From: Candidatus Zixiibacteriota bacterium
GTDB lineage: Bacteria; Zixibacteria; MSB-5A5; WJJR01
Length of the DNA stretch: 64,000 nucleotides
Direction: 5' to 3'
Assembly (NCBI GenBank): GCA_036397555.1
Contig: DASWIS010000008.1
Span: 372,001-436,000, forward strand
Positions within the stretch are counted from its first letter, which is position 1. Each line of letters begins with the position of its first letter. The notes under the pieces are model-generated. The model made no database searches. It saw nothing but the letters and a program-made list of their open reading frames with translations, and was not told the origin of the DNA. The position numbers and the translations under genes are program-made. Below, one piece after another: positions 1 through 64,000 of this stretch.

Positions 1-16
1 CCCCAAGCGCAGGCGA

Positions 17-1360
17 GTGAACTCACGCATGAGACGAAAACTCAGCCGTTTCCGGAATTGGTTGTGTCTGCTCGTGATCGCGCAGATTGCGATCGCCAAT
101 GGACAGGACGTTGTCGAAGAACCGATCGCGATCGTGGCCGATCGGGTGATCCTGCGCTCCGAATGGGAAACCCAGTTGTCGTTGCACAGCATGCAGGCGA
201 ACGTCGATGCCAACGACCCGCTCGTGCGCGACACCCTGGGACAGGTCATTCTGGATCAGATGATCAACGATCAGCTCATCTTGTTGGTGGCTGAACAGGA
301 CTCCACTCTGATGGTGTCGCCCAAGGAACTCGATGAGGCGGTCGAAGAGCACATTCTGTCGCTGCGCCGGCGCTATCCAACCGACGATCAGTTCCATCGT
401 GACTTGGCTCAAGAGGGGCTGACCGAACGTGACCTGCGTGTGCGCTTTCGGCAGGATATCAATAACCAACTGCTCAAACAAAAACTGATGCAGCGCAAGC
501 TTTCCGACGTGGCGGTCTCGCACGGTGAAGTCCGCGAGTTTTACAGCCACTACAGCGACTCGCTCCCGGTCCGCCCGGCCGGAATCAAGCTGGCACACAT
601 TCTCTTGCCGGTCGACGTGTCCGAATCGGTCGTCGACGCCACGCGCGAGCGGCTCACGCGCATTCTTGGGGAGATCCGCGATGGGTTGGACTTCGGCGAG
701 GCCGCGCGCAAGTACTCCGCCGATGCCAGCGCGCCCAACGGCGGCGATCTCGGGTGGTTTGGCAAAGGGGAGATGGTCGCCGAGTTCGAACAGGCCGCGT
801 TTGCCTTGACGCCCGGACAAACGTCCGGTGTGCTTCGCACTCCGTTCGGGTGGCACCTGATCCAATGCATTGAACGCACGGCCGAACGGGTCCATGCGCG
901 GCACGTCATCCTGACCCTGGAGCCGACCGGCGCCGACTCGGCGGCTGTGAGGGCGCGCGCCGATTCCGCCGCCGCGCTCTCTCTCTCCGGCGAGGACTTC
1001 TGCCTGCTCGCACAGGAGTATTCCAAAGACGAGGAGACGCGAAAGAATTGCGGTGAGCTGGGCTGGTATCCGATCGAAGAGATGTTTGAGGAATTCAAGA
1101 CCGTACTGGCGGATGCGGGCAACGGTGCGATCGCCGGGCCGGTGATGACCAAGTATGGATGGCATGTCCTGCGCGTGCTGGATCGACGCCCCGCGCACCG
1201 TCTGAATCTGACCGACGACTGGGACGCGATCAAACAGATCGCGCGCCAGGACAAGACCAATCGCGTCCTGACCGATTGGATTGCCGAAGTTCGCGAAGAC
1301 ACCTATGTCGACATCCGACCGCTGTCGGCACGACGTACGCTGACCCCATCATCACCCTGA
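17..1360 (+). CDS. surA: SurA-like periplasmic peptidyl-prolyl cis-trans isomerase
   Basis: Periplasmic chaperone and prolyl isomerase that would assist folding of outer-membrane proteins. The 447-residue protein begins with a basic, hydrophobic signal peptide (RRKLSRFRNW then LCLLVIAQIAIA). An SurA N-terminal type helical region follows at about residues 36-175, then two parvulin (PpiC) domains at about 190-285 and 295-392. Each parvulin domain carries the family pattern of a GG-LGWF or GELGWY turn and a late FGWHLI or YGWHVL strand. The first domain looks the more complete and the second has a shortened front half. The start could be GTG at 17 or ATG at 29; both give a plausible signal peptide. 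The GTG overlaps a TGA at 18-20 that may end an upstream gene lying outside the window. Family assignment is firm; the exact client set is not known. Confidence 0.86.
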   Translation: MNSRMRRKLSRFRNWLCLLVIAQIAIANGQDVVEEPIAIVADRVILRSEWETQLSLHSMQANVDANDPLVRDTLGQVILDQMINDQLILLVAEQDSTLMVSPKELDEAVEEHILSLRRRYPTDDQFHRDLAQEGLTERDLRVRFRQDINNQLLKQKLMQRKLSDVAVSHGEVREFYSHYSDSLPVRPAGIKLAHILLPVDVSESVVDATRERLTRILGEIRDGLDFGEAARKYSADASAPNGGDLGWFGKGEMVAEFEQAAFALTPGQTSGVLRTPFGWHLIQCIERTAERVHARHVILTLEPTGADSAAVRARADSAAALSLSGEDFCLLAQEYSKDEETRKNCGELGWYPIEEMFEEFKTVLADAGNGAIAGPVMTKYGWHVLRVLDRRPAHRLNLTDDWDAIKQIARQDKTNRVLTDWIAEVREDTYVDIRPLSARRTLTPSSP

Positions 1361-1466
1361 ATTGTGCGTCGCAATGAGCGCCTTGATGAACGGCCCCGAG
1401 CATTTCTCCACAGAATGTCCGATCGGCGTGCGAATCTGCGCCCGTTTGACGCGGCCATAATCTGAC

Positions 1467-2642
1467 ATGAGCGGATTCGATACATCGCGACCGATTGAGC
1501 GGGCGATCATCGTCGGGTTTGGCCGCAACGGTTCATCGCGACATGCGATGGAGCAGTCGATGGCCGAGTTGGAGCGCCTGGTGGAATCGGCCGGCGGACG
1601 GACCGTGGGGAGCGTAAGCCAAGTGGGACGGCCGCACCCGGCGCACCTGGTCGGCACGGGCAAGCTCGCGGAAATCGGGCAATTGGCCAATTCCGCCAAT
1701 GCCGACCTCGTTGTATTCGATGAGGAGCTCTCGCCGTCGCAGGTTGTCAATGTCGAGCAGCGCCTCCGACGAAAGATCGTCGATCGCTCGATGCTGATTC
1801 TGGCGATCTTCGCGCGCCACGCCCACACGAAAGAAGCCAAGACGCAGGTCGAATTGGCACAGTACGAGTATCTTTATCCGCGCCTGGCCGGGCAGTGGAC
1901 TCACATGACCCGACATTGGGGAGGCATCGGCACACGGGGACCGGGCGAGACTCAGTTGGAGACAGATCGCCGGCTGGTCGGGCGACGCATTCTGCGTCTC
2001 AAACGGGAACTGTCCGCGATCGACCGCGAACGGGCGGTTCAACGACGTGGGCGCAACGATTTGTTTCGTGCCGTCATGGTCGGATATACCAACGCCGGGA
2101 AGTCCACACTCTTCAATCGGCTGACACGATCTCAGGTCTGGGCGGCCGACCGGCTCTTTTGCACGCTGGACCCGACCTCCCGGACATTAGCTCATGCCGA
2201 GGGCCGCCGGATCGCACTGACCGACACGATCGGTTTTATCCGTAAGTTGCCGGCTTCGATCTTTGCCGCATTCCGAGCGACGCTCGGTGAAGTCGCATCG
2301 GCCGATCTCCTTTTGGTGATCATCGATGTCGCTGATCCGGAATGGGAAGTGACCTTGGCCTCCGTCGAGGACTCTCTCGCTGAGATAAAGGCAAGCGAGA
2401 TTCCGCGACTGCTGGTACTTAACAAAATCGACCTGCTTAATGGGCAACATCTGGCCCCATTAGGGCTTACGCGAAACGACAGCCCGGCCGTGGCAGTCTC
2501 GGCGACGACGGGAATTGGATTTGAACCGTTGCTTGAGGCGATCCTGCGGGAGGCAATCAAGATCGGGCTGCCGACACGACGTCGACAGGCCCGAACAGCC
2601 AAGGCGAGTGTGCATTACGAGAGCAATTCCTCGCCGCAATAG
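1467..2642 (+). CDS. hflX: GTPase HflX
   Basis: Ribosome-associated GTPase of the HflX family, known in other bacteria to split stalled or stressed ribosomes. The N-terminal half (about residues 10-170) is the HflX-specific domain, with the family phrases VGRPHPAHLVGTGK and GGIGTRGPGETQLE. The G domain carries G1 GYTNAGKST at residues 206-214, G3 DTIGF from 253 and G4 NKID from 319. The length of 391 aa is normal for the shorter HflX forms. ATG at 1467 is the natural start because the conserved N-terminal domain begins within 10 residues of it. The gene stands alone, about 100 bp after surA and 160 bp before a response regulator. Confidence 0.95.
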   Translation: MSGFDTSRPIERAIIVGFGRNGSSRHAMEQSMAELERLVESAGGRTVGSVSQVGRPHPAHLVGTGKLAEIGQLANSANADLVVFDEELSPSQVVNVEQRLRRKIVDRSMLILAIFARHAHTKEAKTQVELAQYEYLYPRLAGQWTHMTRHWGGIGTRGPGETQLETDRRLVGRRILRLKRELSAIDRERAVQRRGRNDLFRAVMVGYTNAGKSTLFNRLTRSQVWAADRLFCTLDPTSRTLAHAEGRRIALTDTIGFIRKLPASIFAAFRATLGEVASADLLLVIIDVADPEWEVTLASVEDSLAEIKASEIPRLLVLNKIDLLNGQHLAPLGLTRNDSPAVAVSATTGIGFEPLLEAILREAIKIGLPTRRRQARTAKASVHYESNSSPQ

Positions 2643-2804
2643 CACAATGTCTCTGACTGCCCGTACCGACTTTCAATATCTGCACAATTCAGACTTTGGG
2701 ACTCATCGTTTGGCGTTCAGACGCCGACAACTCGAATACGGGGCCCGTTTTGCGCCACTGGGCCGCGGTGTGCCCGACGGGTGGACATCGGGGACTAAAT
2801 CATC

Positions 2805-3176
2805 ATGCCCACGACAGGCCGCAAGATATTAGTCGTCGAAGACAATCCGAATATGTCCAGCCTGCTGGCGGACATGCTGGAGGTGTTTGCCATACAGAGT
2901 GTGCGCGCGGTTGACGGTCGGGACGCGCTCTCAAAAGTGGACCAGCACGATTTTGCGATGGTGATCACCGACATGCGCATGCCGAAGATGACGGGGACCG
3001 AGTTGCTGGTTCGCCTCAAGGAAAAGCGCCCGGACATGCCGGTGGTTTTGATCAGCGGGTTCTCCCTGGCCGACGCCGATGATCAGGCGGCGGTGCAACT
3101 GGCGGATGGGTTTCTTTCGAAGCCGTTTCGCATGAACGACATCCGTCGCATCCTCGAACAACACTTCACTGCATAG
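2805..3176 (+). CDS. single-domain response regulator (CheY-like receiver)
   Basis: A 123-residue stand-alone receiver domain with no output domain. The acidic pair is in VVEDNPN near the N-terminus, the phospho-acceptor is Asp56 in ITDMRMPKMTG, and the conserved Lys is Lys106 in FLSKPF. The protein ends one helix later, as CheY-type proteins do. No kinase is adjacent; the nearest kinases are about 8 kb downstream at 11264-17096. It may act as a shuttle in a phosphorelay or bind a partner directly, but nothing here identifies that partner. It converges on the DedA-like gene at 3253-3882. Confidence 0.9.
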   Translation: MPTTGRKILVVEDNPNMSSLLADMLEVFAIQSVRAVDGRDALSKVDQHDFAMVITDMRMPKMTGTELLVRLKEKRPDMPVVLISGFSLADADDQAAVQLADGFLSKPFRMNDIRRILEQHFTA

Positions 3177-3225
3177 CCCTCACGATTGACGAGTTCGACG
3201 GAACTGTCGAAGCGTGCGATCGGCG

Positions 3226-3253
3226 GCGCTGCGCGCATGCCCTTTAGCAGCGC
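3226..3253. terminator. hairpin between convergent genes, possible bidirectional terminator
   Basis: Perfect 7-bp inverted arms GCGCTGC (3226-3232) and GCAGCGC (3247-3253) enclose a 14-nt loop. They lie between the stop of the response regulator and the stop of the convergent DedA-like gene. There is no long T tract, so it is only a candidate terminator. A second short palindrome (TTCGAC with GTCGAA) lies just upstream. Confidence 0.35.
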
Positions 3254-3882
3254 TACCGCAGAAACAGGAAACCGCCCAGCAGTAAGATGACAAACAGGAG
3301 CGACAGCCATCCCAGATGTCGGTCGATGAAACTCTGAATGGGAACACCGTAGGAGCGCAGCAGCAGTGCGATGAGAAAAAAACGCGCCGAGCGGCTCAAT
3401 ACCGAGGCCAGCACAAAGATTGGAAAGCTGATCCTGAATACACCGCCGGCAATGGTGAACAGCTTGTATGGTATGGGGGAGAAGCCGGCGGCAAACACCG
3501 CCCAGAAATCATAGGTCTGATACAAGCGGGCGACGCGGTCGAACCCCGACTGCGTCACGCCCGGCACATTGGCCATGAACCAGCCGCCCCACACGTCCCA
3601 AAAGAACATCCCGATACCATATCCGATCATTCCGCCGGCCACCGAGGCCACCGACAACACGGTCGCGAAGAAATAGCTTCTTTGCGGTTTCCCCAGACAG
3701 AGTGCCATCAACAGCGGATCGGGCGGCAGCGGGAAGACCGACGATTCAGCGACGCCGAGAGCAGCCAGGGCGGCAGTTCCGCCGGGACGCTGTGCCCAGG
3801 ATAGGACCCAATGGTACAGGCGGCGCAGCGGGTTTCCTCCGTGGGACGATGGAGTTTCCATTGGCTGCCGGATACCGATCAA
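3253..3882 (-). CDS. DedA/YqaA-family integral membrane protein
   Basis: Small polytopic inner-membrane protein of the DedA/SNARE-associated (YqaA-like) group, whose members are linked to lipid-carrier handling and membrane homeostasis. Seen in the sequence: 209 aa, several hydrophobic stretches, the early VAESSVFPLPPDPLLM segment, and the re-entrant GFSPIPYKLFTIAGG segment typical of the family. The start used is TTG at 3882, which has an AAGGA ribosome-binding site six bases upstream. ATG at 3861 (METPSSHGG) is the alternative. The exact substrate cannot be read from the sequence. Confidence 0.82.
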   Translation of the reverse strand: MIGIRQPMETPSSHGGNPLRRLYHWVLSWAQRPGGTAALAALGVAESSVFPLPPDPLLMALCLGKPQRSYFFATVLSVASVAGGMIGYGIGMFFWDVWGGWFMANVPGVTQSGFDRVARLYQTYDFWAVFAAGFSPIPYKLFTIAGGVFRISFPIFVLASVLSRSARFFLIALLLRSYGVPIQSFIDRHLGWLSLLFVILLLGGFLFLR

Positions 3883-4059
3883 CGGTTGTCCTTACGTATT
3901 TCGAGCGATTGTACAGTCCCTCCAATTCGGCGCTCAGAGAGTCTCCGAATGTATGGGCGCGGGGTTAGTCAGTCAAAGCGGATCGGAACAACATCTCATC
4001 CCGCTGGGGCGCCGAATTCTAACTTTGTGTGATACGACAGTTCTCCCTACCTTCGCGCC

Positions 4060-6558
4060 ATGGCCAAAATCGATCGGAAGCGTCAAAGAGCCAAAGACTC
4101 CGGCGGCTCGTTTCAGGCGCGGCCACAGCGGCCACCGTCGCGCGGGTTCGGTGCCCAGGTCGCCGCGCACCCGGTACGTTGGGCGGTCATCGGCTATGCG
4201 CTCCTGACGGTCATCGTGTTCGCCGGCCCCATTTTCACGCCGGGGGAGATGGTCTACGGTACTGACACGATGTCGGCAGGGGTGTTCTTCCGTTCTTTTC
4301 ATGCGGAGTTCTGGCGTGACCACATGCGGATGCCGATGTGGAACCCATACATCCACGCCGGGCTGCCGTTTGTCGATGCCATGCACGGCGACATCTTCTA
4401 TCCTGCGGCGATCCTGCAGATACTTCTGCCCGTACCTTATGCGCTCGGCATCAAGCTGATCTTGCATGTCTTCCTGGCCGGTGTCTTTATGTTTCTGTTT
4501 CTCCGTGTCATCGGACGCAGCGATCCGGCCGCATTTGTCGGCGGCTTGTTGTACATGTTTGCTCCGTTCATCGTCTCTCTGTTTTTTCCCGGGCACGACG
4601 GCAAGATCTATGTCACGGCGCTGACGCCGCTGGCGTTTCTCGCGCTGTACCGGGCCGTCGTGACACGTCGGTTGCCCGTGTTCCTGGGTTTCGGGCTGGT
4701 CTATGCCCTGCTGATTCTTACGGCACATGTGCAGATGGCATACTACGCTGCCTGGGGATTGGGACTTTACTTTGTTTTCCTCCTCTGGGAGCGCTATCGC
4801 TTCGCTCCCAGGCAGGTCGTCTCGCTGTTGGCGCTCTTCGTGCTCGCCGTGGGATTGTCCCTGGGCGCGACCGCTGTGCAATGGGTGACGCCGTACAAGT
4901 ACACCGCCAAATATTCGCAGCGGCTCTTGCAACAGGATGAAGAGCGCGGCTACGAGTGGTCCAGCTCGTGGTCGATGAATTCCGAAGAGGTGCTCTCGGA
5001 GATCAACCCCGAGTTCCCCGGCGCCGATCTGGCAACACGGCGCCAATCGACATACTGGGGGCAGAACCCCTTCAAGCTCAACTCTGAGGCGGTGGGTGTC
5101 ATGGCGGTCATGCTCGCCCTGGTGGCGCTCATCACGCTGCGCATTCACTCCGTGATATTTTTCGCGGTCCTCTCGCTGCTGGCGCTGCTCTACGCGGTCG
5201 GCTCGTCGACGCCTGTGTTCCATCTGTTCTACAGTCTGGTGCCGATGGTTAAGAAGTTCCGTGCGCCGTCGATGATCGTGTTCCTGTTCGGATTCTGTTG
5301 GGTGGTGATGGCGGCGTTCGCGCTGGATGCGCTGCGGCGCGACCCTTCGGTGCCAAAACCACGGGGCTCATCGATCGATCCGTTTCGGGTATTGCGGATC
5401 ATCGCCATCGCCTATTCGGCGATCGCCATCATCGCGCTGCTGATTGGCTCTTCGCTGCTGACCGGGTGGGCGTCGTTGATCGGGCGCGTATTGACGCAAC
5501 GTCAGGCCGCGTCACTGCAGGACAATGTCTCCGCTGTCAGCAGCGGCTTTATCGTCGGTTCCGTTGTGTTGTGGGCGCTGGTGGGCTTGTTTCACATGCA
5601 GCGACGCAGCGCGCTGGGTCCGTCGGCGATGTTGGCGGGGCTGGCGATCCTGGCCGTCATACCGAACTGGATGTTCAATGCCCGTTTTGTCGAAACGATC
5701 AACCCCGACCCGATCTATGGCGAGGCGCCGATTCTCGACTTGATCCGGCAACATGCACCCAGCGAACCATTTCGAGTGCTGAATCTGCGCGGAATCGGTG
5801 CGGGCGGTGAGCTGGAAGACAACTATTTGGCGCTCCACGGAATCGAGGAGTTGTCTCCGACCGCCATGCACGGCAACCACTTGCTCACCAACGATGTTTT
5901 TACCGGCCGTCACGATCCACAGCCCGCATTGATCAACAACGATGCGACACGCAACCTGCTCAACAGCGTGATGATTGTCGCTCCGGGGCGGGTCGGCTAT
6001 CAGGGCCTGGAACCTTTGGGACAGGCCGGGGGACTGTATCTGTATCGCAATACCGAGGCGATGCCGCGGGCGGCGGTCTTTTATCAGTACGAAGTCATTT
6101 CCGATACGAACGCCGCCCTGTCTCGAATTCGCAGCGATGGCTTCCCCTATCGCTCACGCCTCATCCTCGACCAGGAACTGCCCGGCATCCCGCCGGTATC
6201 CGAGAGCGACACGCTGGCGGGCGTCACGCCCGCGCGTGTTGTCGAATGGGACGTTGACCGCTTTATAGTCGTCTGCACGACGAGCCAAGCCGGAATTCTT
6301 TGGCTCTCGGAAAATCACTATCCGGCCTGGCGCGCCACGGACGAGGCAGGCCAATCGCTGCCGATCTACCGTGCGGATTACGCATTTCGTGCCGTTCCCC
6401 TGCGACCCGGCCCGCATCGCGTCACGTTCGAATTTTACTCGGAGTCATATGCCAAAGCGCGGTGGCTCTCGCTGGCTTGTTCTCTGCTTTTGGTGTGCGG
6501 CGGGATTGTTTCCCTGCGCAGCGGAAGAAAGCCGACGATGCCCGCGGCTGCCGGATAG
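4060..6558 (+). CDS. YfhO-family polytopic membrane protein, putative GT-C type glycosyltransferase
   Basis: An 832-residue integral membrane protein resembling the YfhO family, which in Firmicutes takes part in glycosylating surface polymers and has a GT-C-like fold. A basic, proline-rich cytoplasmic N-terminus (residues 1-35) precedes about a dozen hydrophobic segments up to about residue 560. The early extracytoplasmic loop contains YGTDTMSAG and MPMWNPYIHAGLPF, which resemble the acidic first-loop motifs of this class. A soluble C-terminal domain (about 575-800) and one last membrane segment follow. The start at 4060 (MAKIDRKRQRAK) fits a positive-inside terminus. No glycan cluster surrounds it, so the acceptor is unknown. 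Confidence 0.75.
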   Translation: MAKIDRKRQRAKDSGGSFQARPQRPPSRGFGAQVAAHPVRWAVIGYALLTVIVFAGPIFTPGEMVYGTDTMSAGVFFRSFHAEFWRDHMRMPMWNPYIHAGLPFVDAMHGDIFYPAAILQILLPVPYALGIKLILHVFLAGVFMFLFLRVIGRSDPAAFVGGLLYMFAPFIVSLFFPGHDGKIYVTALTPLAFLALYRAVVTRRLPVFLGFGLVYALLILTAHVQMAYYAAWGLGLYFVFLLWERYRFAPRQVVSLLALFVLAVGLSLGATAVQWVTPYKYTAKYSQRLLQQDEERGYEWSSSWSMNSEEVLSEINPEFPGADLATRRQSTYWGQNPFKLNSEAVGVMAVMLALVALITLRIHSVIFFAVLSLLALLYAVGSSTPVFHLFYSLVPMVKKFRAPSMIVFLFGFCWVVMAAFALDALRRDPSVPKPRGSSIDPFRVLRIIAIAYSAIAIIALLIGSSLLTGWASLIGRVLTQRQAASLQDNVSAVSSGFIVGSVVLWALVGLFHMQRRSALGPSAMLAGLAILAVIPNWMFNARFVETINPDPIYGEAPILDLIRQHAPSEPFRVLNLRGIGAGGELEDNYLALHGIEELSPTAMHGNHLLTNDVFTGRHDPQPALINNDATRNLLNSVMIVAPGRVGYQGLEPLGQAGGLYLYRNTEAMPRAAVFYQYEVISDTNAALSRIRSDGFPYRSRLILDQELPGIPPVSESDTLAGVTPARVVEWDVDRFIVVCTTSQAGILWLSENHYPAWRATDEAGQSLPIYRADYAFRAVPLRPGPHRVTFEFYSESYAKARWLSLACSLLLVCGGIVSLRSGRKPTMPAAAG

Positions 6559-6752
6559 GGCCCAAGGATACAATCTGGGATCATGCGCTGCGGGGACTCG
6601 AACCCATACGCCGATACAGGGAGTAGGCGTAGGTCCGATGACTCATCGCGTCTCCTGGCCAGTTCGATTCGGATCGCAAATCGGCCGGCCGGCGTCAAAT
6701 AATGGCAGTGCGGAACCAGTATGATCTTGTAAGGGTTCAAATCTACAGCCCT

Positions 6753-7823
6753 ATGACCGCCATTCGTACCCCCGCTTCAACCGCGATTCGGACCATGCTC
6801 CTCTTGGGGGCTCTGCTCGCGGTCATCGGCTGCGGCTCCGACCACGCGGCCGTGCCCGGTACAGGAGGCGATTCCCACGCGCTCACCGTCGAAGCCGTCA
6901 TCGTGGCGCCGCAGCTCCTCTACGATCGTATCACCACGACCGGCACACTGATCGCCAATGAAGAGGTCCAACTGCGCCCCGAAGTCTCCGGGAGAATCAC
7001 CGGAGTCCACTTCGATGAGGGTCGCCGTGTCCGCAAAGGCGACCTGCTCCTGCAAATCAACGACAGCGAACTGAAGGCGCAGTCGTCCCGAAAAGAATAC
7101 GAGACCCGTCTGGCGGCCAACGATGAAAGCCGCAAGCGGTCGCTTTTGGACATTAACGCCATCAGTCGCGAAGAATACGACAAGAGTCTCAACACGTTGC
7201 GGATGCTGCAGGCGGAAATGGACGTCATCCGCTCGCAGCTGGCGCAGCGTGAGATTCGTGCGCCCTTCGATGGGGTCATCGGGCTGCGGTATGTCAGTGA
7301 GGGAGGGTTCGTCAATTCGAACATGTTGGCGGCCACGATGCAAGATTTGGACCCGATGAAAGTCGAGTTCACGGTGCCGGAGAAATACGCCCGACGGCTG
7401 AATGACGGGACGAACGTCATGGTGAGAGTCGGAGACTCCGAAGAAGAATATCGCGGCGTCATCTACGCGGTCGAGTCGAAAATTGACCCAGCCACGCGGA
7501 CGATCAAGTCGCGCGCGACCATCCCCAACCCGGAATCGCGCCTGATCCCGGGTTCATTCGCCAAGATCGAGATCACACTGGCCGAGTTGTACGACGCGCT
7601 GGTCATTCCCGCCGAGGCAATCATCCCCGAGTTGTCCGGGCAGAAGGTGTTTGTCTGTACGGGCGGACAATCGAAGCCTGTTTCGGTGACAACCGGGATC
7701 CGCACCGAACGCGGCGTTCAGATTACCGAGGGCCTGGCCCCCGGCGATACCTTGATCACGACCGGCCTGTTGCAGCTCAGCGACGGTCGCGCCGTTCAGA
7801 TTGCTTCATTCGCGGGACAATAA
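6753..7823 (+). CDS. RND efflux periplasmic adaptor (membrane fusion protein), lipoprotein
   Basis: Periplasmic adaptor that would bridge the inner-membrane RND pump encoded next to an outer-membrane channel. The start chosen is ATG at 6753, which gives MTAIRTPAST and then a lipoprotein signal peptide ending in the lipobox LAVIGC. ATG at 6795 would also retain the lipobox. Further along are a biotinyl-lipoyl hairpin half (VQLRPEVSGRITGVHFDEG), a short coiled-coil hairpin, the second lipoyl half (REIRAPFDGVIGLRYVSEG), a beta-barrel domain and a membrane-proximal domain ending at ITTGLLQLSDGRAV. The length of 356 aa is normal. It lies 6 bp before the pump gene, so the two form an operon. No outer-membrane TolC-like gene is in the window. 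Confidence 0.92.
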   Translation: MTAIRTPASTAIRTMLLLGALLAVIGCGSDHAAVPGTGGDSHALTVEAVIVAPQLLYDRITTTGTLIANEEVQLRPEVSGRITGVHFDEGRRVRKGDLLLQINDSELKAQSSRKEYETRLAANDESRKRSLLDINAISREEYDKSLNTLRMLQAEMDVIRSQLAQREIRAPFDGVIGLRYVSEGGFVNSNMLAATMQDLDPMKVEFTVPEKYARRLNDGTNVMVRVGDSEEEYRGVIYAVESKIDPATRTIKSRATIPNPESRLIPGSFAKIEITLAELYDALVIPAEAIIPELSGQKVFVCTGGQSKPVSVTTGIRTERGVQITEGLAPGDTLITTGLLQLSDGRAVQIASFAGQ

Positions 7824-7829
7824 CGCTCC

Positions 7830-10800
7830 ATGAACCTCTCCTCGATCTGCATCCGACGGCCGGTCCTCTCGATCGTGCTGTCCATCGTCATCGTGTTGTT
7901 CGGTGCCATCAGCTTCGGTTTTCTGGGCGTCCGGGAGTATCCGAGCGTCGATCCGCCCGTCGTAACGGTTTCGACCAATTACATCGGCGCCAACGCCGAT
8001 GTGATCGAATCGCAAATCACAGAGCCGCTGGAAGAATCCATCAACGGCATCGCCGGGATTCGGTCCCTGACTTCGACGAGTACCGACGGGCGCAGCACCA
8101 TCACGGTCGAATTCGATCTGGGAATCGCGATGGACAATGCGGCCAACGATGTTCGCGACCGCGTGTCGCGCGCCGCCCGCAATCTGCCGCCCGACATGGA
8201 TCCGCCCATCATTACGAAATCCAGCGCCGATGCACGGCCGATTCTCTCGATGACGATTCAGAGCGACAAACGGACGCTCCTGGAGCTCTCCGCGATCGCC
8301 AACGATATCTTCAAGGAACGCCTGCAAACGATCCCCGGTGTCAGCGAGATTCGCATCTGGGGTGAGAAGAAATACGCGATGAAGCTGAACGTCGACCCGC
8401 CACGACTGGCGGCGTATGGGCTGACGCCCCTGGATGTACGCAATGCGCTGGCGCGCGAAAACGTCGAGTTGCCGTCCGGACGAGTCGAAGGATACAGCAC
8501 CGAGCTCTCGATCCGCACGTTTGGGCGGCTGTCGACGCCCGATCAGTTCAACGATCTGATCATCCGCGAGCAAGACGGCTCGGTCGTGCGCTTCCGCGAC
8601 ATCGGACGTGCGGTCCTGGCCCCGGAAAACGAGCGCACGCTCCTGCGCGGCAATGGCGGCGTGCCGATGGTCGCGGTCGCGATCACGCCGCAACCCGGCT
8701 CCAATCACATCGCCATCGCCGACGAGTTTTACCGACGGATCCGTCAAATCCAGCGCGATCTGCCCGAAGACTTGCGCTTTGAAATCGCCCTCGATACGAC
8801 GGTCAATATCCGCCGGGCGATCATCGAGGTCGTTGAAACGATCCTGATGGCGTTCGTGCTGGTCTTGATCGTCATCTTCGTGTTCTTGCGGCACTGGCGG
8901 ACCACGGTCATCCCCATGCTGGCCATCCCGATCTCACTGATCGGCGCATTCTTCATCATGTACGTCGCCGATTTCTCGATCAACATCCTCACGCTGTTGG
9001 GAATTGTGCTGGCCACAGGCATCGTCGTCGACGATGCCATCGTCGTCCTGGAAAACATCTACGGGAAGATCGAACGCGGGATGGATCCGATCGAAGCGGG
9101 GCACAAAGGGTCCAGGGAGATCTACTTCGCGATTATCTCGACGACGATCACATTGGCGGCTGTTTTCCTCCCGATCATCTTCCTGCAAGGTCTGACCGGA
9201 CGTTTGTTCCGCGAATTCGGAATCGTCGTGGCGGGGGCCGTGTTGATCTCCGCGTTCGTGTCGCTGACGCTCACGTCGATGATGAGCGCCCGCACGTTGC
9301 ACAAGACGGAACACGAATCGCGATTCTTCACCTGGAGCGAGCGTCAGTTCGTCCGACTGTCGGAAGGATACCGTCGCTCGCTTGCGGAATTCGTGGGTCG
9401 ACGGTGGCTGGCGCCCTCCATCATGGCCGCATCCGTGACGATCATCATTGGGCTGGGCGCTGTCATCCCCTCTGAACTGGCGCCGATGGAGGACAAGAGC
9501 CGCTTGTCGATCAACTCGACCGCTCCCGAAGGAACCTCGTATGAGGCCATGGCAGAGTACATGGAGCGGATCATTGCCATTGTGGATACGCTGCCGGAAC
9601 GCAGCGTCATCATATCGGTCACGGCCCCCGGATTCGGCTCAAACCCCGCCGTCAACAATGGATTCGTGCGCCTCAATCTGGTTCCGCCCGACCAGCGCGA
9701 TCGGTCGCAGCAGGACATCGCGGCCGCGATTTCATCGGCGATCAAGACCGAGACGTTTGCGCGCACGTATGTCACGCAGGAGCAAACCATCGGCTCCGGA
9801 CGCAGCCGCGACTTGCCGGTCCAGTTTGTCATCCAGGCGCCGGATTTCGAACGGCTGCGCGAGACCATACCGCCGTTTATGGAACGCGTCGAATCCGATC
9901 CCGCATTCGATATTTTCGATCTGGACTTGAAGTTCTCCAAGCCGGAGCTGACTATCGACATCGATCGCGATCGCGCCCGCGCACTGGGAATCACCGTCCG
10001 CGACATTGCCGAAACACTGCAGTTGTTCTTCAGTGGGCAGCGGTACGGGTTCTTCATCTTCAACGGCAAACAGTACCCGGTCATTGCCCAGGCCGACAGG
10101 CCCAACCGTGACGAACCGTTGGATGTCAGCGCAATCTATCTGCGCAACAACCGGGACGAATTGATCCAGCTCGACAATGTCGTCACACTGTCGTACCGCA
10201 GCACGCCGCCGCAATTGTACCGATACAACCGGTATGTCGCGGCCACCGTCGCGGCCTCCCCGGCCGAAGGGGTCACGCTCGGCGCCGCCATCGGCGCGAT
10301 GGAGAAGATCGCCGCCGACGTTCTGGATGAGTCGTTCTCGACCAGTCTTGCCGGCGCATCCAAGGAGTTCGGCGAGAGTTCCAACACGTTGATGTTCGCG
10401 TTTCTGCTGGCGCTGACGCTGGTCTACCTGATTCTCTCGGCCCAGTTCGAGAGCTTCAAGGAGCCGCTCATCATCATGTTCACGGTACCGTTGGCGCTGG
10501 CCGGCGCCGTCATGTCGCTGTGGCTGTTCGGTCAGACGTTCAACATCTTCAGCCAGATTGGGATCATAGCGCTCGTCGGTATCGTGACAAAGAACGGTAT
10601 TCTCATCGTCGAGTTCGCCAATCAGCGACGTGACGACGGCCTGTCGGTCACCGATGCAGTCATCGATGCCGCCGCACAGCGGTTCCGTCCCATTCTGATG
10701 ACCAGTCTGGCCACGGTGTTCGGTGTTGTGCCGATCGCGCTGGCGCTGGGCGCTGCGGCGCAGAGCCGCCGTTCAATGGGCATCGTGATTATCGGCGGGC

Positions 10801-10949
10801 TGCTGTTTTCTCTTGGACTCACCCTCTATGTGATCCCTTCGTTGTACACTCTGATGTCCGGACGGAAACGGCTTCCATCGGGCCGGCAACTTGTGGCGGA
10901 CTCTCGCGCGATCTCAACGTCGATCGGTTCGGCGACTCCAACATCCTGA
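7830..10949 (+). CDS. RND efflux transporter permease (AcrB/HAE1 family)
   Basis: Proton-driven inner-membrane efflux pump of 1039 aa, the usual size. It shows the typical pattern of one N-terminal membrane helix (IRRPVLSIVLSIVIVLFGAI), a large periplasmic domain, six helices, a second large periplasmic domain and a final helix bundle. The proton-relay aspartate pair of helix 4 is present as Asp401-Asp402 in GIVVDDAIVVLENI. The second-half counterpart GIVTKNGILIVEFANQ is also typical. It is co-transcribed with the adaptor directly upstream. Substrate cannot be told; hydrophobic and amphiphilic exporters of the HAE1 class are the closest in appearance. Confidence 0.95.
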   Translation: MNLSSICIRRPVLSIVLSIVIVLFGAISFGFLGVREYPSVDPPVVTVSTNYIGANADVIESQITEPLEESINGIAGIRSLTSTSTDGRSTITVEFDLGIAMDNAANDVRDRVSRAARNLPPDMDPPIITKSSADARPILSMTIQSDKRTLLELSAIANDIFKERLQTIPGVSEIRIWGEKKYAMKLNVDPPRLAAYGLTPLDVRNALARENVELPSGRVEGYSTELSIRTFGRLSTPDQFNDLIIREQDGSVVRFRDIGRAVLAPENERTLLRGNGGVPMVAVAITPQPGSNHIAIADEFYRRIRQIQRDLPEDLRFEIALDTTVNIRRAIIEVVETILMAFVLVLIVIFVFLRHWRTTVIPMLAIPISLIGAFFIMYVADFSINILTLLGIVLATGIVVDDAIVVLENIYGKIERGMDPIEAGHKGSREIYFAIISTTITLAAVFLPIIFLQGLTGRLFREFGIVVAGAVLISAFVSLTLTSMMSARTLHKTEHESRFFTWSERQFVRLSEGYRRSLAEFVGRRWLAPSIMAASVTIIIGLGAVIPSELAPMEDKSRLSINSTAPEGTSYEAMAEYMERIIAIVDTLPERSVIISVTAPGFGSNPAVNNGFVRLNLVPPDQRDRSQQDIAAAISSAIKTETFARTYVTQEQTIGSGRSRDLPVQFVIQAPDFERLRETIPPFMERVESDPAFDIFDLDLKFSKPELTIDIDRDRARALGITVRDIAETLQLFFSGQRYGFFIFNGKQYPVIAQADRPNRDEPLDVSAIYLRNNRDELIQLDNVVTLSYRSTPPQLYRYNRYVAATVAASPAEGVTLGAAIGAMEKIAADVLDESFSTSLAGASKEFGESSNTLMFAFLLALTLVYLILSAQFESFKEPLIIMFTVPLALAGAVMSLWLFGQTFNIFSQIGIIALVGIVTKNGILIVEFANQRRDDGLSVTDAVIDAAAQRFRPILMTSLATVFGVVPIALALGAAAQSRRSMGIVIIGGLLFSLGLTLYVIPSLYTLMSGRKRLPSGRQLVADSRAISTSIGSATPTS

Positions 10950-11263
10950 TTCCTCCGACCTGCACCTCCGGATGGCTCACCGCATCACGCCCCGACGCCA
11001 TGACACGTATGGGCCCTCCCCCATAGTCCGACCGGGCACGATGCCGGACCGGGCGCCGCTCTAAAGTAGCTTACCACCATACCGAAATACTCAAAAGAGG
11101 GCACCGTGCCGCGGATTGCGCGATGCCGGCGACCGTACCGCAACGTTGACGACACGCCCTTCGGGCGGAATGACCCAGTTGCACGCACTGTCTGTTGTCG
11201 TCTGCGAGCGCTGGACCGAGCACGAAGCACACTGGCCCAAAGGTCCCGGACTGTCGACACGTG
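10950..11263. other. intergenic region with small hairpins, no gene seen
   Basis: About 310 bp between the efflux operon and the sensor-kinase run. I see no convincing coding region. Two small hairpins are visible: TATGGG/CCCATA at 11008-11025 and CGCCC/GGGCG at 11155-11167. Neither is followed by a T tract. This stretch probably holds the promoter of the kinase operon, but no clear -35/-10 pair stands out. Confidence 0.5.
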
Positions 11264-13150
11264 ATGCTGACGCAGCCCAACAACGAAGACACGATTCGAG
11301 AGCCCTGGCTCCTCCGTTCGAAGCGGCGGTTGTTCGTAACGCTGTTACTAGCGATCGCGATACCGCCGGTCGTCCTCGGTGCCGTCGGCGTGGCAAGAAT
11401 TTCAAACCAGATGCAGGACCTGACGGTCTACCGCAATGAGTTGGCTGCGCACCTGTTTGCCCATGGCATGGAGACGGAGTGTTTTGGATTGATGCGGTAT
11501 GTGCAGAGCTATGCCAACCGTAGCCTGCTGGCCAAGGCCGTCATGCATCGGGGGGAAGCGCGCGCACACGCCGTACTCGAAGAATTGGTGACACAGCATC
11601 TGCGCATCTCGCGCGCCTTCATTGCGGACACTGCGGGCGTATTGCAATACGATTATCCCCAGGACTCAACAGTGCGGGGAGTCAGCTTTGCGCACCGGGA
11701 TTGGTTTCTCGGTGTGCGTGGCAGCGGTCAGCCGTACATCTCAGAAGTCTATCGTCGCGCGGCGCTGGGCCAGCCGCTGGTACTCGGCATCGCTTGTCCG
11801 ATCCGCGATGCCGCGGGGCTCCGAGTCGGCTACCTCATGGCACAGGTGTCTCTCAGCGACATAATCAAAGAATTTTCCGGCACACCGACTCCCGGTTCCC
11901 TGTACTACGCCGTGATCGATCACCGCGATCATTGGTTCGATTCGCGTTCGGTTGACGGCGGGCTCACCGATCTGCGTGGTATGCCATTTCTCGACACGAT
12001 CAGGCAGCTCGCCGGTCGAACAATGCAGGCACAGAATCCGGTCAGCGGACGCCGGGAAGTGATCAGCGCCCGGGTGATTCCCTCGTTCGGTTGGACGGTA
12101 TTGACCTGCCAGCTCGAGAGTGACGCGTTTGTTTCCGCAATGGGTTTTGCGGCCGGGGGCGCGGCGTTTCTGTTTGCGATGCTGCTGGCGATGTCCTTCC
12201 TCAGCTACAGCAGCTTCAGGGCGCTGCGACGCCACGATGCGGCGCGACATCTGGTTCTGGATCAACTCCAAAGTGCACGGGCGGATTTGGAGCGGCAGGT
12301 CAGACTGCGTACGCGCGAACTGAGCGCCAAGACAGAGGCGCTTGAGCGCAGCAATGTCGAATTGCAGCAGTTCGCGTCGGTCGCGTCTCACGACCTCCAG
12401 GAGCCATTGCGCAAGATACAGGCCTTCGGCGATCGGCTGGCGGCGCTCTGCGCAGGGGGCCTCCCCGATGGCGCCACGGACTATCTGACGCGGATGCAGA
12501 ACGCAGCGGCGCGGATGCGCTCGCTCATCGATGAACTCCTGGCGTATTCCCGAGTGACTTCACACGGCCGGCACTTTGAACCCACCGACTTGTCCCGCGT
12601 GGCGTCCGAAGTCCTTTCGGATTTGGAGGCACGGCTTGAACAGACGGGAGGTGAGGTCGTCGTCGACCATCTGCCGACGATCGACGCCGACCCGCGGCAG
12701 ATGCGTCAACTGTTCCAAAACCTCATCGGCAACGCACTGAAGTTCCATCGCCCGGACACGGTCCCGCGCGTGTGCGTTTCCGGCCGAATGATCGGCGGGG
12801 CGGCCTCCAGCGGCAACCCGCCGTCGATGAGTCCGAGTTTGTGCCGAATTACGGTTGCTGATGACGGAATTGGGTTCGACACCAAGTACCTCGATAAAGT
12901 CTTTGCGCCGTTCCAGCGATTGCATGGGCGGTCGCAATACGAAGGCAGCGGCATGGGTCTGGCGATTTGCCGCCGGATTGCCGAGCACCATGGCGGATCG
13001 ATTACCGCCGAGAGCACTCCGGGCGCGGGCGCGCAGTTTATCGTCACGCTGCCTGTCACACACGAAAATGAAGGGAGCATGCCGTGGGAGCACGCGGAGA
13101 GCCGATCGCCATCGTCCTGGCCGACGATGATGCCGATGACCGTGAACTGA
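11264..13150 (+). CDS. membrane sensor histidine kinase with extracytoplasmic Cache-like domain
   Basis: Inner-membrane sensor kinase of 628 aa from ATG 11264 (GTG 11261 and GTG 11195 also possible). Membrane helix 1 is at about residues 23-43 and helix 2 at about 290-313. Between them lies a dCache-like extracytoplasmic sensor region (phrases such as RISRAFIADTAG and FAHRDWFLGVRGSGQPYISEVY). A coiled coil follows, then HisKA with phospho-acceptor His376 in ASVASHDLQEPLRKI, the form found in phytochrome-like kinases. HATPase motifs are QNLIGNALKFH, DDGIGFD and GSGMGLAICRRI. The last 67 bases overlap the following receiver gene, which implies coupled translation. The ligand is unknown. Confidence 0.9.
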   Translation: MLTQPNNEDTIREPWLLRSKRRLFVTLLLAIAIPPVVLGAVGVARISNQMQDLTVYRNELAAHLFAHGMETECFGLMRYVQSYANRSLLAKAVMHRGEARAHAVLEELVTQHLRISRAFIADTAGVLQYDYPQDSTVRGVSFAHRDWFLGVRGSGQPYISEVYRRAALGQPLVLGIACPIRDAAGLRVGYLMAQVSLSDIIKEFSGTPTPGSLYYAVIDHRDHWFDSRSVDGGLTDLRGMPFLDTIRQLAGRTMQAQNPVSGRREVISARVIPSFGWTVLTCQLESDAFVSAMGFAAGGAAFLFAMLLAMSFLSYSSFRALRRHDAARHLVLDQLQSARADLERQVRLRTRELSAKTEALERSNVELQQFASVASHDLQEPLRKIQAFGDRLAALCAGGLPDGATDYLTRMQNAAARMRSLIDELLAYSRVTSHGRHFEPTDLSRVASEVLSDLEARLEQTGGEVVVDHLPTIDADPRQMRQLFQNLIGNALKFHRPDTVPRVCVSGRMIGGAASSGNPPSMSPSLCRITVADDGIGFDTKYLDKVFAPFQRLHGRSQYEGSGMGLAICRRIAEHHGGSITAESTPGAGAQFIVTLPVTHENEGSMPWEHAESRSPSSWPTMMPMTVN

Positions 13151-13584
13151 CACGGGCGGCGCTGGCCGAAAGCCGCCTGGCCAATGAATTGTACACGGTG
13201 GAGGACGGTGAGCAGCTCCTCGACCTGCTGGCTCATCGTGGCTCGTATGCGGGGGAGGCGGCAGTACCGCGCCCGGGACTGATCTTGCTGGATTTGAATA
13301 TGCCGAGGATGGATGGACAGGAGGCGCTGCGGATCATCAAGGCCGATCCGAAGCTGAAAAGTATTCCTGTCGTCATCCTGACGACATCGCGCGCGGAGGA
13401 GGAAATATACCGCGCTTACCAGCTCGGTGCGAATTCCTACGTCACCAAGCCGGTTACCTTCGATGGACTGGTCAGCGTGCTGAAGGCGTTGGGGCTGTAC
13501 TGGTTTGAAATCGTTGAATTGCCATTCATGAAAGGATTGCCCCGCAATGAGCCGGTTGCCCATTCGAGTGCTGATGGTCGATGA
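13084..13584 (+). CDS. Rcp1-like single-domain response regulator
   Basis: A receiver-only protein of 166 aa, resembling the Rcp1 type that pairs with phytochrome-like kinases. The acidic cluster is in VLADDDADDREL, the phospho-acceptor is Asp70 in LILLDLNMPRMDG, the switch Thr lies in ILTTSRAEEEI and the conserved Lys is Lys122 in YVTKPVTF. The C-terminal extension ending GLYWFEIVELP is characteristic of this subtype. The GTG start at 13084 lies inside the kinase gene before it, and its end overlaps the next gene by 38 bases. The natural reading is that the upstream kinase phosphorylates it. Confidence 0.9.
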   Translation: MGARGEPIAIVLADDDADDRELTRAALAESRLANELYTVEDGEQLLDLLAHRGSYAGEAAVPRPGLILLDLNMPRMDGQEALRIIKADPKLKSIPVVILTTSRAEEEIYRAYQLGANSYVTKPVTFDGLVSVLKALGLYWFEIVELPFMKGLPRNEPVAHSSADGR

Positions 13585-15928
13585 CGACGAGGATGATTTC
13601 ATCGTCGCCCGCGATCTGATTGCCTCAGTACGTGACTGTGAGATTCAGTTGGAGTGGGTCTCGGCCTTTGAAGATGCCACGGCGGACATGGACCGTCTCG
13701 ACCATGATGTCTATCTGATCGACTATCGCCTCGGGGCACACAGCGGCCTGGAACTGCTGCGTGATAACCCCAAAGCGACACAGAGCAAAGCCGTCATTCT
13801 GCTGACCGGAGCCGGACAGAGCGAATTGGACTCCGAAGCGCTCCGACATGGAGCCGCGGATTATCTTGAGAAGAGCCACCTGACCGCACCGCTTCTGGTC
13901 AAATCGATTCGTTACGTGGCCGAGCGCGTCCGCATCATGGAGTACCTGCGAGCCACCAACGAGACCTTGCGGTCACTGATCGACGTGTCGCCGCTGGGCG
14001 TCTGTGTGATCGACAATCGCCACACCGTCACCCTATGGAATCCCGCAGCGGAGAGAGTCTTCGGGTGGTCAGCGGCGGAGGTTCTGGGCAAACCGCTGCC
14101 CGGCGCGCACGACGGCGACGACGATGACTTCGCGCGGCTGGTGACCAGCGGGTTTCAGGGCCATGCGCTGGCGGGATTTGAGATTCGCGCCGCGCGCAAG
14201 GATGGCTCCGAGGTGGACGTGAATCTCTGGACCGCTCCTCTCAACGATCAGCGCGGCCGGACATCGTCGGTGATGGCCATGGCGGTCGATGTAACCGAGC
14301 AGCGCCAGGCGCAGCACGCCCTCCGCTCCAGCGAAGAGTTCCATCGCGCCTTGTCGGAACGTTCCGCTGACATCATTCTGGTCTCGAATGTCGAGGGCAT
14401 CATTCGTTACGCCAGCCCCTCCTGCCAGCGGGTCCTGGGGTACACCCCGGACCAACTCGTTGACCGCGTCGCGTTCGATTTTGTCCATCCCGAAGATATT
14501 CCGGCTGTGCAGTCGGTTATGGAAAGCATTTGGGCGCATACCCGCGAACCGATGACGTTGCGTGTCAGGTTTCGCAACCGTATCGGCGACTACCGCGTGA
14601 TTGAGGGCATCGGGGCGCGCATCTCGATCGAGTCGATCCCGGAGGGAATCGTCTTGAATGCGCGTGATGTCACCGACCGTGTGACGGCGGAAGAACTGGC
14701 GCACCGCCTCGCGGCGGCCGTAGAACAGGTCTCCGAATCCATCATGATCACCGACACCGAAGGGCGGATTCTGTACGCCAATCCCGCATTCGCACATCTG
14801 ACAGGAATGGACTGTGCCGATATTGTCGGCCAGAGCACGGCGGTTCTCTGCAGTGTACTCACACCCGCCCCGGACACGCGCGGTCTCGTCGACGCCGTGG
14901 CGTCCGGTGTCGTCTGGTCGGGAACTTTCGGGGGACGTCATCGGCTCGGGCGCGCCTGCCATGTGGAATGTACCGTCGCACCGATCCGCGACAGCAACGG
15001 GCGCGTGATCAACTATGTGAGCGTCGCGCGCGATGTCACCGAAGAACGTGTTCGCGAGGCGCACCTGCGCCAGTCGCAGCGCCTCGAAGCCATCGGTTCG
15101 CTGGCGTCGGGGATCGCCCATGAAATCAACACGCCGATCCAATTCATCGGCGACAATGTCCATTTCCTGGCATCGACCCTCTCCGAGCTGCTGCCCGCGC
15201 TTCAGGAACTCTCGAAAGTGCGAGCCACGACCGGATCGGAGGGCAACATTGGTGGTTCGCGCCGATTACCACGCGACACGGACACGCTGGATCTGGATTA
15301 TGTCATCGAAGAGATACCGCGCGCCCTCAACCAGACCCGCGAGGGCATCGACCGCGTGATCTCCATCGTCAAGGCGATGCGCGAATTCGCCCATCCCGGC
15401 GGCCACGGTGAGCACCGGACGGAGATCGACCTGAACCGGGCGCTGGAGGGTGCATTGACCGTCTGCCGCAACCAGATCAAGAATGTCGCCGACGTGCGCA
15501 CCGATTTTGATGTGAAACTGCCGCCGATTCCCTGCTACGCAAACGAGCTGAATCAGGTGTTCCTCAACCTGCTGATCAATGCGGCACAGGCGATTCAGGA
15601 GGTCTACGATAAAACGGGCGACCGCGGCTGGATTGCGGTACGAACAGTCCATGAAAACGGTAGTGCGCTGGTGGCGATCGGCGATACCGGGAGCGGGATC
15701 TCTGAGTCGGCGCGTGAGCACATCTTCGAGCCGTTCTTCACGACCAAACCGGTCGGCCGCGGAACCGGACAGGGATTGGCCATCGCCCGATCCGTGATCG
15801 TCGACAAACACAAGGGCTCGATCACCTTCGACACCGTCGAAGGAAGCGGAACCACGTTTTACGTTCGCTTGCCGTTCATCCCGAAAGAGAAGGAGACCGA
15901 GCATGAGCCGGCTGTTATTCGTAGATGA
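13547..15928 (+). CDS. hybrid sensor: receiver, three PAS domains, histidine kinase
   Basis: Soluble 793-residue kinase with an N-terminal receiver (residues 1-125, Asp59 in YLIDYRLGAHSG). Three PAS/PAC units follow at about 140-250, 262-375 and 385-500; phrases such as LIDVSPLGVCVIDN, IRYASPSCQRVLGY and ILYANPAFAHLTGMD mark their starts. HisKA has His525 in SGIAHEINTPIQF, the form common in kinases of the NtrB/PAS class. HATPase motifs are NLLINAAQAI, GDTGSGIS and GTGQGLAIARSVI. No membrane segment is seen. It overlaps both neighbours, so it belongs to the same coupled unit. The receiver-first layout suggests it takes phosphate or a docking signal from an upstream kinase. Confidence 0.9.
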   Translation: MSRLPIRVLMVDDDEDDFIVARDLIASVRDCEIQLEWVSAFEDATADMDRLDHDVYLIDYRLGAHSGLELLRDNPKATQSKAVILLTGAGQSELDSEALRHGAADYLEKSHLTAPLLVKSIRYVAERVRIMEYLRATNETLRSLIDVSPLGVCVIDNRHTVTLWNPAAERVFGWSAAEVLGKPLPGAHDGDDDDFARLVTSGFQGHALAGFEIRAARKDGSEVDVNLWTAPLNDQRGRTSSVMAMAVDVTEQRQAQHALRSSEEFHRALSERSADIILVSNVEGIIRYASPSCQRVLGYTPDQLVDRVAFDFVHPEDIPAVQSVMESIWAHTREPMTLRVRFRNRIGDYRVIEGIGARISIESIPEGIVLNARDVTDRVTAEELAHRLAAAVEQVSESIMITDTEGRILYANPAFAHLTGMDCADIVGQSTAVLCSVLTPAPDTRGLVDAVASGVVWSGTFGGRHRLGRACHVECTVAPIRDSNGRVINYVSVARDVTEERVREAHLRQSQRLEAIGSLASGIAHEINTPIQFIGDNVHFLASTLSELLPALQELSKVRATTGSEGNIGGSRRLPRDTDTLDLDYVIEEIPRALNQTREGIDRVISIVKAMREFAHPGGHGEHRTEIDLNRALEGALTVCRNQIKNVADVRTDFDVKLPPIPCYANELNQVFLNLLINAAQAIQEVYDKTGDRGWIAVRTVHENGSALVAIGDTGSGISESAREHIFEPFFTTKPVGRGTGQGLAIARSVIVDKHKGSITFDTVEGSGTTFYVRLPFIPKEKETEHEPAVIRR

Positions 15929-17096
15929 CGAACCCAATGTGTTGGAGGGTCTGATGCGCATGGCGCGCGCTACGCGTTTGCCATGCGAAGTGGAGGCGGT
16001 CGGGAGCGCTGCGGCGGCGCTGGCACGCATCCAATTGGGGGGAATCGATCTGGTCGTCACCGATGTCCACATGCCGGCGATGGACGGGTTCGAGCTTTTG
16101 TCCCGCATCCGTCAGGAGCCGGGTACCGAACATCTCCCGGTGATCATGCTCACCGGATCGCTGGATTCCGATGCGCGGCGGCGGTCACTGGAGTTGGGGG
16201 CAACGGATTTTGTGACCAAACCGGCGGTTCCCGCGGAGTTTTCGGCCCGTGTGCGCAACATCCTCAAACTCAAGCTGTATCGCGACCGACTCGCCGAACA
16301 GAATGAACTGCTGGAAACGCAAATCCTGAGTCTTCAGAAACTGGAAAATGTCGGGACGCTGGCGGCGGGCCTCGTGCATGATCTGAACAATGTACTGACC
16401 GCAGTCGGAGGGCACGTTCAGTTGGCGCTTAACAAGTGCGGCGATCCGGCAGCAGTCTCCCGCCATGCGAAATCCGCCCTCGACTCTGCCGCCCAGGCGG
16501 GACAGTTGGTGGAGCAATTGTTGCGGGTATCAAAACCCCACGTGGGCGATTGGGAGATGTGCGACATCGTGTCGGTCGTCGACAGCGGTTTGCACCTCCT
16601 GGAAGCGTCGAAATCCGAAAACGTCGCAATCTATTGGATCCCACCGCGTGAGGAGCTTTCATTGTCCGCCGATTCGGTTCAGATCGGGCAGGTCATCATG
16701 AATCTCTGCATCAATGCCATGCAGGCGATGAGCGACCACGGAGAAATTCGCATCAGCGTGCAACCGGTTCGGCTGAGTGAAGAGATGCACTGCACCTGCG
16801 GCGCCACGCTGCTTCCGAACGACTATATCTGTCTGCAGGTCAACGATACGGGCGGCGGCATCCCTCCGGAAGCCTTCCCGCACCTGTTCGATCCATTCTT
16901 CACTACGAAACCGGCCGGGCAGGGGACGGGTTTGGGGCTGTTCGTCGTCGGACGGGTTGCCCACAATCACAATGGCGGCGTCATGGTAGAGTCGGCGCCC
17001 GGCCGGGGGACAACCTTCTCCGTCTATTTCAAGTCCGGCGCGATCGACCGCGTCTCGGTCGGTGAGGAAGCGGGTGTCTCAGGCAGGGCCGAGTAA
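15903..17096 (+). CDS. receiver-histidine kinase (response-regulator-fused kinase)
   Basis: A 397-residue cytoplasmic protein made of a receiver (residues 1-120, Asp54 in VVTDVHMPAMDGF, Lys in DFVTKPAVP), a short coiled coil, HisKA with His159 in GLVHDLNNVLTAVGG, and HATPase with NLCINAMQAM, NDTGGGIPPEA and GTGLGLFVVGRV. The ATPase carries an extra short loop with MHCTCGATLLPNDY, a CxC pair that could bind metal or be redox-active; this is an inference. It overlaps the previous gene by 26 bases and is the last of the run. There is no DNA-binding output in any of the four genes, so the relay must end on a protein encoded elsewhere. Confidence 0.88.
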   Translation: MSRLLFVDDEPNVLEGLMRMARATRLPCEVEAVGSAAAALARIQLGGIDLVVTDVHMPAMDGFELLSRIRQEPGTEHLPVIMLTGSLDSDARRRSLELGATDFVTKPAVPAEFSARVRNILKLKLYRDRLAEQNELLETQILSLQKLENVGTLAAGLVHDLNNVLTAVGGHVQLALNKCGDPAAVSRHAKSALDSAAQAGQLVEQLLRVSKPHVGDWEMCDIVSVVDSGLHLLEASKSENVAIYWIPPREELSLSADSVQIGQVIMNLCINAMQAMSDHGEIRISVQPVRLSEEMHCTCGATLLPNDYICLQVNDTGGGIPPEAFPHLFDPFFTTKPAGQGTGLGLFVVGRVAHNHNGGVMVESAPGRGTTFSVYFKSGAIDRVSVGEEAGVSGRAE

Positions 17097-17346
17097 AAAT
17101 CCGCATCCGGTCGGTTTCGCAGCTCACCTTTGCGCGACGGTGATTCCATGGGGCTTCGGTTCGGTCCCGCGTCAGACGCCACCCAAATCAATGCGAGATT
17201 CGCATACGGTTTGACGATCGGCGCCTTCCGGCCGCATCTATTCGCCGGTGGCGACGCGGGAACCTTCATCATCTGCCCGTGTCTTAACGGTGGCGGCAGT
17301 CGCCGAGACGTAGCGGAGCCCGAAACGATTCGGAGGTCGATGTCCG

Positions 17347-18312
17347 ATGGAAGACATTTCCCGTAGTCCCTGGCGCGCCGGTATCTTACTTTTTCTGGCC
17401 GCAATCGGCACGCTCGCGTGGGCTCAGACCAGGATGAAATCGGAGGAGAGTGTTGTGACCGTCAAGGCGTTGACTCCCGAAGAAGAACGGGTGATCGTCC
17501 ACAAAGGGACTGAGCCGCCCTTTACCGGAAAGTATTGGAACCACAAGGAAGAAGGCGCCTACGTGTGCCGGAATTGCGGCGCGGAGTTGTACCGTTCGGC
17601 CGACAAGTTCGAGTCGGGCTGTGGGTGGCCGAGTTTCGACGATGAGGTGCCTGGGGCAGTCAAACGGACCCCCGACGCCGACGGATTTCGGACGGAAATC
17701 ACCTGTATGAGGTGCGGGGGCCATCTCGGGCATGTTTTCGAGGGAGAGAAGCTGACGCCGAAGGATGTTCGGCATTGCGTCAATTCCCTCTCCCTGGAAT
17801 TCATCCCTGCCGGACGGCAGGCAGAGGTCGCAACTCAGACTGCCTACTTTGCCGGGGGGTGTTTTTGGGGAACTGAGCACTTGCTGAACAAGACCGAGGG
17901 CGTCATTTCAACCCGAGTGGGATACATGGGGGGCCATACATCCAAACCGACCTACAAGGATGTCTGCAACGGCAACACCGGACACGCCGAAGCAGTCGAA
18001 GTCGTATTCGATTCGGCCAGGATCGACTACGAAACGCTGGCGCGGCTGTTTTTTGAAATTCACGATCCGACTCAGGTCGATCGGCAAGGCCCGGACATCG
18101 GCGATCAGTATCGTTCGGAAATTTTCTATGTCGATGATGCCCAGAAGCGGGTGATCGAGAAGCTGATCGGGCTGCTGGAGGGTAAGGGGTACGAGGTTGC
18201 CACACGGCTTTCAAAAGCCGGTACCTTTTGGGAGGCCGAACAGTACCACCAGGACTACTACGAGTACACCGGTAAGCAGCCCTACTGCCACGCATACCAG
18301 AAACGATTCTGA
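17347..18312 (+). CDS. msrAB: exported MsrB-MsrA methionine sulfoxide reductase fusion
   Basis: Repairs oxidised methionine in proteins, reducing both R- and S-sulfoxides. The 321-residue protein has an N-terminal hydrophobic segment (ILLFLAAIGTLAWAQ) that looks like a signal peptide, so it probably works in the periplasm. MsrB comes first (about 40-155): zinc ligands Cys74, Cys77, Cys120 and Cys123, resolving-type Cys92 in GCGWPSF, and catalytic Cys144 in RHCVNSLSL. MsrA follows (about 163-321), with catalytic Cys172 in GGCFWG and a C-terminal Cys314 in PYCHAYQ that can resolve it. All key residues are present. The exported location means an electron donor such as a thioredoxin-like or DsbD-type partner is needed; none lies nearby. 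Confidence 0.93.
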   Translation: MEDISRSPWRAGILLFLAAIGTLAWAQTRMKSEESVVTVKALTPEEERVIVHKGTEPPFTGKYWNHKEEGAYVCRNCGAELYRSADKFESGCGWPSFDDEVPGAVKRTPDADGFRTEITCMRCGGHLGHVFEGEKLTPKDVRHCVNSLSLEFIPAGRQAEVATQTAYFAGGCFWGTEHLLNKTEGVISTRVGYMGGHTSKPTYKDVCNGNTGHAEAVEVVFDSARIDYETLARLFFEIHDPTQVDRQGPDIGDQYRSEIFYVDDAQKRVIEKLIGLLEGKGYEVATRLSKAGTFWEAEQYHQDYYEYTGKQPYCHAYQKRF

Positions 18313-18481
18313 TCCCCTTTGCCGTTTGGCCCAACAGCCGTCCATGATGGTCACATGCCGACGGCGGGTCCCGATTTGTCTTGCAGACGATCGGCCACAT
18401 CGGGACATTTCGTCTGCGCACTTGATTGCCGATCGGGCGATTCGATAGATTCCTCCCGGCCGGCGGTCATACGGTGTCAGC

Positions 18482-20776
18482 GTGATCAACACAGCCCTGC
18501 CAAGAGGCATCCGAAAACGCCCGTCGGGTTTGTGCCGACTCCGGGGGCGTCCCTTGTCGGTGGCGGCCATTGTCGCCGTCGGGACGGTCCTCCTCCTTTT
18601 TTTCGACGCTGGGTACATTCGTTCGGCGAGCGATCGCGGCAGTTCGCAAGGGAACGATCGCCCTCGGCCGCGCCGGGAGGTTCGGGGGGCAGGAGCGACA
18701 GGGCTCCAGACCATTGACATCTCAGGCGATCAGACGGTCGAAGACGTGGTCGACGCACTGCTCGGCAAGACGGCGCTCACTGTGAGTAATATCCGGTACA
18801 GCGGTGCCGCGATTGCGCTGGGGACTTTCACCGGCGGCGAGGGGATTGTCGGATTTGAGTCGGGGATTGTATTGTCGACCGGTGACATCTCGTTTGTTGT
18901 CGGTCCCAACAATAGCAGCGGGGCCGGGTGGCAGAACGATCAGCCCGGTGATCCGGAACTCGACGCGCTGATTCCCGGATTCGAAACCCTGGACGCTGCC
19001 GTCCTGGAGTTCGATTTTGTCTGCGAGAATGTCCAGCGAGTCGGTTTTGAGTATGTCTTCTCCTCCGAAGAGTACAATGAGTATGTGAATGCGAGCTACA
19101 ACGATGTTTTTGGCTTCTTCGTAAATGGCAAGAACGTGGCGCTGCTGCCCGACGGCATCACGGTCGTCTCGATCAACAATGTCAATGGCGGCAATCCCCT
19201 CGGCGAGAACGCCTCCAACCCGCAATTCTATCGGAATAACGTCGACGACACGTGTCAGTTCAACGAGACCTGTCCGATCAATACGCAGATGGACGGAATG
19301 ACGGTCGTCTTGATTGCCGAAACGGCGATCAATCCCGGACTCAACCACATCAAGATTGCGATTGCCGACGCCGGAGATGCTTCGCTGGATTCCGACGTCT
19401 TCATCAAGGGGCAGAGTTTCATCTGCGGCAGCGTGAACAATAGCCCTCCGGTCTGTGAACTCGATCCGGCGGGACCCTTTACCATTTCATCCGGCGCAAA
19501 GCTCAGCTTCCTTGTCCATGGTTCCGACCCCGATACGGGACAGACAATCACCATGACCGACGTCGGCAGCTTTCCGCCGACCGCGACTATGTCGCCGATT
19601 CTGCCGCTGGCCGGCCCGGCCACCGGGATTTCATCTCAATTTTCATGGCAGCCGGTTCAGACCGGGACATTCATCATTCGGTTTCAGCTCAGCGACAGTT
19701 TGGGCGGTTTTGATACCTGCACGGCATCGATCAATGTGGTCGAAAGCATATTGCCGTTTGTCGTCGCCACGACGCCCGTAGAGGGCGGGCTGGATCACTT
19801 GTGGGATGATAAAGTGACGGTCCGGTTTTCCGAGCCGGTAACAGGGAACCTGGATGCGTCGATTTCGGCCGCCAATCAGGACGGCGTCGCGATCACGGTC
19901 AGTGCTGTACTCAACGATGTCTTTCTCAGCGTATCGCCCAAGTTCGAATGGCCCGACGACGACGTCGTCACGCTGCGCATCAGCGCCTCGATGACCGACC
20001 TGACCGGGAATGCGCTCGACGGCAACTTGAATGGTATTCCCGAGGGTTCGCCGATCGATGACTTTCTGCTCACGTTCGGAACCGCGCCCGGCGTCTACCC
20101 CGGCGACGCCGACGATAATGGTCGAGTGGATGAACGCGACGTCCTGCCGCTGGGACGATTCTGGGAGCTCTCCGGCCCGGCCCGGCCGCGTCGAACGGAC
20201 GGCTGGAATCGTGAATTATCGGAGGCCTGGGTGCCGCGAGGGGCCACTCACGCGGATTGCGACGGCAACGGCGTCATCGATTCTATCGACATCTGCACGA
20301 TTGCCGAGCATTTCGGGCGGTCCATTCCGGCGATGCCATCGCTCGGGCGACCGACAGAATGGACCGAGCCGCTCCACGACGATATTCTCGGTGCGCTCGC
20401 GCGCGCCTTGCTGACCTGCGAGAATATCGGCGATGTCGCACGTCTGGCACTGACGTCGGTTCTTGAATCCGAGAATCGTCCTGTCGCCTCCGCTCCCAAG
20501 TCAGCCGCATTGCTTGAGAATTTCCCGAACCCGTTTAATGCGGGAACGGTCATTCGATGGGAACTGAGCACCGCCGCGCATGTGGACATCGCAATCTATG
20601 ACGTCCTTGGTCGCCCCGTTGTCTCACTCTTTTCGGCCGATCTGCCGGCCGGGCAACACAGCGTCTCCTGGAGCGGCACCGGCGATCAGGGGCAGCGGCT
20701 GCCCTCCGGTGTCTATATTACCCGTCTGCGGACCGGGTCTTCCGTGCTGAGCCGCGCCATGGTCTTGCTGCGTTAA
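18482..20776 (+). CDS. secreted multidomain surface protein: choice-of-anchor L, Ig-like, dockerin-like, FlgD-like C-terminus
   Basis: A 764-residue exported protein from GTG 18482, with a basic leader and a hydrophobic segment (AAIVAVGTVLLLFF). Domains by eye: choice-of-anchor L at about 78-320 (FSSEEYNEYV and FGFFVNG are signature phrases), an Ig-like stretch to about 420, a Big_5-type Ig-like domain at about 425-530, two dockerin/EF-hand-like calcium loops (GDADDNGRVDERD and DCDGNGVIDSID) at about 545-625, and a C-terminal FlgD-like sorting domain at about 680-764 starting LLENFPNPFN. That tail is the sort seen in cargo of type IX-like secretion. Function is probably adhesion or polymer binding at the surface, but no enzymatic domain is seen. 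It stands alone between msrAB and glgX. Confidence 0.82.
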   Translation: MINTALPRGIRKRPSGLCRLRGRPLSVAAIVAVGTVLLLFFDAGYIRSASDRGSSQGNDRPRPRREVRGAGATGLQTIDISGDQTVEDVVDALLGKTALTVSNIRYSGAAIALGTFTGGEGIVGFESGIVLSTGDISFVVGPNNSSGAGWQNDQPGDPELDALIPGFETLDAAVLEFDFVCENVQRVGFEYVFSSEEYNEYVNASYNDVFGFFVNGKNVALLPDGITVVSINNVNGGNPLGENASNPQFYRNNVDDTCQFNETCPINTQMDGMTVVLIAETAINPGLNHIKIAIADAGDASLDSDVFIKGQSFICGSVNNSPPVCELDPAGPFTISSGAKLSFLVHGSDPDTGQTITMTDVGSFPPTATMSPILPLAGPATGISSQFSWQPVQTGTFIIRFQLSDSLGGFDTCTASINVVESILPFVVATTPVEGGLDHLWDDKVTVRFSEPVTGNLDASISAANQDGVAITVSAVLNDVFLSVSPKFEWPDDDVVTLRISASMTDLTGNALDGNLNGIPEGSPIDDFLLTFGTAPGVYPGDADDNGRVDERDVLPLGRFWELSGPARPRRTDGWNRELSEAWVPRGATHADCDGNGVIDSIDICTIAEHFGRSIPAMPSLGRPTEWTEPLHDDILGALARALLTCENIGDVARLALTSVLESENRPVASAPKSAALLENFPNPFNAGTVIRWELSTAAHVDIAIYDVLGRPVVSLFSADLPAGQHSVSWSGTGDQGQRLPSGVYITRLRTGSSVLSRAMVLLR

Positions 20777-20886
20777 GCACATCTGCCTCCACAGGAATCC
20801 TCATTCCTTATTGGCTGATCCGATCTCCAGGCCACACGGCGACAACTCATACGGATTGATTTTGTCGGACTGATCGGTGATCTTCG

Positions 20887-20903
20887 CACTCCGATGCGGA
20901 GTG
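20887..20903 (+). promoter_or_regulatory. hairpin whose loop is the glgX start codon
   Basis: CACTCCG (20887-20893) and CGGAGTG (20897-20903) are perfect 7-bp inverted arms around a 3-base loop that is exactly the ATG start codon of glgX. No strong Shine-Dalgarno sequence precedes it. If the hairpin forms in the mRNA it would hide or present the start of the first gene of the glucan operon, so it could control translation. The structure is seen; its function is inferred. Confidence 0.4.
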
Positions 20904-23023
20904 TCCGGCCCGGCCTGCCCTATCCCCTCGGCGTACATTGGGACGGTCACGGCGTCAACATGGCTGTCTTTTCCGAACACGCCACCGCAGTCCACCTGTG
21001 CCTCTTCGATTCAGTCGCGTCAGATCATGAATCACAGCGCATCCCGCTTCCTGAAAAGACGAATCACGTTTGGCATGGCTACATTCCCGGACTGGGCCCG
21101 GGACAGCTCTATGGTCTGCGTGTCCACGGACCCTACGAACTGTCGCAGGGACACCGATTCAATCCGCACAAGTTGCTGCTGGACCCGTACGCGCGCTGCG
21201 TCGCCCGTCCGCCGCAGTGGCGCCCTGAGTTGTACGGCGACGGACACGCCACTGACGACATGTCGCGCACGCTCGACAAGTCCGACAGCGCGGGATGCGC
21301 GCCATTGGCGATGGTCATCGATCCGTCATTCGACTGGGGCGGGGATCAGTTGCCATCCGTCCCGTGGCACGAGACCGTCATCTATGAGCTTCATGTCAAG
21401 GGATTCACGCGACGCCACCTTGATGTTCCGCAGAATCTCAGGGGCACTTATCTCGGACTGGCGACGGACCCTGTCATCCGTCACCTGAAGGATTTGGGCG
21501 TCACGGCGGTGGAGTTGTTGCCGGTGCATCAGCACATGAGCGAGCATGAGTTGATCGGACGCGGTCTCACCAACTACTGGGGATACAGCACGCTGTCATT
21601 CTTCGCTCCCGACGTCCGCTATGCCGTTTCACGGGCGCCCGGCGATGTCATTAACGAGTTCAGGCAGATGGTACGCGCATACCATGCAGCCGGATTGGAA
21701 GTCATTCTCGATGTCGTCTTTAATCACACGGCGGAGCGCGATCAGGATGGTCCAACCGTGATGTTTCGCGGCCTGGATAATCGCGCGTATTACCGTCTGG
21801 ACCCGCACGATCCCGGCACCTATGTCGATGTCACCGGCACGGGCAATACCCTGAATGTGACCCACCCGCGCGTACTCCAATTGGTCATGGACAGTTTGCG
21901 ATACTGGGTGAGCGAGATGCACGTCGATGGCTTTCGCTTTGACGAAGCGGTGGCATTGGGACGCGATCCTCAGGATTTCGACTCTGAGGCGGGTCTGTTT
22001 CGTGCCATCGCGCAGGATCCCATTCTGTCGCGCGTCAAGCTCATCGCCGAACCGTGGGATCTGGGTCCCGGTGGATTGCGGGCCGGTGGATTTCCACCGG
22101 GATGGTCGGAGTGGAACGGACGGTTTCGCGACACGGTCCGTTCCTTCTGGCGCGGCGAATCAGGATGCGCATCCGCACTGGCGACGCGACTGACCGGCTC
22201 AAGCGACCTGTTTGCGTCGTCGGGACGGGGCCCGTCGGCCGGCATCAACTTCGTGACGTGCCACGACGGATTCACGCTGCGCGATCTGGTCTGTTACGAC
22301 AGAAAGCACAATGAATCCAACGGCGAGAACAATCGCGACGGTTCCGACGACAACCGCAGTTGGAACGGCGGCATTGAGGGACCGACCGACGATCGGGCGG
22401 TCGATGCCCTGCGATGGCAGCGGCAGCGAAATTTTCTGGCGACACTGATGCTCGCCCAGGGCGTGCCGATGCTCAGTCACGGAGACGAACTCGGCCGCTC
22501 CCAACAGGGAAACAACAACGCCTATTGCCACGACAGCGAATTAACGTGGGTCGATTGGAATCCCGGCCTGCAGGGAGAGTCCCTCCGCGCGTTTACCGGC
22601 CGCCTTGCCCGTATCCGCCGTGAACAACCGGTCCTCAGACGCCGAAGATTCTTATGTGGGGAGGTCGCACCCGGCTCCGAGTTCAAGGACGCTGCGTGGT
22701 ATGGTCCCGACGGACGGGAACTGACGGCCGAGGCATGGCATGAGCCGAGTCTGGGATGCCTGGGCGTGCGGCTCGACGGCGATGCCATCACTGAGACTGA
22801 TACGGAGGGCAATCGCATCGTCGGTACGACGCTGTTTCTGGTAATGAATCATTCGGCGGCGGACGTACAATTCGAAATGCCTCCTGAGTCGGGCATGTAC
22901 GCCTGGGAACTGTTGCTGGACACATCAGAACCTGATGCTCAGGGCGTTCGATTCGCGCAGGGAGTCGCTTATGAGATCACTGCACGCAGTCTTGGTTTGT
23001 TTCGCCTGCTGAAGGATCGGTAA
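20894..23023 (+). CDS. glgX: glycogen debranching enzyme GlgX (isoamylase type, GH13)
   Basis: Hydrolyses alpha-1,6 branch points of glycogen-like glucan, normally on short limit-dextrin branches. The 709-residue protein has an N-terminal CBM48-type domain (PLGVHWDGHGVNMAVFSEHA, residues 11-30), then the GH13 barrel. Catalytic nucleophile is Asp350 in GFRFDEAVAL and acid/base is Glu386 in LIAEPWDLG; the conserved VVFNHTAE and FVTCHDGFTL regions are intact. It opens the five-gene glucan operon and is followed 6 bp later by glgE. ATG 20894 is the only reasonable start because the CBM48 domain begins within ten residues. It probably trims or remodels glucan made by GlgE and GlgB. Confidence 0.94.
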   Translation: MRSVRPGLPYPLGVHWDGHGVNMAVFSEHATAVHLCLFDSVASDHESQRIPLPEKTNHVWHGYIPGLGPGQLYGLRVHGPYELSQGHRFNPHKLLLDPYARCVARPPQWRPELYGDGHATDDMSRTLDKSDSAGCAPLAMVIDPSFDWGGDQLPSVPWHETVIYELHVKGFTRRHLDVPQNLRGTYLGLATDPVIRHLKDLGVTAVELLPVHQHMSEHELIGRGLTNYWGYSTLSFFAPDVRYAVSRAPGDVINEFRQMVRAYHAAGLEVILDVVFNHTAERDQDGPTVMFRGLDNRAYYRLDPHDPGTYVDVTGTGNTLNVTHPRVLQLVMDSLRYWVSEMHVDGFRFDEAVALGRDPQDFDSEAGLFRAIAQDPILSRVKLIAEPWDLGPGGLRAGGFPPGWSEWNGRFRDTVRSFWRGESGCASALATRLTGSSDLFASSGRGPSAGINFVTCHDGFTLRDLVCYDRKHNESNGENNRDGSDDNRSWNGGIEGPTDDRAVDALRWQRQRNFLATLMLAQGVPMLSHGDELGRSQQGNNNAYCHDSELTWVDWNPGLQGESLRAFTGRLARIRREQPVLRRRRFLCGEVAPGSEFKDAAWYGPDGRELTAEAWHEPSLGCLGVRLDGDAITETDTEGNRIVGTTLFLVMNHSAADVQFEMPPESGMYAWELLLDTSEPDAQGVRFAQGVAYEITARSLGLFRLLKDR

Positions 23024-23029
23024 ACGGCC

Positions 23030-25057
23030 GTGAATATACACTCAGCCGAATTCAGGTCTCCGCACAGCCAAGCGTCGTCGTCGCCGTCGCTCTTGAAAGC
23101 TGTACCCCCGCCGCCGCGTGTCGTCGTCGAGAGTGTCTCTCCGGAGATCGACGGCGGGAAATTTCCGATCAAGCGTACGGTCGGCGAATTCGTCGATGTC
23201 TGCGCGCACGTGTTCGCCGATGGTCACGACGAACTGGGCGTAGTGCTGCGATTCGTCGCCGGAGACGGCGACTGGCAGGAAGTCACGATGCTGTCAGCGC
23301 GCAACGATGAATGGCATGCGCGCTTCACCATCGAGCGTTTGGTTGCGTATCGATACACCGTGGTTGGCTGGGTTGACCATTTCGCCACCTGGCGGCGTGA
23401 TCTCAAGCGGAAATCCGAAGCAGCCGTCGATGTCGCAGAGCATTTCGCCTCCGGCTGCGAACTCATCAAGTCGCGTCGGCAACACGCGTCTCCGGACGAT
23501 CGGGACGCGATCAACACAGCACTCCGTCGTCTGCAGTCGGATGAGTCAATAGACCGACGTCTCTCCGCGGCGTTAGACGATGGTTTCTGTGCCCTGATGC
23601 AACGCTGCGATCCGCGCGACGGGATGGCAAGCTACACGCGCGAACTGGTTGTCCAGGTCGATCCCCGGCTGGCCGTGTGCGGCGCGTGGTATGAAATGTT
23701 CCCACGGTCGGCAGCAGGCAAACCCGGGCTGCACGGCACGTTCGACGACTGTATCCGGCGGCTGCCGTATGTGGCCGGAATGGAATTCGACATACTTTAT
23801 CTCCCGCCGATCCATCCGATTGGCACGACCCACCGCAAAGGAAAGAACAACGCGGTCGAATGCGGTCCGGGCGAGCCGGGCAGCCCGTGGGCGATCGGGT
23901 CGGATGAGGGCGGGCACAAGGCGATCCATCCGGCGTTGGGGACGATCGCCGAGTTCCGCAAACTTGTGACGGCCGCTCAACAGCATGGTCTGGCCATCGC
24001 TCTGGACATTGCGTTCCAATGCAGCCCGGATCATCCGTACGTCAAAGAGCATCCCGACTGGTTCCAGCATCGCAGTGATGGATCGATCCGATATGCGGAG
24101 AATCCGCCGAAAGAGTACCAGGACATCTATCCCTTCGACTTTGAATCCAAAGACTGGCGGGCGTTGTGGGCAGAGCTCAAAAGCGTGTTTGAGTACTGGA
24201 TCGGGCAGGGCGTCACGCTCTTTCGAGTAGATAATCCGCACACCAAGCCATTTGCGTTTTGGGAATGGTTGATGGCCGAACTGCATCGCGATTATCCCGA
24301 AGTCATTCTGTTGGCAGAGGCATTCACACGCCCAAAGATCATGGATCATCTGGCCAGGATCGGATTCAGCCAGTCGTACACGTACTTCACCTGGCGCAAC
24401 AGCAAGCGTGAACTGACCGAGTACATGACGGAACTGACTAAAACCGAAGTGGCCGAATACTTCCGCCCCAACCTCTGGCCGAACACGCCCGATATCCTGC
24501 ATGCGTATCTGCAACAGGGCGGACGCCCGGCATTCGCGGCCCGGTTGGTCCTGGCGGCGACGCTGGCGGCCAACTACGGCATCTACGGCCCCGCGTACGA
24601 GTTGGCGGACAACAAACCGTTGACCCCCGGCTCGGAGGAGTACCTCAATTCGGAAAAGTATGAGATTCGACAGTGGGATATCGAGCGATCCGACAGTCTG
24701 CGCGAGCTGATCAAGCGGGTCAACATGTCCCGGCGTGCGAATCCGGCTCTGCAATCCAACCGCGGGCTGGTCTTCCATGACATCGAGAACGATCGATTGT
24801 TGTGCTACAGCAAGGCGACCGACGACAAGGACAATGTCGTGCTGATCATCGTCAATCTCGATCCGTTCAACGCGCAATCGGGATGGACGGCGCTGAACCT
24901 GAATGCATTGGGACTGTCGCCCGGCCAAACCTACGTTGCCCATGATCTCCTGACCGGCACGCAACACGTGTGGAAGGACGAACGCAACTTCGTCGAGATC
25001 AGTCCGCGACGTCAGCCCGCACATCTGTTTGTCATCGACTGCAAGGGCGCGTCCTGA
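23030..25057 (+). CDS. glgE: alpha-1,4-glucan:maltose-1-phosphate maltosyltransferase GlgE
   Basis: Transfers maltosyl units from alpha-maltose-1-phosphate to the non-reducing end of alpha-1,4-glucan, releasing phosphate. The 675-residue protein starts at GTG 23030 and has an N-terminal beta-domain (DUF3416-like) followed by the GH13 subfamily 3 barrel. Nucleophile Asp401 lies in [10 protein letters not shown] and acid/base Glu430 in LLAEAFTRP. The 29-residue spacing equals that of characterised actinobacterial GlgE. The conserved tail segment [13 protein letters not shown] is also present. It is sandwiched between glgX and the enzyme that makes its donor (treS-maltokinase), so assignment is firm. 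Confidence 0.95.
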
Positions 25058-25067
25058 GCACCAATCC

Positions 25068-28000
25068 ATGACGCACTGTCACGCAAAAGACATTCCACCG
25101 GGCGATGACCGGCTCTGGTACAAGGACGCGGTCATCTATGAGCTGCATGTGCGCGCGTTTGCCGATAGCACCGACGACGGCATCGGCGATTTCCGAGGCC
25201 TGACCGGCAAGCTCGACTATCTGCGCGACTTGGGAGTCACAGCGCTTTGGCTCTTGCCTTTCTATCCGTCGCCGTTGCGGGATGACGGATACGACATCTC
25301 CGACTACGGCGACATTCATCCCGACTACGGCACGGTGCGCGATTTCAAAGTCTTCCTCAACGAGGCGCACAATCGCGATCTGCGCGTCATCACCGAGTTG
25401 GTCATCAATCACACCTCCGACCGGCACCCGTGGTTTCAACGCGCGCGCCGCGCGGAGCCCGGATCGCCATTGCGAGATTTCTACGTCTGGAGCGAGACGC
25501 CGGATCGCTACAAGGATGCGCGCGTCATTTTCAAGGATTTTGAATCAGCCAACTGGACATGGGACGCGGTCGCCAAGGCATACTACTGGCACCGCTTCTA
25601 TTCACACCAACCCGACTTAAACTTCGAGAATCCGAGGGTCGTGCGCGCTGTGCGTCAGGTGTTGGACTACTGGCTCGACATGGGCGTCGACGGCTTGCGG
25701 CTGGACGCGGTTCCCTATCTCTTCGAGGAGGAGAACACCAATTGCGAGAATCTCCCGCGCACCCATGACCTGCTCAAAGACTTGCGTCGACATGTCGATG
25801 AGCACTATCCCGGCCGCATGCTGCTGTCGGAAGCCAACCAATGGCCGGAGGACGCCATCGCCTATTTCGGAAGCGGCGATGAATCGCACATGGCGTTCCA
25901 CTTTCCGGTCATGCCTCGGCTCTTCATGGCCGTGCGGATGGAAAGCGCCTTTCCGATCATCGATATTCTCGAACAAACACCGACGATTCCGGAGTCATGC
26001 CAGTGGGCGATCTTTCTGCGTAATCACGACGAGTTGACGTTGGAAATGGTCACCGACGAGGAACGCGACTACATGTACCGTTCCTATGCCTACGAGCCAC
26101 AGATGCGGATCAATCTGGGCATCCGCCGCCGCCTCGCCCCGCTGATGGAAGGGGATCGGCGACGAATCGAACTGCTCAACGGGCTGCTGTTTTCTCTGCC
26201 GGGAACACCGGTGCTGTACTACGGCGACGAAATCGGAATGGGCGACAACATCTACCTGGGTGACCGCAACGGAGTCCGGACGCCGATGCAATGGAACGCC
26301 GACCGTAACGGCGGCTTCTCTCGCGCGAACCCGCAGAAGCTCTATCTGCCGGTCATCATCGACCCGGAGTATCACTACGAGGCCGTCAACGTCGAATCGC
26401 AGTCCGGCAACCCCCATTCGCTCTTATGGTGGATGCGTCGGCTGATCAACGTGCGCCGCAGTGTCCCGGCGTTCGGGCGGGGCGATCTGAAGTTTGTAGC
26501 GTCAGACAATCCCAAGGTATTGGCCTTCTTGCGCCGCCACGACGACCAGCACGTTCTGGTCGTGTGCAACCTTTCGCGTTTTCCTCAGAGCGTCACGCTG
26601 CTGTTGGGGGATTACTCCGGACAGCATCCCGTCGAAGTGTTCGGCGGTGTGCGTTTTCCGGCCGTCGACCGCTCGCCGTATATTCTGACATTGGGACCGC
26701 ACACCTTCTACTGGCTGCTGCTTCAAGGAGAGCGCCCGTCGCTCCCCGCTCCCGTGTCGGGATCAGTCGCCGGTCGGCCGTTGCGTGTGGGGCGTCGTTG
26801 GGAATCGGTGTTGAGCGGTCGTGCGCGGACCGCGCTGACACATGATCTGGCATCGTATGTCTCGCGCCAACGGTGGTTCGGCGGCAAGGGCAAATCGCTG
26901 CACGGCGCAGAGTTGACGCAGACGCTGCTGATTGCGCCGTCCTACGCCATTGCACTGGTACAGATTCGCTATACGGAGGGCGAACCGGAAGTCTATCAGG
27001 TTCCGCTGGGATTCGCGTCCGGCCCCGATGCCGAGCGCGTTTTGTCGGAATCTCCGAATGCCGTTATTGCGATGTTGGCGACTCCGAGCGGCGATGGCAT
27101 CATCTACGATGCCGTTGTCGATGGTGGTTTCCGCACGCTGATCCGCGAATCAATTTTCCGACGCCGACGCTTTCGCAGCGGCGAGGCGTCGATACTCTGC
27201 CGCGCCGATTCGGGCGGCCGTACGCCGGCGGGCGCCGAATGGCAGCCGGTCGAATCGCGTATCCTGTCCTCAGAACAGAGCAATACATCGTTCATATACG
27301 GGCAGCGGCATGTCTTCAAGCTTTTTCGCAAGGTCGACCCGGGCGATAATCCCGAGCTCGAGATCATGCGATTCCTGACGCAGCGGGGTCGCTTCGGGCA
27401 CATCGCTCCCCTCCTCGGTGACATCGGGCTGCAGTCCGCTGAACGGGCGCCGATCCAAACGCTCGGCATACTTCAGCAGTTTGTCCCGAACCAGGGCGAT
27501 GCCTGGACACATACTTTAGAAATTCTCGCCCGATTCTATGAGCAGGCGATGACTCACGCCGATCCGCCGGTCGGCGACGAGGCCGGGCGGACTCTCGTGG
27601 CCCTCGTCGGGACGGAGATACCCGACGCTGCAATCGAGTCCGTCGGCGGCTACCTTGAAACGGCGCGTGCGTTGGGTCTGCGGACGGCCGAGATGCATCT
27701 GGCCCTTTGCTCCGATCCATCCGATCCGAACTTTGCCACGGAACCGTTCTCCGTTCTGTATCAGCGGAGTTTGTATCAGGCCTTCCGCGCACAAGCGCAC
27801 CAGGCGCTGGCATTGCTGCGCCGTAATCTCGCCGGTCTCCCCGATGGAGATCGGGCCGCCGCCGCAGCGGTCCTGAGCGCGGAGGATCAGATCGTCACGT
27901 GTTACTCCCGACTCCTCGATCACAAAATTGCGGCTGCGCGCGCGCGCTGCCATGGCGATTTTCATTTGGGGCAGGTGCTGTTCACCGGCAAGGACTACGT

Positions 28001-28400
28001 AATCATCGATTTCGAAGGAGAACCGGCACGACCGCTGTCGGAGCGCCGCCTGAAGCGGTCGCCGTTGCGGGACGTGGCGGGGATGTTGCGATCGTTCGAC
28101 TACGCCGGAGTGGTCGCGCTGCGCGATCGTCTCGATTCGGCGACGTCATCTTTTCACCTCGAACGATGGCGGCAACACTGGACCACATGGGTCAGTGTCG
28201 CCTACCTCAACACCTACCTGACCACTGTCCAATCAGGACCGATTGCGCCGTCGAATAACGCCGATCTGAATGTACTGCTGAATGTGTTCCTGCTGCAGAA
28301 GGCGATCTACGAACTCGAATACGAATTGAACAGCCGGCCCGCATGGGTCACGGTCCCGCTGCAAGGCATCCTCAGTCTGCTCAATCACCGGGAGCCGTGA
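25068..28400 (+). CDS. treS: trehalose synthase / maltokinase fusion (TreS-Mak)
   Basis: Bifunctional 1110-residue enzyme. The first half (about 15-560) is trehalose synthase of GH13, interconverting trehalose and maltose: nucleophile Asp213 in [11 protein letters not shown], acid/base Glu255 in [10 protein letters not shown], and the conserved [12 protein letters not shown]. The second half (about 590-1105) is a maltokinase that makes maltose-1-phosphate: N-terminal cap phrase [12 protein letters not shown], catalytic [10 protein letters not shown] with Asp964, and DFEGEP as the metal-binding DFG-like segment. ATG 25068 is chosen; it sits 10 bases after the glgE stop. Fusion channels trehalose-derived maltose directly to phosphorylation and then to GlgE. 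Both active sites look intact. Confidence 0.94.
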
Positions 28401-28405
28401 CCGGG

Positions 28406-30532
28406 ATGTCCAACGGCACACCGACAGCGCTCGAACGTCTCGCCGCACTGTACAGCATCGAGACTCAGTACACAGACGTCGACGGGCGCCGCCATCGCGC
28501 CGCGCGTGACCCTTTAACCGCCACACTATTGGCCATGGGCTGCGACCTCACATCGTTTCGCACCGTCAACGAGGCGATCGCGAAGCGTCGGAAGCAACTC
28601 AATGCTCGGATCGTCGAGCCGGTTCTCGTTGCCTGGGATGGACGTCTGCGGGGCGTTCGACTCACCTTGCCCCGACACAATATGCCGGATGTGGCAACTG
28701 GCCGGATTCAGCACGAAGATGGAACTGTACACGAGTACCGGGCGCGCGTCGTTCGTTCGCGCTCAGGCACAGATGGCGAAGCATCCATCGCCGAATACTT
28801 CCGATGTCGTCTGACGCTGAATCTCCGATTGCCCTTCGGATACCATGCGCTCTTCATCACGGTCGGCGCACACGCTTGCGAAACGCGGATCGTCAGCGCA
28901 CCGCGACAAGCCGCGCCCAAAGGCAACGCCCGCGCATGGGGCGTTTTCCTGCCGCTCTACGCGGTCCGTTCCGATACAAACTGGGGATGCGGCGAATTCG
29001 GAGAGCTGGCCTCGCTGGGAGAGACAATGAACTCAGTGGGAGCCGGCGTCGTCGCCTCGTTGCCTCTCCTGCCCGTCAAGCTGCGAGGACGCATCGATCC
29101 GAGCCCGTACGCCCCGGTCTCGCGGCTATTCTGGAATGAGTTTCACCTCGACATCGAGTCGATTCCCGAGCTCACAAGATGCCGCAAGGCGCAGGACACT
29201 CTATCGTCCGCTGCCGCTCAAACGATAATCATGCGCGCCCGCCGATCGGATTTTGTCGCGTATGAAAGTCTGGCTAAACTGAAGCGGTCGCTCCTGGGAC
29301 AACTGGCTGAATGGTTCCATCGGCATGGTCCCTCCCGACGACGGGCCGCGTACGAGTCGTACAAACGGGCACACCCGCTGTCGGCGCGCTACGCCGCATT
29401 CATGGCCACGGCCGCGCGACGTCGATCGCCGTGGAGTCGTTGGCCTGCCCGTCTTCGAGACGGCGATTTGCGTGCCTCGGACTACGATCCCGCGATGGCG
29501 CAGTCGTATCTGTACGCGCAGTGGCTCGCCCGTGAGCAGTTGTCGCAGTGCGCGAAACGTCTCGACCGCGCAGGAGTGCGGCTGTACCTCGATTTGCCGA
29601 TCGGTGTCCGGCGCGATGGATTCGATCCCTGGCACGAGCGCGATCTCTTCGTACACGATGCGTCATCGGGCGCGCCGCCGGATGCTGTCTTCACCAGCGG
29701 CCAGAATTGGGGCATGCCGCCTCTGCATCCCGACACGCTGCGCCAACAGGGATATCGCTATCTGCGCGCCTGCGTGCGCCATCAACTGCAGTATGCCCGC
29801 ATGCTTCGTATCGATCATGTCATGCAGTGCCGACGGCTCTATTGGATTGCCGATGGATTGAACGCGCGCGATGGAATCTATGTGCGCTACGATGCCGAGG
29901 AGCAATTCGCCGTTTTGTGCCTCGAGTCGCATCGCTCCGGCGCTGCAATTGTCGGCGAGAATCTGGGGATCGTGCCCCCTGAGATCAACCGCGCCCTCCA
30001 ACGGCATGGTATCCGTCGCATGCACATCCTTCAATACGAACTGCAGTCTCACGGCGCCCAGGGATTCGATCGCGCGCCCCGCCGGTCGGTCGCCGCATTG
30101 AATACGCACGACATGCCCCCCCTCGCATCCTTTCTCAATGGCGATGATATCCCGGACCGCGTTGCGCGGAATCTGCTTTCCCGACAACGCGCCAGACGCG
30201 AGGTTCAGCGCAGAGCCGAATGCCGTTTGGCGATGAGCACCCTGTTGCGGCCGTTGCCGGGAACAACAACTCACGATCTCAACCTGCGGGGGATTCTCAG
30301 GGCCGTTCTGGATCGTCTCGCCGCATCCCCGGCCGAAACCGCCCTGATCAATCTTGAGGACCTGTGGCTGGAGACCCAGCCCCAAAATATTCCCGGGACA
30401 AGCGGACGGCACAATTGGCGGCGCAAGGCGCGATTCTCGCTTGGCGATATTCTGAGCGATGCCGAGGTGGTCTGTCTCCTGCGGCGGTTTGATGCCATTC
30501 GAAGACGACTCAAGGAAGGACATACGCAGTGA
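28406..30532 (+). CDS. malQ: 4-alpha-glucanotransferase (GH77, amylomaltase)
   Basis: Disproportionates malto-oligosaccharides by moving glucan segments between chains. The 708-residue protein from ATG 28406 has a long N-terminal region (about 1-190) and then the GH77 barrel. Motifs are [19 protein letters not shown] at the front, nucleophile Asp470 in [14 protein letters not shown], acid/base Glu518 in [12 protein letters not shown] and the third acid in [11 protein letters not shown]. It overlaps glgB by a TGATG junction. In this operon it would recycle short chains released by GlgX or feed maltose and longer primers to the other enzymes. Confidence 0.93.
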
Positions 30533-32505
30533 TGCCCACCGATGTGCCCAACAGCCGCAACGTCCTCTCGGACCGACCGTCGTCGCCTGCGATTGATTCC
30601 GTTGGGCTGACGCCCGATGATCTGCATCTGTTCAACGAAGGGACACATGCGCGGCTCTATCTCAAACTCGGCGCGCATGCGACGGCGATCAACCACCAAT
30701 CCGGCGTCCACTTCTGTGTGTGGGCTCCGAACGCGGCCTATGTGTCGGTGATCGGCGATTTTAACGGCTGGACCCGGAACGCGCACCCCTTGTCCCAACA
30801 GGGAGTGTCGGGACTGTGGGAAGGATTCGTTCCGGCTGCCAGGACCGGCCAGTGCTACAAGTATCACATTCGCTCTCACGTCAACGACTACACCGTCGAG
30901 AAGGCCGATCCATTCGCTGTTCGGGCGGAAGTCTCACCGAAGACCGCTTCGGTCGTCTGGAATCTCGGGTACGATTGGCATGACGGCGATTGGATGTCGT
31001 CACGGGCGCAGCGCAATGCGCTGAATGCGCCGATTTCGGTCTACGAGGTTCATCTCGGGTCATGGAGGCGTGTACCCGAGGAAGGATTTCGCCCGCTGTC
31101 CTATCGTGAGCTCGCGGATCAACTGACGGAGTACGTGCTGCGCATGAGATTCACGCACGTAGAATTGCTCCCGATTATGGAGCACCCCTTTACCGGATCG
31201 TGGGGCTATCAAACCACCGGATATTTCGCGCCCACCAGCCGCCAGGGATCGCCGCAGGATTTCATGCATCTGATCGATGCGTTGCACCAGCAGGGCATCG
31301 GCGTCATTCTCGATTGGGTGCCGTCGCACTTCCCCAACGACGAGCACGGCCTCTCGTTCTTTGACGGCACGCACCTATATGAGCATGCCGATCCGCGACT
31401 CGGTTTCCACCCCGACTGGAAAAGTTGCATTTTCAATTACGGACGCCACGAAGTGCGCAGCTTCCTGATTTCCTCGGCCATGTTTTGGCTGGACCGCTAT
31501 CATGCCGACGGGATACGTGTCGATGCCGTCGCCTCGATGCTCTATCGCGACTACTCGCGAAAGGACGGGGAATGGCTGCCGAACGAACACGGCGGCCGTG
31601 AAAACACCGATGCCATCGCGTTCCTGCGGCGTCTGAACGAAGCTGTCTACTTGAGTTATCCGGATGTCCAGACCATCGCCGAAGAATCGACCGCGTGGCC
31701 GATGGTGTCCCGTCCCACCCATGCAGGGGGGCTTGGATTCGGACTGAAGTGGGACATGGGATGGATGCACGACACGCTCCGGTACTTTGAGCGCGACCCC
31801 ATTCATCGCCGGCATCATCAGAACGACCTGACATTTCGCATGGTGTATGCCTTCAACGAAAACTTCATGCTGCCGCTCTCCCATGATGAAGTCGTCCACG
31901 GCAAGAGCTCGCTGCTCTCGAAGATGCCGGGGGACGACTGGCAGAAGTTCGCGAACCTGCGTCTCTTGTACAGCTACATGTTCGCACTGCCCGGCAAGAA
32001 GCTGCTCTTCATGGGGAACGAGATCGCCTCCTGGGACGAGTGGAATCATGATGGCAGCGTGGACTGGCATTTGGAGCAGTATGATCGCCACGCCGGCATC
32101 CAGCGGCTCATCACGGATTTGAACCGATTGTATCGACTCCTCCCCGCCCTGCACCGCGCAGACTGCGAGCCGTCGGGGTTCGAGTGGATCGACATTCAGG
32201 ATTCGACGAACACCGTCATCAGCTTCTTGCGGCTATCCGCCACTCAGGGAAAACCTGATCTCGCCATCGTGTTTAACCTGACCCCGATTCCCCGCAAGAA
32301 TTACCGCATCGGTGTTCCCGCAGCAGGCCGCTGGGTTGAAGTCTTCAATAGCGATGCTGAGTGCTACGGCGGCACCGGGATGGGCAACATGGGAACGGTT
32401 CACACAGCGCCGATCGCCCTGCACGGCCACCCGCAATCCCTCGAGCCGATTCTCCCGCCGCTTGGGGCTATTTACCTGCAATCCGCTCAAACAGCAGCGC
32501 GCTGA
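30532..32505 (+). CDS. glgB: 1,4-alpha-glucan branching enzyme
   Basis: Introduces alpha-1,6 branches into alpha-glucan by cutting and transferring a chain. The 657-residue protein starts at ATG 30532, overlapping the malQ stop; the preceding GTG 30529 is an alternative. An N-terminal CBM48 domain ([20 protein letters not shown]) leads into GH13. Nucleophile is Asp331 in [11 protein letters not shown] and acid/base Glu384 in [10 protein letters not shown], with the 53-residue spacing of E. coli Glg[13 protein letters not shown] carries the third acid. It closes the glucan operon, giving the branching step that the GlgE route requires. No glgA or glgC is in this window. Confidence 0.95.
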
Positions 32506-32635
32506 TCCTGCGGCGTCGTCTGATTTCAGCGATCGAGCGTGTGCCGGCGATATCGGTGGAGCAACGCAGGAGTTGCGTACTGAGAAGCTTCGTTCTGGCG
32601 GCAAAGAGGCGGTGATCAGACCTGAATGAATACAA

Positions 32636-32718
32636 TGCCGAAGGCGGGATTCGAACCCGCACAGGCGAAGCCCACCACCCCCTCAAGATGGCGTGTCTAC
32701 CAATTCCACCACTTCGGC
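32636..32718 (-). tRNA. tRNA-Leu (anticodon GAG)
   Basis: Reading the minus strand, a complete class II tRNA folds: acceptor GCCGAAG/CTTCGGC with discriminator A, D-arm with GGTAGACAC, anticodon stem CCATC/GGTGG (one G-U pair) around loop TTGAGGG, so anticodon GAG. The variable arm is long, as expected for leucine, and the T arm is GCGGGTTCGAATCCCGC. The 3' CCA is not encoded. It sits 29 bp downstream of secG on the same strand, at the tail of the glycolytic operon. Confidence 0.95.
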
Positions 32719-32746
32719 AGTCATTGCGGGTGCATGCACAGTTTCA

Positions 32747-33259
32747 CTACGGCTGCGTCTCGTCGTCTCCGGACTGCTGCTCGGGCTGCTGCGCTGGTTG
32801 CTCTTCGGGCTGCGGGGGCGGGGTCTGACCCTCGGTCTGAGCGGGCTGGCCCTCGGCCGGCTCTCCGGATTCGAAGAGCTGCTCGATCGGCACATTCTGT
32901 TGTCCATCGGCGCCCGGTTGCTGCCCGGCCGGCGGCTGCGCCTGCTGCACCGGCGGCGCTAGGGGCACTTCGCCCTTCTGTACGGCTTCCTCGACGGCGC
33001 TGGAGCCCGCCTGCGAACTCGTCCCAGTGGCCGGATGCAGAAACGCCAGCGCGATTGCCAGCACCATGAATGAGGCGCCCAGGATCGAAGTCGCCTTTGA
33101 CAGGAACGTAGCTGCGCCGCGTCCGCCGAAGACCGTGCCGGTCATCGACGATCCGCCGAATGCCCCTGCCAGTCCGTCTCCCTTCGACGACTGCAACAGG
33201 ATGGAGATGACCATCGCAATGCACACGATCAGATACAGGACAATCACTAACGAATACAC
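32747..33259 (-). CDS. secG: protein translocase subunit SecG with long Gln/Pro-rich tail
   Basis: Small membrane subunit of the SecYEG channel. Residues 1-75 are typical SecG: a first helix (LVIVLYLIVCIAMVISILLQ), the signature QSSKGDGLAGAFGG and FLSKATSILG, and a second helix ending near residue 75. The remaining residues, about 90 of 170, are low-complexity and rich in Gln, Pro, Glu and Gly, much longer than the usual tail. By SecG topology this tail would be periplasmic. The gene follows tpiA by about 40 bp, a common tpiA-secG pairing, and precedes the tRNA-Leu. Confidence 0.93.
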   Translation of the reverse strand: MYSLVIVLYLIVCIAMVISILLQSSKGDGLAGAFGGSSMTGTVFGGRGAATFLSKATSILGASFMVLAIALAFLHPATGTSSQAGSSAVEEAVQKGEVPLAPPVQQAQPPAGQQPGADGQQNVPIEQLFESGEPAEGQPAQTEGQTPPPQPEEQPAQQPEQQSGDDETQP

Positions 33260-33300
33260 ACGACCTCCTCAGATCAGCAATCGATCCAATACCTTGTCTC

Positions 33301-34062
33301 TTACGGCTTCGCCGCACGTATGATGGCGTTGAATTGATCGGCATCCAGCGATGCTCCGCCGACCAACGCGCCATCGATGTCCGAATCGGACAACAGACCG
33401 GCGGCATTGTCCGGCTTCACCGAGCCGCCGTAGAGTATGCGTACCCGGGACGCCAAGTCTTTCGAGTGCTTCTGCCCGATCCAGCCGCGGATAAAGCCAT
33501 GTATCTCGGCGGCCTGCCGGACCGTTGCGACTTTTCCGGTACCGATCGCCCAGACCGGCTCGTATGCGATCGTTACGTTCTCCAGTGTCTGTGGTGTCAT
33601 ATCGGCTAAACTCTCTGCCAATTGTCGTTCAATCACCTCGTGCGTTTGTCCGGACTCACGCTCCGCCGATCGCTCGCCGACGCACACGATCGGTTTGAGT
33701 CCCGCCGACAGGGCCTTGTGCGTCTTGCGGTTGATGCCTTCGTCGGTCTCCCCAAAGAGCTGGCGCCGTTCGGAGTGACCCAAAATAACCATCCGGCACC
33801 CGGCGGTCAACAGCATGCGGGCCGACACCTCGCCGGTAAACGCCCCGGAATCGGCTTCGTGCATATTCTGGCCGCCCAGCAGGATGGCACTGCCCTTCAG
33901 CGCCTTGGCAGCAGCGCTCAGTGAGACGAATGGCGGAAAGACGGCAACGTCTATGTGCGGCCAGTCTGTTGACCGTGCCACCAATGCCGAACACAGCTCC
34001 CGCGTCCACGGGATATCACCATTCATCTTCCAATTGCCGGCAATGAGGGGGGTGCGCGTCAT
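33301..34062 (-). CDS. tpiA: triosephosphate isomerase
   Basis: Interconverts glyceraldehyde-3-phosphate and dihydroxyacetone phosphate. The 253-residue protein is of normal length, with Asn/Lys in IAGNWKMNG near the N-terminus, catalytic His in LGHSERRQLFGE and catalytic Glu in IAYEPVWAIGTGK. The phosphate-binding end ILYGGSVKPDNA and LVGGASL is present. It begins 3 bases after the pgk stop, so the two are translationally close, and it is followed by secG. Confidence 0.97.
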   Translation of the reverse strand: MTRTPLIAGNWKMNGDIPWTRELCSALVARSTDWPHIDVAVFPPFVSLSAAAKALKGSAILLGGQNMHEADSGAFTGEVSARMLLTAGCRMVILGHSERRQLFGETDEGINRKTHKALSAGLKPIVCVGERSAERESGQTHEVIERQLAESLADMTPQTLENVTIAYEPVWAIGTGKVATVRQAAEIHGFIRGWIGQKHSKDLASRVRILYGGSVKPDNAAGLLSDSDIDGALVGGASLDADQFNAIIRAAKP

Positions 34063-34065
34063 GTG

Positions 34066-35277
34066 TCAGTCGGCATCATCCAGTGCGGCCACACCGGGCA
34101 GGATCTTGCCCTCGATGAACTCTAATGAGGCCCCGCCGCCGGTGGAAACATGCGTAAAGGTGGGGGCGATTCCAAGCTGATGAATCGCGGCAACAGAGTC
34201 ACCGCCGCCGACAACCGTCGTCGCCCCGGCGCGCGATGCTCGGGCGATGGCCTCGCCGACGACTTTCGTCCCTGTTGCAAAGGCGACGGTCTCGAAGACC
34301 CCCATTGGTCCGTTCCAAAAAACGGTGCCACGTTCGTTCCCGAGCTTCTCAATGGATGCTTCAAACTGGTTCGCGGTTTTGGGACCGATGTCGAAACAGG
34401 CGAGGTCTCGCGGTATAGTGCGCACATCCACCGTAGTGATGGGCGGCGTCCCAGCCCTGTCGGCTCCGGCCATGCCGTCCACCGGCAATTGAAAATCGCA
34501 TCCGAGCTCACGAGCGCGTCGCAGAATACCGGCTGCCTGTTCGATCAAGTCCGATTCAACCAGCGACTGACCGACCTCGTGTCCTTCTGCCCTCAAGAAC
34601 GTAAACGCCATCCCGCCGCCGATCAGTAGTCCATCGGCCTTGTCGAGCAGATGACTGATGACTTCGAGTTTGCCGGATACTTTGGCGCCGCCCAGGACGG
34701 AGTAAAACGGCCGACGAGGATTCGACAGCAGACCTCCCAGATACTCCAGCTCCTTTTGCATCAGCAGCCCTGCGACACACGGTTTGAGATGGCGCGTCAC
34801 TCCGACCGTCGATGCATGGGCGCGATGAGCCGCACCGAAGGCATCGTTGACGTATATGTCACCCAAACGCGCCAAATCGCGCGAAAAAGCATCGTCGTTC
34901 TGTTCCTCTTCAGGGTGAAATCGCAGATTCTCCAGAAGGAGAATGTCCCCGTCGCTTAAGGACGCGGCGGCACGCTCGGCCTGACCGCCTGCACAATCCC
35001 GCGCGAATGACACCTTTGTTCCGAGCAGTTCTCCCAGTTTGGCTGCGACGGGCCACAGAGACATCTCCGCGAGGCGTTTCCCTTTCGGACGGCCGAGATG
35101 TGACATCAGAACCAGGTGCGCCCCCGCTTTGCTCAGTGCGCGAATGGTGGGAATCGCGGAGCGCACTCGCGCATCATCGGTGACGCGCCCGTCATCGATG
35201 GGGACATTGAAATCCACTCGCGCAAGAACGCGACGGCCCTTCACAGACGGCAGATCGGCAATCGTCTTTTTGGGCAT
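34066..35277 (-). CDS. pgk: phosphoglycerate kinase
   Basis: Transfers phosphate from 1,3-bisphosphoglycerate to ADP. ATG 35277 gives a 403-residue protein beginning MPKKTIADL, the natural N-terminus just ahead of the RVLARVDFNVP signature; an upstream in-frame start at 35304 only adds a basic leader. Other landmarks are SHLGRPKG, the substrate-binding GAAHRAHAS region, the hinge, the nucleotide segment GGAKVSGKLEV, and the C-terminal GGGDSVAAIHQLG and STGGGASLEFIEGK. It lies between gap and tpiA in the operon. Nothing unusual is seen. Confidence 0.97.
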   Translation of the reverse strand: MPKKTIADLPSVKGRRVLARVDFNVPIDDGRVTDDARVRSAIPTIRALSKAGAHLVLMSHLGRPKGKRLAEMSLWPVAAKLGELLGTKVSFARDCAGGQAERAAASLSDGDILLLENLRFHPEEEQNDDAFSRDLARLGDIYVNDAFGAAHRAHASTVGVTRHLKPCVAGLLMQKELEYLGGLLSNPRRPFYSVLGGAKVSGKLEVISHLLDKADGLLIGGGMAFTFLRAEGHEVGQSLVESDLIEQAAGILRRARELGCDFQLPVDGMAGADRAGTPPITTVDVRTIPRDLACFDIGPKTANQFEASIEKLGNERGTVFWNGPMGVFETVAFATGTKVVGEAIARASRAGATTVVGGGDSVAAIHQLGIAPTFTHVSTGGGASLEFIEGKILPGVAALDDAD

Positions 35278-35340
35278 GAACGAATCGGATCTTCGGCGCG
35301 TCAATCCGCGCCGTGAGACTGACCGGATGAAAAGTCTGAC

Positions 35341-36336
35341 TCAACTTTTCATGCGCGGCAGAAATTGGACGACGCGGTTGGAGAATCCCCACTCGTTGTC
35401 GTACCACGACAGCACTTTGACGAGGTTTCCCTGCACGCGAGTCTCCGCCGCATCCAGGATGGACGAGTGCGGGTCGCCGACGACATCAATCGAGACAATC
35501 GGGTCTTCGCAGTAGGCGAGAATACCCTTCATCGGTCCGTCTGCGGCCCTCTTCATGGCGGCGTTGACCGAATTCTTCGATGCACTTTTGCCGACAATGC
35601 AGGTCAGATCGACCAGCGAGCCATCGGGAACCGGTGCCCGTACGGCCAGACCGTCCATCTTGCCAACCAGTTGCGGAATCACCAATCCAATGGCGCGCGC
35701 AGCGCCCGTCGACGTCGGAATGAGCGACATCGCTGCTGCGCGCGCGCGCCGCAGGTCCTTGTGCGGCAGATCGAGAATCTGCTGGTCGTTGGTGTACGCG
35801 TGCACGGTCGTCATAAACCCCGACTCGATGCCAAACTCGTCGTCGATCACTTTGGCGATCGGCGCCAGGCAATTCGTCGTGCACGATCCGATCGAGATGA
35901 CTTTCTGGTTGGCGGGATTGTAGGTGTGATCGTTGACACCGATCACAAACGTTCCATCGGCATCTCCGGACGGAGCCGAAATCAGCACGCTCGCGGCACC
36001 GGCGGTCAGGTGTGCGGCGGCTTTCTCCCGCTGAGTGAACAGCCCCGTCGATTCGACCACGACGTCGACCTTTTTTTCTCGCCACGGCAATTTCGATGGG
36101 TCACGCTCGGCGGTGACAGTGAATCGCTTGTCTCCAACGGCAATACCATCGCTCTCAACATGCACGTCGACCGAAAGCCGTCCGTGGACCGAGTCATACT
36201 TGAGCAGGTGTGCCAACGTCCGTGCATCGGTGATATCGTTGACCGCGACGACATCGATGCCCGGATGTGATATTGCCGCCCGGTAGACCAGTCGCCCGAT
36301 CCGTCCAAACCCGTTGATGCCGACCCTGATGCTCAT
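35341..36336 (-). CDS. gap: glyceraldehyde-3-phosphate dehydrogenase
   Basis: NAD-dependent oxidation and phosphorylation of glyceraldehyde-3-phosphate. The 331-residue protein has the Rossmann start INGFGRIGR, an acidic AVNDITD segment at the NAD ribose site (so NAD rather than NADP is favoured), and the catalytic Cys in SIGSCTTNCLAP with the usual downstream His. The C-terminal SWYDNEWGFSNR is intact. It lies 20 bp after the second barrel-like gene and 63 bp before pgk, all on the same strand. Confidence 0.97.
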   Translation of the reverse strand: MSIRVGINGFGRIGRLVYRAAISHPGIDVVAVNDITDARTLAHLLKYDSVHGRLSVDVHVESDGIAVGDKRFTVTAERDPSKLPWREKKVDVVVESTGLFTQREKAAAHLTAGAASVLISAPSGDADGTFVIGVNDHTYNPANQKVISIGSCTTNCLAPIAKVIDDEFGIESGFMTTVHAYTNDQQILDLPHKDLRRARAAAMSLIPTSTGAARAIGLVIPQLVGKMDGLAVRAPVPDGSLVDLTCIVGKSASKNSVNAAMKRAADGPMKGILAYCEDPIVSIDVVGDPHSSILDAAETRVQGNLVKVLSWYDNEWGFSNRVVQFLPRMKS

Positions 36337-36356
36337 GAATACCCTCCGATGCTCGA

Positions 36357-37076
36357 TCAGCGGTAGATATAGGCGGCGCCGAAGAGAACCTGTACGCCGG
36401 AATAGTCGCGCGCACCCAGCACGTCCTTGTCGAACCGGGCGTGCTGGTATTTGACCGTGCCCAGCAGCATCACGCTGGGCCCGAGCACGATATCGACTCC
36501 GCCGCCCGCGTAGTAACCGAATTCGAAGTGCGTTTTCGAGGCGTCCACTCCGACAACGAAGTCATTGACGCGCGTAAATTCAAGCCGCTCCGTCAAGATC
36601 AGGCCGGATCCGCCGGCGCGCAGGGTCGGCTGGACTCGTAGTGTCTTCTTCGATGCCAATGGTGTCGCGACGATCCCCAGCCCAAGCGGGTAGAGCGTGG
36701 CGTTGCCGAAGTCGGAAAGTTGTGTCTCCGGATCGGTAATTTGAAACTCGCCACGGCTGATTGCCCCGGCGTTGATATCGAGATTGAACGCTCCGAACAA
36801 ATGGGGGAGATAGAAGAGTTCCAGATGAAAGCCGGTTTTGTTGCCTCGCAACCGGGCATTGCCCGTCGTGATATCGGTGCCCAGTTCATTGGCAAACCAC
36901 GGCCCGAGTTGGCCGCCCGCCGCGCTCTTGTGCCATAGGCCGGGCTCCGGCGGTGCGTGCGCGGCCTCCGGAGGGTGTCGCAGGGGCTGAGCGTCAGCCG
37001 TCGTGCACAATCTGGGCATCCCCGGCACGATGCCGGCCGTAACAAGCAACAGTCCTATGGCCGCTCGCATGCTCAT
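36357..37076 (-). CDS. exported barrel-like protein of unknown function in glycolytic operon
   Basis: I do not recognise a named family. From ATG 37076 (MSMRAAIG) the 239-residue product has a signal peptide (AIGLLLVTAGIVPG) and then alternating polar and hydrophobic strands with aromatic residues, such as GFHLELFYLPHLFGAFNLDI and VMLLGTVKYQHARFD. It ends LFGAAYIYR, which resembles the last strands of an outer-membrane beta barrel. The start lies 13 bases after the stop of the neighbouring barrel-like gene, and its end is 20 bases from gap. Position suggests co-expression with glycolysis, but no transport or enzymatic role can be claimed. Confidence 0.65.
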   Translation of the reverse strand: MSMRAAIGLLLVTAGIVPGMPRLCTTADAQPLRHPPEAAHAPPEPGLWHKSAAGGQLGPWFANELGTDITTGNARLRGNKTGFHLELFYLPHLFGAFNLDINAGAISRGEFQITDPETQLSDFGNATLYPLGLGIVATPLASKKTLRVQPTLRAGGSGLILTERLEFTRVNDFVVGVDASKTHFEFGYYAGGGVDIVLGPSVMLLGTVKYQHARFDKDVLGARDYSGVQVLFGAAYIYR

Positions 37077-37089
37077 CCGGCAGTGTCCG

Positions 37090-37842
37090 TCATCGGGAGT
37101 TCCAGAGCAGACCGACCGAAACCCAGACCGCACTCAAATCGACCTCGGCGTCCTGGGCGTAGTTGAACTTGCTGTACCGTGCCGATGCATCGACGGTCAC
37201 GGCGTATTTGGGCCTGAAGTAAAACTCGCCGCCGACGGCAAGAAGTGCTCCGGGTGCTCCCTTAGAGCCCGGGCCATAAAACCCCGAGACATCAGGGTGA
37301 ATATCCTCGCTGACTGATTCGTTGGCGAAGATCAGGGACAAGGCTGCTCGGGCGTAGATATTGTGGGGCTTTTGCCGTGGGCCGATGTCTTTCACCGCTC
37401 GTACGCCGATGGAGATCGGAATGAATACGACCTGTCCTTGTCCCAACAATGGTCTGAGCGTGTCGCTCTCTGTCTTGCCGTACACCTGGACATCCTGACG
37501 ATTCGCCCATCCGAGAGCCGCTTCCGCCCACCACATTCCGCCCAAATGCATGTACCCGTAGAGCTCGACGAACGGTCGAATCTCTGCGGGCTCGGAGAAC
37601 TCGGCATCAACTTCGACCTCCAGCGTGTCGCGGAATGGGTCTCCGGGCTCTCCGCTGACGACGCGCACATCCAGCCCTCGTCCCAGTACGCCGTCGACGC
37701 TCGGCTGCGGCCAGATTCCGCCGCGCAAACCGAAACGGTCTCCGCGTCGCGGCTGACCTTGCGCCCCGGCTTGTGTCGGACCCATTGCCATCAAGACGGC
37801 CAGCGCGCTCAGCCCCATACGGACAAACTGCCATCGACGCAT
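37090..37842 (-). CDS. exported barrel-like protein of unknown function next to phosphofructokinase
   Basis: A 250-residue exported protein from ATG 37842 with signal peptide (MGLSALAVLMAMGPTQAGAQ). The mature part shows repeated beta-strand patterns (FVELYGYMHLGGMWWAEAAL, IYARAALSLIFA, YAVTVDASARYSKFNYA) and a final strand VWVSVGLLW, as in small outer-membrane barrels of the OmpA/OmpW size class. A TTG at 37878 would overlap pfkA, but it lacks support. The gene lies 28 bases after pfkA and 13 bases before a second barrel-like gene; the two could be diverged duplicates or partners. Function unknown. Confidence 0.65.
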   Translation of the reverse strand: MRRWQFVRMGLSALAVLMAMGPTQAGAQGQPRRGDRFGLRGGIWPQPSVDGVLGRGLDVRVVSGEPGDPFRDTLEVEVDAEFSEPAEIRPFVELYGYMHLGGMWWAEAALGWANRQDVQVYGKTESDTLRPLLGQGQVVFIPISIGVRAVKDIGPRQKPHNIYARAALSLIFANESVSEDIHPDVSGFYGPGSKGAPGALLAVGGEFYFRPKYAVTVDASARYSKFNYAQDAEVDLSAVWVSVGLLWNSR

Positions 37843-37870
37843 GCGCGCTGGTCGCGTCAGTGAGGAGATG

Positions 37871-38926
37871 TCAACCAAAGAAGACCGCCGCTTCGTCGAA
37901 GAGCTCGCGTGGAACCGTCTTCGTTCCTTTCGCGACCTCGGCGAGTGAGACTTCGGTAATTCGATTGCCCTGGTAGCTGACCATGTACCCGAATCGTCCT
38001 TCTTCGATCAATCGAACGGCGTGAAGCCCGAAACGCGTGCACAGGTACCGGTCGAAGGCCGTCGGCGAGCCGCCGCGCTGGACATGGCCCAGCATCACCT
38101 CGCGCGACTCGATTCCGGTCCGCTCTTCGATTTCCTGTGCCAATGCCCGCCCGATTCCGCCCAACTTGACGTGTCCGAACGCGTCCTTGCCCTCATCCCG
38201 CGTGACGACATCTTCGTTGGCACGCGGCTCCTTCGATGTGATCTGCGCGCCTTCGGCGACAACGACGATCGAGAAGTCCTTGCCGCCGGCGTGGCGCTTC
38301 TTCAACAGCGAACAGATGTCGTCCATGTCAAAGGGGACCTCCGGCAACAGAATGATATCGGCGCCCCCGGCAATGCCGCCCTCCAGGGCAATCCACCCGG
38401 AGTGTCGTCCCATCACTTCGACGACCATCACGCGTTTGTGCGACTCGCCGGTAGTGCGGACACGGTCGATGGCCTCGACAACTGTGTTCAATGCCGTATC
38501 AAACCCAAAGCAATAGTCGGTGCCCAACAGATCGTTATCGATAGTCTTGGGAACGCCGACCAGGTTGATCCCCCGTCCAGCGAAATTGTAAGCGACCCCC
38601 ATGGTATCCTCGCCGCCGATGGCGACGATTGCATCCAGTCCCAAACTCTTGATCCGCTGCATGGCGGCATTCATCTGTTGATCGTCGTTGGTCGGATTCG
38701 TGCGGGATGTCTTGAGAATCGTCCCGCCCAAGCCGATAATGCCGGACACCTCCGGGAGATTGACCGGTCGCGTCGAACCCTCCGGCAGTAAACCCTTCCA
38801 TCCTTCGAGGATTCCGGTCACACGCCACCCGTTGTGCTTGATCGCCTTGACCACGACCGCGCGGATGACCGCATTGAGTCCCGGGCAGTCACCCCCGCCG
38901 GTCAGAATCCCGATGTGATGAGCCAA
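37871..38926 (-). CDS. pfkA: 6-phosphofructokinase with pyrophosphate-type active-site residues
   Basis: Phosphorylates fructose-6-phosphate. The 351-residue protein is a complete PfkA-family enzyme: GGGDCPGLNAVIR at the phosphoryl-donor site, GGEDTMG at 104-110, PKTIDND at 126-132 with the catalytic Asp, and MGRHSGWIAL further on. At the two positions that separate donors in this family, ATP enzymes such as E. coli PfkA have Gly104, whereas this protein has Asp107 and Lys127. The Asp plus Lys pair is the signature of pyrophosphate-dependent enzymes such as the Amycolatopsis one. The start is TTG 38926 with a strong GGAGGG ribosome-binding site. It is the first gene of the glycolytic operon. 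Donor specificity is inferred, not shown. Confidence 0.93.
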   Translation of the reverse strand: MAHHIGILTGGGDCPGLNAVIRAVVVKAIKHNGWRVTGILEGWKGLLPEGSTRPVNLPEVSGIIGLGGTILKTSRTNPTNDDQQMNAAMQRIKSLGLDAIVAIGGEDTMGVAYNFAGRGINLVGVPKTIDNDLLGTDYCFGFDTALNTVVEAIDRVRTTGESHKRVMVVEVMGRHSGWIALEGGIAGGADIILLPEVPFDMDDICSLLKKRHAGGKDFSIVVVAEGAQITSKEPRANEDVVTRDEGKDAFGHVKLGGIGRALAQEIEERTGIESREVMLGHVQRGGSPTAFDRYLCTRFGLHAVRLIEEGRFGYMVSYQGNRITEVSLAEVAKGTKTVPRELFDEAAVFFG

Positions 38927-38971
38927 TTTCGTCGCCCTCCGTTGATTAAAGCCCGTCCATCAGGGCTGTGA

Positions 38972-38999
38972 AGTATAGCCGATCCCTCGACTAAGTCAA
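38972..38999 (-). promoter_or_regulatory. sigma-70 type promoter of the phosphofructokinase operon
   Basis: On the minus strand TTGACT (38999-38994) and TATACT (38977-38972) are separated by 16 bases, five of six matches to consensus in each box. It lies 45 bases upstream of the pfkA TTG start. A short inverted repeat (AGCCC/GGGCT) follows in the presumed leader. No operator can be recognised. Confidence 0.7.
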
Positions 39000-39196
39000 G
39001 TCGGCCCATCGTTGCAACGACTTTGGGCCGTTACGGTTCCGCCTCCGCAGGCATACGCGTGGCATTCCCGCCGACAGCCGTTCCTTCGGCCAAAAACCCC
39101 TTTATTGGTCGATCAGCAATCGGTAATATGCTCGACCCACGCTATGGATGGGCAGGCAGCCCGTCGGGCGGACTGCATTACGGTACACGATTAACC

Positions 39197-40186
39197 ATGA
39201 TCAGCGTCATTATTCCCGCCGCAGGCGTCGGCACTCGGCTGCGGCCACACACTCATGCGATGCCGAAGGCGTTGCTGCCGGTCGCGGGGCAGCCCATTCT
39301 GGGCCATATCCTCGATCGTCTCGCTGATTTGCCCGAACTCGGCGCTGTGCGTGTGGTGATTGGGTTCAGGGGCGACCAGGTCGAACAATACTGCCGAACA
39401 AACTTTGACTATGAATTTCGGTTTGTCTGGCAGCAGCAACAACGAGGGCTGGGCCATGCGATCCACCTGGCGTTGGCCGATATTCCCGACCGCGACCAGG
39501 TCATCGTGATTCTGGGAGATACAATACTTGAAGTCGATCTGGCGGCATTTCTGAAATCCGGCGCGAACGTACTCGGTGTCAAGGCAGTCGATGATCCGCG
39601 ACGATTTGGCGTGGTTGAGCTCAACAGCGATGGCACATCAGTCAAGCGCGTCGTCGAAAAGCCGACTGTCCCGCCCTCCCGCCTTGCCGTCGTTGGACTC
39701 TATGCCATTGCCGACACGGCCCGTTTGCGTTCGGCCCTCGACCGAGTCGTCGCCGAGAATGAGACGACCGCGGGCGAAATTCAAATGACCGATGCCCTGC
39801 AATACCTGATCGAGAGCGGCGGTAGTCTGCGCGCCGCAACGGTTGACGGCTGGTTTGATTGCGGCAAATTCGAGACTCTGCTTCAGACCAACAGGTACCT
39901 GCTGGACAAACTGGCGACGCGATACGATATCAACGGGTCCGTGGTCGTATCGCCCTGCTATATTGCGCCGACGGCCGTCATCGAGCGCTGCGTGATCGGC
40001 CCGCATGTCGCCATTGGGCGGGGAGCTACGATCACAGACAGCGTGATCGCAGACTCGATCGTCGACGAGAATGCCCAAGTCTTCCGATCGGTATTGCGCG
40101 AGTCGATCATCGGCGCCGGGGCGGTCGTCAACGGCCGAGCGCAGCGCTTGAACATCGGCGGAGAATCGGGAGTCGCGCTCACGTAA
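39197..40186 (+). CDS. sugar-1-phosphate nucleotidyltransferase with C-terminal beta-helix
   Basis: Makes a nucleotide sugar from a sugar-1-phosphate and an NTP. From ATG 39197 the 329-residue protein begins [17 protein letters not shown], the glycine-rich nucleotide loop, followed by the [12 protein letters not shown] Lys region and the metal Asp in [11 protein letters not shown]. After the catalytic domain (1-235) the C-terminal part (about 245-325) shows hexapeptide-type left-handed beta-helix turns ([19 protein letters not shown]). This resembles glucose-1-phosphate thymidylyltransferase-like enzymes of archaeal type. Upstream in-frame starts would add 58 unlikely residues. It is divergent from pfkA and precedes metK by 38 bp. 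Substrate sugar and base are not determined. Confidence 0.85.
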
Positions 40187-40224
40187 CGGGCATTCTTGAC
40201 TGCGTTAGAAAAACTGAGGAGTCC

Positions 40225-41379
40225 ATGGTCAAAGACTTTGTGTTTACATCGGAATCGGTCACCGAGGGACATCCCGACAAGGTGTGCGACCAGATTTCGG
40301 ATGCTGTCCTTGATGAAGTTCTGCGTCAGGATCCCAATGGACGCGTCGCCTGCGAGACGTTCGTGACTGTGGGAATGTTGATCGTCGGCGGGGAAATTAC
40401 CACCAACGCGTCGATCGATGTTCACAAGCTGGCACGAGACGTTGTCCGCAGCGTCGGCTATGTCGACGGCGGCTTCAATTACAAAAGCTGCGCCGTGCTC
40501 AATGCCATCGGCCCGCAGTCGCCCGATATCAGCCAGGGTGTGGATACCGGCGGCGCGGGCGACCAGGGGCTCATGGTCGGTTATGCGTGCCGCGAGACCC
40601 CCGAACTGATGCCGCTGCCGATCATGCTGGCGCATCATCTGACTCGGCGATTGGCCACCGCCCGTAAGGAAAAGTTGCTGCCCTACCTGGGACCCGACGG
40701 CAAGTCACAGGTCACCGTCGAGTATCGCGACAGCAAACCGGCGCGCGTCGATACGGTCGTGGTCTCCACGCAACACAACGAATCGATCCTCGATTCCACG
40801 GGACAGAAAATCACCGATCGGGCGCGCAACGAAATCATTGAGACAATCATCAAACCGGTGATCGACCCCTTCCTTCTCGATGAGAAGACGACCTACTTCG
40901 TTAATCCGACCGGCAAGTTTGTCGTCGGCGGCCCGCAATCGGACACCGGTATGACCGGCCGCAAGATCATCGTCGACACCTACGGGGGCATGGCCCCGCA
41001 CGGCGGCGGCGCATTCTCCGGCAAGGACCCGACCAAGGTCGACCGCTCGGCTTCGTACATGGCACGCTACATTGCCAAAAACATCGTCGCCGCCGGCTTG
41101 GCCGACTACTGCACCGTGCAACTGGCATACGCGATCGGTATCGCGCAGCCGGTGTCGGTTATGGTCTATGGTCACGGCACCGAAAAGTACCCGGGGAGGC
41201 GACTCTCCGATCTGGTCCGCAAACATTTTGACTTGACACCGCGCGCCATCATGGATCATCTGAAATTGCGACGGCCGATCTATCGACCGACCGCTGCTTA
41301 CGGCCATTTCGGACGCACGGAAGAGACATTCACCTGGGAGCGCACCGACAAAGCGGACGTGTTGGCCCAGGACGCATAA
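40225..41379 (+). CDS. metK: S-adenosylmethionine synthetase
   Basis: Makes S-adenosylmethionine from methionine and ATP. ATG 40225 follows a GAGGAG ribosome-binding site and gives 384 aa of normal length. Family motifs are intact: [17 protein letters not shown] at the N-terminus, [12 protein letters not shown], the acidic loop [20 protein letters not shown] with [10 protein letters not shown], and C-terminal HFGR. No S-adenosylmethionine riboswitch fits in the 38-bp gap upstream. It is followed 15 bp later by ahcY, making a methyl-cycle pair. Confidence 0.97.
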
Positions 41380-41394
41380 GAGCGAGGACGAACA

Positions 41395-42648
41395 ATGGAC
41401 CACGATATCAAAGACATCACGTTGGCGGATGCGGGCCGGTTGCGCATCGAATGGGCCGAAAAGAACATGCCGGTGCTGCGCCTCATCCGCGAGCGCTTCG
41501 CCAGAGAGAAGCCGTTGCGCGGCGTCAAAGTCGCCTGCTGCCTGCACGTGACGACCGAAACCGCCAATCTGATGGAAACCCTCAAGGCCGGGGGCGCGGA
41601 ACTGCGTCTGTGTGGCTCCAATCCGCTTTCGACGCAGGACGATGTCGCCGCGTCGCTGGTCAAACACACCAGGATCGGTGTCTTTGCCGTGCGCGGTGAG
41701 GACAACAAGAGGTATTACGCGCACATCGCCGCGGTCCTCGCGAACAAACCCAATGTGACCATCGACGACGGCGCCGACCTGGTCAGTGAGCTGCATCGCA
41801 GCAAGAACGGCACCGGTGACATCTGGGCCGGATTGGAGGAGACGACCACCGGCGTCGTGCGCCTTCGCGCGATGGAACATGAAGGGGTCCTCAAATACCC
41901 GGTTCTGGCAGTCAACGATTCGGAGACGAAGCACTTCTTTGACAACCGCTATGGCACCGGCCAGTCGACCATCGACGGGATCATCCGCGCCACCAATCAT
42001 CTCATGGCGGGATCGCGTTTCGTCGTCGTCGGTTACGGCTGGTGTGGCCGCGGCGTTACCACTCGGGCACGCGGAATGGGCGCCGAGGTCATCGTCTGCG
42101 AGGTGGAACCGGTCAAGGCGCTCGAAGCGGTGATGGACGGACTCCGCGTCATGCCATTGGCACAGGCGGCCAAAGTCGGTGATGTCTTTGTGACATTGAC
42201 CGGCAATTGCGCGGTGATCCGCAAAGAGCATTTCGTCAAGATGAAAGACGGCGCCGTGGTCGCCAATTCCGGCCATTTCAACGTCGAGATCGACATCGAG
42301 GCGCTGGAAAAGCTCTCGGTGAAGAAACGCCACATCCGCCATGAGGTTGTCGAGTATCAACTGAAGGACGGACGGCGCATTCATCTGCTCGGTGAGGGAC
42401 GGCTGATCAATCTCGCGGCCGCGGAAGGACACCCGGCGATGGTGATGGACATGTCCTTCGCCAACCAGGCCCTGGGTGCCGAATACATCGTGAAGAATCG
42501 ACGCAAACTGCCGCAGGGCGTGTTCTCCATTCCCAAACGGATCGACAAGGACATCGCGCGCCTTAAACTCAAGTCGATGGGCGTCAAGATCGACCTGCTG
42601 ACTCCTGCGCAGCGCAAATATCTCTCCGAGTGGCGCGTGGGGACTTAA
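41395..42648 (+). CDS. ahcY: adenosylhomocysteinase, short archaeal/Thermotoga-like form
   Basis: Hydrolyses S-adenosylhomocysteine to adenosine and homocysteine, clearing the product of methylation reactions. The 417-residue protein has the substrate-side [16 protein letters not shown], the [18 protein letters not shown] segment and the NAD-binding [12 protein letters not shown]. Compared with long bacterial and eukaryotic enzymes it lacks the internal insertion and the C-terminal Lys/Tyr extension, ending at EWRVGT. It therefore belongs to the short type seen in archaea and Thermotoga. Some enzymes of that type prefer S-inosylhomocysteine, so the true substrate deserves care. Coupled to metK. 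Confidence 0.93.
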
Positions 42649-42660
42649 TCCTCACCCGAC

Positions 42661-43374
42661 ATGAACTGTTCCCGCTTCAAAGCGCTCATGTTCGACTGCT
42701 ATGGCACCCTGATCGACTGGGAGACGGGTATTCTCAATGCCTTGCGGCCATGGGTGCGCTGCTTGGGCCGTGATGTTACCGACAGGGAGTTGCTCGACAC
42801 GTTTGCGCAGGTCGAACCCGAATGTGAACAGGCGACTCCTTTCGCGCTCTATTCCAATGTACTCCGTTCGGTTCACAGACAGATCGCCGATCGTCACGGT
42901 GTCCCGCAAGACGATTCGGCGGCGGACGCATTCGCCCGGTCGGTTGGCGACTGGCCGCCCTTTCCCGACACGACCGAGGCGCTGCGACGTCTCCGATCAC
43001 GGTTCAAGTTGGTCATTGTCTCCAATGTCGACCGCGCCTCCTTCCAGCGAACGCAGGCGCGGCTGGGGGTGGCATTCGACGCCGTAGTGACGGCCGAGGA
43101 CGTCGGCGCATACAAGCCCGATCACCGCATGTTCGAGCGCGCGTTCGAAGTCCTCGGCACGCTGGGGGTCGCGCGCTCAGAGATTCTGCATGTCGCGCAG
43201 AGTCTTTTCCACGACCACATTCCGGCCAAGGCGCTGGGAATGACAACCTGCTGGGTGAAGCGAGAAAAGCCGGGAGCGCAAGGCAGCGCGGTTCAGGTCC
43301 CGCCGGAGAATGTCCGTCCGGACTACACGGTCGAAGACATGGCATCTGCCGCCGACCTGCTGTTGTCGGCGTAG
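42661..43374 (+). CDS. HAD-superfamily hydrolase, haloacid dehalogenase type II-like
   Basis: A 237-residue HAD phosphatase-fold protein. Motif I is FDCYGTLIDWE with the nucleophilic Asp, motif II is VIVSNVDRASF, the Lys motif is AYKPDHRMFERAF and motif III lies around ILHVAQSLFHDHIPAK. The alpha-helical cap inserted after motif I and the HVAQS-like phrase are those of the type II haloacid dehalogenase-like group. Many such proteins are really small-metabolite phosphatases. It begins 12 bp after ahcY, so it may clean up a metabolite of the methyl cycle, but that is only an inference from position. Confidence 0.85.
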   Translation: MNCSRFKALMFDCYGTLIDWETGILNALRPWVRCLGRDVTDRELLDTFAQVEPECEQATPFALYSNVLRSVHRQIADRHGVPQDDSAADAFARSVGDWPPFPDTTEALRRLRSRFKLVIVSNVDRASFQRTQARLGVAFDAVVTAEDVGAYKPDHRMFERAFEVLGTLGVARSEILHVAQSLFHDHIPAKALGMTTCWVKREKPGAQGSAVQVPPENVRPDYTVEDMASAADLLLSA

Positions 43375-43490
43375 TCACCCAGGCATTCGGAACGCAACTT
43401 CTTCTTGTCGAAAGCGTCTCTTTAGACGACAATTGCCGCGATGGAATTGAACATCCGCCCCGTACCAACGGGCAGGGGAAGGTTGGCAAT

Positions 43491-44060
43491 ATGCTGGGAC
43501 TGTTGATTATCGTCGGGTTGATCGTCGCGCTCATCCTCTGGGTCGTGTCGATCTACAATGGTCTCGTCAAGCTGCGTGTCGGGTCGGAAAACGCCTGGTC
43601 GGACATCGACGTCCAGCTCAAGCGCCGCTACGAACTGATTCCCAACCTTGTCGAGACCGTCAAGGGGTATGCCACGCACGAGCGTAAGACGTTCGAGGAT
43701 GTCACTGCCGCGCGCACACGGGCGATGGCGGCCCAGGGTCCCGCCGAAAAGGCCCAGGCCGAGGGAATGCTGACCAGCGCGCTGAAGTCTCTGTTTGCCG
43801 TTGCGGAGGCGTACCCCGAACTGCGCGCGACCGAAAACTTCCAGCAACTGCAGAAGTCACTCAACGAACTGGAAGATTACATTCAGAGCGCGCGCCGTTA
43901 CTACAACGCAGTCGTGCGCGACCTCAACACGCGTATCCAGCAGTTCCCGTCGAATCTCGTCGCGCGCCAGTTCGGTTTTACCGAGCGCGAATTCTTCGAA
44001 CTGGGAGCCGAGGCCGAACGCACGGTGCCCAAGGTCGACTTCGGTGTCGGCGCGGCCTGA
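43491..44060 (+). CDS. lemA: LemA family protein
   Basis: A 189-residue LemA-type protein: one N-terminal membrane helix (LLIIVGLIVALILWVVSIYNGLV) followed by a long helical bundle with the family phrases AWSDIDVQLKRRYELIPNLVETVKGY split over residues 35-60, and ATENFQQLQKSLNELED. A GGGGAAGG ribosome-binding site precedes the ATG at 43491. The gene is paired with a DUF2207 gene 17 bp downstream, a common arrangement in bacteria. Biochemical role of LemA is not established; an envelope-associated role is likely. Confidence 0.94.
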   Translation: MLGLLIIVGLIVALILWVVSIYNGLVKLRVGSENAWSDIDVQLKRRYELIPNLVETVKGYATHERKTFEDVTAARTRAMAAQGPAEKAQAEGMLTSALKSLFAVAEAYPELRATENFQQLQKSLNELEDYIQSARRYYNAVVRDLNTRIQQFPSNLVARQFGFTEREFFELGAEAERTVPKVDFGVGAA

Positions 44061-44077
44061 CCGCGAAACGGGGGGGA

Positions 44078-45832
44078 ATGCGCATCGTGGGTTCGTCGCG
44101 GTCTGTGTTGCTGACAGCGATCGTGTTATTGCTGGCAGTGCCGACTGCTGCGCCGGCGCGGTCGCTGGTCATCGAGTCGTTTCATTCCGACATCCGCATC
44201 AGCGAAAGCGGCCAGATTCTGGTCACCGAGACGCTGCGGCCGCGATTCGAGGGCTCCTACAACGGCATCTACCGCACCATCCCGGTCGTCTACCGCACGC
44301 CGCAGGGATTCAATTATTCGCTGAAGCTCTATGACATCCAGGCGCAGGACGCCGACGGCGACGATTTGCGCATCGAAACCGAGCGCGACGGGCACTACCT
44401 GAAGATCAAAATCTGGGTGCCGGGCGCGCGCGACGCGACACGCACGGTCAAGCTCAGCTATATCGCCCGCAACGCCCTGCAGTTCTTCGACGATCACGAC
44501 GAGTTGTACTGGAACATCACCGGCGACGAGTGGGATGTGCCGATTCTGGGTGCTTCGGCAAAAATCACCCTGCCGCTCGGCGTGACCGGCCTGAAGGCGC
44601 TCGCTTACACCGGCGCGTATGGCTCGCGCGCATCGGATGCCGCAGTCGACGTCTCCGGATACTCGGTGCAGATGGCAACGACAAAGAGCTTGTCGTTCCG
44701 CGAAGGGCTGACCGCCGTCGTCGGCTGGGACAAGGGCTTGGTGAGCGAACCGACGATCCTCGACAAGACTCAAGACCTTTTGGCCGCGAATTGGCCCCTG
44801 TTCATCCAACTTTTGGTTTTCCCTTTCATGTACTGGGTCTGGTCGGTGCGCGGACGCGACCCTTCGCTGTTGCCGATCACGACCCAATACGAGCCCCCCG
44901 ACGGTCTCACAGTCGCCGAAGTCGGCACGCTCATCGACAATTCCCCCGACATGCGCGACATCACTGCGACGCTCATCGACCTGGCGGTCAAGGGTTACAT
45001 CGTGATCGGCGAGACCAAAGAATCGAAGCTGCTGGGGCTGGTCTCCGACGACAGTTACAAGTTTCGCATGGGAGAGAAGAAAACCGACGAGTGGGTCAAG
45101 CTCGAAGGACACGAGTGGTCGCTGATGACCGCACTATTTTCGCAGGGCGGACGCGACGGTGTCGATCTCTTCGAGCTCAAGAACGAGTTCTACCGCAACA
45201 TTCCCGAAATCAAAGAGCGCGTCTTCGGCGGGCTGATGCGACGCGGCTACTACACCGGCCGTCCCGATCGTGTGCGCACCAAGTGGCTGGGTACCGCCGG
45301 TGTCACCGGTTTCATCCTGGCGTTCGGGGGAGTCGCGCTGGAGCACAGTCTGGGTGTCGCCCCGGCGGCGGCGATGGCGGCGGGAATCCTGACCGGACTG
45401 ATCATCGCCGGATTCGGCTGGTTCATGCCCGCACGGACCATCCGCGGCACGCGCGCGCTGGAAAAGATCATGGGCTTTCAGGAGTTCCTGGAACGCGTCG
45501 AGAAGGACCGTCTCGAACGCATGGGCCGCACGCCCGATCTGTTCGAACGCTACCTGCCGTATGCCGTCGCGCTCGGTGTCGAAAACAAATGGACCGATGC
45601 TTTCGGCGATGTCTACACGCAGCCGCCCAAGTGGTATCAGGGCACCTGGACCCCCGGCGCAGGCCGCTTCGCCTTCCATCCCGCGCTGCTGACCGCCAAT
45701 CTCGGTCGCATGTGCGACCGCGCCGGAAGCGTCATGTCATCGGCCCCGCGTGGCCGCGGCGGCTCGGGCTTCAGCGGCGGCGGCGGTTTCTCCGGAGGTG
45801 GCGGAGGCGGCGGCGGCGGCGGAGGGTTTTGA
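44078..45832 (+). CDS. DUF2207 domain membrane protein with Gly-rich tail
   Basis: A 584-residue envelope protein. After a signal peptide (SVLLTAIVLLLAVPTAAPA), the DUF2207 extracytoplasmic domain spans about 28-220 (SFHSDIRISESGQILVTETL is typical). A membrane helix at about 240-260 (WPLFIQLLVFPFMYWVW), a cytoplasmic part, a pair of helices at about 408-450, and a final Ser/Gly-rich tail (GFSGGGGFSGGGGGG and more) follow. LemA-DUF2207 pairs are common, but their function is unknown. The ribosome-binding site is a run of G residues. The tail ends just before a palindromic repeat. Confidence 0.9.
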   Translation: MRIVGSSRSVLLTAIVLLLAVPTAAPARSLVIESFHSDIRISESGQILVTETLRPRFEGSYNGIYRTIPVVYRTPQGFNYSLKLYDIQAQDADGDDLRIETERDGHYLKIKIWVPGARDATRTVKLSYIARNALQFFDDHDELYWNITGDEWDVPILGASAKITLPLGVTGLKALAYTGAYGSRASDAAVDVSGYSVQMATTKSLSFREGLTAVVGWDKGLVSEPTILDKTQDLLAANWPLFIQLLVFPFMYWVWSVRGRDPSLLPITTQYEPPDGLTVAEVGTLIDNSPDMRDITATLIDLAVKGYIVIGETKESKLLGLVSDDSYKFRMGEKKTDEWVKLEGHEWSLMTALFSQGGRDGVDLFELKNEFYRNIPEIKERVFGGLMRRGYYTGRPDRVRTKWLGTAGVTGFILAFGGVALEHSLGVAPAAAMAAGILTGLIIAGFGWFMPARTIRGTRALEKIMGFQEFLERVEKDRLERMGRTPDLFERYLPYAVALGVENKWTDAFGDVYTQPPKWYQGTWTPGAGRFAFHPALLTANLGRMCDRAGSVMSSAPRGRGGSGFSGGGGFSGGGGGGGGGGGF

Positions 45833-45840
45833 GATTTTGC

Positions 45841-45916
45841 CTTTGGGAGGGCGAGGCTTCCGCCGAGCCTGCTCTCCAGCGCCGTTCAGGCTCAGCAAAG
45901 CTTCGCCTTCCCAAAG
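45841..45916. repeat. palindromic repeat element filling a convergent intergenic gap
   Basis: Two imperfect inverted arms of about 30 bp, 45841-45871 (starting CTTTGGGAGGGCGAGG) and 45887-45916 (ending CGCCTTCCCAAAG), are separated by about 15 bp. The element begins 8 bases after the DUF2207 stop and touches the lptG stop. Similar GC-rich palindromes occur as dispersed repeats in other metagenomic genomes, to my knowledge. It may also serve as a bidirectional terminator. Only one copy is seen in this window. Confidence 0.75.
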
Positions 45917-47002
45917 CTACTTCCTCACCAACGCCAGAATCACAACGCCGAAGACCAGCGCTATCACGTTCGGCCCCCACGCGGCGAGCCACGGTTCGAG
46001 TTCGCCATTGTGGCCAAGTGAGCGGAAGACTTCGTAGAGCACGCGCACCACAAACGTAATCATCATGGCGATGCCGAAGTTCAGCGCCATGCCGGTCTGC
46101 CTGGTGCGTGAGGCGATGGGAAACCCGATCAGGATGACGATGAGGTTGATGAAGGGAAATGCCAATCGCAACGCCAGCTCGGTTTCTTCGGTGGAGGTTT
46201 CATTTCCTGCGCGCCGCAAGCTGACGATGGCGGCCTGCAACTGCCCGTAACGCAGTTGATTCGCCACGACGCGTTTGCGCACCATATCCTCGGGCGTCTC
46301 GGTCCATTCCGGAAACGGCATCACCTCGACCATCGCATATTGCACCGCCGAATCGGCGCGCTCCGAAAAGATGCGATGTTCGACCGCGGTGCCGACCCAG
46401 CCGTCGCCGGTGTACTTGACTTCCTTCGCTTCGATCGATTCGACGAGGCGCCCATCACGCATGGTCTGCACGGAGACATGAACGCCGGTATTGGATCGAG
46501 TGTTGAATGTCTTGAAGAAGTACACCCGTCCGCCGCCGCCGCTGACGAAGAGATCTTTGAGAAGCATCTCCGGCTGTTGGGAGCGGCCCCGGATGTACAG
46601 CCCGCGCATCTCGCCGCGCCGGGTCTCGAATTCCGGATACACGGTCTCACCGACAACAAACACTCCGGCCACGACGAGCAATCCCATCGACAGAAACGGA
46701 ATCGCCAGCCGCCACAGTGACAACCCGGCGGCGCGCATCGCGAGCAGCTCATTGCGCTTGGCGAGAAACCCGACGGCAAACAACGTGGCCAGCAGCACTC
46801 CGATGGGCATGATCAGGATGACGATGTACGGCGAGTAGAAGTAGTAGTACAGCGCAATCGATGCGGCCGGAACATCCTTATCGATAAACTTGTCGAGGTT
46901 CTCCACCAGATCGACGATCAGGAAAACGGCCCAGAACGCGGTGATCGCCCACGCGAGATTGAAGAAGAACTTTCCGATCAGGTAGCGATCGATGCGTTTC
47001 AT
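45917..47002 (-). CDS. lptG: lipopolysaccharide export permease LptG
   Basis: Inner-membrane permease of the LptB2FG exporter that extracts lipopolysaccharide and sends it to the outer membrane. The 361-residue protein has the family layout: helices at the N-terminus (IGKFFFNLAWAITAFWAVFLIVDLVENL), the RNELLAMRAAGLS coupling-helix region that contacts LptB, a periplasmic beta-jellyroll at about 130-265, and a last set of helices including LILIGFPIAS. It overlaps lptF by four bases. The order lptF then lptG matches the usual operon. Its stop codon abuts a palindromic repeat. Confidence 0.92.
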   Translation of the reverse strand: MKRIDRYLIGKFFFNLAWAITAFWAVFLIVDLVENLDKFIDKDVPAASIALYYYFYSPYIVILIMPIGVLLATLFAVGFLAKRNELLAMRAAGLSLWRLAIPFLSMGLLVVAGVFVVGETVYPEFETRRGEMRGLYIRGRSQQPEMLLKDLFVSGGGGRVYFFKTFNTRSNTGVHVSVQTMRDGRLVESIEAKEVKYTGDGWVGTAVEHRIFSERADSAVQYAMVEVMPFPEWTETPEDMVRKRVVANQLRYGQLQAAIVSLRRAGNETSTEETELALRLAFPFINLIVILIGFPIASRTRQTGMALNFGIAMMITFVVRVLYEVFRSLGHNGELEPWLAAWGPNVIALVFGVVILALVRK

Positions 47003-48435
47003 GGAGAACTCACACGCTCCGACAAGGGCATCATGCCGTTGACCGGGCCCGCACCCGATCTGCTGTCCGTGGCTGTGCGGCGCCGCGGCCAGGACGGCAG
47101 CAGATTCGCTTCATTGGTGACCGACCACAACAGCCAGACGCCGACCAGCGCGATGAAGATATCGGCGGTCCACATCGCCACGAATGGCGTTATGATACCG
47201 CGGTCGGCCAGGTCCTCGCCGCCGATGAGAAACGCCCAGTACAACAGAAACAGCCCCAGCGAGATCCCCAGCCCGCTGCCGATGCCGCCCCGACGGGTCC
47301 GCACACCGAGCGGCACGCCGATCAGCGCGAAGGCAACGCACGCGGCCGGGATTGAGTACTTCTTGTAGATTTCGATGCAATACTGATCGATCAGCCGCTG
47401 CTGGTTGCGGATCGCCGACGCCTCACGTTCGATGATGCCGCGGATGCGCTTGACGCGATCCGAAGCACGGACGAGGGCCTCCTGCTGGGTCTCCGCGCGA
47501 TCGAAATCGGCACGGTCCTCCGGCAGCGTATAATCGGTGACCGGTTCCTGCGGCGGACCGATCATGATCCCGCTGACCATGGTGGAGCAGGCGTTGTTGA
47601 TGATCGCATACCGAGCGCCGATCGCCTCGCGCCACACGGCGATGTCCTGCTGCATTTGCTGAGCCGACTTCTCGCGGTCGGTCCGGTAGCGCGATTCGGT
47701 GCGCGACCATTCATCACTCGCGCCCGAAAGGTAAAAAGTCTGCGATTGAAACACGGTCCGCCGATACTTGCGAATATCGCCGGGGTCGCGTTCGTGGATT
47801 TCACCGTCGCGCAGACTGAGAATCAACGTGTTGCCGTCGGCGGAAAACTCCATCGACCCGTCCCTGGCGACCACCGTGCGTGGGTCATTGCGATTCTTCA
47901 AGTCGAAGATCGTCACCCCGGCGATATCCGACGAGCGTTGGTCGATGGTTTCGATCAGCAGGTGGTATCCGGGAATCCGATCTTCGATCACACCCGCCTT
48001 CAGGTCAAGGGTCGGGCGTTTGCGGCGAATGTCCGACATCAGCATGCGCGCCTGGTGATTGGCATCGGGAAGAACCTCGTTGTTGAAAACAATCAGGCCC
48101 CCGGCCAGCACGGCGGCGACGATCAGAACCGGTGCGATCAAGCGGTAGACCGAGAGGCCCGCCGCCTTCAACGCCAGCGCCTCCGAATCGGCCGCCAATC
48201 GCCCAAAACCCATCAGCGCGCACGACAAAACCGCCATCGGAATCGCCAACGCCGCCATCCACGCGAGATTCAGGACAAACACCTGAGCGATGATCGAAAT
48301 CGGCAGTCCCTTGGACACGACCATCTTGACCACGTCCGGCACAAAGTCGGTCACCAACACCAGCATGATGACCACCAGCGCCAGCCAGAAGGGTCCATGC
48401 AACTCGCGCAAAACGTATCGGTCGATGCGTTGCAT
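46999..48435 (-). CDS. lptF: lipopolysaccharide export permease LptF
   Basis: Second permease of the lipopolysaccharide exporter. ATG 48435 gives a 478-residue protein beginning MQRIDRYVLRELHGPF, the conserved N-terminus; in-frame starts farther up would add a non-conserved leader. The coupling region DSEALALKAAGLSVYRL, a periplasmic jellyroll (about 130-265), and C-terminal helices (CVAFALIGVPLGVRTR) are present. A central insertion of about 100 residues with a coiled-coil look (AQQMQQDIAVWREAIGAR and REASAIRNQQRLIDQ) makes it longer than typical LptF of about 370 aa. Together with lptG it supports a true lipopolysaccharide-type outer membrane. Confidence 0.9.
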   Translation of the reverse strand: MQRIDRYVLRELHGPFWLALVVIMLVLVTDFVPDVVKMVVSKGLPISIIAQVFVLNLAWMAALAIPMAVLSCALMGFGRLAADSEALALKAAGLSVYRLIAPVLIVAAVLAGGLIVFNNEVLPDANHQARMLMSDIRRKRPTLDLKAGVIEDRIPGYHLLIETIDQRSSDIAGVTIFDLKNRNDPRTVVARDGSMEFSADGNTLILSLRDGEIHERDPGDIRKYRRTVFQSQTFYLSGASDEWSRTESRYRTDREKSAQQMQQDIAVWREAIGARYAIINNACSTMVSGIMIGPPQEPVTDYTLPEDRADFDRAETQQEALVRASDRVKRIRGIIEREASAIRNQQRLIDQYCIEIYKKYSIPAACVAFALIGVPLGVRTRRGGIGSGLGISLGLFLLYWAFLIGGEDLADRGIITPFVAMWTADIFIALVGVWLLWSVTNEANLLPSWPRRRTATDSRSGAGPVNGMMPLSERVSSP

Positions 48436-48683
48436 GCTCGGCGCAGAATATAGAGACGACCCCAGATGCCCAACAGGTGATATGCCGCAGCGAGTGGCAG
48501 GTTTATGCACTTCCCGTTCTGGGTTTTGGGTTGCAATGACGATTCGATTGGGTTTTCTCTTGACATTGCGGATGGTGCGGGGGAACGTTCAGAGGGTGCC
48601 GAACCCGTTGGGACAAACAGAGTTTGGCGGTTTGACTTTACTCACGACCAGCGGTTCGGCAGCGCACAATTCGAGCCGATATC

Positions 48684-49646
48684 ATGACGGCGATACGCGA
48701 CCTTGTCTCTGGCGACTCCGTCGATGGTTTTTTTGCATTGCGCAAGCTCGAGCGACGTGAGCACTCAGGCGGCGAACGTCTCACGCTTGAGCTGGGCGAT
48801 GCGACCGGCCGCATCGACGCAGTGATGTGGGATGGCTACGAAACCGTCGTCGACGGTCTGACCGTGGGGGGAGTGGTCAAGATCCGTGGAACGGTCGGGA
48901 CATTCCGCGAACGTCCGCAGATTCGAGTCGACCGTATGCGGCTCGCCAGGGACGGTGAAGTCAATCCCGCGGAGTTCCTGCCCGTCTCATCGATCAATGC
49001 CGAGGATCTTGCACGCGGTCTCGACACGGCCATCGCGGGGCTGACCGACACGCACTTGCGCGCGCTGATGACCGCAATCTTCGGCGATGATTCCGTGAGA
49101 CGCGCGTATCTTGCCGCCCCGGCGGGCAAGCTCTGGCACCACAACACCGTCGGCGGCTTGGCGGAACATTCGCTCAATCTCGTGCGTCTGTGCCACTACG
49201 CCTGCGAGATGTATCCGGAATTGAATCGCGATCTCTTGACATGCGGAGCGTTGTTGCACGATATCGGCAAGATTGAACAGTACGCCGTCAGTTCGTACAT
49301 CGACTACAGTGACGAGGGACGGTTGGTCGGCCACATCAATTCCGGCGATTTCCGCGTCGCGCAGGCGATCCGTTCCATCGATGGATTTTCGGCGGACACC
49401 GAACGGCTCCTCCGGCATTTGATCGTCTCGCACCAGGGTCTGTTGGAGCAGGGATCGCCGGTGGTGCCGCAGACGATGGAGGCCTTTGTCCTGTATTCCG
49501 CCGACGAACTCGACTCGAAGATGGGGGCGCTGCGCCGTGTGCGGGAGAAGACACCCGAGGGCGGCTGGAGTGAGTATATCAATTTGATCGGCCGTTATGT
49601 TTATTTCGGCCCGCCCCGACAGGGAAGCGGCGGCGACAAGGATTAG
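48684..49646 (+). CDS. YhaM-like 3'-5' exoribonuclease (OB fold plus HD domain)
   Basis: A 320-residue protein with an N-terminal OB-fold nucleic-acid binding domain (about 5-95; ERLTLELGDATGRIDAVMWD) and a C-terminal HD phosphohydrolase domain (about 135-300) whose metal ligands lie in GGLAEHSLNLV and LLHDIGKIEQY. This is the arrangement of YhaM/CBF1, a 3'-5' exonuclease acting on RNA and single-stranded DNA. The length matches. It is 8 bp ahead of mreB, so the two should be co-transcribed. Activity on RNA versus DNA cannot be told from sequence. Confidence 0.87.
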   Translation: MTAIRDLVSGDSVDGFFALRKLERREHSGGERLTLELGDATGRIDAVMWDGYETVVDGLTVGGVVKIRGTVGTFRERPQIRVDRMRLARDGEVNPAEFLPVSSINAEDLARGLDTAIAGLTDTHLRALMTAIFGDDSVRRAYLAAPAGKLWHHNTVGGLAEHSLNLVRLCHYACEMYPELNRDLLTCGALLHDIGKIEQYAVSSYIDYSDEGRLVGHINSGDFRVAQAIRSIDGFSADTERLLRHLIVSHQGLLEQGSPVVPQTMEAFVLYSADELDSKMGALRRVREKTPEGGWSEYINLIGRYVYFGPPRQGSGGDKD

Positions 49647-49654
49647 GGACGCGC

Positions 49655-50683
49655 GTGGGACTCTTCGACCTGTTATCAAGCGACATCGGCATCGATTTGG
49701 GGACCGCGAACACGCTGGTGTTTGTGCGCGGGATCGGTATTGTCCTCAACGAGCCCTCGGTTGTCGCAACCGAAGTGTCCTCCGGACGCATCCTCGCGGT
49801 CGGCGCGAAAGCCAAGGAGATGATCGGACGCACGCCGGATCAAATACGTGCCGTGCGTCCTCTGAAAGACGGTGTGATCGCCGACTTTGAAATCACCGAG
49901 AAACTGCTCTCCGATTTCATCCGACGCGTCATCCGACACCGTTACCTGATGAAGCCGCGCGTGGTCGTGTCGGTGCCGTCGGGGATCACCGAAGTCGAAA
50001 AGCGCGCGGTGCGCGATTCGGCCGAAAACGCCGGAGCCCGGGAGGTCTACCTGCTGCAGGAGCCGATGGCGGCCGCGATCGGCGTCGGGTTGCCCGTGGA
50101 CAGGCCGTCGGGGATCATGATCATCGATGTCGGCGGCGGCACCTCCGAGATCGCAGTCATCGCGTTGTCGGGAATTGTCAACAACATGTCGATCCGCATC
50201 GCCGGCGATGAGATGAACGAGGCCATCCTCCTGTTCCTGAAAAAGAACTACAATCTCCTGATCGGCGAATTGACGGCCGAGCAGATCAAGATCGCGATCG
50301 GCTCGGCCTACACCATGGACCGCGAGGAGTCGCTGGAGATCAAAGGGCGCGACCTCATCGCCGGAGTTCCCAAGACGATGAAAATCTCTTCGGTGCAGGT
50401 CCGCGAGGCCCTCTCCGAGCCGGTCGACGCCATCGTCGAAGCGGTCCGTCAGTCGCTGGAGCGCACGCCGCCCGAGCTCTCATCCGACATTCTCGATCGC
50501 GGGATTGTGTTGACCGGCGGCGGCGCGTTGCTGCGCGGGTTGGACAAACGGCTCCGCCAGGAAACGAATCTCCCGGTCAATGTCGCCGATGACCCCTTGA
50601 CCTGTGTCGTGCGCGGCACCGGACGCGTCCTCGAAAATCTCGCGATGTACAACAAGGTGCTCATCAAGAGCCGTCGCGATTGA
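49655..50683 (+). CDS. mreB: rod shape-determining protein MreB
   Basis: Actin-like filament protein that organises lateral wall synthesis in rod-shaped cells. The 342-residue protein begins at GTG 49655, with the phosphate-1 loop DIGIDLGTANTLVF, phosphate-2 loop IDVGGGTSEIAVI and the adenosine region LTGGGALLRGLD. The short N-terminal amphipathic start GLFDLLSS is typical of membrane-bound MreB. All family landmarks are present and length is normal. Unusually, the usual partners mreC and mreD are not downstream; RNase R follows instead. So shape genes must be split in this genome. Confidence 0.96.
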   Translation: MGLFDLLSSDIGIDLGTANTLVFVRGIGIVLNEPSVVATEVSSGRILAVGAKAKEMIGRTPDQIRAVRPLKDGVIADFEITEKLLSDFIRRVIRHRYLMKPRVVVSVPSGITEVEKRAVRDSAENAGAREVYLLQEPMAAAIGVGLPVDRPSGIMIIDVGGGTSEIAVIALSGIVNNMSIRIAGDEMNEAILLFLKKNYNLLIGELTAEQIKIAIGSAYTMDREESLEIKGRDLIAGVPKTMKISSVQVREALSEPVDAIVEAVRQSLERTPPELSSDILDRGIVLTGGGALLRGLDKRLRQETNLPVNVADDPLTCVVRGTGRVLENLAMYNKVLIKSRRD

Positions 50684-50734
50684 GCCGCCGCGGCCCGTCA
50701 CGGCACACGCACCGCGCGCCGCTTCGACTCTCTC

Positions 50735-52963
50735 ATGCCGTCATTCACTCCTGAGCAGATCGTCCGATTCCTGGTCGACGGTGTCGGCCGCCCGTCCCGT
50801 CCGCGCGAATTGGCGCGCGCGATGGCGATCCCCGAACGTGAGTACCGCGCCTTTCGCACAGTTTTGAAGTCATTGCTCGCCGACGGGCGGTTGGTCCGTC
50901 TGAAGCGCGGCCGCATCGCGCCGCCTGATCCGCTCAATCTTGCTGTCGGAACGATTGTCGTGCGGCGCGGCGGGCACATGTTTAGCCGCGTCGACCGCGA
51001 TGACAAATCGGCCGTCACCGCCGCACAGGAGGAAATCTTTATTCGGCCGCGCGATCGTCGCACCGCGCTCGACGGCGACCGCGTGTTGGTGCGCCGTCAT
51101 GCGTATCGCGACGGCCCTTCCGCAGAGGGCGCAATTGTCCGCATCCTCGAACGCGCCAACAAACCGATACTGGGCATCTATCAACGGTCCCGCCATTTTT
51201 CATACGTCGTTCCCGAGCCGTCGCACCCGTTGCGCGAAATCCTCGTCCCGCAGAATGCCACCGGCGGAGCCGAAGTCGGACAACAAGTGATGGTCAGCAT
51301 CACCGAATGGGGCACCTCCGATGTCACGCCGTGCGGCAAGATCACCGAAGTCCTCGGATTCCCCGATGATCCCGGCGTCGACATCCAGCGCATCATCGCC
51401 GGTTACCAACTGCCCCGTGCGTTTTCGCGCGCGGTCACCGCCGAGGCAGCGGCCTTTCCGGCGCGGCTGTCGCCGTCGGCGCTGGAAGGACGCGAGGACT
51501 ATCGCGACATTCTCACATTCACCATCGATCCCGTTGATGCCAGGGATCACGACGACGCCGTCTCGCTGCAGAGCGTCGATTCGACCTGGCGGCTCGGGGT
51601 CCACATTGCCGACGTCAGCCACTATGTCACCGACGGCAGCGAACTGGATCGCGAAGCGTACGAGCGCGGAACGAGTGTCTACCTCGTCGACCGTGTCATT
51701 CCGATGCTGCCGGTCCGGCTTTCCAACGATTTGTGCAGCCTGCGCCCCCAGCGGGATCGTCTGACGATGAGCTGCATCATGGACGTGTCCGACGACGGCC
51801 GCATCCTAAAGTTCCGTTTTTGCAATTCGGTGATTCGCTCGAGTGCAAAGCTGGCCTACGAGCAAGTCGGCGAGTATTTCTCCTCCGGCAAGCCCGATCG
51901 CGCCGTCACGCCGATGGCCGACACGCTCGATCAAATGCGCTCTGTCTCCCGGACTCTGCGTCAAAGGCGCATGAAGGAAGGGAGTCTCGATCTGGAAGTT
52001 CCCGAGGCGAAAGTCATACTCGATGAAGAGGGTCACCCGACACAGATCATCTACCGGCGCAGCGATGAATCACATCAGTTGATCGAAGAGTTCATGCTGG
52101 CAGCGAATCAATGCGCGGCTGCGGAATTCCTGCGCAAGACGCTGCCGTGCCTCTATCGCGTCCACGCCCCGCCCTCACAGGAGAAGATGGAAGAATTCGC
52201 CGGCTTCGTGGAAACCCTGGGGCTGCGCTTCTCCCCCAAGGGCGGTGGTATCTCCAAAAAGCTTTCACGGCTGCTGGAACAGACCAAAGACGACCCGCGC
52301 CGCGACATGATTCACAACATTCTCCTGCGCTCCCTGATGAAGGCGGTTTACCAGCCGGACAACATCGGACACTTCGGCCTGGCGTTTCCGCACTACGCAC
52401 ACTTCACCTCGCCGATCCGTCGCTATCCCGACTTGTGGGTGCACCGTCACCTCAAGAAGATCATCGCCCACTCGTGGAAGGTGTCCGAACGGCATGCCGC
52501 CGCCGGGGCACTCCCTGTCATCGGCAAGCAGTGCTCCGAACGTGAACGCACGGCCGAGGAGGCCGAACGCGAATCGGTGCGCATTAAGCAACTGGAGTAT
52601 CTCGAGTCGCGCATCGGCGATGAATTCACAGGACGCATCTCCGGGTTTCTCGAGTTTGGATTTTTCGTAACGATCACGGAGGCGGGCATCGACGGCCTGG
52701 TGCGGTTCTCCGGCATCGACGACGATTACTATGTCTGGGACCGCGACCGCTGGTGCGTGCGCGGACGCCGTCGCGGACGGACCTTCACGCTCGGTGATGC
52801 GGTGAGCGTGCAACTGATTCGCACCGATCCGGTCAAACGCGAAATCGACCTGGTCCTGGCCGACTCCCAGGGCGCCGCGCCGTCCCGTCCCGGACGCGGG
52901 CGATTTCGTCCGCGTCAGAAACACGGACCCGCCTGGTTGACCGGCCGGAAGACATCCGGGTAA
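50735..52963 (+). CDS. rnr: ribonuclease R
   Basis: Processive 3'-5' exoribonuclease that degrades structured RNA. The 742-residue protein has an N-terminal winged-helix part (about 1-65), cold-shock-type domains (about 70-235), the RNB catalytic domain with the acidic metal cluster in IDPVDARDHDDAVSL (about 265-285), the phrase FGLAFPHYAHFTSPIRRYPDL, and a C-terminal S1 domain (about 620-700) starting GDEFTGRISGFLEFGFF. A basic tail (PGRGRFRPRQKHG) follows. It lies about 50 bp after mreB. Length and motifs are normal. Confidence 0.95.
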   Translation: MPSFTPEQIVRFLVDGVGRPSRPRELARAMAIPEREYRAFRTVLKSLLADGRLVRLKRGRIAPPDPLNLAVGTIVVRRGGHMFSRVDRDDKSAVTAAQEEIFIRPRDRRTALDGDRVLVRRHAYRDGPSAEGAIVRILERANKPILGIYQRSRHFSYVVPEPSHPLREILVPQNATGGAEVGQQVMVSITEWGTSDVTPCGKITEVLGFPDDPGVDIQRIIAGYQLPRAFSRAVTAEAAAFPARLSPSALEGREDYRDILTFTIDPVDARDHDDAVSLQSVDSTWRLGVHIADVSHYVTDGSELDREAYERGTSVYLVDRVIPMLPVRLSNDLCSLRPQRDRLTMSCIMDVSDDGRILKFRFCNSVIRSSAKLAYEQVGEYFSSGKPDRAVTPMADTLDQMRSVSRTLRQRRMKEGSLDLEVPEAKVILDEEGHPTQIIYRRSDESHQLIEEFMLAANQCAAAEFLRKTLPCLYRVHAPPSQEKMEEFAGFVETLGLRFSPKGGGISKKLSRLLEQTKDDPRRDMIHNILLRSLMKAVYQPDNIGHFGLAFPHYAHFTSPIRRYPDLWVHRHLKKIIAHSWKVSERHAAAGALPVIGKQCSERERTAEEAERESVRIKQLEYLESRIGDEFTGRISGFLEFGFFVTITEAGIDGLVRFSGIDDDYYVWDRDRWCVRGRRRGRTFTLGDAVSVQLIRTDPVKREIDLVLADSQGAAPSRPGRGRFRPRQKHGPAWLTGRKTSG

Positions 52964-53046
52964 TGCCGCTTGTTTGGCGCCATATCGTTTGTCCATAATT
53001 GCTCCGTTCACAATGCATGGTCCGCTGCGTCGGACCTGATCGATTC

Positions 53047-54501
53047 ATGGCCCGCACCGAACCGCAACTCTTCACCGTCACGCCCGATGACACGCTCGCT
53101 GCACAGTGGCGTTCGTCGCTGGAACCGCTGGGCGGGACACACACCGCCGTCGACAGCGCGCTGAGCGCATTGCGTCGCCTGACGCAGGATGCCTTCGATG
53201 CCGTGCTGCTGGATGCGGTCGGTGAAAACCTGGCATTGGATCAGCTGCTCGCCAAGGTTCGTCTGCGCGCGCCGCAGGCCGACATCCTCGTGGCGCTGGG
53301 TGATCCGCCCTCACGCGACCAGACGCCGCTGGACCGTTGGGGTGTGACCGCGACCATCATGCGTGAATCCGATCCGGCCGAACTGCGCTCCCGCATTCAA
53401 TCGATATTGACTGAACGCGACCGCGTGCGCCGTTGCAACTGGATCGGCGTCACACCATCGATCCGGGCGGCGTCCGACCTGATTTTGGCCGCTGCCGGAT
53501 CGGATGCAACTGTCCTGATCGAAGGCGAATCGGGTACCGGAAAAGAGTTGGCGGCGCGCGCGGTCCACCACAACAGCCCGCGCAGCAAAAAGCCGTTCCT
53601 GGCGCTCAACTGCTCCGCATTTCCCGAGACACTGCTCGAAAGCGAATTGTTCGGCCATGAGCGAGGCGCGTTCACCGATGCCTTTGCCCGCAAGCAGGGC
53701 ATCTTCGAGGCGGTCGACGGCGGCACGATCTTTCTTGATGAAATCGGTGAGACTTCGCCGGCGGTGCAGGCGCGGCTGTTGCGCGTGCTCGAAGAACGGC
53801 AGGTGCGTCCCATCGGCGCGACCAAGTCGATCGCGGTCGAATTCCGCATCGTCGCCGCGACCAATCGCGATCTGATGTCCGAGAGCGGACGCGGCGCGTT
53901 CCGCCGCGATTTGTACTACCGTCTCGCGGTGGTACGGCTGCCGCTATTGCCTTTGCGGCAACGTCGCGGCGATGTCCCCGCGCTGTTGGCGCATCATTTA
54001 TCCGTTGCCAAAACCGGCGGGGGTCCGCTCATCGGACGGCTCGGTGAATCATCACTCGCGCGGCTGGTCGATTACGACTGGCCGGGAAATGTCCGTGAAC
54101 TCCGCAACTTCGTCGAACGCGCCGGGGTGCGATTCCCCTCCGGCGTGATCGATCCCGGCGTCATCGGCGAGCTGTTGGAGACCGTGCGCGCCCCGCTGCA
54201 TCTGCCCGTAGTGACCGAGCGCCGGTCCGACACGGTCGAGCGCGAGATGATCTTCGCCGCGCTCTCCGAACTCAAACACGACCTCGACGACATCCGCCGC
54301 CGTCTGGAGCGCATCAGCGCCGGACGACAGGCCGACGGCCGTCCGCTGAGCGCTTCTGAATTCCAAACGATGCGTCAGGCCGAACGCGAACGCATCATGG
54401 CGGCGCTGCGCGAATCCCACGGCAACCGCAAGCGCGCCGCCCGTATGCTGGGCATCGGCGAACGCACATTGTATCGAAAGATCAAGCAGTTTGGATTGTG
54501 A
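53047..54501 (+). CDS. sigma-54-dependent transcriptional activator, NtrC-like, Fis-type HTH
   Basis: A 484-residue regulator from ATG 53047. An N-terminal receiver-like domain (about 1-115) keeps an acidic pair (VTPDDTL) and a candidate acceptor Asp in VLLDAVGEN but shows no Lys at the conserved late position (IMRESDP), so it may not be switched in the usual way. The AAA+ domain (about 130-350) has Walker A GESGTGKE, the sigma-54 contact loop as GAFTDA instead of GAFTGA, Walker B GGTIFLDEIGE and the arginine-finger segment. The C-terminus is a Fis-type helix-turn-helix (HGNRKRAARMLGIGERTLYRK). No matching -24/-12 promoter was recognised nearby, so targets are unknown. Confidence 0.9.
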   Translation: MARTEPQLFTVTPDDTLAAQWRSSLEPLGGTHTAVDSALSALRRLTQDAFDAVLLDAVGENLALDQLLAKVRLRAPQADILVALGDPPSRDQTPLDRWGVTATIMRESDPAELRSRIQSILTERDRVRRCNWIGVTPSIRAASDLILAAAGSDATVLIEGESGTGKELAARAVHHNSPRSKKPFLALNCSAFPETLLESELFGHERGAFTDAFARKQGIFEAVDGGTIFLDEIGETSPAVQARLLRVLEERQVRPIGATKSIAVEFRIVAATNRDLMSESGRGAFRRDLYYRLAVVRLPLLPLRQRRGDVPALLAHHLSVAKTGGGPLIGRLGESSLARLVDYDWPGNVRELRNFVERAGVRFPSGVIDPGVIGELLETVRAPLHLPVVTERRSDTVEREMIFAALSELKHDLDDIRRRLERISAGRQADGRPLSASEFQTMRQAERERIMAALRESHGNRKRAARMLGIGERTLYRKIKQFGL

Positions 54502-54513
54502 GTATCACTAAGG

Positions 54514-54665
54514 TAAATCCGAGCGTAGCGGGAAATCTCCATTGCGACCCATTGTGTGCCGGTCAGCCCTTGGGCTGATGTCATCGCACAGCGATGTTTG
54601 CCCGCCCATGACACGAAAAGTGTTGCACTTTGTGCGTAGGAGATTCCTCACTTCGTTCGGAATGA
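54514..54665. repeat. composite palindromic repeat overlapping the start of the next gene
   Basis: Imperfect terminal inverted repeats of 27 bp, 54514-54540 and 54639-54665 (20 of 27 positions match), enclose three perfect small hairpins: TCAGCCC/GGGCTGA at 54563-54578, CATCGC/GCGATG at 54582-54596 and AAAGTG/CACTTT at 54617-54631. The right arm contains the phrase CTCACTTCGTTCGGAATGAC, similar to repeats dispersed in other metagenomic genomes. The element begins 12 bases after the activator stop and runs into the following coding region. Confidence 0.65.
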
Positions 54666-56248
54666 CAGCGATGCTGTTATTCGCCGCAAATGTGTTAGCC
54701 CAGCAGCCCGATGTCCGCCCCTATCAAACCGAAGAAGACCTCTGGGAAGCGCTCAACGAAGACGAAATCAGTTTCGAGGAGTTTCTCGACCTGCTTGAGC
54801 TGCACCGTCTCGGCGCCGACGGAACGCTGGTCCCCTCCGAAGATTGGGAGCAACTGCCCGGATCGGACGCGGGATACCTGACCTCGCCCGATTCTGCTGA
54901 ATTGATCACTGAAACGGTCCCGCCGCAAACTGTGCACGTAGCCGAAGGAATCCCAATCCGATACTCGCTACGGAGCGGCTACGATGCTGACCTTTCAGGC
55001 GATGCCGACGGCGAGGGATACTCGATCGCGCGTCTCGAGTATGGACAATGGCGCGGGCTGTTCGACTGGGAGCATGACGGCGCTGACGGTCGGTGGCGAC
55101 GACGCACATTGGCGTGGAGCGATCACGGGCTGTCGGCACAAGTCGGCTCGATCGAACCGCGCTGGGGACGTGGCCTGGTCGTCGGGCGTCGCTCACGATT
55201 CCTTGGCTCGACCAGTTCACGCGCGCTTGATGGCTCGGTTCTGTGGCCGACACGCAGCCGCTTCAACGGCGTCTGGCTTGCATCCGAGGAGACTCGAATC
55301 GTCTCCGGCTCGCTTCTCTACTCCGACATCCGCAACGGCGACTGGGTCGACCGTGTCGTTGCGGCGCAAGTGGCCGGTCGGCACGATATGTGGCGAATCG
55401 GATTCAATGCCCTGTCTGGTGTCATCGATGATCGCGCCGGCACGAATGAATTTTCGCGCCAAGTGGCCGGGGGGCATGTTCAATTCGGCGACAACGCGCG
55501 CGCGATCTTAGCCGAACTCGCAATGACCAACGACGGCCGATCCGCCAGGGCCGCGGAAATGCTCTGGCCGCTGAGACAGGGAAGAGTCCACGCCCAAGCG
55601 TGGGCGTACAATGCCGGCTTCGTCAACCCCTGGGGCGGCGGCCCCGCGCACAGCGACGGGGAAAGCATCATCCTCGATGGCATCAATGAGAGCTACACAT
55701 CGCGCACGTCAGGCGAGCGCGGATTTTCCATCGACACGCGTGTTCGCCCGGCGATGCGCTGGCTGGTCCGCTGGGAATGGATGACGCACAAAGAATCCCG
55801 CGACGGGCCATTGATCCACCACTGGACGGTCCGCGTGCAGCATCGGATCAGCGATGTTTCACTCACGCCGTACGCTCGTGGCAAAAGCATCGATCGCGAG
55901 CCGGATTTGTACGCGGTCGGCGCATACTCAACCATCGGCAAGTCCGACAGACGCGGCGACATTCGATTCGAATATGGACGCCACCACGTCGATGCCGATC
56001 CCTTCATCCGCGCCGGCGCCGGCATACGCTGGCGGCTTCATCGGCAGATTGTCATGTCCCCGTCGGTGCGCTGGGTCGATCCCGACCTAGACACCCCCGG
56101 CGACGCGTATTGGTATCTCTACTTCACCGAGACTGTGTTGCCGGTCGGCTTGGGGCGCATCGAAGCCGCACTCGTCTGGCAGCGTTTCGAGAGCCACCTG
56201 CGAGAGGATCGGGTGGAGCTGCGGATGCGGCTGGTCACCGGAGCATAG
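54608..56248 (+). CDS. exported barrel-like protein of unknown function; leader made from a repeat
   Basis: A 546-residue protein of no family I recognise. From ATG 54608 it has a basic leader (MTRKVLHFVRRRF), a hydrophobic core (MTAMLLFAANVLA) and an Ala-x-Ala type cleavage site before QQPD. An acidic helical segment (TEEDLWEALNEDEISFEEFL) and then long alternating beta-type sequence with many Trp/Tyr/Arg residues to the end suggest an outer-membrane barrel (ARLEYGQWRGLFDWEHD, VRVQHRISDVSLTPYARG). The leader is encoded by the palindromic repeat at 54514-54665. An internal ATG at 54662 would lack the basic part. It precedes a lamin-tail protein and a PorV-like barrel on the same strand. Confidence 0.7.
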   Translation: MTRKVLHFVRRRFLTSFGMTAMLLFAANVLAQQPDVRPYQTEEDLWEALNEDEISFEEFLDLLELHRLGADGTLVPSEDWEQLPGSDAGYLTSPDSAELITETVPPQTVHVAEGIPIRYSLRSGYDADLSGDADGEGYSIARLEYGQWRGLFDWEHDGADGRWRRRTLAWSDHGLSAQVGSIEPRWGRGLVVGRRSRFLGSTSSRALDGSVLWPTRSRFNGVWLASEETRIVSGSLLYSDIRNGDWVDRVVAAQVAGRHDMWRIGFNALSGVIDDRAGTNEFSRQVAGGHVQFGDNARAILAELAMTNDGRSARAAEMLWPLRQGRVHAQAWAYNAGFVNPWGGGPAHSDGESIILDGINESYTSRTSGERGFSIDTRVRPAMRWLVRWEWMTHKESRDGPLIHHWTVRVQHRISDVSLTPYARGKSIDREPDLYAVGAYSTIGKSDRRGDIRFEYGRHHVDADPFIRAGAGIRWRLHRQIVMSPSVRWVDPDLDTPGDAYWYLYFTETVLPVGLGRIEAALVWQRFESHLREDRVELRMRLVTGA

Positions 56249-56307
56249 CGATCACTTTGCCCGATTTGGCTCTTCGCCGTACATTCTGATGACGCAGAGA
56301 CGAAAAC

Positions 56308-58011
56308 ATGCCGCACTCACATCGACGAATGTCATTGAGGCCAATCTCTTGCACGGCGGTTTATCTGGCGCTCATACTGCCGGGCTCCACCAGTTCGGCC
56401 GAACTCATCCTCAATGAAGCGCTCGCCAACGAACCGGGGAGCGTGACTTCGTCTGAGTGGATCGAGGTCCTCAATTGGCCCGATTCCGGCGATGGGGCGA
56501 CCAATTTGCAGGGCTACCGCTACATCGACAGTGGCGACAGCACCGACATCGACACGTCGCTGCTGATCGAGCCCGGCGGTTTCGTGATACTCGCGCGACA
56601 GATTCTCGGCGCCAACAGCTTTGAATCCAACTGGGGCGACAACTCCGGTGTCTGGGGCGATCATCCCTCCGAATCATATCCCGTAATCAACGTCTCGATG
56701 GCGTTACGCAATTCCAGCGACACGGCCATGCTCATGTTGCCGACAGGACATGTCTCGACGATCTCTTGGACATCGAATCAGGCCGATGGCGTGTCATGGG
56801 AACGGAAACGTCCCGACCGTCACGACGAACCGGACAACTTCGCTCAATGCAACGATCCGACCGGATCGACTCCCGGACGACACAACTCCGCGTTGCCGGC
56901 ACGGGGTGATATGCAGGTCGATTCTGTCTGGATTGCCACGTCCGCGCCACGATGGCATGAGGACATTTTCATCAGCGCAACGGTCACGAATGTGGGATTC
57001 GGTCCCGTGTCCGGCCGCCTCACTTTCGAACGGGCGTTAAACCCGGAAACCGTGCCGAGTGAGACCGAGATTCTGACCGAAGTCGATGTACCCACCCTGG
57101 CCGAAGGAGAGGCCATGCGTTTCAACTACAACTGGCTGACGGCCCTACCCGGCATCAATCGCATCGTTGCCCGGCTGCATGACGATGCCCTCGATGCGAA
57201 CAATGAACAGTCAGCGGTAGCCATCGTCGCGCACACTGTCCCTCTGCTGATCGTCTCGGAGTATCTGGCCAATCCGGAATCGGCTGCCGGCCCGGGCGAG
57301 TGGGTCGAGATTTCCAACCAGGCGGGATTCCCGATCAACATGTCCGGCGTCAGAATCGGCGACGACAAAGGCCAGACCTCAACGTTGGGGCCGTTCGCAG
57401 GATTCATGCCGCCAGCCGCATTCTGGGTACTGGCACGAGACGAGACCGCATTCCGCGCACACTATCCGCCGTTTGATGGTTTGATCATCGAAGTCGGCAA
57501 CTGGCAGGCCCTCAATGATGATTATGACATGATTCGTGTAATAGGAGCCGCAGGTGAAGTTGTCGACTCGGTACCCTACACAACCCTCTATCCTGACAAT
57601 CGATCGGTCGAACGTGTCGATCTGGGAACACATATAGCCGGACTCGATGACTGGACCGGCTCAGTCGATGCATCCGGCGCGACACCCGGAAGGACGAATT
57701 CAGTGTCCCGCGAGCGGGCCGGTCGGCTGGCCATGATGGCGTCTCCCAATCCGCTCTCGCTGCAATCGGGAGCGCGCATGGTGATCGATTACCGCCTTGA
57801 TGTCGGAGAATCGCTCACCATGAAGATCTTCGACCGCGACGGCGTGCCCGTGCGGACTCTGATCGACAACCATCCGGCCGCAACGGGACTTTTCGAGTGG
57901 GACGGTTCCGATCAATCAGGGCGTCGCGTCAAACCCGGCCCGTATGTTCTCTGGGCGCGTTCGGAACCTTCCGGGCGTGAGCAGAAGATGCTCATCGTCA
58001 TCGCACCGTGA
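56308..58011 (+). CDS. secreted lamin-tail-domain protein with FlgD-like C-terminal domain
   Basis: A 567-residue exported protein with a signal peptide ending near STSSA. Two lamin-tail (LTD) domains are visible at about 32-170 (ELILNEALANEPGS then SSEWIEVLNW) and about 318-445 (LIVSEYLANPESAAGPGEWV). Between them is a CARDB-like beta domain at about 205-310. The C-terminus (about 475-567) is a FlgD-like domain (ASPNPLSLQ then GLFEWDGSDQSGRRVKPG). Such proteins are surface-exposed or secreted in FCB-type bacteria. The stop overlaps the start of the PorV/PorQ-like barrel gene by four bases, which suggests that the two work together. Confidence 0.82.
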   Translation: MPHSHRRMSLRPISCTAVYLALILPGSTSSAELILNEALANEPGSVTSSEWIEVLNWPDSGDGATNLQGYRYIDSGDSTDIDTSLLIEPGGFVILARQILGANSFESNWGDNSGVWGDHPSESYPVINVSMALRNSSDTAMLMLPTGHVSTISWTSNQADGVSWERKRPDRHDEPDNFAQCNDPTGSTPGRHNSALPARGDMQVDSVWIATSAPRWHEDIFISATVTNVGFGPVSGRLTFERALNPETVPSETEILTEVDVPTLAEGEAMRFNYNWLTALPGINRIVARLHDDALDANNEQSAVAIVAHTVPLLIVSEYLANPESAAGPGEWVEISNQAGFPINMSGVRIGDDKGQTSTLGPFAGFMPPAAFWVLARDETAFRAHYPPFDGLIIEVGNWQALNDDYDMIRVIGAAGEVVDSVPYTTLYPDNRSVERVDLGTHIAGLDDWTGSVDASGATPGRTNSVSRERAGRLAMMASPNPLSLQSGARMVIDYRLDVGESLTMKIFDRDGVPVRTLIDNHPAATGLFEWDGSDQSGRRVKPGPYVLWARSEPSGREQKMLIVIAP

Positions 58012-58871
58012 CCGGCGACCTCATGCGTGCAGGGTCCCATGCCTCTTGGCTACTCGGCGTCGCTCTCGTGATTCTCGGAGTCGTTGCCGGCGCGTCTTCC
58101 GTCGGCGCGCAGGAAGAATTCGGTTCCGCTACGCTGCAGGCGTTGGGCGGTGTGTACACCATTGTTCCCGGAGAACCGTCGGTCGTCTGGCTCAATTCTG
58201 CCACAATGGCGAATGGCGCCGGCGGCGTCGAAGTGTCGTATCGTCGCCTGTTTGATCTGGAACAGATGGACGAAGTTGTTGCCAGCGCCTTTTGGCGGGT
58301 CAATCCCTGGCTGGGTCTGGGCGGAGGCGGCGCTCATTTTGGCGAGTCAGGGCTGTATGAGGAGTTTCGCGCCATAGGCGCGGCTTCCGTACGCGCACTC
58401 CGCTCGTTGAGATTCGGAGTGGCGCTGGAATACCAGCGCGAAGAGTATGGCTCCGGTAACGCCGTTTTCTCGGGCTTGGGCGCCGATCTCTCGGCGTCCT
58501 GGCGTCTCCACGAGAGTTGGATCGCAGCCATCGGGGTCCGCCGACTGGCGCTGGATGAAATCTACGACGGCATATATAATGATGCGAACCCCGGGGTCAT
58601 ATTCGATGCCTCGGTCGCATGGAGTCTGCCGCCGGAATTGACGATCGGCGGTCGGTGGTTTCGCGAAGATGGCGGAGCCGATCGTTTCAGTCTCGGGCAA
58701 CGATTGCGGCTGGTCGACGGAATCGACCTTTTGACGGGGTTGCGATTCGATCCGATACGATATTCGCTGGGAGGACGAATTTCGCTCCGCGGTGTTCGTA
58801 TTGACTACGCATACATAAGCCACTCGGAGCTGGGTGGAACGCACGGCATCGGCATTGCATGGTGCCCGTGA
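58008..58871 (+). CDS. outer-membrane barrel resembling PorV/PorQ family
   Basis: A 287-residue exported protein; GTG 58008 overlaps the previous stop, ATG 58023 is an alternative. After a signal peptide (LLGVALVILGVVAGASSVGA) the mature start GSATLQALGGVYTIVPGEPS and VVWLNSATMANGAGGVEVSY matches the way PorV/PorQ and FadL-like barrels begin (a plug-like segment then strands). The remainder is regular beta-barrel pattern, ending SELGGTHGIGIAWCP. In Bacteroidetes such proteins shuttle or retain type IX cargo, and this gene directly follows a protein with a matching tail type. Assignment to the exact subfamily is tentative. Confidence 0.65.
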   Translation: MTGDLMRAGSHASWLLGVALVILGVVAGASSVGAQEEFGSATLQALGGVYTIVPGEPSVVWLNSATMANGAGGVEVSYRRLFDLEQMDEVVASAFWRVNPWLGLGGGGAHFGESGLYEEFRAIGAASVRALRSLRFGVALEYQREEYGSGNAVFSGLGADLSASWRLHESWIAAIGVRRLALDEIYDGIYNDANPGVIFDASVAWSLPPELTIGGRWFREDGGADRFSLGQRLRLVDGIDLLTGLRFDPIRYSLGGRISLRGVRIDYAYISHSELGGTHGIGIAWCP

Positions 58872-58913
58872 TCGCCCTGAGTGCCGCGCAGACATGATGC
58901 CTGACAGCGACTA

Positions 58914-60095
58914 ATGCCGACCGCGACAACCGATCATCTGCACGAGCGTGAGCAGCGCGCATGGGCGCCGTATGCGGCGACCAGCGCGCAATCGCTGGGG
59001 CGTGTCCATCCCGACCCTCCGCATCCGTACCGTACCGCATTCCAGCGCGACCGTGAACGGATTATCCACTCGGCGGCATTTCGTCGGCTCGAATACAAAA
59101 CGCAGGTCTTCGTCAACCACGAAGGCGACAACTACCGCACGCGCCTGACGCACACGATTGAAGTGGCGCAGATCGCACGCTCGATTGCGCGCGCGCTGGC
59201 CTTAAACGAGGACCTGGCGGAGTCGGTCGCGCTCGCGCACGATCTCGGTCACACGCCGTTCGGCCATGCGGGCGAAGAGGCGCTTGATGCCCGCATGAAG
59301 CAGGATGGCGGCTTCTCCCACAACCGGCAGTCCCTGCGCGTCGTGGATGTCCTCGAACGGCGCTATCCGCACTTCCGCGGTCTCAATCTGAGTTTTGAAG
59401 TTCGCGAAGGGATCGTCAAACACGAGACGATCTATGACCGCCCCGACGCGGCCGGTTTTCACCCCGAATGGAAGCCGACGCTGGAGGCGCAATTGGTCAA
59501 CTATGCCGACGAAATCGCCTACAACTCACACGACTTGGACGACGGCCTGCGAGGACGCGTCTTCGACCCCGTTGATCTCGAGGGAATCGCGCTTTGGGAC
59601 GAGCTCCTGGCCGAGGCAACCCGGGCCGAGCCCGATCTGGATGTAAAACTGAGGCGGCATCAGATCATCCGCCTTCTGATCAATCGGCAGGTCACCGACT
59701 TAGTCGACTTTACCACCTCGCGGATCAAAGCACTTGAGATCAAATCGCTCGATGACGTGCGCGCCGCCAACGAGATGCCCGCGCGGTTTTCACCGGAATT
59801 TGCCAAAAAACTCTCGGGCTTGAAGCAATTCCTTTTCGAAAAGATGTATCGTCACTATCGAATTGTGCGCATGGCCAGGAAAGCCGACCGCATCATCGGC
59901 GGGCTCTTCGACGCCTATACGCAGGAGCCGACGCAGCTTCCGCCAAACTACCGGGTACGACTGCAGGAGGCATCGTCGGACCCCGTTGATCCGCGTGTCA
60001 TTCGACAGGTTGTTTGCGATTACATCGCCGGTATGACCGACCGCTACGCGATGCTTGAATACCGTAAGCTCTTCGATCCGTTTGAACGGGTCTGA
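58914..60095 (+). CDS. dgt: deoxyguanosinetriphosphate triphosphohydrolase (dGTPase, HD family)
   Basis: Removes triphosphate from dGTP or other dNTPs, controlling the nucleotide pool. The 393-residue protein has the family N-terminus RERIIHSAAFRRLEYKTQVF, the first HD histidine in YRTRLTHTIEVAQIAR, the HD pair in ALAHDLGHTPFGHAGE, and the later FEVREGIVKHE and YADEIAYNSHDLDDGL. The length fits the shorter bacterial group. It starts a small replication-linked stretch with the RNase H-like gene and holA, though a 266-bp gap follows it. Confidence 0.93.
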   Translation: MPTATTDHLHEREQRAWAPYAATSAQSLGRVHPDPPHPYRTAFQRDRERIIHSAAFRRLEYKTQVFVNHEGDNYRTRLTHTIEVAQIARSIARALALNEDLAESVALAHDLGHTPFGHAGEEALDARMKQDGGFSHNRQSLRVVDVLERRYPHFRGLNLSFEVREGIVKHETIYDRPDAAGFHPEWKPTLEAQLVNYADEIAYNSHDLDDGLRGRVFDPVDLEGIALWDELLAEATRAEPDLDVKLRRHQIIRLLINRQVTDLVDFTTSRIKALEIKSLDDVRAANEMPARFSPEFAKKLSGLKQFLFEKMYRHYRIVRMARKADRIIGGLFDAYTQEPTQLPPNYRVRLQEASSDPVDPRVIRQVVCDYIAGMTDRYAMLEYRKLFDPFERV

Positions 60096-60311
60096 CCGCC
60101 CACGGGCCCCGCACCAGACCAATCCTCTGCCGTAACTGCGCAACTTTTGTGCATACCCCTGCATCGCGGAAAGATGCCATTCCCGACACGGGTTCGGCCG
60201 GCCTCGCGTACACACATCACACCGCCTTTAACCGACTTATCGGACAGCCGATGCGAGAGAGCGGCTTGGGCTCGTCGGGAGCGGGTCTGCCCCGGTAGGG
60301 TCCCCTGAGGC

Positions 60312-60333
60312 GGGGTGCGGCGGCACCCCCTTT
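60312..60333 (+). terminator. GC-rich hairpin downstream of dgt, weak terminator candidate
   Basis: GGGGTGC (60312-60318) and GCACCCC (60323-60329) form a perfect 7-bp stem with a 4-base loop, followed by C and three T. It lies in the 266-bp gap between dgt and the RNase H-like gene. Other G/C-rich inverted segments lie just upstream and could form a competing fold, so a structured leader is also possible. Confidence 0.35.
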
Positions 60334-60361
60334 GCACTGGGCTGGAGATGGAGGGACTGCG

Positions 60362-60733
60362 ATGCGATGTTATTTCTCGACATCTCGAAACGGCACTGTC
60401 CACGAACCACACGATGCCACCGTGTCGTTTGTTATCCCGGAATTGAGCATCACATTTCGGGCACGGTTCCATGGCACACAGGCCGCCTGTGAGTACGCCA
60501 GTCTGCTGGCGCTGCTGGAGTTCGTTCAGATCAACCCGACACTCTTCGACGATAGAACCCTCGAAATCCTCGGCGATTCTTTCACCGTCGTCAACCAACT
60601 CAACAACCGGATGCTGTGCCGTCGGGAACTGGAGCCGATGCGCAACACGGCTCAGATTCTGCGCCAGAAGGTCCCCTACACCATCGGGTGGATTGCTCGA
60701 TCGGCCAATCCCGCCTCACGTCACCCGGCGTAA
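60362..60733 (+). CDS. small RNase H-like fold protein, degenerate active site
   Basis: A 123-residue protein with the pattern of the bacterial reverse-transcriptase-like RNase HI group: a first hairpin (residues 1-30), a helix with ACEYASLLALLEFV that carries the second acidic residue, and the third motif EILGDSFTVVNQLNNRM. It ends soon after YTIGWIARSANPAS. The first catalytic Asp expected near the N-terminus is replaced (YFSTSRNG), and the final Asp region is not seen. So it may bind nucleic acid or a partner without full nuclease activity. A GGAGG ribosome-binding site 8 bases before ATG 60362 supports the start. It lies just before holA. Confidence 0.6.
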   Translation: MRCYFSTSRNGTVHEPHDATVSFVIPELSITFRARFHGTQAACEYASLLALLEFVQINPTLFDDRTLEILGDSFTVVNQLNNRMLCRRELEPMRNTAQILRQKVPYTIGWIARSANPASRHPA

Positions 60734-60835
60734 TCTCCATCTCGAAGTGCCCCATCGTTTCGGTTGTTGGAACCGACCGGCTGATCGTCTATGTTCGATG
60801 AAGTCACAGCCCGACCGGGTTGTGCATCACCGACG

Positions 60836-61867
60836 ATGAGCTTCTCCGAAGAACGCGCCGCCGGACGCTTTGGCCCCGTCCATCTACTTGTTGCCGAGAA
60901 CCCCTATGTGTTGTGGGATGCGGCCGAGCACTGGAAGGCCACGTGGCGTGCCGGTGGTGATTGTTCCCTGTCGATTCAATACGGACGTCAACTCGACCCC
61001 GACCGCCTCGCGCAGCTCATCGACAGTCTGCCGATGTTCGCCACGTTGCAGTTGGTGATCATCCATGATGTCGACAAGATTCCTCTCTTGCGGCAGCAGG
61101 CGGTACTGGATGCGCTTCGGCGCCAAAGTGACGGAGTCAAGGCGCTGCTGACTGGCGCGAAGCTCGACCGTCGGTTGACATTCACCAAGGAACTGGTCCG
61201 ACTCGTGCCGACAGAGGAGTTTCCTTCTATTTACGACAATCATCTCCCCGGCTGGGCCAAACGCATCGCGTCTGACCTGGGAACCTCGCTGTCCCCTGCG
61301 GCCGCCGAACACCTGGCGCTGCTTCACGGGACGGATCTGTTCGAAATGCGCCAGACCATCGAACGGGCGTTGCTCTATTCAGGAGCTGGACAGCGACGAT
61401 TGTCCGAACAGGAGATCACTGCCGTCGTCGCCGGCGACGGTGAGCACACGGTCTTCGAATTGGCCGACGCGGTCGGCTCTGACGATTTGACCAGGGCACT
61501 CCAAACACTACAGTCGCTCTACACCCAGGGAGATGTCTCAGTCTATGTGACCGCTGCACTGTTTGGGCATTACCAGCGTGTGCTGTTGCTCACGCCGTTC
61601 GGTGCCGGCGTAGCCGATGCGCAGATTGCTCAATCGACGGGTCTGCGCCCATTCATTATCAGGAAATTACGTCCGCAGGCGGTGCGCATCGACGCGGAGC
61701 GCGCAGCCGATGCCCTGGAGGCAATTTGCGAGACGGATTGGAGTATCAAGACCTCAACCATTCCCGGCCGAACCGCCGTCGAGCTCCTCATGTATCGGTT
61801 GTGCCGTGGCACCCGTACGGCATCGCCATTGTGGTTTGACGTCCCTGCGACAACCCGGCGCGGTTGA
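60836..61867 (+). CDS. holA: DNA polymerase III delta subunit
   Basis: Clamp-loader subunit that opens the sliding clamp. ATG 60836 gives a 343-residue protein. It shows the three-domain delta layout: GPVHLLVAENPYVLWDAAEHW at the start, the second segment LPMFATLQLVIIHDVDKIP, and the phrase LGTSLSPAAAEHLALLHGTDLFEMRQTIERALLYSG (split here over residues 145-180), followed by the VFELADAVGSDDLTRALQTL collar domain. Sequence is diverged, as is usual for delta, but the order of motifs is clear. It is 20 bp before the sigma factor gene. Confidence 0.88.
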   Translation: MSFSEERAAGRFGPVHLLVAENPYVLWDAAEHWKATWRAGGDCSLSIQYGRQLDPDRLAQLIDSLPMFATLQLVIIHDVDKIPLLRQQAVLDALRRQSDGVKALLTGAKLDRRLTFTKELVRLVPTEEFPSIYDNHLPGWAKRIASDLGTSLSPAAAEHLALLHGTDLFEMRQTIERALLYSGAGQRRLSEQEITAVVAGDGEHTVFELADAVGSDDLTRALQTLQSLYTQGDVSVYVTAALFGHYQRVLLLTPFGAGVADAQIAQSTGLRPFIIRKLRPQAVRIDAERAADALEAICETDWSIKTSTIPGRTAVELLMYRLCRGTRTASPLWFDVPATTRRG

Positions 61868-61887
61868 GACCGGCCACGCCCCCGGCC

Positions 61888-62484
61888 ATGACCGAAGCAA
61901 ACCAGCGCAACGATGCCCCCGAACCGTCCGAGCCGGATCTCATCCGCGCGGCACAACAGGGTGACCGTCACGCCTTCGACGCATTGGTGAAACGCTACCA
62001 GCGCCAGGTCTACCGGTGGGCATACCATCTGGTGCGCACGCACGATCTGGCCGATGAAATTGCGCAGGATGTCTTTGTTCGGACGTATGGCGCTCTGGCG
62101 AGGATCGATCCGGAACGGCCCCTGGGTGCCTGGCTGTGTAAGAGCACGACAAATCTCGCGCTCAATCTCATCCGTAAGCGCCAGTACCGCGCTCAACTCA
62201 CCGACGAAGTGGCCTCACGCATCGCGGCCGAAAACTCCGGAGCGGATCGGCCCGATTCGGAACTCCACCGTCGGCAATTGATGGCGAAAGTGACGCGGGC
62301 CATCAATGAGCTGCCAGCCGTATACCGTACGATTATCGGGCTTCGCGTGAAAGAAGGCATGAGTTACGAGGAGATTGCCGAGACCCTCAACATATCATTG
62401 GGTACTGTCATGTCGCGTCTGGCAAGAGCGCGTGGACGGTTGCGCAAGGCACTGGGTGATGTCCTTGCTCAATGGGATGGATAG
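61888..62484 (+). CDS. ECF-type RNA polymerase sigma factor
   Basis: A 198-residue sigma factor with only regions 2 and 4. Region 2 spans about 17-85 (FDALVKRYQRQVYRWAYHLV, then LADEIAQDVFVRTY) and region 4 about 135-195 (INELPAVYRTIIGLRVKEG, then SYEEIAETLNISLGTVMSRL). ATG 61888 is chosen over TTG 61864. It is followed by a membrane protein that looks like its anti-sigma factor, the standard arrangement for ECF systems. The signal and regulon are unknown. Confidence 0.93.
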   Translation: MTEANQRNDAPEPSEPDLIRAAQQGDRHAFDALVKRYQRQVYRWAYHLVRTHDLADEIAQDVFVRTYGALARIDPERPLGAWLCKSTTNLALNLIRKRQYRAQLTDEVASRIAAENSGADRPDSELHRRQLMAKVTRAINELPAVYRTIIGLRVKEGMSYEEIAETLNISLGTVMSRLARARGRLRKALGDVLAQWDG

Positions 62485-62595
62485 GGACGCGCTAAACTAC
62501 TGCGTCGCAATATCTTATGAATTCGAGAATATTATCTAATTGTGGGAATAATTGCCCGTGTCATTGGTATGTCTGATGAGGGAAGGACTGCAACG

Positions 62596-63795
62596 ATGAA
62601 CTCGCGCAAACTCCGTCAGTGGCTTGATCGTCACGGTGCCGATCCGTTACCGGATGATGTGCGCCAACTGGCGTCAGAATCGACGGAAATGCAGCGACAA
62701 GTCGATGACGCGCTGAAGCTTGACCGCGTATTGGCCACCGAGCAGACCCCGGATCCTGGCGACGCGTACTGGGCAAACTTTGCTCCACGAGTCGCACGTC
62801 GCATCGTGGAGGACCCGTACCCAACGCCAGTCAGGATTCCGGCTCCCGCATTTTTCCCGCGGCCTGTGTGGCGGTGGGTGCCACTGGCCGGGGTGGCTGT
62901 CCTTGCGGCGCTGATTGGGCGTGACGTGCTTCTTAAGAGCAACGCTCCAATTAGGATGGAATCGGAAGTTCCGGTCACAGTCGGGGAGAGCAGGGAGCAG
63001 TCACACCCTCTGGCCAATGCACCCGAGGGATTGTCCGAGCCCGAAAGTGAGACGTCCCCGGCGCCTGCTACTGAGAATCGCGGTCCCGCCACGTCGCCGA
63101 TGCTCGAACAAAAACTTGCGGGTACTTCTGCGGCATCGGCATCGCGTTCGGACGGCGTGCGGCAACCTGTAATTCCCTCGCTGTCGCCCGAGGAAAAGGC
63201 ATCACAGACTGCCCTCTGGGGACAATTCCCGACGACCATGCCGCCTGCCTCCGATTCCGATGACGCGGAGGTCTGGCCGGAACGTCAAGTGACGCGGCTC
63301 GGCGAGATCATTCAGGATACCCCCCCGCGCACCGTTTCCGACGACCGCGCGATGCGGCTTCAGGATTCGTACGCGGGGCTGGACAGGGAATTGCTCGACG
63401 ATCGGCGACTGGCCGAAAGCGCCGATGCCGCTGTTCCTGGCCGCCTCTTGGATGCCCCGCGATTGCGGCCGCAAACCGGATTTTCGGATTCCAAGTCCCC
63501 GTCGGATGCCATGCGCCGGCTTGATGAGATCGCGGAGTTACGGCACCTAATCGGTGAGGCCCAATTAATCGGCGAAACCGATCGCTCCGAAGACCAATGG
63601 CAGGAGTTATGTGCTTTGTGGTATCGCATTGGTCAGATCACCGATGACCGTCTGCTGGTCGATTCGGCTCTGGCGCAGTTTAACAACTGCCGCAGCCGCC
63701 TGACTGACGACGACGCGATCGCCGAATGGAACAGAAAACACGCGGAACTGGTGCGACGCATCAACGCAATTCATGAGGGCACCGAGCAGCGTTGA
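62596..63795 (+). CDS. putative anti-sigma factor, single membrane helix, no zinc motif
   Basis: A 399-residue protein from ATG 62596, which has GGAAGG nine bases upstream; earlier in-frame starts at 62542 and 62569 lack this. The N-terminal cytoplasmic part (about 1-85) has a helical pattern like ECF anti-sigma domains (LPDDVRQLASESTEMQRQ) and a DAYWANFAPRVARRI segment, but no Cys-based zinc site. A single membrane helix at about 88-105 (WVPLAGVAVLAALIG) leads to a long, Pro/Ser/Glu-rich and helical extracytoplasmic region. Position after the sigma gene supports anti-sigma function; this is an inference. Confidence 0.7.
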   Translation: MNSRKLRQWLDRHGADPLPDDVRQLASESTEMQRQVDDALKLDRVLATEQTPDPGDAYWANFAPRVARRIVEDPYPTPVRIPAPAFFPRPVWRWVPLAGVAVLAALIGRDVLLKSNAPIRMESEVPVTVGESREQSHPLANAPEGLSEPESETSPAPATENRGPATSPMLEQKLAGTSAASASRSDGVRQPVIPSLSPEEKASQTALWGQFPTTMPPASDSDDAEVWPERQVTRLGEIIQDTPPRTVSDDRAMRLQDSYAGLDRELLDDRRLAESADAAVPGRLLDAPRLRPQTGFSDSKSPSDAMRRLDEIAELRHLIGEAQLIGETDRSEDQWQELCALWYRIGQITDDRLLVDSALAQFNNCRSRLTDDDAIAEWNRKHAELVRRINAIHEGTEQR

Positions 63796-63818
63796 GCCGA
63801 TTCCCCAATCTCGCCGTG

Positions 63819-63846
63819 AGCCCGCCCTCGTGGCGGGCTTTCTTTT
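63819..63846 (+). terminator. Rho-independent terminator after the anti-sigma gene
   Basis: AGCCCGCC (63819-63826) and GGCGGGCT (63832-63839) form a perfect 8-bp stem with a 5-base loop, followed at once by a T-rich tract. It starts 23 bases after the stop of the putative anti-sigma factor and is the clearest terminator in the window. Confidence 0.88.
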
Positions 63847-63899
63847 GCTCCGTGCAAACACATCCCCAATCGATGCGTTCCTTGTTCGGACCGGTCGTT

Positions 63900-64000
63900 A
63901 TGCGTAGAATCGCAATGGCAGCCATTATTCTGGCCACGGGAATGAGTCAGCACGCATCAGCAGGTGAGTCGGCCGCCGACTCAGCGGCGTATGCCGAAAA
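63900..64000 (+). CDS. exported protein, 5' fragment cut by window end
   Basis: Only the first 33 codons are visible from ATG 63900 (an in-frame ATG at 63873 is possible). They encode a signal peptide, MRRIAMAAIILATGMS then a small-residue stretch ending near HASAG. Nothing can be said about the mature protein. Its position right after the terminator indicates a new transcription unit. Confidence 0.6.
   Translation, partial: MRRIAMAAIILATGMSQHASAGESAADSAAYAE

Follow-up and report, generated by a model that had tools for sequence, protein, structure and literature searches.

Does the 6-phosphofructokinase (PFK) encoded in this window, the whole stretch of 64,000 nucleotides that was analyzed, take its phosphoryl group from ATP or from pyrophosphate (PPi)? 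The pfk ORF (37871–38926, minus strand) is complete, with a TTG start codon preceded by GGAGG, and encodes a 351-aa protein that matches the Pfam PFK family (PF00365) with 360.9 bits (gathering score 30.9, E = 5.6e-108). Downstream of pfk lie two ORFs (36357–37878) and then gap, pgk and tpi, in that order. The features considered are listed below.

37871..38926, minus strand: pfkA-family phosphofructokinase, TIGR02483 'PFK_mixed' group, predicted to be PPi-dependent (family models, tree)
38606..38608, minus strand: codon GAT of Asp107, equivalent to E. coli Gly104, at the ATP alpha-phosphate site (alignment; role from PMC12203962 and PMC10339645)
38594..38596, minus strand: Val111, bulky, equivalent to E. 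coli Gly108, an adenine/ribose contact (alignment)
38546..38548, minus strand: codon AAG of Lys127, equivalent to E. coli Gly124 and common to Gly-type relatives (alignment)
37090..37878, minus strand: ORF of unknown family, 262 aa, between pfk and gap, with conserved synteny; matches neither Pfam nor NCBIfam models
36357..37133, minus strand: ORF of unknown family, 258 aa, with conserved synteny; matches neither Pfam nor NCBIfam models
35341..36336, minus strand: gap, type I glyceraldehyde-3-phosphate dehydrogenase (TIGR01534)
34066..35304, minus strand: pgk, phosphoglycerate kinase (match to PRK13962, in its Pgk half)
33301..34062, minus strand: tpi, triosephosphate isomerase (TIGR00419)

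Family models place the protein more readily than they name its donor. The pfk product meets the cut-off of TIGR02483 (PFK_mixed; 450.3 versus 430.55), fails that of TIGR02482, the equivalog model for bacterial ATP-PFK (315.9 versus 371.35), and also passes the broad NCBIfam model PRK03202, 'ATP-dependent 6-phosphofructokinase'. Because PRK03202 is passed and TIGR02482 is failed, automatic annotation may mislabel the donor, and an 'ATP-dependent' label taken from the broad model is unsafe for this protein. The warning of the earlier note against a plain ATP-dependent annotation was therefore fair, and heeding it would correct a likely misannotation in an uncultured phylum. The TIGR02483 match is no guide to the donor either, since that cut-off is passed by L115, a paralog from the phylum with Gly at the position of Asp107 (Gly-type). 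More generally, the donor is considered hard to classify from sequence, and monophyletic groups of PFKs mix both donors (PMC12203962).

The donor pocket was examined by alignment with E. coli K-12 PfkA (locus L070, taken from the genome record; mature numbering). Asp107 and Lys127 fall on E. coli Gly104 and Gly124, exactly as the earlier note had placed them, while Glu106 corresponds to Asp103 and Thr76 to Phe73. The catalytic general base Asp127 is kept as Asp130, and so are the fructose 6-phosphate (F6P)-site residues Arg162, Arg243, His249 and Arg252. Among the E. coli effector-site residues, R21, R154 and K213 are retained and R25, R54, D59, E187 (to D) and K214 are changed; the enzyme may lack allosteric control. 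A segment longer by about 30 residues follows the equivalent of E. coli Glu222.

Across 110 family sequences, the position of Asp107 is occupied by Asp in 73 and by Gly in 37. Lys127, in contrast, does not vary with the residue at 107: it is present in all 73 Asp-type sequences and in 36/36 Gly-type relatives (E. coli excepted), so that within this family Asp is informative and the Asp plus Lys pair is not. Of the pair that had been put forward as the mark of a PPi enzyme, the Asp half thus holds, as it separates the two types, and the Lys half is nondiagnostic. Lys124 (E. coli numbering) was accordingly rejected as a donor marker, in line with published comparisons in which Lys alone does not indicate the donor (PMC12203962, PMC10339645). 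Neither the C-terminal insertion nor bulk at position 108 was kept as a marker, since Gly-type relatives have the former too and most of them have a residue other than Gly at the Val111 position. Thr at the position of Phe73, an ATP-contacting residue in E. coli, is found in 73/73 Asp-type sequences and in 0/37 of the Gly type. In PPi-PFKs, an Asp located at the ATP alpha-phosphate site keeps ATP out and fixes the register in which PPi binds (PMC12203962, PMC10339645). Two Asp-type PFKs of the set (L112 and L113) read GGVD and IDNN, so that neither E. coli Asp103 nor Asp129 is conserved in them, and their own activity is doubtful.

To place the protein among its relatives, 117 homologous ORFs were gathered, mostly from 132 genomes of the phylum, with others from contigs named as Acidobacteria, Aminicenantes, Corynebacterium, Rhodococcus and Helarchaeota. 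The tree was built from 110 of them, a set that does not include the Amycolatopsis methanolica and Streptomyces coelicolor enzymes or other characterized group III or Asp-type sequences. On the first tree, the Asp/Gly label required two changes, compared to a mean of about 31 for shuffled labels; Asp at position 107 is clustered far beyond chance. With the columns of the donor pocket taken out, along with the most divergent rows, 57/57 Asp-type rows fell within a group of 60, whose three Gly-type rows were two sister genomes and a Rhodococcus sequence on a long branch. The grouping favors the prediction of the earlier note, the 73 Asp-type relatives standing apart from nearly all Gly-type enzymes with the pocket columns in or out. 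The window PFK sits with its own family in a fully supported set, and the base of the Asp group has moderate support only (83/75). The PFK of L003 was grouped as identical with that of L032, which belongs to the same family as the window PFK.

These data bear directly on the reading in which the enzyme uses ATP (or GTP or ADP) and merely tolerates Asp at 104. Such an enzyme would have precedents, in that ATP enzymes exist in the PFK_mixed family and cyanobacterial PFK-A enzymes use ADP (PMC11609450); the Lys motif is not decisive (PMC12203962), and the pass under the 'ATP-dependent' PRK03202 model also agrees with it. Against this, position 104 is Gly in E. coli, in the entire predicted ATP-type paralog group and in all actinobacterial relatives, as it is in all aligned ATP-PFKs of a published comparison (PMC10339645), and no Asp-type sequence was found inside a Gly-type clade in trees of up to 110 sequences. 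We regard an ATP-, GTP- or ADP-using enzyme as highly improbable.

Two further arrangements were seen among the relatives. In genomes G008 and G009, the only PFK listed (L110 and L111) carries GGEG, with Gly at 104, but branches within the Asp-type clade from a long stem (0.71), and may represent a natural return to ATP. At L042, L148, L054 and L096, an Asp-type pfk lies near a Gly-type or E. coli-like (GGDGS, P[GA]SIDND) pfk, such that predicted ATP-type and PPi-type genes appear side by side.

Gene content was then read from the host genome, whose ratings are 100% for completeness and 0.06% for contamination. The window PFK is its sole PF00365 protein. The search for a second pfk that the earlier note had advised thus returned none of the PfkA type, and the two PfkB-type matches, an HldE-like heptose kinase and a PfkB-family sugar kinase, both scored below the cut-off and were rejected as a second PFK. 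Pyruvate kinase (PF00224) is absent from the host genome, although the same search was positive in 14/14 control genomes, and pyruvate phosphate dikinase (PPDK) is present (TIGR01828, 1338.5 bits). Throughout the phylum, pyruvate kinase is absent from 77 of the 132 genomes; the link between this absence and genomes with Asp-type PFK only is weak (Fisher p = 0.07, with paralog types partly assigned by score), and it was set aside as a correlate for the phylum.

The genome also encodes a membrane pyrophosphatase (PPase). The only soluble PPase homolog found, outside the window at G000:C8:242053-242340 (minus strand; L090), is a family I remnant: a TGA interrupts its reading frame, and its second half is weak and degraded. 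The TGA itself could be a sequencing error, but the decay extends to the far half. No DHHA2 match indicative of a family II PPase was found in the host genome, and PF00719 (family I PPase) had no match in any of the six other genomes of the host's family. Judged from these sequences, the host genome appears to encode no active soluble PPase.

Given Asp107, the tree, the missing pyruvate kinase, PPDK, the membrane PPase and the broken soluble PPase, PPi dependence of the window PFK is well supported, and we consider it likely, with considerable confidence. With this genome content behind it, the prediction is stronger than Asp107 by itself would make it.

Reversibility is a separate matter. The earlier note had proposed that glycolysis would be reversible at this step, and suggested a search for fructose-1,6-bisphosphatase (FBPase). 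A GlpX-type class II FBPase was found (394.2 bits versus 259.3), and the host is thus not a case in which a reversible PFK replaces a missing FBPase: gluconeogenesis could proceed without PFK running backwards, and PFK need not be the gluconeogenic enzyme. The claim is weakened accordingly, and both reversibility and ATP saving at the PFK step would follow by analogy with known PPi-PFKs. PPDK is able to run in the gluconeogenic direction. As to PPi dependence itself, the GlpX enzyme is neutral, and FBPase alongside PPi-PFK occurs in other organisms too (PMC12203962). Four other genomes of the set, G096 (88% complete), G097, G121 and G123, combine an Asp-type PFK with the lack of any strong FBPase match in the classes PF00316, PF03320 and PF01950; they are candidates for a PPi-PFK acting in both directions, a role that is posed as an open question in PMC12203962.

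The gene neighborhood speaks to the sugar substrate. The order pfk–ORF–ORF is kept among relatives in the family, with the whole cluster to tpi present at L002 and the cluster as far as gap at L003, where the contig ends; in the more distant L041, pfk adjoins gap and pgk. This conserved gap–pgk–tpi neighborhood ties the window PFK to glycolysis. The alternatives are an enzyme with dual or relaxed donor use (PPi plus polyphosphate or tripolyphosphate, or PPi plus ATP) or one acting mainly on sedoheptulose 7-phosphate (S7P) in the pentose phosphate pathway; with regard to the acceptor, the glycolytic cluster suggests that F6P is the main substrate. Models for such behavior are the Thermotoga maritima Pfp, which accepts PPi, PPPi and polyP, the Methylococcus Pfp, whose Km for S7P is far below that for F6P (PMC10339645), and the clostridial PPi-PFKs, which use S7P (PMC12203962). 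For the window PFK we hold these alternatives to be very unlikely.

The favored reading is a PPi-dependent enzyme acting on F6P. In the mechanism we propose, pfk would encode a short (351 aa) PPi-dependent 6-phosphofructokinase of the EC 2.7.1.90 type in the mixed-substrate group, serving as the organism's glycolytic PFK beside gap–pgk–tpi. Asp107 would occupy the ATP alpha-phosphate site, so that PPi would bind where the beta and gamma phosphates of ATP otherwise lie and phosphorylate F6P with Asp130 as the general base. The PPi would come from biosynthesis and, because the soluble PPase gene is broken, would not be quickly destroyed; this pool would be coupled to an ion gradient by the membrane PPase and to phosphoenolpyruvate and pyruvate by PPDK. 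More tentatively, glycolysis could be tied to PPi at both ends, with PPi-PFK as the sole PFK, PPDK in place of pyruvate kinase and the loss of soluble PPase leaving PPi homeostasis wholly dependent on PFK and the membrane PPase. The assignment of the window PFK as PPi-dependent would also predict a PPi-linked energy economy in the phylum. With Asp-type-only genomes, genomes with both types and one lineage with an apparent Asp-to-Gly reversion, the phylum offers a natural comparison in which PFK donor switching becomes testable among close relatives. A literature search on PFK in Zixibacteria returned nothing specific, and we know of no assayed enzyme from the clade of the window PFK.

Among known systems, the window PFK may be compared to the Gly-type paralog in other members of the phylum (for example, L115 and L116; TIGR02483 family for L115), with which it shares Lys at 124 and approximately 50% identity. 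That paralog carries GGDG instead of GGED, is predicted to be ATP-type and is missing from the host genome. E. coli PfkA, which is ATP-dependent, belongs to the same family and has the F6P-site residues and base Asp127 in common with the window PFK, whereas its Gly104, Gly124, Gly108 and Phe73 are replaced by Asp, Lys, Val and Thr. The mixed-substrate PFK group III (TIGR02483/IPR012829) presumably includes both the PPi-PFK of A. methanolica and the ATP-PFK of S. coelicolor; the window PFK passes its cut-off, is of the same length class and has Lys124 and the catalytic Asp, and differs from the group as a whole in having Asp at 104, as expected of PPi members, and in coming from an uncultured lineage. 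At the level of the pathway, the comparison is with the PPi-linked glycolysis of Clostridium (Acetivibrio) thermocellum, an organism that to our knowledge lacks pyruvate kinase. The gene sets are alike, with a PPi-PFK (predicted for the host), PPDK, a membrane PPase and no soluble PPase in each (PMC8863071, PMC7657619, PMC12203962). C. thermocellum uses PPi for PFK and PPDK (PMC8863071) and is without soluble PPase (PMC7657619); in contrast to the host, where the mixed-group enzyme stands alone, it encodes in addition a PfkA that uses ATP or GTP (PMC10339645). PPi-linked sugar pathways are known from elsewhere, and the present genome, from an uncultured lineage, fits this kind of system.
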